From Urechis unicinctus (lineage: Eukaryota > Annelida > Polychaeta > Xenopneusta > Urechidae): DNA of 64,000 bases. The position numbers were made by a program, and so were the translations under genes. The stretch is from contig CM067354.1 in assembly GCA_034190875.2 (NCBI GenBank), positions 5,882,424-5,946,423 on the forward strand, written 5' to 3'. Below the pieces are notes generated by a model, which was given only the letters and a program-made list of their open reading frames with translations, was not told the origin of the DNA and did not search any database. Numbering within the stretch: the first letter of the stretch is position 1; every line of letters starts with the position of its first letter. This document shows, one piece after another, positions 1-64,000 of this stretch.

Positions 1-3000
1 GACACCATTGACTGATGTTTGTATGGTAAACGGATTGACGCTACTAGTTGGAGAGTTGTAAATTGCATCGGAGCCAGATAACTTATTTCATAGCATGGAA
101 TAGTTACAGACGTAATGAATCTCATGATATGTTCAAACAACAAAATTTACTATATGGATTGCAGTAATTTAGTATTGCAGTGCGTAATGATTGTTTGAAT
201 AACTGTTTTGGGGTGAGATATAATTTTGTTGCATATTAAATATAACAAAAATATTAGTGCTTTTAACAATTAATACTATTTGGATGCAAATATTCTAAGT
301 GTCGTTAGTTCTGCAGAGACTTCGCTTATTGCCTCATGAACCCATAGGCTCATAATATCATTATGCGGAAGTCTTCATGCTAATTATATCGAAATTAGAA
401 ACATATATGACCAGCGGATAGTACAAATGTAGAAACGAAGCGGATAGTACATCATGTTAACGTTCACTAAGAATGTTAATGGCTGATACAAAATTGTAGG
501 CTATACCGGAGGCGAGTATGTGCCAGTTGCGTAAATTATTCTTAGTACAAAAGTAGTCCGTTGTGCCACATCTCATGTTCATATAATTCACTAAATATGT
601 TCTACAACCAAGCACACGCTTAGCGCTAGCCATAGTGGTGTCAGGCTACCGAAGCTCATTCCAAATAACATCCAATGATTAGAAAAGTGAGTTCATCGAC
701 TTGTGGCTCACTACATCAACTAAGGCGGCCTATGGCAGGTTCTAGCGGAAATAGATGATCAAACATTGATTTGATAACACAGATAATGAAGCGTGTTAGC
801 AGCATAATAATCAAAGTCTACGTATGTTCTATTAAAGTATTCCGCCTGCTTGTACTATAAAGTTGCATAATGTCCGTGTCATGTTATTAGGAGTAGATCT
901 TCGTCAATCTATTGTTGAAGTTTATCTAAAGCTACCATCATATTTCGGAACGCAATGGCTTGAATGGACACTGTAACAAAGCAATGGTTCGTTCTGTCCT
1001 GCAATTGATGGGGTAACGGAAGGTTTGTCAGCTTTTATCTGGCTCGTTGATGTTTTCGATTGGATGCATGCGTGACCGTGTTATGACAGTGTTCCGTCGG
1101 GCTGTGTTGTCCCTTGCTGCAACCCTGCGTTTGTGAAGACGACACCTGCTGGGAACACATTATCCCTGTGGGTGGACAATAACGAGCGTTGTCATTTGTA
1201 GATGATCGTCAAATGTCCCTACAATGTTCAGTTTACAGTGATGAACAGCATGTTTGACTTGCTTTCTCCCGTTTTAATAGCATACCATTTGATAGATGGT
1301 TTTCGTGTATGACAGGCGCTGTACATGGCACCCTTGTTATGCGATCGTTAGGCTGATGAACCTTTTTTTATAGCAGATAAGCATTAGGATAATATAATAA
1401 TACTACAGTGCGGTCATACGGTTACCTCATTGTATATGGCTATACCTAAAATCAGCCAAAGCTTTCTAATAATTCACATGTCAGAAATAGTTTTGGCTCT
1501 CATGTTACTGAAATCCGCCATTCTAATCATGAGTTAAGGCTACAATGGTCACTCCGCTGAAGATTCGACATCAATGCCTTAAAATAAGATGTACCCAAGA
1601 AGGCATACAAGAAAGACCTGAAAAGGCTCAGCTTTTGTTGTTATATATGTGTGTTCCATAACCACTTCTACCAAAAAGATACATTAGGTACATGCTGCAA
1701 TATTAGTCTCGAGTCTGGAATAAAGTGTGTTAGTCCTAATGGAGGCATGAACGATTGAGGTCGATATGTAAATATCTACTCTTTATTGTCATATTAGCAT
1801 AGTCCAGGCGTTCGTAAAGGTATTGCTATTCCAGTCCTGTTGAGTAATTAATGCACATATATCATTTCGTATGGTGTTTTTTTCTGATAACTTGACCGGA
1901 TCCAAAGAGGCAGTTATTTTAAAATGTTACGAATAGATCGACGATGAAGATCATTTCAATATTTGACCTCAGTATGGCAAAGTAATTGCTGTCATTTTCT
2001 TGAATTAAAAAATTAAGGGTTGCCCCTTTTCACCCAATGTCTGGTTCCAGTGGTCGTCTTAACACAATTTATATCACAAATACGTTTTCACAATACACCA
2101 AATACAACCGATGTCGGCCGTAGAGCTTGGTATTAAGAGACAATTATAGAGATGATTTCACCTATTTAAATGGATACATAATTGTGTATAAGACCGAGTA
2201 TGGTGACGTGATGGATGCCTTAAGTTTGTAGAGGTAATTGATGCATAATGTAATACTCAATGGATACTCTTTGTTGACATCATATTACTTATATTAACAA
2301 GGCGTCCCTGCAAATGGGGCAATTATCTCAAAGATTTCCTCCCACACCTGGCGTGCCTGGCGTTGTGTTTATGAACTTATAAATGTCTCGCGTTTTGCAT
2401 TTGGCAAAATCATTGAGCGTATATAACAATAACCTATGATTAACGACTCAATATATTACGCAGTGAATTGCCAAACTCTCACGTACATACAGCTGAGAAG
2501 GAAGTAGTTTTGCAGACTATATTATCGTTGTGAACGACAATGAGCTAATGAACGTAGAGCTTTGATGTGTTACTGACATGTCGTTGCTAAGATACGGCTC
2601 GTGCATCGCATCAAGGACAACGCATCGCGCCGGCTTGTGTTATTCACCAACGATTTGTCAAGGTGTCTTATTATCCTGGCACTGGTGAATACTTGCCTCA
2701 CTTAGACCCTTATATTCATAGTTTATGATCCGCAACTATCATTGAGCTTCAGAGCGTATTCTAATCGCCAGCAACGGGCTCATATTGGGTCAATGCCAAC
2801 AATCGGAGAATATTATAACTCAATATTTCAGACACAGCTAATTGAATCACCCAATAGTAGAGTTGAGTAAATAATGTCACTCAAAATATCAATTGTAAGG
2901 GCAAGAATTATGTTATGTTCGCTTCCTTACTTCAAGCAACATTTGATTAATATATGCTTTTCTAATGTGCTGCGAAAAACTGTATAAATTATAGTAGAGA

Positions 3001-3084
3001 AAGCAGCTTATTCACCGTCAGCTCGTTTAATGTTAGTATAAAAATTAAATGAAGGCCGCAGCATTGGCGTGTAGATTTTCGGTG

Positions 3085-3765
3085 TGTTAACCCAGTAACA
3101 TTACAAAAATGTAATGAATGATTTGACCAACATTGTTAGAGATGCATCGCTATTTGCGATTGTAGCAGCTGAAGCAACGCGCATATGATACGTATAAAAT
3201 TAAGGATAATTTGTGTTTCAGACTTTCGTAACACTCACATTATGCAACCTAACATAAGCATTTGTTTTCATTAGGTGGAATGTAGACTTGATTGTGCACG
3301 CAACTACGGTGAAAGTTCCCCTGATGCAACAACGTCATTTCTATAGTAAATGATGCATTTTATGTATCACCTTTCTATATTGAAGATAGGGTTATAAAAT
3401 TAGTCCTTCGACCAAGGATGGGTCGCGGACAATCTCGCAGTGGCATTCTCTTGGGTGTCTGCAATGCCGTTTTAAGACGGTGCTTTATCAATCTACATTA
3501 CCTAAGCTGTGCATGACGATATCTTCGAGCCATAGTTTGTAGTCAGTCTTTATATGCTGGGTGTTAATAATGAGGCACAATATATCAGTTCGAAGTAGTT
3601 GCTGCTAACAACTATTAATCCCGGCACAGTTGCTTGTACGTAGTGATCAATTACCACATTAATTGTCTCGATTACGCATTTTAGACATGCATCATCGTTT
3701 GTCAGCTCTCTGCATTGTGATTGAAGTTCACATAATAACACATATCCGGATGCTGTTTGTTGCGC
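3085..3765. other. Unit I-specific block, no recognised gene
   Basis: Homology with unit II stops near 3085 (23195 in II) and resumes at 3766 (25403 in II). The two copies hold different sequence between. Part of this block (about 3400-3490) weakly resembles the unit III module at 41825-41915, roughly 70% by eye. This suggests that the block is an older piece of the same repeat family rather than foreign DNA. No coding signal is seen. Confidence 0.5.
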
Positions 3766-4672
3766 CATAAACTGCATCCGGGTGTTTGTTATTATTTTGA
3801 ATGAGAATTGAGGTCCGGATATGACTCGTTAGGTATTCAATATCAAATTTCTGCTTATGATAAGGCATGTGTATCAATATAATTTATATATATAAAACTG
3901 CGAGGTATGAATATGGCCCACAACCATTAGTCTGATATTACCCTTACCTGTGTTAAGTCACAGCTCAGCAACGGAGGAGTATTTAATTCGGCTGCCGTTA
4001 ACATTGAGCTACCAGTCACAGCTTAAGTAACAATGTAGAGACGCTAAGCGTACTATAATGGTTGGTGAAACGTTTGAATGTGTAATGACCAAGCAGCATT
4101 GCAATTATATGCTTAACAAAACCAGTAAACATACAAAGCCTCCTCCGCGACGTTGTTAACCACTAGGCCACTACAAACAGCTATTTACACGATAGACTGG
4201 TGAAATATTGTATCGTTTATCTGCCCATACGGCCACCATACTGTATAATCCATGCATGTTTCATCTATTAATGGTGCATTTAGTGACCTCTGAAAAAGGC
4301 AATCACAAACGGATTACACACTTCTTCAGTCTGCTTATCCAAGTGACTGGAGAAAACACCCGTTTGATTGACAGAACACACATTAAAACATTTTATTCTT
4401 CCCATAAGAGCCTGCAACAGCAGGTTAACCAAAGTCCATTTGTCGCTCTAGGTATGGCGACTTGGTTACGTTCTAACCACAGAGGTAACCGTCCGTGCGA
4501 AATAAAGACGTTTTTGCGCGGCAGCGGTTTCAACAAAGGAGAAGGTAAATATCCCCATGTGCAAATAACCACTGGTCCGAGGTAGTCTGGCTACGCACAT
4601 TCGATAGTGCGAAAGCATTTACAGTCTTATAAGGTGACTATTACAGCTTTCATATCTCTAACCTGTACAATA

Positions 4673-4822
<150 letters not shown>

Positions 4823-5576
4823 GCAGCCAATACCATTCGAAATACACAAGCAAGACATTTTTTCCTCAAACTTTTCCAACGTCTAGTATTGGTGTTTGGA
4901 CACGCATAACATAACTTAGTTGAAAAGCCATGCAGCACCGTTACTCTGCATATTGATGATACTCATTCGCCAAAATAATGACTATATGCTGGTCTTTTTG
5001 AGACTTGCATTAGAAGTCAAAAATGTGTAATTGTGAATTCAAGAAAAAGCAACCTCAGTTGACCACCGTAATATTAGAAGCTAACAAGCTAATAAGCGCG
5101 AAGGAAGAACTTTCTGTAAAGCAATATCTAAACCACGAAAAGAATGAACTGTAACTATGGAGGCGTTGTCTGATTGAGGCCCTGGTACATTTCCACTCGC
5201 AAGTAGCTAATATTGCAAAAATATATACCTTATGAGATTGAAGGTTTAGATTACTAGAGAGATATCTGATTGTCACGCACTAACACTGGATTGAAAAATT
5301 CCTACATGTTATGTCTTTAGCAATTTGACATTGCCTGCACCCCGAAATTACCAATTGACCTGGATTCACGTCATATGCAGTTAGAACCGAGCGCAATTTT
5401 CTATGCCATTGTTAGTGTGTTAGACCATCAAGCAATAGTTGGCAAACCAATCTGTGTAACCGATTTGTGCAGGCTGCTGCACTATGAGGTTACCTCCAAA
5501 GCGACACAGTTATCCACAGTAATCACTGCTATAAACATACCCTACACTGGATATGAATTAGCACAAGGAAATTCTG

Positions 5577-5856
5577 CGTGTTCAGATTCACAGAGTGTAA
5601 TCCCGGATCTAAGACTTTACACTTCTGCTAGACCCCGCACCTGAGAGTCAGTGGGTTGGTTGGTCTCTCTGGATTTTGAATCTTTCTCTCAAGCTCCGTA
5701 TCCCTCTACTTCTCCGAATGATGAATTTTTGTCCTAAATTCTTCAGATCATAATATATGGCTTTATTTGGCGTGCATCCAAATGGGATTACGTGTCATTA
5801 ATTCAACGTTAAATCACCAAGCTGAAAACTAATCATGTGAGGCGAACCGCCTTAAA
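5577..5856. other. 280-bp block present only in unit I
   Basis: Unit II reads straight through this point at 29565: the flanks TAGCACAA and ACTTGAAT are adjacent in II and separated by about 280 bases in I. The block begins GGAAATTCTG and ends CCGCCTTAA. It has a pyrimidine-rich middle. I see no inverted termini, no clear target duplication longer than AA, and no poly-A tail. It could be an insertion in I or a deletion in II. Confidence 0.6.
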
Positions 5857-8800
5857 CTTGAATCGCTGTTCAGTTGGCCACGACATTGTCATACATGCAT
5901 ACGATTGATACTACGCCTCTTCACTTCTTCACTTATGTATCGGTAAATAAATAAGACCAGGTGGACGGATCACTGTGCAGCTGATGCTGCCATCTGCTCC
6001 TACGTGTCACTGTTAATGGTAACAACCATAGCTAACGCATTCTATAGACAATTGGCAGTCATAATTGTAGCTCTCGTGCAGCGCCCAAGCAGATGCAACC
6101 GACATTAAAACTGTAATAGGTAATGAGACTTCGGTGTATATCCTGATTTCAATGAAGAAGCTATGCTGAAAAAGGATAAACGAAAACGAACTGCAAGTGC
6201 TTTCGCATTGCATATCAAAGGTCGAAACAGTTGTCACCGCTGTCAATCATGGGATTTTCCCCATATTCATTGTAATCATGTAAATATATCAATGCGAGCT
6301 TAGATCGATAATGCATCCAGAGGACCACCAAGGCAACGACAATTTTATACTGTTTTCCTCCGAGTATTACATCAGTACGGTTTTTGGTCAGTAAGGAAAC
6401 GCACGTAGCTGTACACTCGCATGGATGCTTTCCTTCTTGCCTGACGGCCAATTAAACGTGAGTTACTGATAGTACTTAGTCCATTGGTCAATAGAGTAGG
6501 TCGTGCGAGAAGATGAACACCAGATGAAAACTTCTTAAGGGTGTAAGTTCGATAGCTTGGCTGAACTTTATGGGTTCAGATTGTATGCGAAATTGATTCA
6601 TACAGACGATCGCAATATTTGTGGTCCAAATCGAGCGATTCTATTAATTGCAAATTTGTGCAGCGTGGATAATATGATAATACAATTTTAGGTAATTCTA
6701 AGAGGTTGATAGTGTTTTTACAATGCAATGATATGTGTCGTGCGACCTATAAATCAGCGCTTTCTCGTTGCCACTGTTTGCACAAAGACAATCCAAAATC
6801 ATATCTGAGCTGATTCTAACAATTAAGCAGTTGCATGTGTGGAGCTGGTGGCGATTTTGTTATCCATCTGAGCTTAACAGGATATGAACAGCTACAAGTT
6901 CTTCTCACCATGTGCAGTTCACCGGAGGATTAATCATTGGATGAAATGCTATTACAACTTTGAAGTGAGACCATAATGCATTATATTGGGTAAAGCAAAA
7001 CATGAGCGCCGTTATATGCTTTGATGACTGAATGGTTTTTTATGCTAGCGCTTTGATAAATGTCCGGTTTGGGATGTATTATTGTCTGTCAGTATTTACA
7101 GTAGCTGATACCGTTTCAACGTCCGTAGTTAACGCATTGTTAAAGAACATTGCTGCTCATTATTCGTTGAGTACAGCAGACAGATGATCGTGTTTCTCAA
7201 TTTATAAATTGACAAATGTGGCACGAAATGAAGACTTCATAACCTTTAGTTTGATACTAACAAATTAGCATTTGTGACACAATTTGCTTGGTTGTAATAT
7301 TGTGAGATGGTGCAAAACATTAAATATACCACGCACTCGCTCTGTGGCTTTGTTGTAATAGCACGGAACAATGGCGCAACATTTAAGTGGGAAGCCATTT
7401 TAAACAAACAGCTGTGGTAATAATTACCTCAGTTACTTATGTTCGTGTTTAATCATCCCTGGAAGCACCAATGCATTCGCAACATGTGTCTGGGATCCAA
7501 TAGTACATTTTTAAACATTACAACTTGGTGGCTCAATGTAACCTCCAGTTGAGGAAGGTAGGGTCCTAACAAAAATGCACATATCGGTTTTGCATTAAGT
7601 GGGTGTTGCCTCCCAGCCACCTTCATTTGCCTCTCTTCCAGTATCAATCTTAATAGTGATACACTTTATTCTGTATTACATTTTTGTAATACCAATAATT
7701 TCATGGCATTTCACGTTATTTTCCTTTTTAAAACAGGTAAATCTTTAATTGGCTTAAATAGAGAGGCCCGTATATATTGTATTTGTTTCAGAGTTTAACA
7801 TGAGGAATTTAACCTAAAATGACTGTACAATAAGTTCAATGCGACTTCATATCAGGATTATTTCGGAACTTTGCGTGCGATTTGCTATATAACTATAAGG
7901 CAGAATATAGTTAAGGTGGATGATTTCAATGTGAGGGACGTGGTAGGTATGACTCAATCACCTGTTATTGAGTGCACCGCTTGAATTGCAAACAGTGCCA
8001 CTAAGTCATCAGAAGTCGTAATATGTAGTACAGAGGCATGAGTTACAAAATTTTTGATTGCTTGCAAATCTGCTGGAATATCCAGTTCTCATCTGGCATT
8101 CACATTAAACGGTCTATATCACTCGAAATTACGAATTACTCCCAGCATCTTATGCAAGACGCAAGTTTTCCACCGGGGCTTTCCATGCACGGACATTCTC
8201 ACACGAAAGCACAAACACATGGAGTGGAGATGTTCATCGACCACAATAGCTAATAGATCAACGTATAGTATACCTCTCGACAGTTTGTACGATTGCGAGT
8301 TGAGAACGATATCACCGTATGCTTAAGTTACTCAACCGATAACGTTCAGTGCGGACAATCTTTACGTGTTGAGACTGAAGTTACCAGTTGATTTTTGTTG
8401 TCATCCATAAATCGTTGATATATTGTTGAATGTTATAAAGTAATGCTTACGCTGGTTTAACACTGAGCTCATTATCAATAGCCATGGTTGGCGGCAGTGC
8501 TATAATATGTTTCATAGTCGCAGTAAACATACAGGACCAATTACATAATAGAAGCTCCCGTCGAGACATACTAAAATAACCAACCCATTGGAGATCTGAT
8601 TGCATCACAAAAACGTCCTTACCGTACCGTGCGCCCTCGTTGCCATCACGTCTCATGTATTGAGGAAATAAGCTGCTGATGGAGAAGTTCCTTGGTAGGA
8701 ATAAGAAAGTCATAAATGATGTGCTGCCATGCCTTTTTAATTATCACAGCGCATGTTTTATAATTCCTCCACGTTTAAGGAAATATATATCATGTCATCT

Positions 8801-9065
8801 CTAAAGTGATATTTATTTTGTCCTCTTATGCCACAATAAATGCATTCTTCTTTTGTTACTTGAAGTCAATTATTACTCAGCATCCAGTAACGATTCCTTC
8901 CTGGGTTTCTATTGTCTCGGAAATGAAACCAGTGAGGGAAATCGTTTCAGTAGCGCTACCAACAAGCATCGAATTAGCTCAAAATGCATGCGCTAATGTA
9001 TCATACCATGGCAGGTCGTGCATGATTATGCACGAGACTTGGGACGAATAAACATGACACTAACG

Positions 9066-9885
9066 CAAAGCGTCCGTTTTAGAGTAAATATTTATCTATA
9101 GCTTCCTGGGATAAGTGAATATTAGATGAACTTGCTGGGCTTTATCCAGAATTTACGGTGCCGGATTGCCGGTTGATGAAGCCGCCACTCAATTGTTAAA
9201 CTGCGGGCCTTGAACGATAAATTGAAAATATTGGCAGTCTTAGGTACTTCACGAGGACGTTTCTGCAAAAAGCAACCTCATTTCTAGGTATATGATTGTA
9301 GCGATGAGACATTTACAACATTTGTCTGTTAATATCTAGTAATTGTAATAAAGGGCTGCTCATGGCATTATGATAGCTAAATACAACGCTAATAGCTGTG
9401 ACGTGTCACTTAATATTAGGTAAATGTATACTTCGGCCGTCTTTTTCTTACTGCAGCACTTTTCTATGTAGTAATTGTTTATTTAATTGGTAATTTTCTT
9501 TAACCACAATCTTTTTCGGCATTTAACGGACAATAGATTATTTAGATATCTGCAGCCAAAAGAGATCAGCAACTTTCACGAACATCCATTATTTGACTAA
9601 TGACGAATTTTGCATCATCCGGAACAATGGCTGCTTTGTTTATATGATTTATTACACTGGTCATTTTCATGTACTGGCGTACGTCAAACACCACACAGAG
9701 GTTAAGCCTTTATGCAGTCCTTTATGAACAGTCGGTTATGATCAGCAATATACAGACTTCGATCGTGTAGGAGGGTCAATAGAGATAAAATAAAAGTTGC
9801 TTTCGGATGCCATTTCACCTGGTTTGGTTTATGGCCATTTGGATTTGCTGTATGTAGGGCCACTCAGTTATGTTATTTCAAGACC
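9066..9885. other. 820-bp block present only in unit I
   Basis: Unit II has only about 45 bases (33670-33715) where unit I has about 820. No open frame of note, inverted ends or known domain is visible. A deletion in II is as likely as an insertion in I. Confidence 0.5.
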
Positions 9886-10388
9886 TGTTACGAACTACTA
9901 ATTTCTCGCACTCGAAGTCATTGCCTAATTTAATATAATGCAGATTCCAAACGATCGATGAACTTTAATTTGTCAAAGGTTTGCTTGGATTTTTGGCTTT
10001 GTTTATATAAGATAAATTGTAGTTACCTTGCTGACACAGCCGCTAAATGCTTGAACGAAATAAAATTTCCAATTTGCCAGTGAAAAAAACATTTGGATAG
10101 CATTTGAACGGATGAATATTTTATTTGCGCCATCGTTTGTCATTGCCATTAGGAATGCCATTTCATGCAATCACAAGTTGGTTCGAAGAATTCAGCATAC
10201 AACAGCTAATGATGATCGCATAGAATATGATAATAATTCAAATTATTGTTGATAAAGCAGCGTACCCATGCCATGGGGCACAACATTATTTCGACCGCAA
10301 AGTACTGTACTGATCTGCTACGAGTTTCCTGTCAGTATGTCAGTAGTATATGTTGGCATTGGGACTGTGTGTTATTTGTTTCATTAGA

Positions 10389-10560
10389 AAACCTATTAAG
10401 ATCGACTGATCCATTAATCCATTGGTAGCATAGTACTATGAATACATTTAGGTTCGTCATGCATACTAACCAGGCAGCATATGCGGTATACAAGTTACAA
10501 ACATTCGATGGAAACTTAACCGTTGTGCGACCATTGCAAACAATAACATGACTTAATAAC
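10389..10560 (+). repeat. Module M1, copy in unit I
   Basis: The module opens with AACCTATTAAG, then GATCCATTAATCC, CTATGAATACA and CATGCATACTAA. The same series in the same order recurs at 19514, 34106, 51173 and 59036. This copy is closest to the one at 34106. Confidence 0.85.
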
Positions 10561-12213
10561 TACATTTTATATCCCATTCCGTACATATGTTCATGTATTT
10601 GTAATGCAGCCGTAATGCTTGGTCCGATAAAGATCTAGTTTAATGCAATGCTAGTCATATCGAGACGAATAATGTAATTAGCAAAACGACAAGTTGCTAG
10701 TCAACACCATTAATAAATATCCCAATATGTAAATGCCATATGCATTCGTGCGGTCTACAACAGTCTTTAAACTACGCAGAGTCAACAGACCCACAGTATG
10801 GATAGCCCATACGGTTAATTCAAGGGCAAATAAAGTAAACTGTTCCTTATAATAGAGCGCATATCATTTCAAATACTCCGGAGACCTTGAGTGACTGATA
10901 TGTTTAACAATCTTTGGCTCCGCGCTACTATTCTTGCTGATACCTACCTCCGTAACAAATTGACGACACTTATTCTAAAGTTTCAAATATTATCAAACAA
11001 TATGCAGTAGCTTTGCATGTCGGCCAATCTAATATATTGTTACAGTGTACTGACTGAAGTGGTTAGCATGAATATTCAGGGTGATTTGCAAAATCCATTG
11101 AGATGGTTTCGGATTTGAAGAATAAGAAAGTGCTCGACAATGGTACATTGGAATCTGATGATAACAGAGGTTCCCAAGCCTTGGTATTATAGAAAAAGTA
11201 TTGTTCTTTGAGCAACAAAACCTTATAGAATAGTTATAGAAAAAAGCTGATGCTGTCTCATCTCTCGTAATCTAATATATTGATGGGTTGATGAATATAA
11301 CTAAACAGCCGTCTTCATATCATGTCTTCGTGGCAAAATGTTGACTGTACAATGTTGAGACGTTATACGGTGAATGTTCATGAAAACCTCAAATACGGCG
11401 TATTGCGCGATTTCGAGGATGAATACGTGCAAGATTCATAACATCTCTGCAAACATCATATTTCAAAAGCTGTTCAATCATTGTTAGCGATGCATGGCTT
11501 CTCATCTCCGTGCGTTTTTTAACCAGACAAATCGGATTGTTGTTGGATTTTTTTATATCTCAATTACCTGAAGATGTACATAATCAGCTTATAGTTTCAC
11601 ACCCTCCGATAATGAAAAGAGATTATCGCGATATGTCATTTAAGAAAGATCAATATAGTGAACGCATACAGTCAGTTATGTCACTCACACTTAACTGAAG
11701 GCTTGAAAGCGTTCGTTAATGTTGACTTCTTATATAGGGGTATCGAAGACCCAGGTATGATATATAAACGTCACGGCTATAGGGTTTAAACGTGTACATC
11801 GCAAATAAAAACGTCAAATTGGGGCATTACGACAGAAGATTGGATCATATAACATACCTGTATAGGATTCTAATATCTAGACATGGTAGGAGCAACAAAT
11901 TATGCATTTCAGTACGATGAAAGGGACTGCATAGATTTGTTTGACAAACTCTTACAACGGGGCGTAAAGATTTACCCAATTAGGCAATATCTTACGCCGT
12001 TAATATATTGGGATATGAAAATATTTCCTACTTATAAGAGCTTAAGTTCCTCTTAATGGCCACTTATGATTTGGACTACTTACATGTATGACACATTGAT
12101 TGAAAACATTTCACAGTTGCTTTTACAAAATAACCGTTGCTAAGTACCAATAAATGAACGGAGAGAGGGTTTAACACATATTTGCAAGCTAACTCATATG
12201 GTTACCCTAGTGA

Positions 12214-12355
12214 CAAGCATGTGATTTTTATCCGCTGATCTGTCGCTATACATTCATGATTAAATAGACATGTATTGTTGTTATAGCGCAGAGGGCATCA
12301 CGTCCTGGTCCTGGTCATCGCTGCATCATGGCCTTGGATCAGCCAACATAATACT
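12214..12355 (+). repeat. Module M2, copy in unit I
   Basis: The segment runs from AAGCATGTGATTTTTA through CACGTCCTGGTCCTGG to GATCAGCCAAC. It recurs at 35863, at 60222 and, out of place, at about 21613-21785. Confidence 0.8.
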
Positions 12356-13454
12356 TCTCACATATCCTTATTGTAAACACTATTGTTGCGTTACATATGT
12401 TCTTTCTGGTTGATTCATGTATATAAACATGGATTTAACCACTTCTGCTAAACTTCATTACGTTAACGGACGATCAAGTAATTTGTTTGCAGCACATTTT
12501 ATATCTTTTGTACCGTTGCTGTGACCCCGACTAAGTTAGCTAATAATTGAATAAATCGGCAATAAGTCAGTGATATAGACCAATTCAATATCTGTTAAAA
12601 ACATAGTCATATAATTACAGCGGTATTATTGAGGGAACACATTTACGGTTACCTGATGTGATTGATTGTCCAGCTCCAGCAGTTGTCTGAACATCAGAAC
12701 CAACATCACAAGCACACCATACGTGTATTAATCTCTCCAGTCGTGTAATCATATTGCATCAACGTTTATTCAACTATTGTCAAAGCCCCGATATCCGTAT
12801 AATTGTTTTACAGTCGACGATAGATATGATTGGTGCGCTATTTTTAAATAACGCAAAAAGGACTTCCAGAACTCAGTGATCATAAATCATTAGACGAGGC
12901 AATGTGGCATATACGGCCTCTACATCCATGAACCATCCGTATCCCCGTAAACGTTTCTTATCCCTATCAATCTACACAGACAACCAGGCAAATGATGCGG
13001 TTCCACCCGATGTTTTAATGAGTTTCGGTAAACGTGTATAAGATTTGATAATCGTTTATGATACGTTTAAACTATCGATCGATGTGGATTGCTCTTGATC
13101 ATGTCATACTGGAGCAATGCCATGGGCAATGCACGAGTTATTAGGCAGCAATATAATGTCACTTCAGTCTACGAAGCAGTCATATAGTCGCGATCAAATG
13201 GAATCAAAGTAGGGTTTATGGTTGGCAGGAGTCGAATGCGGTCAGCTAAATGACATTGAACGTCATTGACGTTGCGATTGCATTCCTCTGAAACTTGTGT
13301 TCTTGTTCACATGTTTAGTGGTTTGTCAAGTTTAAAATGTTTGGCTCATAATGCTTGAGGGCCGTCAGGACGTTTTTGCACATTCAACGATTCATGAAGC
13401 GGTTCAACTACTCACGTGTTACCCCATTTGAGAGTTTGCTGTGCCACAAGCTTT

Positions 13455-13770
13455 CATGTGTGTGAGTGTGTTAAGTGCCATGCGTCATCTGCGAGATACC
13501 CTTTAAAAAGATAGAATATGAAGCTTGTTGCTTGTCATAAACATCTTGTGTTTGATACAATGATGTGTGCAAGTTACTGTTGGTGACATGTAAAGTTATT
13601 ACAAATGCTGTTGAGGCATATATTGTTTTACAGGCACGATGTACTAGGCAGCCAGTATGGAATCTGAACTCTCGAATTGATTCGATTATAAACCAAAATA
13701 GTATCTTACAAAACAATATAAATAATAGGTATAATAGCAATGGATAGTTTATGGCTTTTATGTGACAGTA
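13455..13770 (+). repeat. Module M5, copy in unit I
   Basis: The segment carries GTCATCTGCGAGATACCC, AGCTTGTTGCTTGTCATAAA and GGTGACATGT. It matches 37100-37345 and 60998-61245. Confidence 0.7.
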
Positions 13771-14924
13771 GTTGGTCGAATGCTACCAATTGCCGAAACG
13801 ATATACTTCAAAATGTACAAAATCAACCGGATGTATCTCACGTCTGAATCAATACGTGTCCATGTCAAAATACTTATGGAACTAACTACGCTTAATTTGC
13901 TTGTTATTCTCAATTGATTTAGTCACTTCAAAGAACACAATTGCCCGAAAACAATCGTAATCATTTTGACAAGAGTTAAGTCAAATATTATTTTTGCTCA
14001 TTTTACATACGTACCACAAGAATATGGATGTATACTTTCTGCAAGAAACATATAATTGCAATGAAACCGTATGTAACATTTAAGCACTCTGAATAATGCA
14101 AAGCTGTAACTATTATAGTGTATTGGAGCAGTAAATTCAACCTCACCTCACAGCTACGCAGTCGTACGATGGTAACATTTTGAACAGTTATGGGCTGTTT
14201 CATTGGCGGTCTCTCATTTGATCACATTCCATTTATTCAAACGATTTAATCCATTAATCCGATCAGCACATTCTATTGTCGACCTAGACAGATATATAAC
14301 TTATTTTGGAAGCGAAATAAAGAGGGTTCTAACGAGGTTTCACGTCAGGAAGGGAAAGCAAGAACTGTTAACAATAAATCTCGTTCCAGTTTATTAAACG
14401 AGTTGGTAGAATCGGTTTCCTAACATACTGATGTTTGTAATCAGCAGAAAGGGAACTAAGGTTAGAGATGTAATTTTGATAGCCCAATATGTGAAAATGT
14501 AATCAGATGGTTACCTATATTACGTGCATGCATTTAACCAATGCTTTCGGATGTTGCACAACAATGAAGAAGTATGCATTTTGATATCAGAATAATATAA
14601 ATGATCGCATTAACTGCGCTTCATCTTGACCTCGTCTTTTCCTCTACCATGATTACGCATTAGCTAGCTTTACGATGATACCGACGCTTTGTGGGAAAAT
14701 TTATCATATACAGGCAGTGGTCTTGCTATTCAAAACACCATAAGAAAATTACAAATTTAAGGTAAGAAATACTGATGTGTTGTATAATTTTCGGTGACAA
14801 ATATAATACTGTATCTTTTACAGAGGATTGCAAGGATAATGATTAAACCTTATTCACCTTTAACCTACACCCACACAGGTGTATCATGTTAAAATGCTAA
14901 ATAATTGATAACTATTTAATGTGC

Positions 14925-15290
14925 AGCAGACAGACAGATGAGGCAAAAGGTGCGCTTAATTTCTGGTATAGGCAGTGAGTAATTTAATCGCACCCACTTC
15001 ACACAATAAATGTAAATAATTCATCTAGTTGATCAAATCATTGTCAGCTAAAATTGACTTATGGCCTGCCAATGTTTATAAATGCGAAATGAGATATTTA
15101 TTTTTTGTATGGGTGAATGAAATCTTTCTTGATTTTTACACATATCAACAATGTCTTAAATTTCCTCTTGTATCATGAGATCAACATATTCGTTATGTTA
15201 GCAAACCAATAAACCTCGAGGGATCTGTTATTGCTAGAAGTACTGTTAATATACGACACACAAAATCAGTTGGCTCATCGAGCAGATTGC
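14925..15290 (+). repeat. Module M3, copy in unit I (unit right end)
   Basis: The segment contains ATAGGCAGTG, TTTAATCGCACC, ATGGCCTGCC, GATCAACATATTCGT, GTTATTGCTAG and ATACGACACACAAAATCAG in that order. The order is kept at 40498, 53512 and 62885. Confidence 0.82.
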
Positions 15291-15650
15291 CCATGCTGTA
15301 ATCAGCAATGAAGAAGCGAAATAGTCGTTCAGTGTCTTGAAACAACTTTTAACATCCGCATCCGAATGCCATGATTTAATATAGTTTAAAAGGTGAGACT
15401 CAATTAGCACTTATCAACGGCAACCTACTTGATAATGATGTAAACTGGTAGGATATTGTGTCTCTGATAAAGCAGTATTCAATAGCTAAAGCAGTATACC
15501 ACAGTTAGTATAATCGACAATGAGCGTCTACGAGTGGAGCCATTTGGCCCTCGGTACAGATGCATCTTTCAATCCGTCAAATTCTTGCGTTCTCGCGAAT
15601 ATACCCTAATCATTTTTAGTTCACGCTAACCACCAAGCACCGGGTTAATC

Positions 15651-18600
15651 TACGTTGTAATTGTCTTATGAAGGCGTCGTTCAATTTGTAGGCTAGAACA
15701 AACAAAGCAAGATGGGTCAATTGCATGTAGGTGGTTTTATGGCATGTCGTTCCACGGCAACTTCGTTACTTAACCGTTGATGTTCTGACTTCAAGGTTCC
15801 GATTCATTTATTGCGAACATAGAAATGCTCTTGGCAACTAAGTAAAAGACAAAGACTGACTGATAGCGTTAATACCACTTCAAGCGTTAATTCGGCTAAG
15901 TGCACCGTTTGATTGGCTATACCTTCTAACGATTCGTATCTAATGCGATTATGATGCATCCTGTAGCTTTATTCACATAAAGCTTTCATTGTTTCCGCGC
16001 TTTCTATATTAATGTAGATAAATAAATATTTGCATGCTTTGAAACGATCGGATGTATTAATATGGGTTTATTGTTCTCTAGATACCAGCAGCCAATGCTT
16101 TTACACGCCCACCCATTTTGTCTTGCATTAGGAAACCATCAAAGTGTCCTGCTAAATACGGGTGAGTATTGCATCTAACTAAGATGTGTTTGCATCAATT
16201 ATTAGCCGAGCCGAGGCTTCTCTCGGATCCATGTTCGCGCTATTTAAAGATTTGGGTTCGAATCCTCACTCGTGCGAAATGCACAGAAACGGTGTCTATG
16301 TTGATATTTAGCAGTGAAGTTTATGGCACATTCTGTTTGTAACCAAAATTGCCAAACAGTATCAGGTCAAACCATTCTAGTACTACTGTATTCCTTTCCT
16401 TAAACTTTTTGCAGGAAGACTAGTCATTTGTAGTGTTGCTGCTAGTTAATCACACACTAAAGACCTTTTTCCATGCCATCTGCTGCATACGCAAATGGAC
16501 AAGAAGTCCGCTCGAATTAGACTGAAAAGTATTATCTGACCTATTTTACTTCACATAATTGGTCTTAGGGACCAATTATCAGCATCGTGGAAATAGATGA
16601 CTGAAGCCGGCTGACAAATAGCCACAGTCACTCACATAGAAAGTCATCTTGATGAATGAGCAGTATCTAGCCTGGCAGACACCATGCTGCTTTCATCGAT
16701 CAATATGTTCAGCTTATAGGGAAATACACTTACCAATGACGCAGTTTATTATGGACATGAAGCGCATATTAGTATGTCAGCCCATGCATGATTTTACAGG
16801 CTGTACATCAAGTATTGCGTCTTTGTGTTTAATTGGAAACAGTCATAAGCAACAAAATATAACTTCGTCAGGCGGTCTTAATCATAATTTGTATTCACAT
16901 TAAATGTTGAAAAGAAAGAAGGTAGAGGTTTAACCGGAGCGTAAAACCCCAAGTAAGGTTCGGTATTTTTAAAAAGACGCATGCTCAGTTCGCATCGTAT
17001 TTCCCTACAGCATTATGTTAAATTTATTCAAGGTTACAAGCACGTAACTATTGAATAAGATTCACAATAGGGTACAATGTATGGTTACTCTTGTGTACTC
17101 CCTTTATGCAGGACAGCAATTACCATAGGTTTATGATTTTCCCGGTAAGTAGTAAGGATCCTTTCTCTCAAAGCTATTATATTTTGTGCTCTGTTCGTAA
17201 ATTATATATACGTTATATGGATCGCCTTGAAGTAAGCCATGAACGCAGCAATTCAGAACATATTTTATTTCGCTGCATTTGCTTATTTTAATGAGCCACT
17301 CGAGCACAGCTGAAGCTGCACATCGCAATCAATTGATAGGACTAGTGGGAAGCCGGACTCGGCCGCATACCCTATAAATGGACCTTGCAATATAGAGCTT
17401 GTGGCTGTTTGTTGGTCCAGTTATGCATAGGGCCCAGTTATGCACAGATATGTTTTTTTTGTTTTCATAGCTGGTCTTAAAACATTACCCTTTAAATGCT
17501 TCGATTCTGTCAGGTTCTAAATTGTACACAACGGAAAATAATAATATCTTTCGAACAGCTTAAAAAACGAGAATTTATTTGCGTAGCGACCCGCAAAGAC
17601 CTGGAGTCGACCATGGCTTACATTTACAGGTTCAGATTTGGTTTTCGAGAGGTTTGGATTATGATGCGCCAACAGAAAACGGTCGTTGCTATGGTCGCAA
17701 GTTGTAAATAAACAACAGACAATAAATTAACAACTGGAGATTCTTTGAAAACAACCATAAAATACCCAATATTCATGCGTCCTAACTTAGACCGCATTAC
17801 CCTAGGTACCAAGGAGCCGGCGATGTGTGCAGAATACGATTCATTAATCTGTAGTTTGTGAAAACGAAGCGAGAAAGTAAGGAGGCAGAGCAGTGCTCTA
17901 TAGTAGTAAGTTCATCTCAGATATCACTCAGTCAGCGTGTTTAGTGCCTTATTAAACAGGCAGACAGAGTTGACAACACAATTCCTTTTAATTATTGCTG
18001 TGTTCATAATGAAAGAGTGATGGAACATTACCTGAACTATCACGTTTGACTAGGATTAATGTATTCGTTTGCACAACATTACCCTGAGAATATCAAAACC
18101 TCGTAAACCACAAAACCAAGTGAACCCTCGGCTCTTATGGTCGCTTCTACAGCCGTTTCAGTCTTGCCGCCCTAGCATAATTGCCTCATTAATATTATAT
18201 AGCCAACATTTGCCCATCACTTTTTGCCGCTATTTTGAAAATCATTCACCTAATATCAGTAAATATTTTAACCAGGTAGGTTTTTTTCCGGTAGAGGACA
18301 GATATGAAATTTGTTGAGCTGTCATTGGAGCATGGCACACAATATCAATCATTTGTCTAATACACAGTTTTACTCTGGCAAAGTCGCGGGAGAGTGTGCC
18401 AAATGTACGTGTGCAAGCTTCTGATTATATCAGCAGTCCGTCGGGCGTCATTATGGGAATATCTAATGGGACACATCTGGTGTGGAATAACTTCAGTGAA
18501 TGAGGGTACACTTTTATGGGCGATATAGACGCTGTCTCTATTGCATGTGGTGACGGCTGAATTATTCATCACTGAATGTTACAGGCGGGTGTTATCATCG

Positions 18601-19513
18601 GATTCAGTGTGAGTAAACTAGATAAGCAGAAATGTTTACAAAGCCGAAGAATGTGGTCATTATTTTCTCACAAAACAGAGAGTTTCATTTTTTGTCTGTA
18701 ACGATGATAATGGCAGGCGAGAAAGCATATATTTGTATATTTCTTTTTGCACCCCATATATGCAGAATACCTTTTTATTAAAGCTATCCAGTTTATATTG
18801 AAGAATTCCGCAAAACAGAGGTGCTTATGACCTTATGAAATATGAAAATAACGGACATCCCTAGTGACTTAACAGCGTGTCGATGCATTGGCAAATTCTT
18901 ACATGCGACTAGAAACGTTTAAAAAAACTCATGTTAATGTTAGTTAAAACGTCACAAACACTTCCCATGTTGCACCTACGTGCATGATTGTGTGACCCGC
19001 TAATCCAATCAATAAAAAAAACTTCACTATGCAGAACAAACGGGTAATGCACGCCGTATTTGTGCATGGTGTATCACATGTTGTTGGATTTATTGATGTA
19101 AGAACTGTTCAACAAATACTTTACTGCAATGTTATTGTAATATGATAGTCCTACTAACAGATTCTAGTCACATCAGCTGATAGAATGGACGTTTTTGTGT
19201 GATTGGAAGAAGACATGAATCACACTAAGTCTTACAATCCCCAAGTTTTATCACGGATAAAAAACTATTATCAGACAATATGTCGCCTCCATTTTAGCGC
19301 ACCAATATCAAATAAAAGAATGAACATATAACATCAAAAGAACTGGCAATAGAAATACTGATGGTAAATGGTAGAGGTTCATAATCACAAACTTCTGGTT
19401 TGCCTCATGCTAACCGTTAATATGCCTAGGGCCTTGAACACGCATTGCACAATCATAGCGTCAAGACCTTATGCTGACCTCTGTGACTGTGAATCATTTT
19501 TTCCATAAAATAC
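15651..19513. other. Spacer between units I and II, no gene seen
   Basis: About 3.9 kb has no clear match to the units except M1 at its right edge. Apart from a tRNA-like internal promoter (16196-16275), nothing is recognised. Open frames of 60-85 codons at 16649, 17091, 17496 and 18069 show no domain, no codon pattern and no paralogue. Confidence 0.5.
16196..16275 (+). tRNA. tRNA-like sequence or SINE head, degenerate
   Basis: A perfect Pol III B-box (GGTTCGAATCC) is at 16255-16265. About 50 bases upstream (16203-16216) is an A-box-like TAGCCGAGCCGAGG. This resembles the leucine/serine class of tRNA, and the spacing fits a tRNA with a moderate variable arm. The T-arm stem is imperfect (TTGGG against CCTCA) and I cannot pair a convincing acceptor stem. 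It is therefore more likely a tRNA pseudogene or the head of an old SINE than a working tRNA. No SINE tail or A-rich end is obvious downstream. Confidence 0.38.
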
Positions 19514-19690
19514 CCTATTAAGCCCACCTGATCCATTAATCCGATGGTTGCACGATCTATGAATACACTTAACATTGTCATGCATACTAAACAGGTTGAA
19601 TAAGTCCAATTCATCGCATGTATAAATTGGTTAATCCAAATATTATTTGATGCATTGATCTGAACTCTGCTGAAAATATCTTACCAAGCT
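19514..19690 (+). repeat. Module M1, extra copy between units I and II
   Basis: It carries the M1 word series (CCTATTAAG, GATCCATTAATCC, CTATGAATACA, CATGCATACTAA). It lies just before unit II, outside the place M1 occupies in the other units. It is probably the remnant of a further, mostly lost unit. Confidence 0.75.
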
Positions 19691-21612
19691 CCCACTAAAA
19701 TTGACGGCGGGTATCTATCGACTGCGCATTTGTATGTTAAATATAGCAACAAACTACGGGATTTAAATATCATTAGCCATCTAAATGGACATTTACTTTT
19801 GCAGCGCACAAATCACAGGCAAGCGATAAGAACTTCAGTGTAACGGCGGCACACCGGAATAGTTACAGACTTAATAAATCGCACGATATCCTCAAAACAG
19901 TTAAATTGACTATATGGATTGCAGTAACTTTGGATTGCAGTGCGTAATGATTATTTAAATAACTGTTCGTGAGTGAGATATAATTTTTTTGCATATTGTT
20001 TTCAACCAAAACAAAATTATTAGTTCTTTTAACAATTAGTACTTTGGGGATGCCAATATTCGAAGTGTCGATGGTTCTCATTGCTTCATGAACCCATGGG
20101 CTCATAATATCATCTGTGCTTACTACCCAGAAATTAGAAACGTACATAACCAACAAGCGGATAGTACTAATGTCGATACGTCTATAGTTACATCCTGTTA
20201 ACGTTCACTATTTATGATAATGGCTGATACATTATTGTACACTATACCGGAGGCGAGTATGTACCAGTTGCGTAAGTTAATCTCATGACAAAAGTAGTCC
20301 GTTATATATGTTCATCGGCTATGCACAAGCATAGCGCTAGCCATGGTGGTGCCAGGCTACCAAATCTCATTCCTTATCTAATATAATGATTATACAAGTG
20401 AGTTCATCGACTTCTGGCTCACTAAATCAACTAAGGCGGCTTATTGCAGGTTTCAAGTGGAAATAGAAGATCAAACATTTATTTGATATCAAAGATAATG
20501 AAGCGTGTTAGCAGCAGAATAATCAAAGTCCACATATGTGTATGAAAGTATATTGTCCGTGTCATGTTATTAGGAGTAGATCTTCGTTAATCTATTGTTG
20601 AAGTTTATCTAAAGCTACCATCATATTTCGGAACGCAATGGCTTGAATGGACACTGTAACAAAGCAATGGTTCGTTCTGTCCTTCAATGGATGGGGTAAC
20701 GGAGGGTTTGTCAGTTTTTATCTGGATCGTTGTTGTATTCGATTGGATGCATGCGTGTTACGACAGTCTTCTGTCGGGCTGTGTTTTTCTTTGATGTGCA
20801 CTGCGATATATGCCACCCTGCGTTTGTGAAGACAAAACCTGCTGGGAACACATTATCCCTGTGCGTTACGAGCGTTGTCATTTGTAGATGATCGTCAGAT
20901 GTCCATATATTGTGCACTTTACACTGCTGAACAGCATGGAGGACTTGCTTTCTCCCTTTTCGAAAGTTGTTTTAAGTGCATACCATATGATAGTTGATTG
21001 GCGTGTATGATAAGCGATGTACATGGCACCCTTGTTCTTCGATCGTTAGGGTGATGAACATTTTTTATAGCAGAAAAGCAATATAATAATCCTACAGTGC
21101 GCTTATACTGTTACCTTATTGCATATGGCTGTGTCTAAAATCAGCCAAAGCTTTCTAACAATTCAAATATCAGAACTAGTTTTGGCTCTCATGTTACTGA
21201 GATCCGCCATTCTAGTCACGAGTTAAGGCCACAGTGGTCGCTTCGTTGAAGGTTTGACTTCTATGTCCTAAATTACAATGTACTCAAGAAGGCGTTGAAA
21301 AGGTTTAGTTTTTGTTGTTATATATGTGTGTTCCATGCCCTCTTTTACCAAAAAGAACGTATTAGATACATACTTCAATGTCCTTAATGAAGGCTTGAAT
21401 GATTGATGCCGATATGTAAATATCTACTCTTTATGACCATATTAGTGTAGTCCAGGTGTTCGAAAAGGTATTGCTATTCCAGTCCTGCGGGCATAACATT
21501 TGTCTTGCTTGCTACTTGCATCTGTTTCATGTCGGACATGTTATTTGTAGGTTTGCTACGTTTTCCAAATAACCATTAGCTGCTAGGCATAACAAAATGA
21601 ACGTCGTCGAGT

Positions 21613-21785
21613 GTATCATCTCTTTGCAAGGTAATGCAAATTTGGTGGAAAGCATGTGATTTTTACCGGCTGACCCTATCAGTATACCTGTAAATAGACA
21701 TAATTGTATTGTCCCTATAATGCCATGGTAACACGTCCTTGTCCGCATCATCGCTGCGTTATGACCTGTGATCAGACAAAGGTTT
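21613..21785 (+). repeat. Module M2, displaced copy inside unit II
   Basis: Unit II has an extra 415-bp block (21486-21900) that unit I lacks near 1840. Part of it reads AAGCATGTGATTTTTACC, ACACGTCCTTGTCC, CATCGCTGCGTTATGACC, GATCAGACAAAGG, which is M2. The copy sits about 14 kb upstream of the normal M2 place in the same unit. Confidence 0.7.
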
Positions 21786-23195
21786 GCACAAATCATACCC
21801 AGTTGATCTATGCATATGAGCCTTGACTTATTAACTTGTTATGTGAGCGGACAATCTGTTAAAAATGCGCATGTGTACACTCCGTCTCATGTCGTATGCA
21901 GTTGTTATGCTGACAACTCGACCCGATCCAAAGAGGCAGTTATTTGAGAAAGGAGCTAATGGAGCAACTGATCGACGATGAAGATCATTCAAATATTTGA
22001 CTTCAGCATGGCAGAGTAATTGCAGCCGTTTTCTTGAATTAAAAAAATTAAGGGTTACCCCTTTTCACTCAATATCTGGTTCCCGTGGTTGTCTTAACGC
22101 AACTTATGTCACAAATACTCTCTCCTTCCGTGTAATCGCGATACACTAAATCCAACCGATGTCGGCAGTAGAGCTTAAGCCGAACTTTATATTAAGAGAC
22201 AATTGTAGAGATAAAATGCACACATAATTGTAGATTAGGCCGAGTTTAATAGACACCTTCAGCTTGTAGAAGTAATTGGTTGATAATGTAATGCTCAATT
22301 GGACACTCTTTGTTGACATCATATTACTTATATTAACAACGCGTAAATGTATGCGTGTATGTATGTAAATGGGCCAATTAACAGTTTATCTCAAAGATTT
22401 TTTCTTTCAGCTGCCGTGCCTGGCTTTGCATCTGCCAAAATCATTGAGCGTATATAACAATAACCTATGATTTATGACTCAATATATTATGCAGTTAATT
22501 GTTATTCTCTCATGCAGATACAGCTGAGAGAAGGAAGTAGTTTTGCAGACTATATTATCATTGAGAACGACAATGAGCTAATGGCGCTTAAGTGAACGTA
22601 AATCGTTGATGTGTTACTGACATGTCGTTGCTGAGATACGGCACGTGCATTGCATCAAGAACAACGCATCGCGTCGACTTGTGTTATTCACAAACGATTT
22701 GTCAAGGTGTTTTCAACAGATATAACTGGACGCTCTAATAGTTATAACAACGGATGTCTTATTATCCTGGTACTGGTGAATACTTGTCTCACTAAGACCC
22801 TTATATTCATAATTTATGATCCGCAACTATCATTGAGCTTCAGAGCGTATTCTAATCGCCAGCAACGGGCTCATATTGGGTCAATGCCAACAATCGGAGA
22901 ATATTATAAATCAATATTTCAGACACAGCTAATTGAATCACGCAATAGTAGAGTCGAGTAAATAATGTCTGAGTTCATTTGAAATATAAATTCTCAGGGC
23001 GTGAATTATTTTATAATCGCATCCTTAATTCAAGTAACATTAATATATGCTTTATTAATGTGCTGCGGAAAAATGTGAAAATTATAGTAGAGAAAGCAAC
23101 TTATTCACCGTCAGCTCGCCAAAATTATAATGACAATTAAAGATGTATAATGGTAGTATATCAATTAAATAAGGGCCGCAACATTGGCGGGTAGG

Positions 23196-25402
23196 CGGTC
23201 TGTCACTTTATACAGTCAGCTTTAAATCATTCATCAGGTTGCTGCATTTTATTGGTGAACGACCCGTTTGCGCTTGCAATTCGACATAAGAAATGTTTTA
23301 TATACGTTAATGATTACAGACCAGTGTGCCACTTGATCGCCTTCCATCACATAAAAAATAGGATTTACCGAGTAACAGAAGAGAATATTAAGCAACTCTG
23401 TGCAATAACTGCAGCAAATATTGATGCCAACTTTCGTAATCTCAACATGTAGTCTGTGTTATTTATCACGGTGGTTCACAAGCAAGGGGACTGACACCTC
23501 TCTACCTCTTAATCCAAATCGCCTGGATTTTCCATTTCTACTTCGATCATCAGATATTTGGAGCATGCGATTGCATGGTATTAATCCTACAGACACACAT
23601 AGACAGTACGGATATTAAGCAGATTGTTCTCGTTTCAGTCTGTCCGAATATACAACTCATTCCAGCTCCCGGCACGTGATTGCAATCAACGACAACTATT
23701 ACCATGGGGATTATTCTGCTTTGGATGTAGCACATATTTCATACGGTCACTAATGCATCCAATCGAAAAAGGGATACCGCTTTTGTTTAGCTACTGGCGA
23801 CCCGCTTGACAACCAAATGTACATGTAAAAAGTGTATCAGTGGCGCGAGCTGATAGTTCTTGCTGTCGGCAATTACGTCAGTTTAATGTACAGTAAACGT
23901 TTAGGAGTGGACCGATTTCATGATGATCACTGAATCAGCATTGCGGGTTTTGCTTCCTGTATTGATTGTTATGTAGAAATACGTATTACCTTGACAGTAA
24001 CCACGGCCTACCTTGCACGCAACGAAACGCACCACATTGTTGTCATCGTCGATACGTTTCCATCCATGTATTACAGAGTGCAGGTACATTAATAATTGCT
24101 GTTATATTGCACCGTTTACATCATCTGTTCTTTCAATTGAATTACATGCAACGTTTTTGCAACTTAATTACTACACAATGCTGATGATCACACCTGATCC
24201 AAAACGTATCATTTCTACCATTACCAAACAATCGCCCGGCTGCATACAAATCACACTGCGCAAAACCATCATGTAGGTATCTCCCCTCGTGATTAACTAT
24301 GAGTCCGCATGTGTCTTGCGCTTGAAAAACTTATTTCAATTCATCAGTGTAAGCTTGTCTGAGTCTAAACAAAGGAGCAATCCTACACAATCAGGCGGTT
24401 CTCGGAATGACGAAAGTCAGCGTCGCCATATCAAGCTGCTTATCTACTCGCAGTGATGGTATTTATCATTATTGAACATTGTCTACGTCCACTGAAATCC
24501 GTTTTTCATTCTACATATCAAACTGGGTGCCGTACATGAACATCTGTTGACCATTGCCTATCAATCAACCCCATGTAGGCCTATCCCTCCAGGATTATGC
24601 TGATGCGTGCTTGATTATCTATTGCAGTAACAATATTATGGTAGCATCGCATATCCTAACCTTATTCCACCAGAATTCTCCATGAAATGTTCATCAAAAT
24701 ATAACAAGACGTTGGTGACCTATCAACACAACGACATATTGCTAAATTCTGGGAAGAGTTTCGAAAAAAATCATTATTTTGCAATGGTTATGGTTTGGGT
24801 TTTCATCGCAAATACAGAATTCTCTATAGAATGCTCATTTAGATGTAACATGATGTAAACTGATTGTCTGTCAAACAAACGGCATATTGTAAATTCAGAG
24901 AAACTTTTCAAGAACAATTATTCTTCCCAACAGCGATGCTTACATCCTTGTACACTTGTAAAATCCTCTAATGTAGGAAATGATCTCCATCATAGCGACA
25001 TAATGGCGAATGGCGCTCATAAACAGACCATAAATAGTGCATGTGTTCCAAACCGTGTGCTGCTTTAACGGACTACTTATAATCTGGCGCCATCATACTG
25101 GTAACAGAGTGATTTGTTTGTTAAAACCGATGGCCTCTCGATTGGCTCAGGAGCAGATGTATCATGTATGCACTTTACTCCTATATAATATATTCCTTAT
25201 GGTGCTGTTCTCGGAGCGATAAGTCATTGAAAGCCAACCTTAAACTCCCCGATTATACGATCGGTGAATGCAGGAGCCCGTTATAGCGAACCATGTCATC
25301 ATGATTTAAGATAAGCTGACAAATTCGACAGCGAATTACACTGCACACTGCTCTAATAGATAGTCAGTCGGAAGATAGTGGAATGACTTAATTGGTTTTT
25401 CC
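23196..25402. other. 2.2-kb block present only in unit II
   Basis: Unit I has an unrelated 0.7 kb here. Several short open frames on both strands have no recognisable motif. A local degenerate tandem duplication (24671-24932) is the only internal structure I see. Confidence 0.5.
24671..24932 (+). repeat. Local tandem duplication, period about 146 bp
   Basis: Two copies start at 24671 (CCAGAATTCTCCATGAAATG) and 24817 (ACAGAATTCTCTATAGAATG). Both continue through a CATATTG(C)TAAATTC word. They are about 70% alike by eye. Confidence 0.65.
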
Positions 25403-25801
25403 ATAAACTGCATCCGGGTTGTTTTTATTATTTTGAATAAGAAGTGAGGTCAGGATATGACTCGGCATTCACCTGGTGCACCATACCCTACCAACAGGCG
25501 TTAGGAATTTAACATCAAATTTCTGCTTGTGATAAGGCGTGTGGATCAATTTCCTTTGTATATAAAACTGCGAGATATGAATATGGCCCACAACCATTCG
25601 TCTGACCTGTGTAAAGTCACCGCTGTGCAACGGAGGAGTATTTAATTCGGCTGCCGTTAACACTAAGCCACCAACCACAGCTTAGGTAACAATGTAGAGA
25701 CGCTAATCGTACTATAATTGTTGGTGAAACTACTGAATCTGTTACGACTAAGCAGCAGTGCCATTATATGCTTAACAAATCCAGTAAACATACAAAGCAT
25801 T

Positions 25802-26092
25802 ATATAGACCCGTCTTAGGCGACATCTGTAGGAGTAATCTATAAGGACATCTTTTTTCATCAAACCGAGGCTTTCGCTGCACCTGAGCCACAGTGTTGTC
25901 AGCATTACTTAAAGCAGCTCATTAAAAGCCCCTTGGTTGACGTGTAACAAAACGATAACGGAGGACATAAACACATTGACGATACCCCAGCTTGATTACT
26001 ACAGAATGTCCTGAAGTTGTGCATGGTAAACTCTGCTACTAAGTGTCAAGCGGCGCTCGACTAATGAGAGGAAATATTACCGCCTAAAACGT
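25802..26092. other. 290-bp block present only in unit II
   Basis: Unit I joins CATACAAAGC directly to the sequence that resumes at GACGTTG in II. No termini typical of a transposon are visible. Confidence 0.5.
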
Positions 26093-26532
26093 GACGTTGC
26101 TTACCACTACGCCACTGTAAACGGCTATTTACACGATAGACTTGTGAAATATTTTATCGTTTATCTGCCCATACGGCCCACCATATTGTATTATCCATGC
26201 ATGTTATATCTTTTTATGGTGCGTTTAGCGAGCTCAAAAAATGCATAACACACTTTTTCAGTATCCAAGTGACTGGAGAAAATCGATTTGCTGACAGCCA
26301 TTACATTGACAGATCACGCATTAAAACATTTTATTCCTCCCACAGGAGCCTGCCATAACCGGTTAACCAAAGTCCATTTGGCGCTCTAGTTATTGTGACT
26401 TTATTACGTTCTAACCACAAATGAAACCGTCCGTGCGAAACAAAAAGAGTTTATGCGCGGCGGGTTTATCTAAATACATGCGATATATCCACAAAAGCTC
26501 CGCAAATAAATTAGGTAATCCAAATATCGAGC

Positions 26533-28838
<2,306 letters not shown>

Positions 28839-29563
28839 ATGCAGCCAATACTATTCGAAATGCACAAGCAAGACATTTTTCCTCATACCCTTCTAACGTC
28901 TGGTATTGGTGTTAAGACTCGCATTACATAACCTAGTGTAAAAACCATGCAGAAACCATTACTTTGAGCATTAATGATACGCATTCACCAATAGAATGAC
29001 GATATGCTGGTCTTTTTTAAACTTGCGTTACAAGGTAAAAATCTGTATCTGTGAAGTCAACATAAAGAAACCTTAGTTGACGAACATTTGATTAGAAGCT
29101 TACAAGCCATTAAGCGCGAGGTGAAAACTTTCTGAAAAGCAATATCTAAACCACAATATAAACAATAACTATGAAGGCGTTGTGTGATTGAGGCCTAGGT
29201 ACATTTGAAATAGGACGAAGAAGAGCGTCATGAAGTACTTCTGATACTACTTATCCGTAGAGCAACTTCGTCGAGAAGGCGAGACGTTGGTGGGTAAAAC
29301 CCTGGATTGAATAAGTTATGTCTTAAGCAACTTGACATTGCCTGCACCCCGTAATTACCAATTGATCTGCGTCACGTCATATGCAGTTAGAACCGAGCGC
29401 AATTTTCTATGCCATTGTTAGTGTGTTGGACAATCAAGCAACAGTTGGCAAACCAATCTGGGAAACCGGTTTGCGCAAAGAGGTTACCTCCAAAGCGACA
29501 CAGTCATCTACGGTAATCACTGCTATAAACATACCCTACACTGGTTATGAACTAGCACAAACT

Positions 29564-29712
29564 TGAATGGCCTTTCAGTTGTCCACGACATTGTCATACA
29601 TGCATACGATTAATACTATGCAGGAGTTAATATATCATGTAACTCAAACTTAAATTGCCTTCCATTTGGCGAAGAACATTAACATACATGCATAACATTA
29701 ACTACATGAGGG
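29564..29712 (+). repeat. Local tandem duplication, period about 83 bp
   Basis: ACTTGAATGGCCTTTCAG followed by CATACATGCATACGATTAA recurs about 83 bases later as ACTTAAATTGCCTTCCAT followed by CATACATGCATAACATTAA. Unit I has only one copy (5857-5915), so the duplication arose in unit II. Confidence 0.65.
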
Positions 29713-29714
29713 AG

Positions 29715-30612
29715 GTGGTATACCGGATTACAACGGTTTGTACATAAATTAGAATGACTCTCAACAACTATTGCTGAACTTGAAACGGATCGGCAACACT
29801 AAAGGTCTGACTTTACACTCGTCCCTGATCTTGTAAGTTAAATGTACCATTTTAACCAAATAAGTATCAATACATTACAGATCCCACATGGAGGGGCAGA
29901 CCAATTGCCACGTGGCTTGACGGAGGTCAACACAAGTTTTTTAGAACGCACTGACGAGACATAAGCTACATTGTTACATAAGGTTCTACTATGCTCCACC
30001 AGGGGGAGACTGGCCTTAGTCGTCAAACATAACAATAACCGTCGTGGTATTGCATTGCTTCGAAAGATTAAAGCTGCCGTCTTTAAAACGCAGTCGTTTG
30101 ATTTGCAATTGAGTCGTTGTGAGACGACTCACATAAATAACAGAGGTGTTGGGAACATGAATGCCTAATTGCACAGGTGACGCAACTGTCATGCTTATGA
30201 ATTGCCATGTGTCATGATTGTAGATCTAAGACGTTTTTGGCGTAATATAACAATAGTCAGATAACAATGCATTCGCGTGACAAGACTAAATAAAATCAGG
30301 GATAAATTGCTGGTTTGCAAGTAAATCAAACGTTTTTATATCTTCCTTTGCGCTTTGGATTAATTCGCTAGAGCCACGGCTAGGCTTTTTTTTTGTTCTT
30401 TGAAATTTTCGACAATGCATCTGATTTACCGAAAATTCGTCTCTGTAGTAACAATGTTTGATATATCCTGCCTATTAAATAGGCCTAGCGTTTTAACCGC
30501 TGCATTGTCAACGTCTCAATATTAATGGGGCAATTTACATTGATGACTGATGAGATGAATAAGCAACTGGTTCTTGCTTCGAAACACCAAGCAACAGAGT
30601 AATTGCTTGTCA
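29715..30612. other. Unit II-specific block, no gene recognised
   Basis: Unit I goes directly from about 5915 to 5925 where II has about 0.9 kb. The segment 29880-30170 looks more GC-rich than its surroundings and has short open frames on both strands, but I recognise no domain. Confidence 0.45.
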
Positions 30613-33600
30613 CATCTTCTCTTATGTATCGGTAAATCAATAAGACCAGGTCTACAGGTCACCCTGCAGCGGATGTTGCCATCTGCTCCTACGTGTCAGT
30701 GTAAATGGTTACAACCATAGCTAACTCATCCTCAAGACTATAGCCAGTCATAATTGTAGCTCTTGTGCAGCACCCCAGTGGATGCAACCGACAGTCAAAC
30801 TGTTATAGGAATGCATATCCTGAGGTGATTTCAATAAAGATGCTATGCTGTATACAAATGAATGCCTACGAATGGCAAGTGCTTCAGCATTGCATATCAA
30901 AGGTGGAAACAGTTGTCAGCGCAATCATGTGGTTTTTCTCCTTATCCTTTATAATCATGTACATATATCAATACGAGCAAAAATGAATACAGAAGACCAC
31001 CTAAGCGATAAAATTTTTATATTCAGCTGTTTTTCTTTGAGTATTATATCAGTACGGTTTTTGGTCAGTACGGGAACGCACGTAGCTGTAGACTCGCATG
31101 GATGCTTTCCTTCTTGCCTAACGGTCAATTCAGTGTGAGTTACTGATAGTTCTTAGTCCATTGGTGAATGGAGTAGCTCGTGCGACAAGATGAACATCAG
31201 ATGAAAACTTCTTAAGTGTGTAAGTTCGATAGCTTGGCCGAAATTTATGGATTCATTCAGACAGTACGCGCAATTGATTCGCACAGACGATGGCAGCATT
31301 TGTAACCACAAATCGAGCTATTCTATTAATTGCAATTTTGTAAAAAAAATATGATAACACGATTTTAAGTCATTTCCGGAGGTTGATAGTGTTTTGTCAG
31401 TGCAATGATATGTGTAGTGTGACCTATCAATCAGCGTTTAGTCATGGCCACTGTTGGCACGATGACAATCCAAAATCATATCTGAACTAATTCTAACAAT
31501 TAAGCAGTTGCATGTGTGGAGCTGTTGGCGAGTTTGTTATCCATCTGAGTTTAACAGGGTATGAACAGCTGAAAGCTTTTTCTCACCATGTGCAGTTCCC
31601 CGGAGGATTAATCATTGGAAGCAGCGCTGTCAAAGCTTGGAATTGAGACCATTGTGCATTCTATTTGATAAAGCAAAACATGAGCGCCGTTATATGTTGT
31701 GATGACTAAATGGTTTTAATTTGCTAGCGCCTAGATAAATGTTCGGTTTGGGATATTACATTGTCCGTCAGTATTTCCAGTAGCGGATACCGATTCAACT
31801 TCTACAGTTAATGCAGTTTTAACGAACATTGCTGCTCATTATTCGTGGAGTACGAGACAGAGGATCGTGTTTCCCAAATTATAAATGAGCAAATGTGGTA
31901 CGAAATAAAGACTTAATAACTTCTAGTTTGATCCTAACAAATAAGCATTTGTGAAAGAATTAGCTTGGTTATGATATTGTGAGATTGTGCAATTATAGAT
32001 AGTTAACTAGTTTGCTTTGTTACTTTGTTGTAATAGCTCGGAACAATGGAGCAACATTTAAGTGCGAAGCCATTTTAAACAAACATAGGTAGTAATAATT
32101 ACGTCAGTTACTTATGTTCGTGTTTAATCATCCCCCGGAAGCACCAATGCACTCGAAACATGCATCTGCGATACAAGAGCACAGTTTAAACTTGTAACTT
32201 GGTAGCTCATTGTTACTTCGAACAACATATGTTCCAGTTGAGGAAGGGAGGGTCGTATAACCAACTGCAGATATCGGTTTGCATCCAGTAGGTCTTGCCT
32301 CCTAGCCACCTTCATTTACCTCTCTTCCAGTATAAACCTTAATAGTGATACACTTTATTCTGTATTACAGTTTTGTAATACCATTAATTTTATGGCATTT
32401 CCCGATATGTTCAGAAAACCTATAATTGGCTTATATAGAGAGGCCCGAATATATTGAATTCGTATATATTCTGTCGTTTCAGAGTTTAACATGAACAATT
32501 TAACCTAAACTGACTGTATAATAAGTTCAATGCCACTTCATATGAGGATTATTTCTGAGCTTTGCTGGCGATTTTACTATATAACTATAAGGCAGAAAAT
32601 AGTCAAGGTGGCTGCTTTCAATGTAAGGGATGTGGTGGGCATGACTCATCCAACTTTAATTTAGTGCACCGCGTAAATTGCAAACAGTGCTAATAAGTAA
32701 TATGTACTACATAGACATAACTTTTTCATAACTTGCGAATCTGTTGGAATATCCAGTCTTCATTTGGCTTTTACATTAAACTGGCTATATCCCTCCAAAT
32801 TACGAAATTCTCCCAACATCTTATGCAAGACGCAAGTTATATATCGGGGCTTTCCATGCACTGCACGGACATGCGCGCACGAAAGCCCAAACACAGGGAG
32901 TGGGATGTTCATTGACCACAATAGCTAATAGACCAACGCATAGTATACCTCTCAACAGTTTACTCATCCCATAATTTTCGGTGCGGACAATCTTAACGCG
33001 TTGAATCTGAAGTTTCCAGTTGATTTTTGTTGTCATCCATAAATCGTTAATGTATTATTGAATGTTATAAAGTATTGCTCACACTGGTTCAACACTGAGC
33101 CCACTATCGATAGCCATTGTTAGCGGCAGTGCTATAAGATGCTTCATAGTCGCAGTAAACATACAAGACCAATTACATTTTAGAAGCTCCAATCGAGACA
33201 TACTACAATAACGAACTCATTGGAGATCTGATTGCATCACAGAAAGGCCATTACCGTACCCGTGCGCCCTCGTTGCTATCACGTCTCATGTATTGAGGAA
33301 ACAAGCTGCTGATGGAGAAGTTCCTTGGTAGGATTAAGAAAGTCATAAATGATGTGCTGCCATGCCTTTTTAATTATCACAGCGCATGTTTTATAACTCC
33401 GTCGCGTTTAAGGAAATATACATCATGGCATCTCCAAAGAGTTATTCATTTTGTCCTCTTATGCAACAATAAATGCATTCTTCTTTTGTTACTTGAAGTC
33501 AATTATTACTCAGAATCGAGTAACGATCCCTTCCTGGGTTTCAATTGTCTCGGAAATGAAACCAGTGAAGGAAATCTTTGCAGTGCAGCTACCAACAAGC

Positions 33601-34105
33601 ATCGATATTAGCTCAAAATGAACGTGCTAATGTATCATACAGTGGCAGGTGCATTATGCACTAACGCAAAGCGTCGGTTTTGGAGTAAGTTGGTTCGAAA
33701 ATAAATATTAGAACTTGCAGGTGAACTACTTATTTCTCGCACTCGAGTCTAATTTAAAATCGGTATATTCCAAACGATCGATAACCTTTAATTCAAAGGT
33801 TATTTTTGGCTTTGTTTATAAAGCATATTGCGTACCCATGCCATGGGGAACAAATATAATTTCCATTTGGTTAGACAAAAACATTTGCAAGCATTTGGTG
33901 GAGTGAATAATTTATTTGCGCCATCATTTTTCATTGCCATTAGAATTATTTCATTACTGTTGGTGCGAAGAATTCAGATACTGCTACGATAGTTTCCTAA
34001 TAATCAGTTATTGTTGATCAAGTAGTACCCATGCCATGGGGCACAACATTGGACAAAGTGTTGTGACCTGTGTGTGTTATTGTGACTGTGTTATTTGTTA
34101 CATTA

Positions 34106-34280
34106 GAAAACCTATTAAGATCGACTGATCCATTAATCTATTGGTAGCACAGTACTATGAATACATTTAGGTTCGTCATGCATACTAAGCAGGTAGCATA
34201 TGCGGCATACAAGTTACAAACATTGGATGGAAACTTAACCGTTGTGCGAATACTGCAAACAATAACATGACTTAATAACT
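34106..34280 (+). repeat. Module M1, copy in unit II
   Basis: This is the near-identical partner of 10389-10560, at the same relative place in unit II. Confidence 0.85.
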
Positions 34281-35862
34281 ACATTTTATATCCCATTCCG
34301 TACATATGTTCATGTATTTGTAATGCAGTCGTAACTCTTGATCGAATAAAGATCTAGTTCAATGCAATCTAAATATGTAAATGCCATATGCATTCTTGCA
34401 GCCGACAACCGTCTTTAAACTACGCAGAGTCAACAGACCCACCGCATGGATAACCCATACGGTTAATTCAAGGGCAAATAAAGTACACTGTTCCTTGTAA
34501 TAGATCGCATATCATTTCAAATACTCCGGTGATCCTGAGTGACTGATATGCCGAACAACCTTTGGTTCCGCGCTACTATTCTTGCTGATACCTACCTCCG
34601 TAACAAATTGACGACACTTATTTTAAAGTTTCAAATAGTATCAAACAATATGCAGTGGCTATGCATATCAGCCAATCTAATATATTGTTACAGTGTACTG
34701 ACTGAAGTGGTTAGCATGAATATTCAGGGTAATTTACAAAATCAATTGAGATGGTTTCCGATTTGAAGAATAAGAAAGTGCTTGACAATGGTAAATTGGA
34801 ATCTGATGATAACAGAGGTTCCCAAGCCTTGGTATTATAGCAAAAGTATGGTTCTTTGAGCAACAAAACCTTATAGAATAGTTACAGAAAAAAACTGATG
34901 CTGTCTCATCTCTCGTAAATAATATATCGATGGGTTGATGAATATAACCAAACGGTCGTCTTAATGTCATGTCTTCGTGGCAAAATGTTGACTGTACAAA
35001 TGTTGAGACGTTATACGGTGAATGTTTATGGGAATGCGCGATTCCGCAGATGAATACGTGCCAGATTCATAACATCTCTGCAAACATCATATTTCAAAAA
35101 CAGTTCAATCATTGTTAGCGCTGCATGGCTTCTCATCTCCGTGCGTACCAGACAAATCGGATTGTTGTTGGATTTTTTTATATCTCAATTACCTGAAGAT
35201 TTCCATAATCAGCTTATAAGATGTTTCACACCCTCCGATAATGAAAAGAGATCATCGCGATATGTCATTTAAGAAAGATCAATATATTGAACGCATTCAG
35301 TTAGTAGTATCTTTAAATTATGTCTAATGAAATATCAGCGATGTCACTAACCTTAACTGAAGGCTTGAAAGCGTTCGTTATTGTTGACTTCTTATATAGG
35401 GGTTTCGAAGACCCAGGTATAATATATAAACGTCAGGGCTGTAGGGTTTAAATGTGTACATTGCAAATAAAAACGTCAGATTGGGGCATTACGGATCATA
35501 TAACATACCTGTATAGGGTTTAAAATATCTAGACATGTTAGGAACAACGAATTATGCATTTCAGTACGATGAAAGGGACTGCACAGATTTGTTTGATAAA
35601 CTCTTACAATGGGGGGTAAAGATTTATCCAATTAGGCAATATCTTACGCCGTTAATGAATTGGGATATGAAAATATATCCTACTTATAAGCTTCCGTTCC
35701 TCTTAATGGCCACTTATAATTTGGACTACTTACATGTATGACACATTGATTGAAAACATTACACAGTTGGTTTTACAGAACAACCGTTGCTAAGGACCAA
35801 TAAAAGAACGGCGAGAGGGTTTAACACATATTGGAAGCTAATTCATATGGTTACTCTATTGA

Positions 35863-35998
35863 CAACCATGTGTTTTATACCCGCTGATCCGTCGTTATAC
35901 ATTCATGATTAAACAGACGTGTTTTGTTCTCATAGCGCAGAGGGCATCACGTCCTGGTCCTGGCCATCGCTGCATCATGGCCTTGGATCAGCCAACAT
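35863..35998 (+). repeat. Module M2, copy in unit II
   Basis: Partner of 12214-12355 at the matching place in unit II. Confidence 0.8.
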
Positions 35999-37099
35999 AA
36001 TACTTCTCACATATCCTTATTGTAAACACTATTGTTGCGTTACATACGTTCTTTCTGGTTGATTCATGTATATAAACATAGATTACGTGAACGGACGTAA
36101 TTTGTTTGCAGCACATTTTATATCTTTTGTACCGTTGCTGTGCCCCCGACTACGTGTGCTAATAATCGAATGAATGGGCAATAAATCAGCGATATAAACC
36201 GATTAAATATCTGTTAAAAAACATAATTTATTTCAGCGGTATTATTGAGGGAACATATTTACGGTTACCTGATGTGATTGATTGTCTAGCTCCATCGGTT
36301 GTCTGAACATCAGAACCATCATCACAAGCACACCATACGTTGTTTGACAGTCGTGTAATCCTATTGCATCAACATTTATTTAGCTATTTCCAACCTCCGA
36401 TATCAGTGTAATTGTTTGACAGTCGACAAAAGACATGATTGGTGTGGTATTTTCAAATAACGTAAAAGGACTTCTGTTCGGCCGGAAACATGGCAGAACG
36501 CAGTGATCATAATTCATTAGAAGAGGCAATGTGGCATATACGGCCTTTACACCCATGAACCATCCGTATCCCCATAAACGTACCTTATTCCCTATCAATC
36601 TACATAGACAGTCAGGCAAATGAGGCGGCTTTACCCGAGGTTTTAATGAGTTTTGGTAAATGTGCATAAGATTTGTTAATCGTTTATGATACGATTAACC
36701 TATCGATTGATGTGGATTGCTCTTGATCATGTCATACTAGAGCAATGCCATGGATAATGCACGAGTCATTAGGCAGCAATATATAGACACTACAGTCGTA
36801 TAGTCGCGATCAAATGGAATCAAAGTAGGATTTATGCTTGGCAAGAATCGAATGCGGTCAGCTAAATGACATTGAACGTCAATGACGTTGCAATTGCATT
36901 CATCTGACACTTGTGTTCTTTTTCATATGTTTAGTGGTTTGTCAAGTTTATAATGTTTGACTCGTAATGTTTGATGATCGTCTGGACGTTTTTACAAGCA
37001 CCAACACATTCAACGACTCATGAAATGGTTCACCTACCGACGTGTTACCCCATTTAAGAGTTTGCTGTGCCCCAAGCTTTCATGTGTGTGAGCGTGTCA

Positions 37100-37345
37100 A
37101 GTGCCATGCATCATCTGCGATATACCCCTTAAAAAGATAGATTATGAAGCTTGTTGCTTGTCATAAATATCTTGTGTTTTAAACAATGATGTGTGATTAC
37201 TGTTGGTTTGAAGCATATATTGTTTTACATGGCATGATGTACTAGGCAGGCAGTATGGAATCTGAATTCTCGAATTAATTCGATTATAAACCAAATTAGA
37301 ATCTTACACAGCAAGGGTATAATAGCAGAATGGTTAGTTTATTGC
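37100..37345 (+). repeat. Module M5, copy in unit II
   Basis: Partner of 13455-13770, with a short internal deletion relative to it. Confidence 0.75.
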
Positions 37346-38027
37346 TTTTATTTGACAGTATTTGGTCGAATGCTACCAATTGCTTAAACTATATACTTCA
37401 TATGTACAAACTCAACCGGATGTATCTCAAGTCTGAATCAACACTTGTTCATGTCAAAATATTTATGGAACTAACTACGCTTAATATGCCTTTCAAAGAA
37501 CATAATTTCCCGAGAACAATCGTAATCATTTTGATAATCGCATACATTATTTTGTGCTCATTATACGTGTGTTACATTTAAGCATTCTGAATAATTCAAA
37601 GCCGTATCTATTATAGTGTATTGGAGCAGCATATTCATCGTCACCACACAGCTATGCAGTCGAGGTTAACATTTGGAACAGTTATGGACTGTTGTATAGG
37701 CGGTCTCTCATTTGATCACATTCCATTTATTCAAACGATTTAGTTCATTGAGCCGATCAGCACATTCCATTCTATTGTCGACCTAGACAGATCTATAACT
37801 CATTTTGGATGCTTCTAACGAGGTTACAAGTCAGTCGGCGTCGAGATCTCGTCTAATCAAAGGGAAAGCATGAACTTTTATCAATAAATCTCGCTACAGT
37901 AAATTGAATGTGTTGGTAAAATTGGTTTCCCAACATACTACTCGTTGATGTTTGTATTCTGCAGCAATGGCACTAAGGGTGCAGATGTAATTTTGATAAC
38001 CCGAAATGTGAAAATGTAATCAGATGG

Positions 38028-39301
38028 ACACCGAGTATTGTTGGGCCGGAACCAGGTGACAGTGCTATGCCACCTCACACAAAAGTTGCATCCTGACCTT
38101 TTGCATACTTTTATAATTGCAATATGAAACTTATAAGGGTATTTCTCGAGCAGGATGAATGACACATTGCTGCCTCTTCTACAAATCGATGTTGTTTTAA
38201 ATTCCCTTTGCTGTCGTCATATCAACATAGTCTGAAATCACCCCCCGCTTTATCCACTAGCAATGTGGCAGTGGTTGCAGCATTATATATAACACACTGC
38301 TAAGTAGATCGCACTTCGGTCTCATTGAAAGCACTCTACACGTCCAGGTTGCCCGCTTTGAAAGGAAATGTATTGATGGGATTCAGTGATGGAGATGCAA
38401 TAATTCTTCGTGGTATCAGTACTTACGGTACATAAACCTACAATGAGCATAGTCCTATTATGTTCACATAATAAGCCTCTTATATGTTCAATTCCTAGAA
38501 TCACTCAAATGCAAGTATGCGCTCCAATGTTTTATTCAGCCATAAACAACGTTTACAACGCTATAAGCATAATCACAATGCGTTATCCGTTAGAAAATTC
38601 AGATATGATCAATACATTTGTTATATTTAAAGCAATTGTCGCGGTTGCCACCAGAAACGCACTCACAACGCAGGAGGTAAAATGTAATACGTAAGTCAAG
38701 TCATGAACCGAGTAAACCGAGTTTACATGTGATAGACTATTGTGTGCATTTTGTATTGCAAAGTATAAACGCACTCGTGCCCCTGTCTGCTGTTTTTATA
38801 TTAAAGAATACAACGATTCCGGCCGTTCAACACGCTAATGAGGGTTTATGTCGACGCTGCCTATGTCTGTATTCAATCTCGTTCATTGTGACCATGCAGG
38901 CCAGCACGTCACTTATTACTATAAGCGTCGTCAAAAATGGCCCTTAACTAACCACGCCGACAAGCATGGGTTGCCGTCGATGAAGTTATGTTAATAAGTT
39001 TAAAGAATATATGTGAGCTACATAAAGAAATATAATCGAAGCCGCACGTTGCTGGTCTGCCTGATTGTTTCGAGCAAATCCGATTGCTATGTAGAGACCA
39101 ATGTAGTGATATATCGACAAAAGACGAAGTTTTATGAAATTACTTTGTGTAATGTTATGACATTGACATGAGGGGAGAAATCGATAAGTCTGGAATGGCT
39201 AGCAGACTGAAACAACGCGACATCATGTATCAGCTTTACGTTTTCGATGAGAATGCGAAAGCAAATTATTCCATTTCCTTGGCGCTCATTGTGTTATAAT
39301 G

Positions 39302-39375
<74 letters not shown>

Positions 39376-39896
39376 TATATATATACATGTATACATATAT
39401 ACAGATAATATATATGTATATATTTATATATATATAAAGAGATATATGTATATGTATATATATATATTTAGATCTCTCTATATAAAGATATATGTATATC
39501 TCTGTATCTATATTTATATCTAGAAAGATATATCTCTCTATCTCTCTGTCTATCTATAGAGATCTATATATTTATCTCTAGAGATATATATAGATGTCTC
39601 TCTATGTCTCTGTATCTATCTATTTTTCGCTACATATCTCAAAATAGAGGTATAGATATAGATTTATATATATAGATATCTGAATAGATATATCTCTATA
39701 TATATATTTAGATAGCGAGAGAGAGATAGAGAGAGACGGAGAGAGAGAGAGAGAGATCTCTAGAGATAGAGAGAGATAGAGGGATAGAGATCTCTCTCTA
39801 GATCTCTTTCTCCCTAAAAATATCTCTCTCTCTCTTAGAGAGATATCTAGAGATATTTTTCTCTCTATCATATATATCTATAGATATCTCTCTATA

Positions 39897-39930
<34 letters not shown>

Positions 39931-40112
39931 TCTCTCTCTATCTATCTATATCTCTCTATCTCTATCTCTATATATATATATCTAGATATATATATATATA
40001 TATATATATCTCTATATATATATATATATATATATATGCAATACTCATTGGAACACCATGGAGAATTTTGGTTGCTTATTTATTGTTTTATATTAGATAA
40101 AAACCATGTGTG
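38028..40112. repeat. 2.1-kb block inserted in unit II: displaced unit end plus microsatellite
   Basis: Unit I is continuous across this place (14505-14512), whereas II has 2.1 kb. Parts resemble unit right ends. The GTCATATCAACATAG ... CCGCTTTATCC segment (38215-38262) resembles M3 sequence at 53765-53815 and 63160-63210. The 39188-39225 segment resembles the end of unit IV at 63757-63790, and in both cases an (AT)n tract follows. I infer that a piece of another unit, with its terminal microsatellite, was inserted here. Confidence 0.5.
39301..40037. repeat. Compound AT / TCTA / CT microsatellite, about 740 bp
   Basis: A pure AT start (39301-39373) passes into TATA-GATA words, then GA-rich and CT-rich runs (39715-39960), and back to AT. 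GA and CT runs on the same strand give it many foldback options. It lies inside the unit II-specific block 38028-40112. Its left flank matches the left flank of the terminal AT tract of unit IV. Confidence 0.95.
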
Positions 40113-40497
40113 TCTATATTACGTGCATGCATTTGAACCAATTCTTTCGGATTATGCACAACAATGCATAAGTATGCATTTAGATATCAGAGTTATATAA
40201 ATGATCGCATTAACTGCGCTTCATCTTGACCTCGTCTCATCCTCTACCGTGTTTACGCACTAACTAGCTGTACGATGATACCGACGCTTAGTGGGAATGT
40301 TCATCATATGCAGGCAGTGGTCTAGCTAACGAAAACTCTACAAAGAAATTACATATGTAAGGTGTTGTATTAATCTTCGGTGACAAATGGAATACTGTAT
40401 CTTTTAGAGAGGATGCAAGGATAATGATTAAACCTTATTCACCGATAACCCACAGCCACTCAGGTGTATCATGTTAAAATGCTAAATAATTGATAAC

Positions 40498-40852
40498 TAT
40501 ATGATGTGCAGCAGACAGACAGGGAGGTGCACTAGCTTTGCATTATAGGCAGTGTGTAATTTGATCGCACTCACCTCACACAATTAATGTAAAAAAATTA
40601 ATATAATTAGTCAATTCATTGTCAGCTACGAATGAGTTATGGCCTGCCAATGTTTATAAATGCGATGTGAGATATTTATTTTTGGAAATGGTCACTGAAA
40701 TCTTTCTCCTTGTTCACACATATCAATGCGATTTTGCATTTTCTCTTGTATCATGAGATCATCATATTCGTTAAGATAGCAACCCATTGATCATGTGGGG
40801 AACTGTTAATATGCGACACACAAAATCAGTTGGCTTATCGAGCGGATTGTCT
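40498..40852 (+). repeat. Module M3, copy in unit II
   Basis: Partner of 14925-15290. Confidence 0.82.
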
Positions 40853-41639
40853 TTTGCTCTTATTCCAATCATTGCGTACATGCGAATGCTGTGATCAGCA
40901 ATAAAGGAAGCGAAATAGTCGTTTAGTGTCTTGAAACAACTTTTAACTTCCGAAGCTATTCTGCTTTCGCCTTAGAATGTCATGATTTAATCCAGTCAAA
41001 AATTGAGACTCAATTAGCACTTACCCACGGCACTTGACAATGATATAAATTAATAGGAGTTTGTGTCTCTGATAAAGCAGTATTCAATAGCTTCTGCTTT
41101 CAATCACAGATAAGTTAGTTCAATCGACAATGAGCGTCTACGAGTAGAGCTATTCATAATATGGCCCTCGGTACAAATGCATATTCCCTATGTCTAACTT
41201 TTGCGTTCACGCGAATGTAGGAATATGCCCCAATTGTTTTTAGCTAACGCTAACCGCCAAGCAGCGCAGGTACAATGCACTATATAAGAAGTTTAGTACA
41301 CATTAGCATAATCAACTGGTCCTGGTAGTCAATCGAATGACGGAGTAAACCAATTATTCAATGCGTTTCCATCATTGGATTACTGCTATATATGCCATAT
41401 TCAGCCGCTGCTCAATGGGCGATTCAAGATGCTTCTAGAGTTACAAGCCCCAATGCCAGAGTGAAATGTCATACTGAGCGGTCCAATGCTTACAGTCATT
41501 TATTGCTCCACGCAAAGAAAATTATTCAAAAATGAGTTCTAACTACGTTCAGGGGCGTGCATGCAATATTGGTCGAATGAGAAGCGAGTGCTTTTAACCG
41601 AATATGTCGCAAATAATGTTTCTGATAACAATGTTTTAC

Positions 41640-42250
41640 GTCTTGACATGAGTTTGTACAAGCTGATATTGCTACTGAAAGTGTTCGTCAAACAGTCGTG
41701 GTATCTTGCCTGATGCAGTCATTCCCTTTCTCTAATAGACAGCGTATTTTGCGCCTCTGTTATAATAATGGAAAACACGGTTACCAAATCACTACTTCAA
41801 GCTCATCATTGCCGGAACGCATAGAACCTTGGCGCCGGAAACTCTCGCCGTTGCATTCCCTTGAATGCCTGCATTGTCGTCTCACGGTGATCTTTTATCG
41901 TGCTGCATGGCCTCGAGATGTGAATTACTTTACCTGCCAGCCATCAAATAGTCATTTCGTGTACGATAACCGACTGCGACCTTAAGTCAATACATTACAT
42001 AATTAAGTGTGGTTCAATTAAAGCAAGTTGCCATCTGTCTGCATGGTCATCAAACATGAAATGGGATAAGCATGTGGAAGTTACATTATGGTTTGCGGGT
42101 CGATAATGTGGAATGTGGCATTTTGTTTTCGATTGTCGGCTATTTTAGCTGTTTAACATGCTAATTTATTCAGTGCCATGCTACATCAACTCGGACTCAT
42201 CATATAGTGATACTAGCAATACCTGTAATTCATTAGGCCATGAACATTTA
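41640..42250 (+). repeat. Module M4, copy in unit III
   Basis: It matches 54145-54860 (TTGACATGAGTTTGTAC, GTGGTATCTTGCCTGATG, GGTCGATAATG, TTCAGTGCCATGCTAC). An open frame at 41698-41985 crosses it but is not kept in the unit IV copy, so I do not call it a gene. Confidence 0.82.
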
Positions 42251-42599
42251 CTTGCCTAAGACCTTATTCGTGTTCCTGGTGTTAGTCAACTTTCTGTGCT
42301 TGAGCACAACTTAGCTGTCCAATGGTAAAACAGATTGTATAAAACCAAATCTGATAGAGCGAATACTCCTAGAAGAGAAAATTAACTTTTTGTATTATGA
42401 AACAGGCCATCACTAATGAGATCAGGTGGTATGTTCCCTTGTTATTGTAGGGTTAGTATCTATGTTCCTATACAAGTGACTTAAGAATATGCATGTTTAC
42501 GGTTTCTTGTTCTTATATTAATTGGATCCAATACTCATAACGCTATTTGTTGCAATGCCTGCTGGTCGGCTTAGTGCCCGGGGGTCATTATGCCGATAG

Positions 42600-43555
42600 A
42601 AATGTTGTATAATACACAAGTAACGCACATGCCTTAATTAATTCACCATAAACGGCTGGGTGTAAAGCCCTACAAAGTGTCGCTTTGATCGCATGTAAGC
42701 AAAAGAGCTGAGACGGGAATAACATTATCGATGCTAGCCCGGGTACACACAAACTTATTTGTCTGGCGTTTTATAGCTAGTGGTGGTTTTAATGCCCAGT
42801 CCAAGGCAATGTGGCGAGATCATGCAAACACAAGCAGTCAGAATATTAGATAGACATCTCAAGGCTCAATGAAGTGGTTAAAGCTAAATATATGTCATTG
42901 TCATTTTTTGTGATATTAGCGAAAAATAATGTGGATATATCATTCTTGCTGATTTTTGAAATGATACCAATATGTGAGCCATTCATTATGTGTACTTTCA
43001 TTGGGATCTGGACTACTGATCTTTCACTCGAATGGGCTACTGGCTAACTTAAACACATTCATGTAAATTGCATTTATTTCAGACGATTCCTTTGCTGTAA
43101 AATATATAAATGATAAAGTCATCCGCAATACTGCTGTAGCTGTTGACGGTTGAATAACTGCTCAGTCTTTTGTCAACAGTTGTTGATAACAGGCGCTGGT
43201 TAATAGTACTACACCTGTTAGTGCGCAAGGCCATATTTGTAGATTTTACGTTCCATTATTCCACACACAACAAAACGGAACACCACATTGTAAATTTGAA
43301 ATGACTAAACACAATCAATGAGCCTGACGAGAGTTATAGAAGATGATTTACTCGTAGCATTGGTCTATTTAGCATCCTTTCTTCCAAAATGTACTTCCTC
43401 TTGTTGAATTGCTAGCTAACAGTGCATTATATCTGAGGATTACTTTATGTATATTTGTGTTCGTTCACATCCAAAGATGAGATCGTTAGCCACCACAATG
43501 ACTAAAACAATGCACAAAGCCTGTATACCAATTTAGCGATCAAGCAGTTTCTTCA
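42600..43555. other. Unit III-specific block, no gene seen
   Basis: Unit IV has only about 35 bases here. The words GGCAATGTGGCGAGATCATG and CAAACACAAGCAGTCAGA near 42803-42843 resemble unit IV 61990-62040, so at least part is rearranged repeat DNA rather than a new element. Confidence 0.45.
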
Positions 43556-44254
43556 TTTTGTAATGCAGGCGTATACATCTTCGCAAATCAAGCTAATTAT
43601 TTAGGCTTTTGTCATCATTCCTCTGATAATGTATCTTGCGCTTGCATTTTATACAAAAGATTTATGACTTCTTATGACTGGCGCCGAGGGTGACAATTAA
43701 CATCAACCATAAATTTGATTAATAATATACTGTGTTTTGAAAGTTGTTGGAGGGCATGTTGTCACCCTTGTCACTCTATACGCACATGAGTGATACCATT
43801 TACGCCGCCCATGTCTCAATTCAGTGACTCAATAACAGCAAGTATGCCATAGGTCTATTTATTTAAATAAGCACCAGGTATGACGTCAAACTACTCCTTA
43901 AGTTACTTTGACTGCGAGCAGATATTGATACATATGAAAATCCGGGAATAAGATCAAAGATTTTATGTTTGGTGCATACTGCAATAAACAGCACGTGGCA
44001 ATTCAGCTTGGTAAAAAACAACAACCGTATAATTACAATCCAGACATCTAAGTATATGCAACAGCGAGATCGTCAGTATTGCAGTGCGGCATTACAGCAG
44101 CGGAAAGCTTGCAGCATTCGTTTTGCTACCGCCTAAAAGTATAAATGTGACATTTATTAGGCCATCCATTAGAGAAATGGGTTTATTGCATGGGGAAAAA
44201 AATCCAATATGTTTACGAACGCGATTCGCTCCAGCTACTGTACTTCAGGGTTAT

Positions 44255-44281
44255 TTAAAGATGCATTTTTTCAAAAAAATG
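44255..44281 (+). repeat. Left TTAA and terminal inverted repeat
   Basis: TTAA (44255-44258) is followed by the terminal repeat, itself a near-palindrome of GCATTTTTT and AAAAAAATG. A short hairpin is therefore possible at the tip. Confidence 0.88.
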
Positions 44282-44400
44282 ACATGCGGTTTTTTTGCTC
44301 CATTTAAAACACCGTATCGAAATCTGTCGGCCACACCCATGTTTACAAACATGAGCACATGTCGATGGGAAAATGACGCATGCGTATTGAAGGGTCTTTG

Positions 44401-44472
44401 TTGACAACACATAGTCGTGACGTCACGCGCATCGCAGATTCGACAGAAGGTGGAAACGCATGCAGCCGAAAT
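44401..44472 (+). promoter_or_regulatory. Probable left promoter and first exon of the transposon
   Basis: A perfect cAMP-response-type palindrome TGACGTCA lies at 44418-44425 in a locally CpG-rich stretch (CGTCACGCGCATCG). It is followed by two ATG codons (44460 and 44470) and immediately by GTGAGTG at 44473, a good splice donor. I infer a short first exon ending ATG/GTGAGT. No TATA box is apparent. The reading is from motifs only. Confidence 0.5.
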
Positions 44473-45834
44473 GGTGAGTGTTTTGATTCCTACATTTCTC
44501 TTCTTTGTTCTTCTTTGATTGGAGTTTTCGAATGTTATATATAAAAAAGAACCCGCCTCAATAAAGTGAACACTATCGGTACAATAGATTACCATAAATT
44601 TAACAACAGATAGCGTTACACCTGCGAACGAACCCTGAGGTAGCCCTTAGACTTAGTATATTATATTTATACTGAGGCTGCGCATATTCAAGCGTAATAA
44701 AAACGATATTCTTGACTAGTCTTTTACGTTTTTGAGTGTAAAGCCATGACACTTGTTCGAAGTTTGATTATTTCATATGCAATTATCGGTGCTTTTTCAT
44801 AGCAAACTATTGGAATATTCCTGAATGAACTCATAAATTGTAATATAAATCAAGGGACTGGGGTCTCCCTCAGGACGTCTACCTTATCTGGTTATAGTGA
44901 ACTGAAACAGGGATTTGAATTGGCTGGCCAGTCGCTATCTTCTATGCATACATAAACCCTACAGAGAAGATAGCGGCCAGCCAATGCAAATCCCTGTGTA
45001 CTGAAACGTCCACGCTAGGAGTTTGGGGTGGTATGTATCATCGTATGGGTTTGGCTGACTTTTGTAGGCTTTTGGCTCAAACACTGTAACATTATTGATT
45101 GAATTATTCTTGTCATGTTCATTCATTGATTAAATTGAACCAACCCACTTTCAAATTTAAAGGAAATCAAAACGCCAAGGAGGGGATCACAGACAGGAAG
45201 AGGCAGTGGAAGGGGTCATTGTACAGATTCTGACAACCTGTGTGGAACTGAGGTTGGTTCCTTTTTTATTTGATTCTTATCAAGGGTATTTTATTGAACT
45301 CAATACACCCATTATAACTGGGAAGGATGTGTTTAATGATTTGAAATTGTTCACCATGACACAGGTGTCAAAATTGGGTGGAGGTTGCAGACAAACCTGA
45401 AGAGGTGGCAGAGGAGCCCCACCTTCTTCAAACAAGGTACTTTTGGGCCTGCCTTACCTAATTGAATCACTTTGTCAGTAAATAGGTCCAATGTTGAACT
45501 ATCGAACCATAAATTTCCATTGGTTCTCATTTGTTTGTAGACCTCGACAGGCCGAAAGCGAGTCAATCTTGTTCGCAGAGGCTACCTTTGCAACACACCA
45601 ATAACTAACCAGACCCTACAGCAGAGTAGAGTGACTGCTAAATCTTTAGAGCTGTCACAGAAGGAGAAATTGAAGGTATTGTACAACTCAGCATTTAGCA
45701 CTCTTCAGCTGCTCCAAAAACCTTCATGCAATTTTGGTCACAGAGAGAGATTTGTATTGGAGATATTCAATCCATCAAAATGTAGACTTTTGATTACTCA
45801 TATTTTCAGAATTTAGTGCGGTGGCTGGATTTGG
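44473..45834 (+). other. Transposon 5' gene region, exon structure unresolved
   Basis: Between the putative first donor and the P2X7-like block lie open stretches at 45206-45400 and 45631-45816. The latter includes TAKSLELSQKEKLKVLYNSA, which reads like a helical coding segment. A C/T-rich stretch is not clear before either. These may be decayed exons of the same gene. A foldback element at 44908-44996 lies in the probable intron. Confidence 0.35.
44898..45006. mobile_element. 89-bp foldback (MITE-like) element with flanking direct repeats
   Basis: Two arms of about 33-36 bases (44908-44943 and 44964-44996) are inverted copies that differ by one substitution and a 3-base indel. They start CAGGGATTTG and end CAAATCCCTG around a 20-base loop. 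The flanks TGAACTGAAA (44898-44907) and TGTACTGAAA (44997-45006) form a 10-bp direct repeat with one mismatch. The CAGGG start recalls hAT-type termini, whose usual target duplication is 8 bp. It could also be a hairpin that arose by local inverted duplication. Confidence 0.72.
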
Positions 45835-46285
45835 ATGGGGTGGGTCAGTTGCTGGTTAGAAAGACAGCCACAGTTTGCGCTTACAATCACCCGACAACCC
45901 ACACCGCCGAAAGAAGGATTCCACCCTCCATCAACTACCACTTCCCCAGACTGTTGCATCTGCCTTCACTGTAGGGAAATGCCTCCCCCTGTGGAGTGGC
46001 AATGTTGCACTAACAGCCCAGACTTTTGCACATATGCACTACCTCAGATGGAAGGAGTTGTGCTTGACCCGATGGTCATTGAGGTTATTAACAGGTACCG
46101 GGTGGACTTGCTATGGGATGCGGTTGTCGAGGACAAAAAAAAAGATGCTTAGTCACGACGCCTATCAGCAATTGGTTCTGTGGATTCATGTATTTTTGAG
46201 GAGTGCAACAGGAGGGTAACTCTGGTTGTGTAAGGAAGATCAGAGACCTCTTCCTTAACAAGTATTGACAGTATTCAGGCTTAAT
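45835..46285 (+). pseudogene. P2X7 receptor C-terminal (ballast)-like zinc-binding domain gene, broken
   Basis: The plus-strand frame from 45835 holds CCICLHCREMPPP (from 45952), then a CC pair with a spaced C (ECCTN-like, read as QCCTNSPDFC), then VVLDPMVIEVINRYRVDLLW. In the next frame comes AYQQLVLWIHVFL (46161-46199). After another frame change comes CVRKIRDLFLNKY then QYSGL (46227-46285). The order and spacing match the cytoplasmic ballast domain of vertebrate P2X7. There, C-x-C-x2-C, a CC pair, a hydrophobic LVL segment, AYR-x4-W, and CRxRIRxxFP with GQYSGF are the landmarks, and the cysteines bind zinc. The ion-channel part is absent. At least two frameshifts and one stop are visible, one of the frameshifts in an A9 run at 46135-46143. 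The role in the transposon is unknown; a DNA- or protein-binding accessory role is only a guess. Confidence 0.78.
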
Positions 46286-46754
46286 ACAAATAGGTTTTGG
46301 TAATATACTAAGTCTAAATGTTTTAATTTTTAATTTTAATCCATAAATATCACATTGTTCTGATTGGTATTTTTGTGTGGATTATAAATTGCTTAGTCTT
46401 ACAAAACATGTGGTATTATTTGTTGTGAACATTTTTGCTTCAACAATCTGATAACTTATTGTCTATTTGTTTTATGGAATGAACATTCATATATTAGTAA
46501 ATGTTTTGTCTCTCAAACACAGAAGAAAAGAATTATGCACACATTATTTTGTCAATTAGTCATGACACTTATCTTCAGATTTGACTTTTTATGTTCATAA
46601 TTCTAGCCCTGATAAAAATAGAAGTGACATTAAAATGAGTTCATGTATTATTTATTTGCCAATTACATGTGTTCTTCTATTACAGTTTGGATTTACAGAC
46701 AAAAGAATGTGACTAATAAATTATTGTACATTTCAACAAAAACAAATTTCCAAA
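46286..46754. other. AT-rich region between the two convergent transposon genes
   Basis: No coding signal is seen. AATAAA at 46715-46720 (plus) and ATTAAA on the minus strand near 46760 are candidate polyadenylation signals for the two genes. Confidence 0.35.
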
Positions 46755-47001
46755 TCATATTTTTAATAAAAATGAGACTCCTGCAACTGTTTCTTGGGTA
46801 GATGGCCTGGCACAGGAGCAATGTTCAAACTGATTTTGCGGGGTCATCAGCAGAGCGTTGTGGGTGTTGTTGTGATTGCTATCGCATTGCTTGGGCCTAA
46901 AGATTTCTGTCATCATATCTGGTATATGGACATAAGTCTTGACCTCTAAACCGATGACCACGTCTTTGACTGCTTGTTGAAGCGATTGCTGTACCTGTAA
47001 C
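46755..47001 (-). CDS. Possible last exon of the minus-strand transposon gene
   Basis: The minus-strand frame begins after a TTTGTTGTGTTACAG acceptor-like stretch (about 47002-47016). It encodes VQQSLQQAVKDVVIGLEV and continues to a stop at 46755. An internal segment has the rhythm of a conserved helix (QQAVKDVV). No domain is recognised. The assignment to the same gene as 47455-47643 is inferred from strand, spacing and the splice-like border. Confidence 0.35.
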
Positions 47002-47454
47002 ACAACAAATGGCATTATATGGCAAATAGCTAGAACACATTACATGTGCAGCATCAGTATTGTGTTTTCTGATAGGACATTTAGTCAGTGTGTAGTTGAG
47101 TGGTCATGAGAGACTTACATTGGCTGACCAACCCTACTTGAGTGCATATGTCCTATCCCTATACCTGTTGTGGTCTATTGTCACAACTTGACTGCAGGCA
47201 AGGTATAATGAACACCTGATCGCCAGCCATTGAATTAGGGTCAAGAGGATGCAATAATTTCTCTACCTGAAATTTACAAATTAAGTAAGGTACCTGGTAT
47301 GTTTGCAACAACAATCTACAAATCTAAATGGTGCAATGAACTCACAATAGGCCCTTAGATTTTATTTAATCGGTGACATTTACACAAGTCGATTCAATAC
47401 AGACCGATTCGATAGCAGGGTATTCATCTGTTCATAATACAACGAGATTACTTA

Positions 47455-47643
47455 CATGTCCAGCAACAACTTTGCAGCTTCTTCGTTGGTCACACTCCTC
47501 ACTTCCCTGAATGCCTATCTTAAGACACCCTCGTGTTAGACCGCAGCTGGTCTAGCTCCCGCTTCCTTCTCTTAGTTGTAGAATCTATTAACAGCTTCTT
47601 TCTCTCTCCACCTTTTCTTCGTTTCTTGGTTTGATCGTCCATT
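47455..47643 (-). pseudogene. Possible first exon of the minus-strand transposon gene, basic N-terminus
   Basis: The minus-strand ATG at 47643-47641 starts MDDQTKKRRKGGERKKLL, continues through TKRRKRELDQLRSNTRVS, and stops at 47520. In the next frame AFREVRSVTNEEAAKLLLD follows, ending exactly at a GTAAGT donor (about 47456-47451). The RTRV...AF.xWR...E.A..LLLD pattern recalls a short N-terminal motif that I have seen in many animal transposon-borne genes. One frameshift is needed to explain it, so the gene is probably broken. The basic stretch could be a nuclear-localisation or DNA-binding segment. Confidence 0.45.
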
Positions 47644-47760
47644 ATCGCAATGAAAATAGCGCAAACTAAACACCCGCCGGCGGCAATCGGCACAGAGTGA
47701 TGACGTTTCTGCGCTTCCGGAATTAATAATACATGAGCTTCCAAATATGGTCTATTCTTG
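47644..47760 (-). promoter_or_regulatory. Probable right promoter of the transposon
   Basis: Upstream of the minus-strand ATG is a CpG-rich stretch with an ETS-type CCGGAAGCG (minus strand, about 47712-47720) and an ACGTCA half-site (47701-47706). It mirrors the CRE at the left end, so both ends may drive transcription inwards. No TATA box is evident. Confidence 0.4.
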
Positions 47761-47893
47761 GCTGGAAGTGAAAAATAAGGAATTGAAGGTTTATTTACGA
47801 ACAACAAGAAATATATACGGCAATTCCAACTTTGGAATCCGGATATCAGCACCATTTAGGGTACTCTTGGAGTTAGCAACTTTTTTTTTCGAT

Positions 47894-47922
47894 TCGATTT
47901 TTTGAAAAAAATGCACCTTTAA
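47894..47922 (-). repeat. Right terminal inverted repeat and TTAA
   Basis: On the minus strand the end reads AGGTGCATTTTTTTC then AAAAAATCG, matching the left end. The TTAA at 47919-47922 completes the target duplication. Confidence 0.88.
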
Positions 47923-48431
47923 GTAGTTATTGACTTACATTATCAATTGCGTTAGCATATAAACGTGCCTATTATAGTTCACACTATATGGTCACAGGCG
48001 CCTTAGTTCAGTTGACAACTGTTGATGGACAGTGATCACCTAACCGAAGCACAGAACTAATCATATAATCGTCCGTGGAGTCTATATAGTATTTTTACTC
48101 GCTATGTAACACATGGGTGTGTTGCAGCCGGATGGGTATCAGCTTGAAATATGTTGGTCTGCTGGCAGTACGTTACGATGTCATGGGATGCATCTATTGC
48201 GACAGTTACAACGTTCTGAAGACACTTTATGATTTAGGTGATACAAGTAAACCCCAAGGAATCAATTACCAGATGATTAATAAAGCTAAGCGTAACCTGA
48301 TATTGACTGATTTGACCCAATAGGCACCTCAGTAACGCTCCAATTGATATAAATACATCGGAAGTTATGGTGATTCAGAAGGTTTAAAAGTATCAAACTT
48401 ATTCCAAAAAAACAGGAACTACGTGGCGGTT
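47919..48431. other. Unit III repeat DNA between the two elements, no gene
   Basis: It matches unit IV 56502-56855 and 57536-57635. The open frame at 48117-48323 is not kept in unit IV. Confidence 0.6.
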
Positions 48432-48436
48432 CAATG

Positions 48437-48551
48437 AGTAGTATAGGAGGTCGCAGTTCTGGTCCACCGCCTCTCATCTACACTGAAACACTAATTACAG
48501 CTTGTACAGGATTCTAGATTTTTTTGTTTCCTGTATTTTTCTGAGATGACC
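48437..48551 (+). repeat. Polinton left inverted repeat
   Basis: It pairs with 50894-51002. The inner 60 bases (CACTAATTACAGCTTGTACA onward) are the best-kept part. Confidence 0.82.
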
Positions 48552-48559
48552 ACCGACAG

Positions 48560-49500
48560 GGATACGCAAATGGAGCCCGATAAGTGTCTGATAAGGTGAG
48601 TAGTTGCTGGTGTCCAAATGTTTGAGGTCCTCTTTGAAGTCTATGTACCCTTAAGTTGTTCGGATCTCAATAAGCAATGATGCAGTGTCTGTGTATAGCA
48701 GGCCAATATCACTTCCATATCTGGTGGACTGCATTGTGTTGTAATAGAAGTCATACATCAAGTGCTAGGAGAGAGTATGCACATTACAACACAAACCAAG
48801 GCGTTTCAGTACAATGTGAGTCAAGTGCATGTGGATAGCCACCAGGTCGTCGAAGATAACATACGTTATTGCCCGCTGCTTTTGCCAGTTTCAGAAGGAT
48901 ATTATGTTCTTCCCTTCCTCTGGCATGTCAACTCGCACGGCAGCAGCGTGCCCTAAGGAGCAGTTTCTCGTTGGTATAACCGTGTAGGCATCGCTCACAG
49001 AAGAACTTGCGCTGTTCGAGATTTCTTTGATCTTACATATTTTGATCTTTGATCCGCGTGCAGTGAACTTAACATTTTTCTCAATCAGTCATCATGTGTT
49101 TAAACGTACAGTATCGGAAGTCTGTTTACAGATATGGATGATAGTGGCTCATCGTTCTCAGCCAAAGATGTTTAATGCTAAGTTAGCATACTTCTCTGTT
49201 ACACTTGGGTTGGATATTCTACGCATATACCCTTGAGTAGGGTTAAGAGCAACTGTATGATAAACTTCGATGGTCATGGTGAGTGTTTAGCTCAGAGCTG
49301 ATTGAAAGACCACAGAAGGCAGTAGTCGTCCGTGTTCTTCACGTTTTTTGATCGCTTTCTTAATTGCAAGCAAACTCGCGAGCGGCAGGGAGGAGCCACC
49401 TTTCAATTGCTGGCAGTGGGCAATGTCATTCCTCAGAGATTCACAATCCATGCGCACTCCTAGTTAAGCTTTTATACCCTTCTGATCAACCCTACAAATA
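48560..49500 (-). pseudogene. Polinton type-B DNA polymerase remnant
   Basis: Short minus-strand blocks read MYDFYYNTMQS, RYGSDIGLLYTDT and LKHLDTSNY (48600-48760). These recall the palm region around the Y-x-D-T motif of Polinton and related viral type-B polymerases. Further upstream in the gene, FFCERCLHGYTNEKLLLRA (about 48955-49020) recalls a zinc-finger segment that I associate with invertebrate Polinton polymerase genes. The blocks lie in more than one frame. The identification is from remembered family patterns. Confidence 0.68.
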
Positions 49501-49889
49501 AGATAAATGACTCATCCTAGTTCTGTGTAAGTCAAAAAAATCTTTGTGTACAGGGCCTGGTACATGGATCTTTCTACCTCAGCTATATACAAGGGCACAT
49601 GCATGCAAATACTGCCATTCTTGTGTATAAAGTGTTAAATATGTAGTTAATAATACCGTCTGGTCGCAGTTGAGTATCACAAGTAACTACCCCTTCACAA
49701 AGCAACAGAGTGGTCTATCCAACAATCAGTACAGCACAGGCTCACTAGGCTTAGGACTTTTGTGCAACTTGTTATACCTTTATAACATCTTTATTTCCAA
49801 TCAAGCGGGTCACCTAGTAGTTGTTTGCAGAGACTACAGCTTGCAGCCGAGAATTCCTCTCAGTCGATAGTTCCCCAGATGGAAGTTTT

Positions 49890-50290
49890 AACTCTATTTC
49901 CTATCAGTGCCCAATGAGACGCCCAGGAATAGTGCGGCTAAAGCGTTCCACTATAGCCTGCTCTTGATGAACATCCATTTGGCCATGCCTGACCGATAGC
50001 CCATGTTTGGCCAGCATCTGGTTCTCTGATGAACCTTTGTCCGGGGTTGACCTGATATAGTTGAGGCTAAAGTAGTAGTCCTTGCTTGTATATTATTTTG
50101 AGTGCACTAGCAACCTCTGTAGCTTCTTTCGTAGTCAATGGATTAGCCGCTTTGTAGGGGGAGGCCACGTCCAAAAGAGAAGGAGCATACTTGTAAGTCA
50201 TGGGGATCTGTCTCGACATTGGCAGGTAGATTTGCCATTAATCTTGAGGCCATGCCCAATACAGTGAAGGCATACTTGTAAGTCGTGCGC
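49890..50290 (-). pseudogene. Polinton integrase remnant
   Basis: Minus-strand blocks include YKYAFTVLGMASRL, and ENQMLAKHGLSVRHGQMDVH followed by EQAIVERFSRT. These are the hallmarks of the Polinton integrase core: the Y-x-x-x-x-x-D/G-x-A-S-R strand, the KHG-x-x-x-R segment, and the A-I-V-E-R-F-N-R-T helix. It is in the same orientation as the polymerase remnant, and broken. Confidence 0.7.
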
Positions 50291-50295
50291 CCACA

Positions 50296-50890
50296 ATGCT
50301 TAGTGAAGTTGTGGGCTTTGGGGCAGGCTCTTTCTGTGATATAATAACCACGAACATGGCTAATCCTGTCTCAAAACATGTTACTAGCGGAGCTGTGAAC
50401 GAGTTGATGATTCAGGCACCGGGTAATCGGCGACAGCTTCTGGACAACCACGTCAGCGTTGTTCCAGAATTTACAAAAATGAAAACGAATATATATGGAC
50501 CTCAACAGAAAAAGATGGACCTCGCTGAAGCTGTGTTAGAAGCTATATTGTTGCGCTACACAACAAGTCCTCATTGAAGCCCCCTCATTACTGTTTGGGC
50601 AGAAGAAGTTCAGTGGTTAATGGAATCCACGAGTGGTCATTTGGTGATAGTGCCAGTGGGGTTGACAATGGATATCTTATGCCAGCGCCGGGCCGAATTT
50701 TGCGTATGTGGATGCCTTGTCCTTCTTGGTGTAACTATTGTGGTTAATCGTGTCCAACAAAGCAGTTATTATGTAACCAAACAAAACAATGATCATTTTG
50801 GCATACGAATATTTACCACACAACTGGATCTGGCTATAGATGGCGCAGTCGGGCCCGCATGAGGTCGAGCCATATTCACATAGCTCTATT
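50296..50890. other. Polinton fossil interior, unassigned
   Basis: Plus-strand open stretches at 50296-50577 and 50620-50862 have no domain that I can name with confidence. They could derive from other Polinton genes. Confidence 0.3.
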
Positions 50891-50893
50891 GGG

Positions 50894-51002
50894 GGTCATC
50901 TTGGAAAAACACAGGAAGCAAAAAAATCGAAAATCCTGTATAAGCTGTAATTAGTGGTGAGGTGAAGATGAGTGGGCCAAAACTGCCACACTCTATACTA
51001 CT
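50894..51002 (-). repeat. Polinton right inverted repeat
   Basis: This is the inverted partner of 48437-48551. A related terminus occurs at 52881-52960. Confidence 0.82.
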
Positions 51003-51172
51003 CAATGATATGTAACATTTACAAACACATGTGAGCATACCTATGGATATGTGATGATGAATCAAGCTTGATGAAAATGGCTTTTCAAATGATTCGTCAT
51101 GCCCTCTGGTGTCGGAATATCGCCAGAGCTTATGCAGGCATTGGGAATGTGAATTATTGTTTGGCATACAAT

Positions 51173-51335
51173 GTCCTATTAAGCCGGCTTGATCCATTAA
51201 TCCATGCGTAGCACAGTCTTATGAATACATTCCGCTTTGCTATGCCTACTAACCATGTAGCATAAGTCCAAATCATTACTTGCATAACCCGGATAATGCC
51301 CAGTATTATTTCCGGCAATGACATCTGAACTGTTG
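51173..51335 (+). repeat. Module M1, copy in unit III
   Basis: The M1 series is followed by a longer segment (CATAACCCGGAT, AGTATTATTTC, GGCAATGACAT) shared only with 59036. This ties units III and IV together. Confidence 0.82.
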
Positions 51336-51796
51336 CGCAATCGATCATTAAAGCCAATATTAAGACTGACGATAGGGAATTATCCACTTTATGTTCTAGT
51401 ATGGTAATCATAGCTTTACTTAAAAGCATATCTGGCACCACGCATTATTTGACACAGTGGCTTTACTACACGCTTATATATGTGTTTGTTTTGATTTCAT
51501 ATTTAACCACCCTTAAATATCGATTGATTCATGTCTTCTGTACTGAGTATTCCTTCATTTTATGAAAGGTCGCTACTGTTTTAATCCTTTTAATTAACGA
51601 TATTAGTATAATGAGACATCTAATATTAAAACTCATAATACCAAATCTAAATTTGCAGGCATATGCGTCACTGCAAAGCATGTCAGAATGTATACACATT
51701 GGCGATCGACATTTAAAAAAAGAGGTGGTCAAGCTTGCGATCCTTAACAAGATATCCAAATCAAATCATGTTTAATATCCACGTTGTAAGTATTAG

Positions 51797-52960
51797 GCCA
51801 ACAAATATTTAGTACACAATGTTGATGTCTAAGAAATTTTCGGTAGTTAGCGCAACATTCATGGAAAAAACATTACGCCCCTTGGTGGAAATGCATTCAT
51901 TACTAGGCTGTCGAATATTTGGGCAACGAAGGAGGCAACGCCAGGAAAGGCAACACCACAAGAGGCCCCCCAGGGAATCCTGCCAATGTATTTCGAAAGT
52001 AGTCCTTCCGCCAAAGACATACCTCTATTACACATCGCGCCACAATATGGACTCTCTCTGTACAATTTCTACAGTACAATGCGACCTAAAGATAAAAGGG
52101 TGGACGATATAGAAAACAAAGTAGACACTATTGCAGAATCTCTAGAGGAGGAAATATGTGACAATTTGTCGGTTCTGGAATATCCCTTTGCGAACCTATT
52201 GTCGTTTTCGACAAGATTGCAACACATGGGATCCGTTTATTTTCCGCAATTCTTGCATGGGAGGTCTGAAAAATCACATGGTACCACATGGAAGCCGCTC
52301 CAAATTTCCTACCAAACCCAGTACCAGCCCCGGCCCTCAAGCCTCTCCCAAGTCGAAACCCTTTCTACATGAAATAGGAGACAGGGCAGGCAAAGAGATC
52401 GCTTGGGGCAGACCACCATTGGGTGAGGCTTTGTAGGCTATAGGGCAGATTCAAAGTGGTGGAAGACCGTTGGAGAGGTTTCGAATACACAGGACAGAGC
52501 AAGAGGTGCTAGGTGGACTTGTAGACCGGTGGAGAGGTTTTTGTACACCTAGGATATGCATAGGCTAGAACATATGTGTGATGTGTGGATACGTAGGCTA
52601 TGCCAGGTGTAGATCAGACCGAGCCTAGGAAATTCATCTTCTACGAGAAGGTGCGAAAGGCGTTGGGCGGAAAAAAGAAAACAAAGAAACCAAACCACGA
52701 TCCTTGGAGGTAATCACAAATATGGGTAGTCCCGACGTTTTGTACACTCTTATAAGGGCTAGTCATATTCGGGTAGACACCTTGGCCTATGGGCAAATTT
52801 GTTTGCCTACAAACTAGCAGGGCCCTCGGCCCCGTTGGGTGGTCTGGTCTGAGTCGCCTTTCTCTTAACTCAGGGTAAGCAAAACATCTTGTATAAGCTG
52901 TCCCGGGGTAAGTCGTATGGATAAGGAAGGAGCGCCAGAACCGCCATTTTCTATACAACT
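51797..52960. mobile_element. Polinton-like remnant, one terminus recognised
   Basis: Unit IV has unrelated repeat sequence (59785-60625) in this place. The right end 52881-52960 closely resembles the right terminus of the element at 48437-51002: TTGTATAAGCTGT, GCCAGAACCGCCA, CTATACAACT tip. The left end is not recognised. The body holds an open stretch at 51986-52372 with PKDKRVDDIENKVDTIAESL, which looks coding but unassigned. It also has a basic block KVRKALGGKKKTKK near 52650, and a short direct repeat (GGAGAGGTTT words at 52475 and 52533). I regard it as a dead, shortened relative of the same family. Confidence 0.5.
52881..52960 (-). repeat. Polinton-type terminus, related to 50894-51002
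   Basis: Read on the minus strand it begins AGTTGTATAG, against AGTAGTATAG in the neighbour, then TGGCGGTTCTGGCGC and AGCTTATACAAGAT. The order of shared words is the same in both. Confidence 0.6.
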
Positions 52961-53511
52961 CATCGTAACCTATATCATAAAGCAAACCATCCGTGTGCAC
53001 ACCACTCTAGACGCTTGAACATGTTGCATCAATATGTATAGAACGATATCAGTAAAGCTGTTTTACTGTCGAGAATGGACATGATGGGTACGGTATTTGT
53101 AAAAGGACTTTCATCCGATCGAAAGCATGTCTGGTCCCAGCACAACGCTTTGATTATGAGACGAGGCAGTGTGGCATGAACTACCCTTATTCCCATGAAG
53201 CCACGCAGGCAGCGAGGCTACGAAACATTCCTATGGTCGCGATCAATTTAAATCAAAGTGGTATCTTTGATTTGCAACAGTGAAACGCTGACAGCATAAT
53301 GTCAGTCAACTGTTAAAGCTTGACCGTCTTGTTCTTGGCCATTAAATACAATCACCACATGCAAATTACAGATATAAAGTTAGCAATTCGTTAGCTTCCT
53401 TCCTTTCTATAGGCCACATATGTGTAACGTGAATGTAAGGAGGTTATTCAAAGCTAATTCACCGTTAACTCACAGTCGCACAAGTGTACCATGTTAACAT
53501 GTTCAACAATT

Positions 53512-53890
53512 GCATTATAGGCAGTGTGTCATTTGATCGCTACACAATTAATTGAAATAATGTAAATAATGCATGCATATGCTCACATATCTGTCAGCCA
53601 AGGTTATTTATGGCCTCATTGCAGACGGCAGAGCGCTCAATCGCATAAGTATGTCTTATTGTCAATGTTCATAAATGAGATATGCAATAATTATTATTGG
53701 TAATTTGGACTAAAACTGTTCTGCCTTTTCAGACAAATCAACGCTATTTTGCATCTCCTCTTCTATCATCAGATCAACATATTCGGTAAGTTTGCCCCCT
53801 GTTTATCCTCTAGTGATTTGCTATTGCTAGCAGTTGTGTTCTGCCAATATACGACACACATAACCAGTTGGCTTATTGAGCAGATTGGTC
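53512..53890 (+). repeat. Module M3, copy in unit III
   Basis: The series TTGCATTATAGGCAGTGTG, CATTTGATCGC, ATTTATGGCCTC, GATCAACATATTCGG, TTGCTATTGCTAG and TATACGACACACAT links this unit to both unit IV and units I/II. Confidence 0.8.
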
Positions 53891-54144
53891 TCAACCCAAT
53901 CATTCACGGTACATAAATACTGTCAGCCCCCTTTTTGTTATCATCAATCGACGACGCATAATATTTTTTCTCTTCCTACAAACAACTATTAACATCCAAA
54001 ATCATTTAATTCTCCACGCATGGATAATTATGTATAATATAGGTTTTAACCATGGTCCCAGACGCGCATTAAAGAATGGACGAATGATAGGGGAGTGCTT
54101 ATAACCATAAATGTAGCAAATAAGCTAATAATGTTTCAGGTAAC

Positions 54145-54860
54145 ATTATTTTACTTCTTGACTTGAGTTTGTACTAGTTGATATTGCGATTAGAAGGGTT
54201 CGTCAAACTGTCGTGGTACCTTGCCTGATGCAATAACCCCATTTCCCTAATAGCGTATTTTGTTCCCTCACTTGTCGTAAAGGAAGATGCGGATACAAAA
54301 TCAATACTCCTAGCTCGCCATGGTCGGAGCGCATAAACATCGGTGCCTGAAAGTTTTGAAACACTTGAATGCCTGTATCGCTGTCTCACGGTGGTGTTTT
54401 ATCCTGCAGTATTGCCTCGAGCTGGGAATTACTATAACTGCCAGCCATAAAATAGTCCTTGCGTTTGATGAACAAAACTTAATATCTTTTGATGCGCCCA
54501 CTGTAGAATGGGACGATTTTTTGGGCGGTTGCATGCGTATGATAACCTCTTACGACATTAAGTCTACACATAATATAATTTAATGTGTTTCTAGTGCCAT
54601 CTGTCAGCTCTGCCAGCTCTGCAAGCTTCGACTCCAGTCTGCATGGTCAACAAACCATGACGAGAACAAACATGTGGATTTACCATGTAGAGATCATCGC
54701 TTCCTTTTATGGTCAAATGGGTCGATAATGCGAAATGTGGCATTTCGTTATAATTATCGGCTCCCTTAGCTGATTTAGATGTTAATTTATTCAGTGCCAT
54801 GCTACGTCAAATCGGACTCATCATATGGTGATACCAGTCACACCTGTTATCTACTGGGCC
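54145..54860 (+). repeat. Module M4, copy in unit IV
   Basis: Partner of 41640-42250. Open frames here differ in frame and extent from those of the partner copy. Confidence 0.82.
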
Positions 54861-55699
54861 ATGAGCAATTAAGCGTTAAAAATACTTAATCGTTTTGCTT
54901 GTGTGCGACAACTCTCTGTGTTTGAGCACAACTAGAGGTCTAATGAAACATCAGATTGTATCCAACCAAATCTGATAGAACCAATACTCTTAGGAGAGAA
55001 GAAAAGTATAATGTTCTATAACACATAGGCCATGACTAATGAGATTTGGTGATTTGTTTCCTTGTTATTGCTGGGTTGATATCAATGTTCCAATGTTTCG
55101 GCGCGATACTGTAACTGACTCACGAATGTCCATGTTTAGGGTTTCTTGTTCATATATTTATTTGACCCCATTCTCATAACGCTCTTCGGGACATTGCCTG
55201 TTGTTATGCGTAGTGCCTGAGGGTCATTATGTCGATAAACATGTTGGTAGAATTTAACTCTCATGAAGTGGTTTCGTTTTACTAATGCAGACGTATAAAA
55301 CTTCGTATATCAAGCTTTTTATTTAGGCTTTCGTCTTCATTCTTCTGATGGTGATTCTTGCGATTGGATTTAATACAAAACCGTCACCTTATGACTGGCA
55401 CTGGGTATGACAATCACCACAAACCAAAAACCTTAATGCTGCGTTCGATTCACAAGATACTGTTTTTTGACAGTTGTTGGTGGGCATGTAATCACCTATG
55501 TAACTCCATACGTGCATGGGTGATCCAATTCAAGCCTCTCATGTCTTAATTCAATGAAGTTTCAGTGATGGAATAAAAGCAATTGTGCCATATGTCTATG
55601 TATTTCAATAAGTGCCAGGTTTGACGTCAAACTAGTCCTTAAGTTACTTTACCTGTGAGTAGATATTTATACACATGAAATTCCGGGAATAAGATCAAA

Positions 55700-56215
55700 G
55701 ACATAAATATGACAAAACCATTAAGCATTGATATTCTTGCGCGCGTCATATCAAAACACTGCTGCTCTTGTCACCATGGCAATACTCAATGAATGAATGC
55801 GAGAATAACAGATACTCGACAAGCATTGGCCGTCGCTTGCATCGAATGACACACCCTGCTTCTTCATTCTTTGGCCAAATGTAGTCTATTGAACACATGT
55901 TAAAGGGGGTATATTTATTTACAAAATGGCGCACCCTTTTAATCGGCCATGATGATGAGAGTCACGATAAGTTGCACACAGTAGTGTAAATAACATATCA
56001 TCTGCAATTGCTCAAAATGAATTTACACAACGATCAACATATAAGTTTGAATTCCTCTACATAATCGGCCTTTTAAATCCTAAGGGAGAGCAAGTGAGGT
56101 AATTCCGTTTGCTCGTTGATGTAAGTGATCGATGACCATGCAGATTTTGTTCAACCAAAGAGGTTGGACATCGAGCGTCGTTGCTTTAAGTAGCGCATCA
56201 CAACTGCAATCCATG
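55700..56215. other. Unit IV-specific block, no gene
   Basis: Unit III is continuous here (around 43970-43985). No domain, terminal repeat or RNA signal is seen. Confidence 0.4.
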
Positions 56216-56497
56216 GTTGGTGGATACTACAATACACAGCCCGAGGCAATTCACCGGGGTTAAGCACCGCTGCATAACTGAAATCCAGTGCATGCAACAG
56301 CGAGATGTTCAGTTTGGCAGGGCTGCATTACATCAGCGGAGAGATTGAAGTATTTATTTTGCTACGGCCTAAATGTATAACCCAGAAATTAAATAGACCA
56401 TCCGTTACGAAATTGGGTATATTGTATGGGGCACAAATTCCCAATATCTCAATGTACTCGATTTGCTCCAGCTGCTGCATTAACTAGAAATTCAGGG

Positions 56498-56510
56498 TTA
56501 TTTAACTGGT
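56498..56510. other. Empty pre-insertion site for the TTAA transposon (unit IV)
   Basis: The sequence GGGTTATTTAACTGGTTATT matches GGGTTATTTAA before and TTAAGTAGTTATT after the element in unit III. A single TTAA (56502-56505) sits where III has two TTAAs around 3.66 kb. Confidence 0.85.
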
Positions 56511-56855
56511 TATTAACTAACATTATAAGATGCGTTAGCATATCAACGTCTACTTGCCCATTACTTTAGCTCACACTTATTGGTCATAAGCTCCTATGTT
56601 ATGTCGATGAGCCAACTATTGATGGCATAGAAGCCGACGCATAGAAACTAATCATATAAATGTCTTCGGGCTGTGGACAATATGTTAAGACGCGTAGTTT
56701 TACCTTGCTTTAGTAACACGTAGGTGAGTTTCAGCCAGATGTGTATCAGCTGGGCATATTTCAGTCTACGGCTAGACAGTACGTTATTATTTAATGTGAG
56801 CCATCATTTGCGACAGTTACAACCTTCTGAACACACTTTATGATTTAACTTATGC

Positions 56856-57535
56856 AAGTAACCCATAAAGTGTATTGCTTTGCTAAGAGTGCTCACTCAA
56901 ATATTCCGCCCGAGGAAATATGTGAAGACGCCACCTGTTATCCTGAGCGTATTGTCGTAGTCTCTTAAAACCTCGTGGAATTCTCAGCTGTAGTCGCCTC
57001 GACCAATAAGATTACTCCATATAAATGACAGTTTCCGAGCCCCACGGCGTTGGATCAACAGTCCCATGTGCGTTTTGTGTAATTTAATAATCATCAAACA
57101 GCTTGGCGTAGCTATAAACTCATTGCTCGCGACTTTCACATGCCCTAACATGCCAAAAAAATATTAATGTCGACCCCACACTCCAGACAGTTATTGACTG
57201 TCTAAAACAACCATCCACAGTGCGGACATGAAAGATCGAGGGTCGTAGGCTGCGTGTAAGGTGTTAGAGGCTAATTATTTCCGATAGGCGTGCAGTATAC
57301 CGGGTAATTTATCGAGTTGGCATTTATTGAATAGTTTACTGGTTATTTTCGCAATTTATAAATCTATAGTGCGATGTGTTATAAAGGCGGAAATGCCCCG
57401 CAAAACAACATTTTTCCCGCTCTCATCATAGCGACGCCTTACGATAGCAATGTATAATAATTAGGGAAGCGATCACTACAGAGCCACTCGAAGTGAGCCC
57501 TCTTAGCGTAGCTCTAAACTCTTCGAGTAAATGCC
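56856..57535. other. Unit IV-specific 680-bp block, no gene
   Basis: Unit III joins CACTTTATGATTTA directly to the sequence resuming near 57536. No long open frame or inverted ends are found. Confidence 0.45.
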
Positions 57536-57749
57536 AAAGAACCGATTGCAATCAGCCGGATGATGAATAAAGCTATGCATAACCTGCGAAACTTGCTCCA
57601 ATTGATATAAATACATCAGCCGATATCGTAAATATCATACACATGATGTAAATGGCTTTTATCATAATTCGTCGTGCCTACTGCGTTCGGAATATCACCA
57701 TAATTGTTGCTTTCATTGGAAAGTCTTGTCGCTATGATATTGCGCAATT

Positions 57750-59020
57750 CCTGTGTAAAGATTTATCGTTCTTTGGCTGTAATTGGGTTCGACAATAATT
57801 GTTCAGGTTATGACTTTGCCGGAATATAATTGTATGATAGCATATTAATTTGAGGTTTGTGATTTCTACATGTGATATTATTCAGCACAGAAACAGAAAC
57901 CCAAAGACTCGAACAATCCGTTTTTGATAATAGCGCATTCATGAACAGAATGCAGACATTGGCTATGTAAGAGGGTGAATAATGATGGAAAGATGCTTAG
58001 GGATACCATTTTACCTACATTGTGAGCTTCCCTAATATAGCACTCAATTAGACTCAAACTCTTAATGTTTTTCTATATTTTACGACAAGCTAATAACCCA
58101 CTTATTGTGTCGCAACTGAAGTCACGGCCTTATATATAATTCAGAAGTCTATAATCTATAAACCATTGATGATTTTAAATGTCAAAGGTCTGTTTGTGAT
58201 GGTATGGTCATTGGTTAAATATAGTTGTTTAGTTGTAATTAGTTTGCCTAAACAGCCTTGGTTTCCTTGAACGAAAATGAATTTTTATTTTGATCAGTGA
58301 AAATAACATTTGGATAGCTATTGGTTGGCATTAATTTTGTATTTGCCCTAGCATTGTTCACTTCTCTCCGAAATTAATTCAGGCGATCACAATTCAGTTC
58401 GACTAATTCAGCAAACCATTGATGACCTTATCAATCATTCAAATCGTTATCGTTAAATATATCCCCTATTCCGTGACTGCCCATGTAGATCCGGGGTATC
58501 TTGGGTCCATTCCATCCCCATGTATGCTGTAAGAGCCAACCCTGCCCTAAATAAAATTGTTCGCATTACGATCGTATTCTGCTTCTTATCTATTTCCATC
58601 CACATGCGTTTCCTTTTTTTTTTCCATTTATCCTGGAAGGCAGTTCAATCTAGTTTCTTCGTATTTCTTCTAGTGTAGACACCATATGACACATTACTTT
58701 TGATGTACCATACAACCCTATACCTGCCTTACCTTACTATGCCATGGCGAGCTCTCGAACTCGATACTTGAAAAGTGCACGAGAAACCCAACATATGTGA
58801 AGTATTTACTTCTTAAACTGCACCTGCTGTAATAATCCTTTTGCCCCATGAATAATAAATAACCATAAGTTCATGTTGTAGAACATAATCGGCTCATATT
58901 TGTCACATTTATTTATAGTATAAGATATATTTTGTGTACATTCATATAACTATTCCGTAAAAGCTCAATGAACACGCAAAGCGAAATTTGCCATACAATA
59001 CTAGTTATTCTTGCGCAAGT
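57750..59020. other. Unit IV block, partly shared with unit I, partly unexplained
   Basis: Bases 58240-58450 match unit I 10030-10250. Bases 58455-58760 are more C/T-rich than the surroundings and match nothing else in the window. No open frame is found. Confidence 0.4.
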
Positions 59021-59035
59021 TCCTATTATGTGCAC

Positions 59036-59200
59036 CTGATCCATTAATCCATTGGTAGCAAAGTCCTATGAATACATATAGCTTTTTTTACATGCCTACT
59101 AACCAGGTAGCATTTGTCCAATTAATAACTTGCATAACCCGGATTATGCCTAGTATTATTTCAGGCAATGACATTTGACTATTGTGCAAGAGCCCAGCCA
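59036..59200 (+). repeat. Module M1, copy in unit IV
   Basis: It carries the M1 series plus the III/IV-specific continuation. Sequence just upstream (58240-58450) also matches unit I 10030-10250, so the module is wider than the core given here. Confidence 0.82.
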
Positions 59201-60221
59201 AGCTAGAATTAAGACTGACGATGTGGAATTTTCCACTTCATCTTTTGGGTATAGCCGTATTGACCATGTCACGACTAAGTACATCATCAGTATATAAGCA
59301 ACGGTGCAATATTCGATACAGTGGCTTTATTACACGCTTATACTTGTACGAATGGACACCATTCTGTTTCAATCCGTTTAATTAACAATATTAGTATGAT
59401 ATAACTACCCATAATACCAATTCTTAATTGGCTGGCATATGCATTACTGCAAAGTATGTATACAAATTGGCGATCGACAGATAAAAAGAGAGGAGGTCAA
59501 ACTGAATAATTCAATAACAGTCAATTTCCGGGATGATGCAAGCATATTGTACACACATACAGCATACTAACTAAAGCTGCAACATAACACAACACAGTTG
59601 CGTATGGATATTTTATATAGGCAGTTGTGTCCTTGCTCTATTATATCAGTATTTCACTAGCACGTCGCTCAGAAATTGCCCCTGCCAAATCAGTGAACGG
59701 TTGCAAGCTTGCAATCCTTAAAAAGAAACATTAAATCAAATCGAGTTTGTTATCTACGTAAATATTAGGCTAATATGCCCTAATAAACGGTCGTTACCTG
59801 CAGATTTACATGATCATCATGTGAAGGTTTACTCTTTGCTATTATTTATGAGTGTTTCAATCCTTGCGATGGATTATGGTGATATGTCATTAAAAAAGGA
59901 TCAATAAGTTGAACGAATACAGCTAATTCCGTGTTAAAATTCAAATGATGTATTATATATCAGCGATGACATGAACCTACAATGAACGCTCCATATTGTT
60001 CAATTCCCATATGAGTAATCGAAGACCAAGGTATAGTAGATGAACATCACGGCCGGCGATAACACTAATTTGTGCTTTGCAAATAACAACGTGAATATAA
60101 TTCGTACTTCTAGGGGCATAAGTTCCTTCTAATGGCCACTTATAAATTGGGCCAGTTTCATGCCCGACATGTGGATGGAAAATATTACACTATTGCTTCT
60201 ATAAAATCATATGTTCACAAA

Positions 60222-60345
60222 GTGGCAAGTATGAATTCTTAACCCGCTGATCCTCGGCTATAAATTCATGATTAATCATGAGTGTATTGTTTGCAAAGAG
60301 CTGAGGGCGTAACGTCCTTGTCCTTATTATCTGGTTGTTCCATGT
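60222..60345 (+). repeat. Module M2, copy in unit IV
   Basis: It reads AACCCGCTGATCC, TTCATGATTAA, GGGCGTAACGTCCTTGTCC. Unit III lacks it, because the Polinton-like block 51797-52960 takes its place. Confidence 0.7.
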
Positions 60346-60949
60346 ATATAAACATGGATTAATCAACTTATGCTAGAACATGTGATGTGAATGGACGACC
60401 GGGTAATTGGAGTGTTGAACATTTTACTACCCCGATTGGCATCTCTTGTACGAATTCTGTGCCGAGGACTAAGTGTGCAACATTTTGAATGATAAGGCAA
60501 TGCATCAACGATGTAGGTCGATTAATCATTAGTTATAGTAGCGTTATTACAAAGGCATTCTTCATTTAACACATTTACTGTTACACGTTATAAGCGTCTG
60601 TCTAGCTCCAGTGGTTTTCAGAACATCGGAGCCTATATCATAAGCACACCATACGTGTGTAAACCTCTCTAGTCGGTTAAACATATTGCATCAATTTTGT
60701 ATTAAGCTATTTCCGATCCCCGATATCAGTAAAACTTATTTAAAGGCGAGAAGTGTCATGATGGGTGCGGTATTTGTAAATGACGTAAAAGTACTTCCAT
60801 CCGACCGGAAGCATGGCTGACAATAGCAGCACGCTTTGATCATGAGGCGACGTAGTGTGGCATATTCCTCTGTGGAGGCTAGACCGTCGTGTTCTGGATC
60901 CTTTTACTACATTATCTCGTTCGGCTACCCATAACATGGTCCCCCCAAT

Positions 60950-61245
60950 CGCGTGTTACCCCATTAAACAGTTTTTGCATGCCTCCTACTTTAATATGTA
61001 AGCCTGTCAAGGGTAAGGTGTCATTTGCGACATACCCCTTAAAGAGGTTATTGATAATCATTAAAGCCTAGCTCCTGTTATAAATATCACGTGTGTCAAA
61101 TAATGGTGTGCGCAAGTTCATTGGTGACATCTAACAGTGATGATAAAAGCGGATTAGGCATGATGTATTCGGCAGCCAGTATGGAATTCGATTTTTAACC
61201 AAAATTGTTGAGTTACAAAGCAACGTCGAAGGGTTAGTCATTTGG
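60950..61245 (+). repeat. Module M5, copy in unit IV
   Basis: Shared words are GTTACCCCATT, TTTGCGACATACCCC, TGTTATAAATATCACGTG, GTGCGCAAGTTCATTGGTG and GCAGCCAGTATGGAAT. Unit III lacks this part. Confidence 0.65.
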
Positions 61246-61249
61246 CAGA

Positions 61250-62690
61250 AGTTGGCCTAATACGAGCAAAAGCCGAAGCAAAACACTTAAACTAATTTTT
61301 ATTGAATCGGAAATAAGCAGAAAATAAACTAATAGTAAATGAATACAAGTATAGGATTGCACAAATTTTGCACGGTAAGATTGGTCGCTGTAGCTTCTTT
61401 AATCTTCATGTTACTAAGGATTCATTAGCAAACACCCATTATCTCGAGTCTAACGTTCAACATAAACTGGTTGTAGCTCTCTTCTTAATCAACACATGTC
61501 CATGTCTGTGCAATAATAAAGCAAAGCTGCCATCGGCAGACTTTAAAACATATTCGTTCCATGACATTTCGTTACATTTGAGACCTCTCCATATACCACT
61601 CTGAATATGTGTATGAATCTCAATTATTTGGTCAAATCAAGGAACAAAAATGCCCCAGTACAATTGAAAGTATTTCATTATATGATTTTGACACGAACGA
61701 GGCCAAGTAAATACTATTGTAGCTTATTTTACAAGTATATACTGCAAGTACACAGATGTATGTATGATTTGCTTCTATACTTCTTATCCAGTTTTAAACA
61801 GGGTATCAATCAAAACCATTTGGTCGCCAACTTAATAATTTAGGTATAAAGACATCACCACTATCGTACATACTGCATGTAAGCATGAGGACAGAGATAC
61901 GATTAACATAATTCCCTCAACCTATGTGACGATACAGTGTCTTATACTACTTCTAATGGCTACAGGTGTCTGTAATGCTCTGTGCGAGGCAATATGGCGG
62001 GATAATGTATTGTCATGATAAGCAAACACAGGCAGCCAAGCAAATGACTCTTAGATTTGTCGGTGCATAACTCGGTATCCTGAATCGGAAGTTCACTTAC
62101 AATAAGCTTTGCATTGAGGCTTTTACTGTGGTTTATTCTTAACGATTCTGGCTTCCGTTTGCATTGTACGCTGAACAGTTAGCGCACTCGTGGCGCTGGG
62201 GGTTTAAACTAGTCGTATATTGCACTTTTATACCTAGCGATTGATACAATCTATCTTTAGCTTTCACTTCCAACAATGAAACGATTCCGGCCTTTCAATA
62301 ACTTCTAGCTCAGACAAGATCAGACTTCTCACATATCACTATGCTGAACGCCGCATCTAATCTGACCCATGAATACCACATCGAGAAGCACGATTGATGG
62401 AGACAATAATATTGTAAAGCAATTATTCAGTTAGAAGCATATGTGGCGCCAAATAGAACGTAACGCTTAGATGAATCAGGTGACATATGAATGCTTTAAT
62501 TTAATCTAAGAACGCCAGTAATAGAATCTATTGCATACCTACCACGTGTGTCTATACAACGCACGTGAATGTGAAGCAATACTGTCGTATGCTGCCAAAA
62601 AATGTTTATTACTGGCAGTTATATGCATGTTGACATTATTATAACACAAATACTTAAAATTAACTTTACCTAATTTAATGACAAGTACGC
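61250..62690. other. Unit IV block absent from unit III, no gene recognised
   Basis: Two open frames of 78 codons follow one another (61368-61604 and 61607-61843). They show no motif and no preserved paralogue. The stretch 61960-62045 resembles unit III 42790-42860. Confidence 0.4.
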
Positions 62691-62884
62691 TAGGTCCTTC
62701 TATCTAAAACGCAACATGTAAATTACAGATGTAAGGCCAAAAATTCGTTGGCTTCCTTCCACACTATAAGCAGCAATTGTTTAACGTGAATGTAAGGAGG
62801 TTATTCAAAGCTTATTCACTGTTACCGCACATCCACACAGACGTACCAAGTTAACATATTAAATAATTGATAAACGTCATATTC

Positions 62885-63277
62885 TGCAGCAGTTGGACAG
62901 TTGACGATATGTACACACGTTTTGCATTATAGGCAATGTGTCATTTGATCGCCCCACAATTCACTCATTTAATGCAAATGATTCATCCAATTGCTCAAAT
63001 CGCTGTCGGCCAAGAAGGATTTATGGCCTCTTTGCAGACCACAGAGCACCCAATTGCATAAGAATGCCTTATCGTCAATGGTCATAAATAAGATATGAAG
63101 CATCTATTACATGTATTGGTAAGATTGCTTAACGCTATTTTGCATTTTCTCTTCTATCATCAGATCAAAATATTCGTTAAATTTCCCACCCGCTTATCCC
63201 CTTGTGATTTGCTATTGCTAGTAGTACTGTTCTGCTAATATACGACACATTTAATCATTTGGCTTATTGTGCAGATT
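62885..63277 (+). repeat. Module M3, copy in unit IV
   Basis: It has the same word series as 53512-53890, about 80% alike by eye. Confidence 0.8.
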
Positions 63278-63840
63278 GGTCTCAAGCTAATCATACCTGG
63301 TATATAAATTCTATCAGCTCCCCTAAAGCTAACGGCAATCGAGGACGCATAATAGTCGTTTTCATCCTACAAACAACTATCAACATCCAAATTCATCCCG
63401 TCCCTGCTGTAGAATAGTTTTTTTAATATCATGATTTCATCCAATATACGAATGTGAAACAATTAGCATATACCCACGAATGCCTACATGACAATGATAT
63501 AAACTAGATTTTGTATTTCTGATAATGCAGCCTTCAATTGAATCTGCGTTGAATGGCAGTAACGTTATATTAATTGACGATGAGTGTCCATGACTGGAAC
63601 GGGTTCAACTTGGGTTTTCGGCACCAAATTACCAATACATTCTTGCATTGAAGAATTTAACAGTCCTGAGAACGCTAACTGAGGTAATTCACCTATCTGG
63701 CCCAAACCATTTTGTTCTTACCGGAATTAGACAATAATTTGTGTCACAACAAAGTTAAGTTTGTAGTCTGGAGTGGTCAGCAGACTCAACGAACACGACA
63801 CAATTGATCGGATTTACATTGTCGCTGTAACGGGATAAGC

Positions 63841-63860
63841 AATATATATATATATACATT

Positions 63861-63930
<70 letters not shown>

Positions 63931-64000
63931 AACATATTATATATATATATAAATATATGTATATATATATACATTTATCAATATATATATATATAATATA
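63841..64000. repeat. (AT)n microsatellite at window end
   Basis: AT dinucleotides with a few CATAAA and AAATAT interruptions run off the window edge. The flank at 63757-63840 (a GTCTGGAGTGG word, then GCAGACT) matches the flank at 39188-39225, so this tract is paralogous in position to the one at 39301. Confidence 0.95.

Follow-up and report, generated by a model that had tools for sequence, protein, structure and literature searches.

A TTAA-flanked transposon with relics of a P2X7-type ballast-domain gene in Urechis unicinctus, very probably a non-autonomous derivative of Kol0-lineage Kolobok elements

What kind of DNA transposon holds a P2X7-type ballast domain, and how did the two become joined, are the questions raised by a locus in Urechis unicinctus. 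Within the 64,000-nucleotide stretch of DNA that was analysed (the window), positions 44259–47918 are a complete TTAA-flanked transposon, which is one member of a many-copy family (Table 1). This element is very probably a non-autonomous derivative of a Kol0-lineage Kolobok, formed from a two-gene ancestor by internal deletion and spread in trans; the Kol0 assignment rests on the ends, on KolX and on exon relics. The window element thus adds a defective member to a kind of transposon that is already known.

Table 1. Features of the element, in positions of the window
Feature	Position	Strand	Remark
TTAA target-site copy, left	44255..44258	.	
Whole element, probable non-autonomous Kolobok (Kol0-type) derivative	44259..47918	.	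3660 bp
Left terminal inverted repeat	44259..44280	+	starts with AGATGCATTTTTT
Candidate first KolX coding exon	44460..44473	+	ATG, then gtgagtg; predicted, splice signals only
Candidate middle KolX exons (45163–45252, 45365–45436, 45541–45675)	45163..45675	+	predicted, splice signals only
KolX last exon relic with P2X7-type ballast domain	45810..46221	+	profile match 45928–46110; relatives match 45937–46221
Run of 9 A	46135..46143	+	window frame departs from ancestral frame; stop at 46150–46152
Transposase C-terminal exon relic, internal stops	46785..47008	-	tblastn of L057:4494-4790(-), E 1.1e-11
Short internal transposase exon relic adjoining the deletion	47245..47280	-	tblastn of L057:5198-5464(-), E 2.7e-4; blastn 41 bp, 90%
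Site without about 1.5 kb that L057 has (5275–6802)	47285..47311	.	
First - strand exon relic (MDDQTKKRRK...), broken frame	47455..47642	-	match to L057:6948-7367(-)
Right terminal inverted repeat	47897..47918	-	starts with AGGTGCATTTTTT (inward reading)
TTAA target-site copy, right	47919..47922	.	

The two ends form inverted arms of 29 nt that are 86% complementary (44252–44280 and 47897–47925), and the window element and its copies share AG...CT termini. A sequence-only reading had proposed a TTAA-flanked DNA transposon with inverted ends, which is confirmed by these arms, by both TTAA and by independent copies. Kolobok transposons are characterized by TTAA duplications and by 5'-RR and YY-3' termini in the available text of Kojima & Bao (2022, PMC9587614), with which AG...CT agrees, and the comparison of the ends with piggyBac and Kolobok that the earlier reading had suggested therefore came out for Kolobok. 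A long terminal direct repeat of the KolobokP type (about 450 or 660 bp) was absent from 43800–48400.

The host genome (1.19 Gb, 926 contigs) was searched with a left-end query of 321 bases, by which 40 places were scored out of 680 first-look candidates; 20 of those 40 (L011–L030) were fetched, and L031 was added later. Both ends were located in 19 sequences, the window included, with L023 (right end not found) and L030 (right end mismatched) being excluded. In this set, 16 of 19 sequences had TTAA at both borders, two had it at one border and one had it at neither. The 200-bp flanks of the copies shared no match at E 1e-5, which indicates independent insertions, and the divergence of the 19 sequences from their majority by substitution was 0.38–2.00%, from which the family is taken to be young. 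The window copy lacks 64–65 bp near the left end that are kept in all 18 other aligned copies. The end motif TTAAAGRTGCATTTTT occurred 794 times in the host genome (390 + 404), as against five times (3 + 2) for the reversed-pattern control. The first 100 of the 794 contained 22 convergent pairs, all with a spacing of 3.18–3.77 kb; wherever the letters of a pair were listed (14 pairs), AGATG stood at one end and AGGTG at the other. L017 and L021 contain insertions of 797 and 949 bases, respectively, which were considered as a possible transposase remnant but are mutually dissimilar.

The window frame 45817–46149 matched the Pfam profile PF20478 (P2RX7_C) with 21.1 bits (E 3.2e-4), which is sub-threshold against a cutoff of 23.5, and phmmer found no PDB match for the window copy. 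The natural open frames of L019, L021 and L022 scored 33.1, 36.9 and 34.3 bits, and the diverged relatives L054, L055, L056 and L057 scored 78.3, 55.4, 66.5 and 106.2 bits; P2X7 chains in the PDB were matched by L054 at E 2.8e-10 and by L057 at E 4.2e-18 (9e3m, 6u9v, 8tr5, 9e3q). Judged by similarity, the ballast domain in the element is real despite the sub-threshold window score, because copies and relatives score 33.1–106.2 bits and match P2X7 chains. PF20478 was the sole above-cutoff Pfam match in the scanned ORFs of the window, L032 and L054–L057, and no P2X channel domain was present among them. The claim of a ballast domain without the channel inside the element is accordingly upheld, weakly in the window copy and strongly in the relatives, and the profile match expected near 45952–46285 was found at 45928–46110, in the window copy below the cutoff.

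The reading frame of the domain is broken throughout the family. Of 20 readable sequences (the window included, L026 left out of the frame reading), only L019, L021 and L022 stay in the ancestral frame beyond the A run, where they have 8 A and reach a stop soon after; the other 17 depart from it earlier. L026 and L031 were likewise out of frame in a separate comparison, so the ancestral frame is intact across the whole domain in none of 22 copies (the window and L011–L031). Remains of the domain are present in all 22, and copies with these ends but no domain, which the earlier reading had named as evidence against it, did not appear among these 22. Its proposal of a cut-and-paste element carrying the ballast domain stands as to the physical link, but the window copy is defective and its ballast frame is broken.

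A longer form is seen in L057, in which positions 2202–7430 (5229 bp) have the same ends as the window element and TTAA on both sides. Its KolX exon is open over 180 aa, and it contains about 1.5 kb that are absent from the window family. Identity between the window element and L057 is 95.9% over 49 bases and 85.6% over 299 at the left end, 73.1% over 2298 bases in the middle and 84.8% over 632 bases at the right end, the last being taken from blastn since MAFFT misaligned the right part. Homology to L057 at the DNA level includes the stretch of the candidate middle KolX exons. Because the window element lacks L057:5275-6802, the window family resembles an internal deletion of an L057-like element.

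On the - strand, 47855–47523 matches L057:6948-7367(-) at E 1e-67, a match that begins upstream of the likely start at 47642; 47514–47455 matches the same exon at E 1.1e-5. Two further L057 exons connect these relics with L032, a Kolobok-like element: L057:4494-4790(-) shares 42% identity with the C-terminal part of the L032 transposase in a 64-residue alignment (E 7e-10), and for L057:5198-5464(-) the match to L032 has E 1.8e-5. L032, of which the left end was located (TTAA followed by AGAGGCTG) and the right end was not, differs in its ends from the window family, and it carries an open KolX exon (101.4 bits) on the strand opposite the transposase gene. Its transposase scored 19.6 bits against PF20700 (Mutator-like transposase; cutoff 26.5), which is sub-threshold, and slightly higher, 22.3 bits and also sub-threshold, against PF21058 (Stereocilin). 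Nothing in L057, which may itself be defective, matches the half of the L032 transposase that bears the DDE residues, and no L032 transposase match was found in L054, L055 or L056; L054 has the right end, and in L055 both ends are present, with an open ballast exon, within 3.56 kb. We infer that the - strand exons were once part of a transposase of the window family itself. The window element lacks the transposase core and holds exon relics only, and since no Kolobok DDD/E transposase is encoded, it is classed as a non-autonomous derivative rather than an autonomous member.

Linkage between domain and transposase was also assessed genome-wide. The PF20478 scan gave 150 scored rows (149 places) of 2591 candidates, and the same search gave matches in none of 14 control genomes; the scan with a single transposase query, that of L032, gave 134 scored rows corresponding to 119 places. 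A transposase match lay within 5 kb of 11 of the 149 ballast places, where 0.16 would be expected by chance, and all 11 pairs were convergent and 0.9–1.7 kb apart; for the other 138, the scored rows of this one query contained no transposase match within 5 kb. On C1 and C2, 11 of 15 domain matches were within 6 kb of the exact end motif and four were not. The end motif at C2:5106381 has a transposase match (C2:5108668-5108922) 2.3 kb to its inner side. Ballast matches also occur in Kolobok-like families with other ends, such as L032, and window-type ends are therefore not the sole carrier.

For selection on KolX, 10 of 47 sequences were compared (45 pairs), and 11 pairs were tested against a neutral non-synonymous share of 0.765, which is an approximation. 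Non-synonymous changes were depleted in pairs with L041 (the L057 exon) or L044 (28/67, 32/69, 35/74, 34/74 and 19/49; p at most 6.4e-8). No depletion was seen among L054, L055 and L056 (20/29, 18/27 and 29/38) or between these three and L042 (38/55, 40/57 and 45/63), and dN/dS was 0.73–0.88 for L032 or L033 against L043 or L045 (L032 type). These mixed values point to possible past constraint on KolX in one lineage; the claim is held at this level because dS with L041 is about 1, exceeding the expectation from flanking DNA. A mosaic KolX exon in L057 was suspected from its high synonymous divergence; the exon is 77.2% identical to the window family and its flanks are 75.6% and 74.5% identical, which are similar values. 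Depletion was thus confined to pairs with L041 or L044 and was absent among transposase-less copies. A split-helper arrangement, in which transposase-less elements with an open ballast exon, like L055, supply KolX in trans while others supply the transposase, is considered very unlikely.

The preferred reading, that of a deleted Kol0-type Kolobok, can be set out as follows. The ancestor would have been bounded by inverted ends specific for TTAA and would have contained a convergent gene pair, KolX with its P2X7-type ballast domain being encoded on the + strand and a DDD/E transposase on the opposite one. An internal deletion could have taken away the greater part of the latter gene, and the resulting short form, with both ends kept, may have been cut and pasted into TTAA by a Kolobok transposase supplied from another locus and so multiplied to many copies. 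KolX, dispensable in cis, would then have accumulated frameshifts. Mobilization in trans, the order of events and the splice structure are what we infer. The TTAA duplications of 16 of the 19 copies and the second gene KolX, present as a relic in the window and as an open exon in L057, agree with this history.

TTAA duplications are also produced by piggyBac-type elements, and a KolX-like protein occurs in a few piggyBac families (Kojima & Bao 2022, PMC9587614, available text), so that a piggyBac-type element with a captured ballast exon could be imagined. However, according to the same text most of the seven cysteines are missing from the piggyBac versions, whereas L054 keeps the pattern WCICLQC, CC, C, PSCC; the AG...CT termini are of the Kolobok kind, no piggyBac Pfam domain was found in the scanned ORFs, and the - strand relics have their match in a Kolobok-like transposase gene. 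Such an origin appears highly improbable, and piggyBac identity was set aside on the ends and the Pfam results. Very little probability is likewise given to the recent trapping of a host ballast-domain gene in an unrelated MITE-like element. A young family without a transposase core, with many copies of uniform length, would suit such an event, but the diverged L054, L055, L056 and L057 (73–95% DNA identity) hold the same gene at the same place, the relics of a second gene in convergent orientation agree with the Kolobok-like arrangement of L032, and L057 contradicts it. A chance domain match in an anonymous non-coding MITE, to which the sub-cutoff Pfam score, the empty PDB search and the broken frame of the window copy might point, has a practically negligible probability and is refuted by the Pfam scores of L054–L057 and the PDB matches of L054 and L057, in line with the scores of the copies.

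Several elements of the deleted-Kolobok reading have counterparts in published systems. The Kol0 lineage encodes a transposase and KolX, KolX has the P2X7 ballast fold, and P2X7 has been proposed to have arisen by fusion with KolX, from which Nanor is also derived (Kojima & Bao 2022, PMC9587614, available text). The suggestion that the link between transposon and domain is relevant to where P2X7 obtained this domain is therefore supported but was already published, and the central idea of the sequence-only reading is sound, though not new; among the matches listed, no further paper held both KolX and Kolobok. What is new here is an internally deleted derivative with - strand transposase relics and a broken KolX, together with the 5.2-kb relative L057, and the work tests independently, across a whole genome, the published view of the P2X7 ballast domain as a Kolobok gene.

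Compared with Kol0 Kolobok as described in the part of PMC9587614 available, the window element shares TTAA, the RR..YY termini and the KolX ballast domain, with transposase-like relics as its second gene, but it lacks the transposase core and its KolX frame is broken. With the P2X7 receptor it shares the C-terminal ballast domain, whereas the ORFs of the element are without the channel domain. Xenopus Kolobok has AG ends and TTAA, and the Xenopus T2-MITEs resemble the window family in their TTAA target, AG termini and many copies without a transposase of their own (PMC6004289, available text); the window element, in contrast, is 3.7 kb long, not miniature, and relics of both genes are recognizable. 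Stand-alone ballast domains were reported by Rump 2020 (PMC7016195), in the available main text of which the term "transpos" has 0 occurrences. These stand-alone ballast/ZCD proteins, and Nanor, share with the element a cysteine-rich, zinc-binding ballast domain without the P2X channel, but the domain in the window lies inside a transposon, and the family shows one route by which stand-alone P2X7-like fragments multiply, namely the transport of dead KolX to numerous sites by defective derivatives of this kind.

The window element is TTAA-flanked and very probably a non-autonomous Kolobok derivative. A segment of 64-65 bp found in all 18 of the other aligned copies is missing from the window copy, and two genomic copies (L017 and L021) carry differing insertions of 797 and 949 bases, respectively, both at the equivalent of a single window site, which other transposons may favour for insertion. 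A near-perfect inverted repeat is found inside the window element, in a stretch that holds no recognised exon. Just past the 5.2-kb relative of the element at L057 lies a second copy of the right part of that element, which is inverted and shows 85% identity to the window family.

Features of the window element, related loci and host contigs
Feature	Location	Strand	Description
Missing segment	window 44307-44308		64-65 bp
Insertion site	window 44631 (equivalent)		L017, L021
Inverted repeat	window 44907-44997		23 nt, 96%, loop 45 nt
Right-part copy	L057:8080-8709	inverted	
Cysteine-rich open stretch	L032:3583-3900	+	CRCKGQCVRRCPCKKNGTNCSTRCFCKVKFC
Transposase	L032:6535-7431	-	
Window-family domain matches	C15:46490390-46513466	single	5, spacing ~5.7 kb
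Ballast matches	C16:32212176-32247317	single	5, within 35 kb

Ballast matches are clustered on host contig C16, and the arrangement of the window-family domain matches on C15 resembles a tandem array. In the genome-wide PF20478 search, the match at many places, L053 among them, is confined to the C-terminal half (profile 143-191). An identical 59-residue open stretch is often present at these places, and they probably constitute another multi-copy family.

The transposase at L032, a locus of another Kolobok-like family with different ends, matches the Pfam Stereocilin model PF21058 (22.3 bits, E 8e-5) slightly better than PF20700, the PF21058 match being below the cutoff; the Stereocilin model might itself include sequence of transposon origin. 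The cysteine-rich open stretch of the same locus, which lies upstream of its KolX exon, gave no match in a Pfam scan and resembles CXC-type cysteine repeats.
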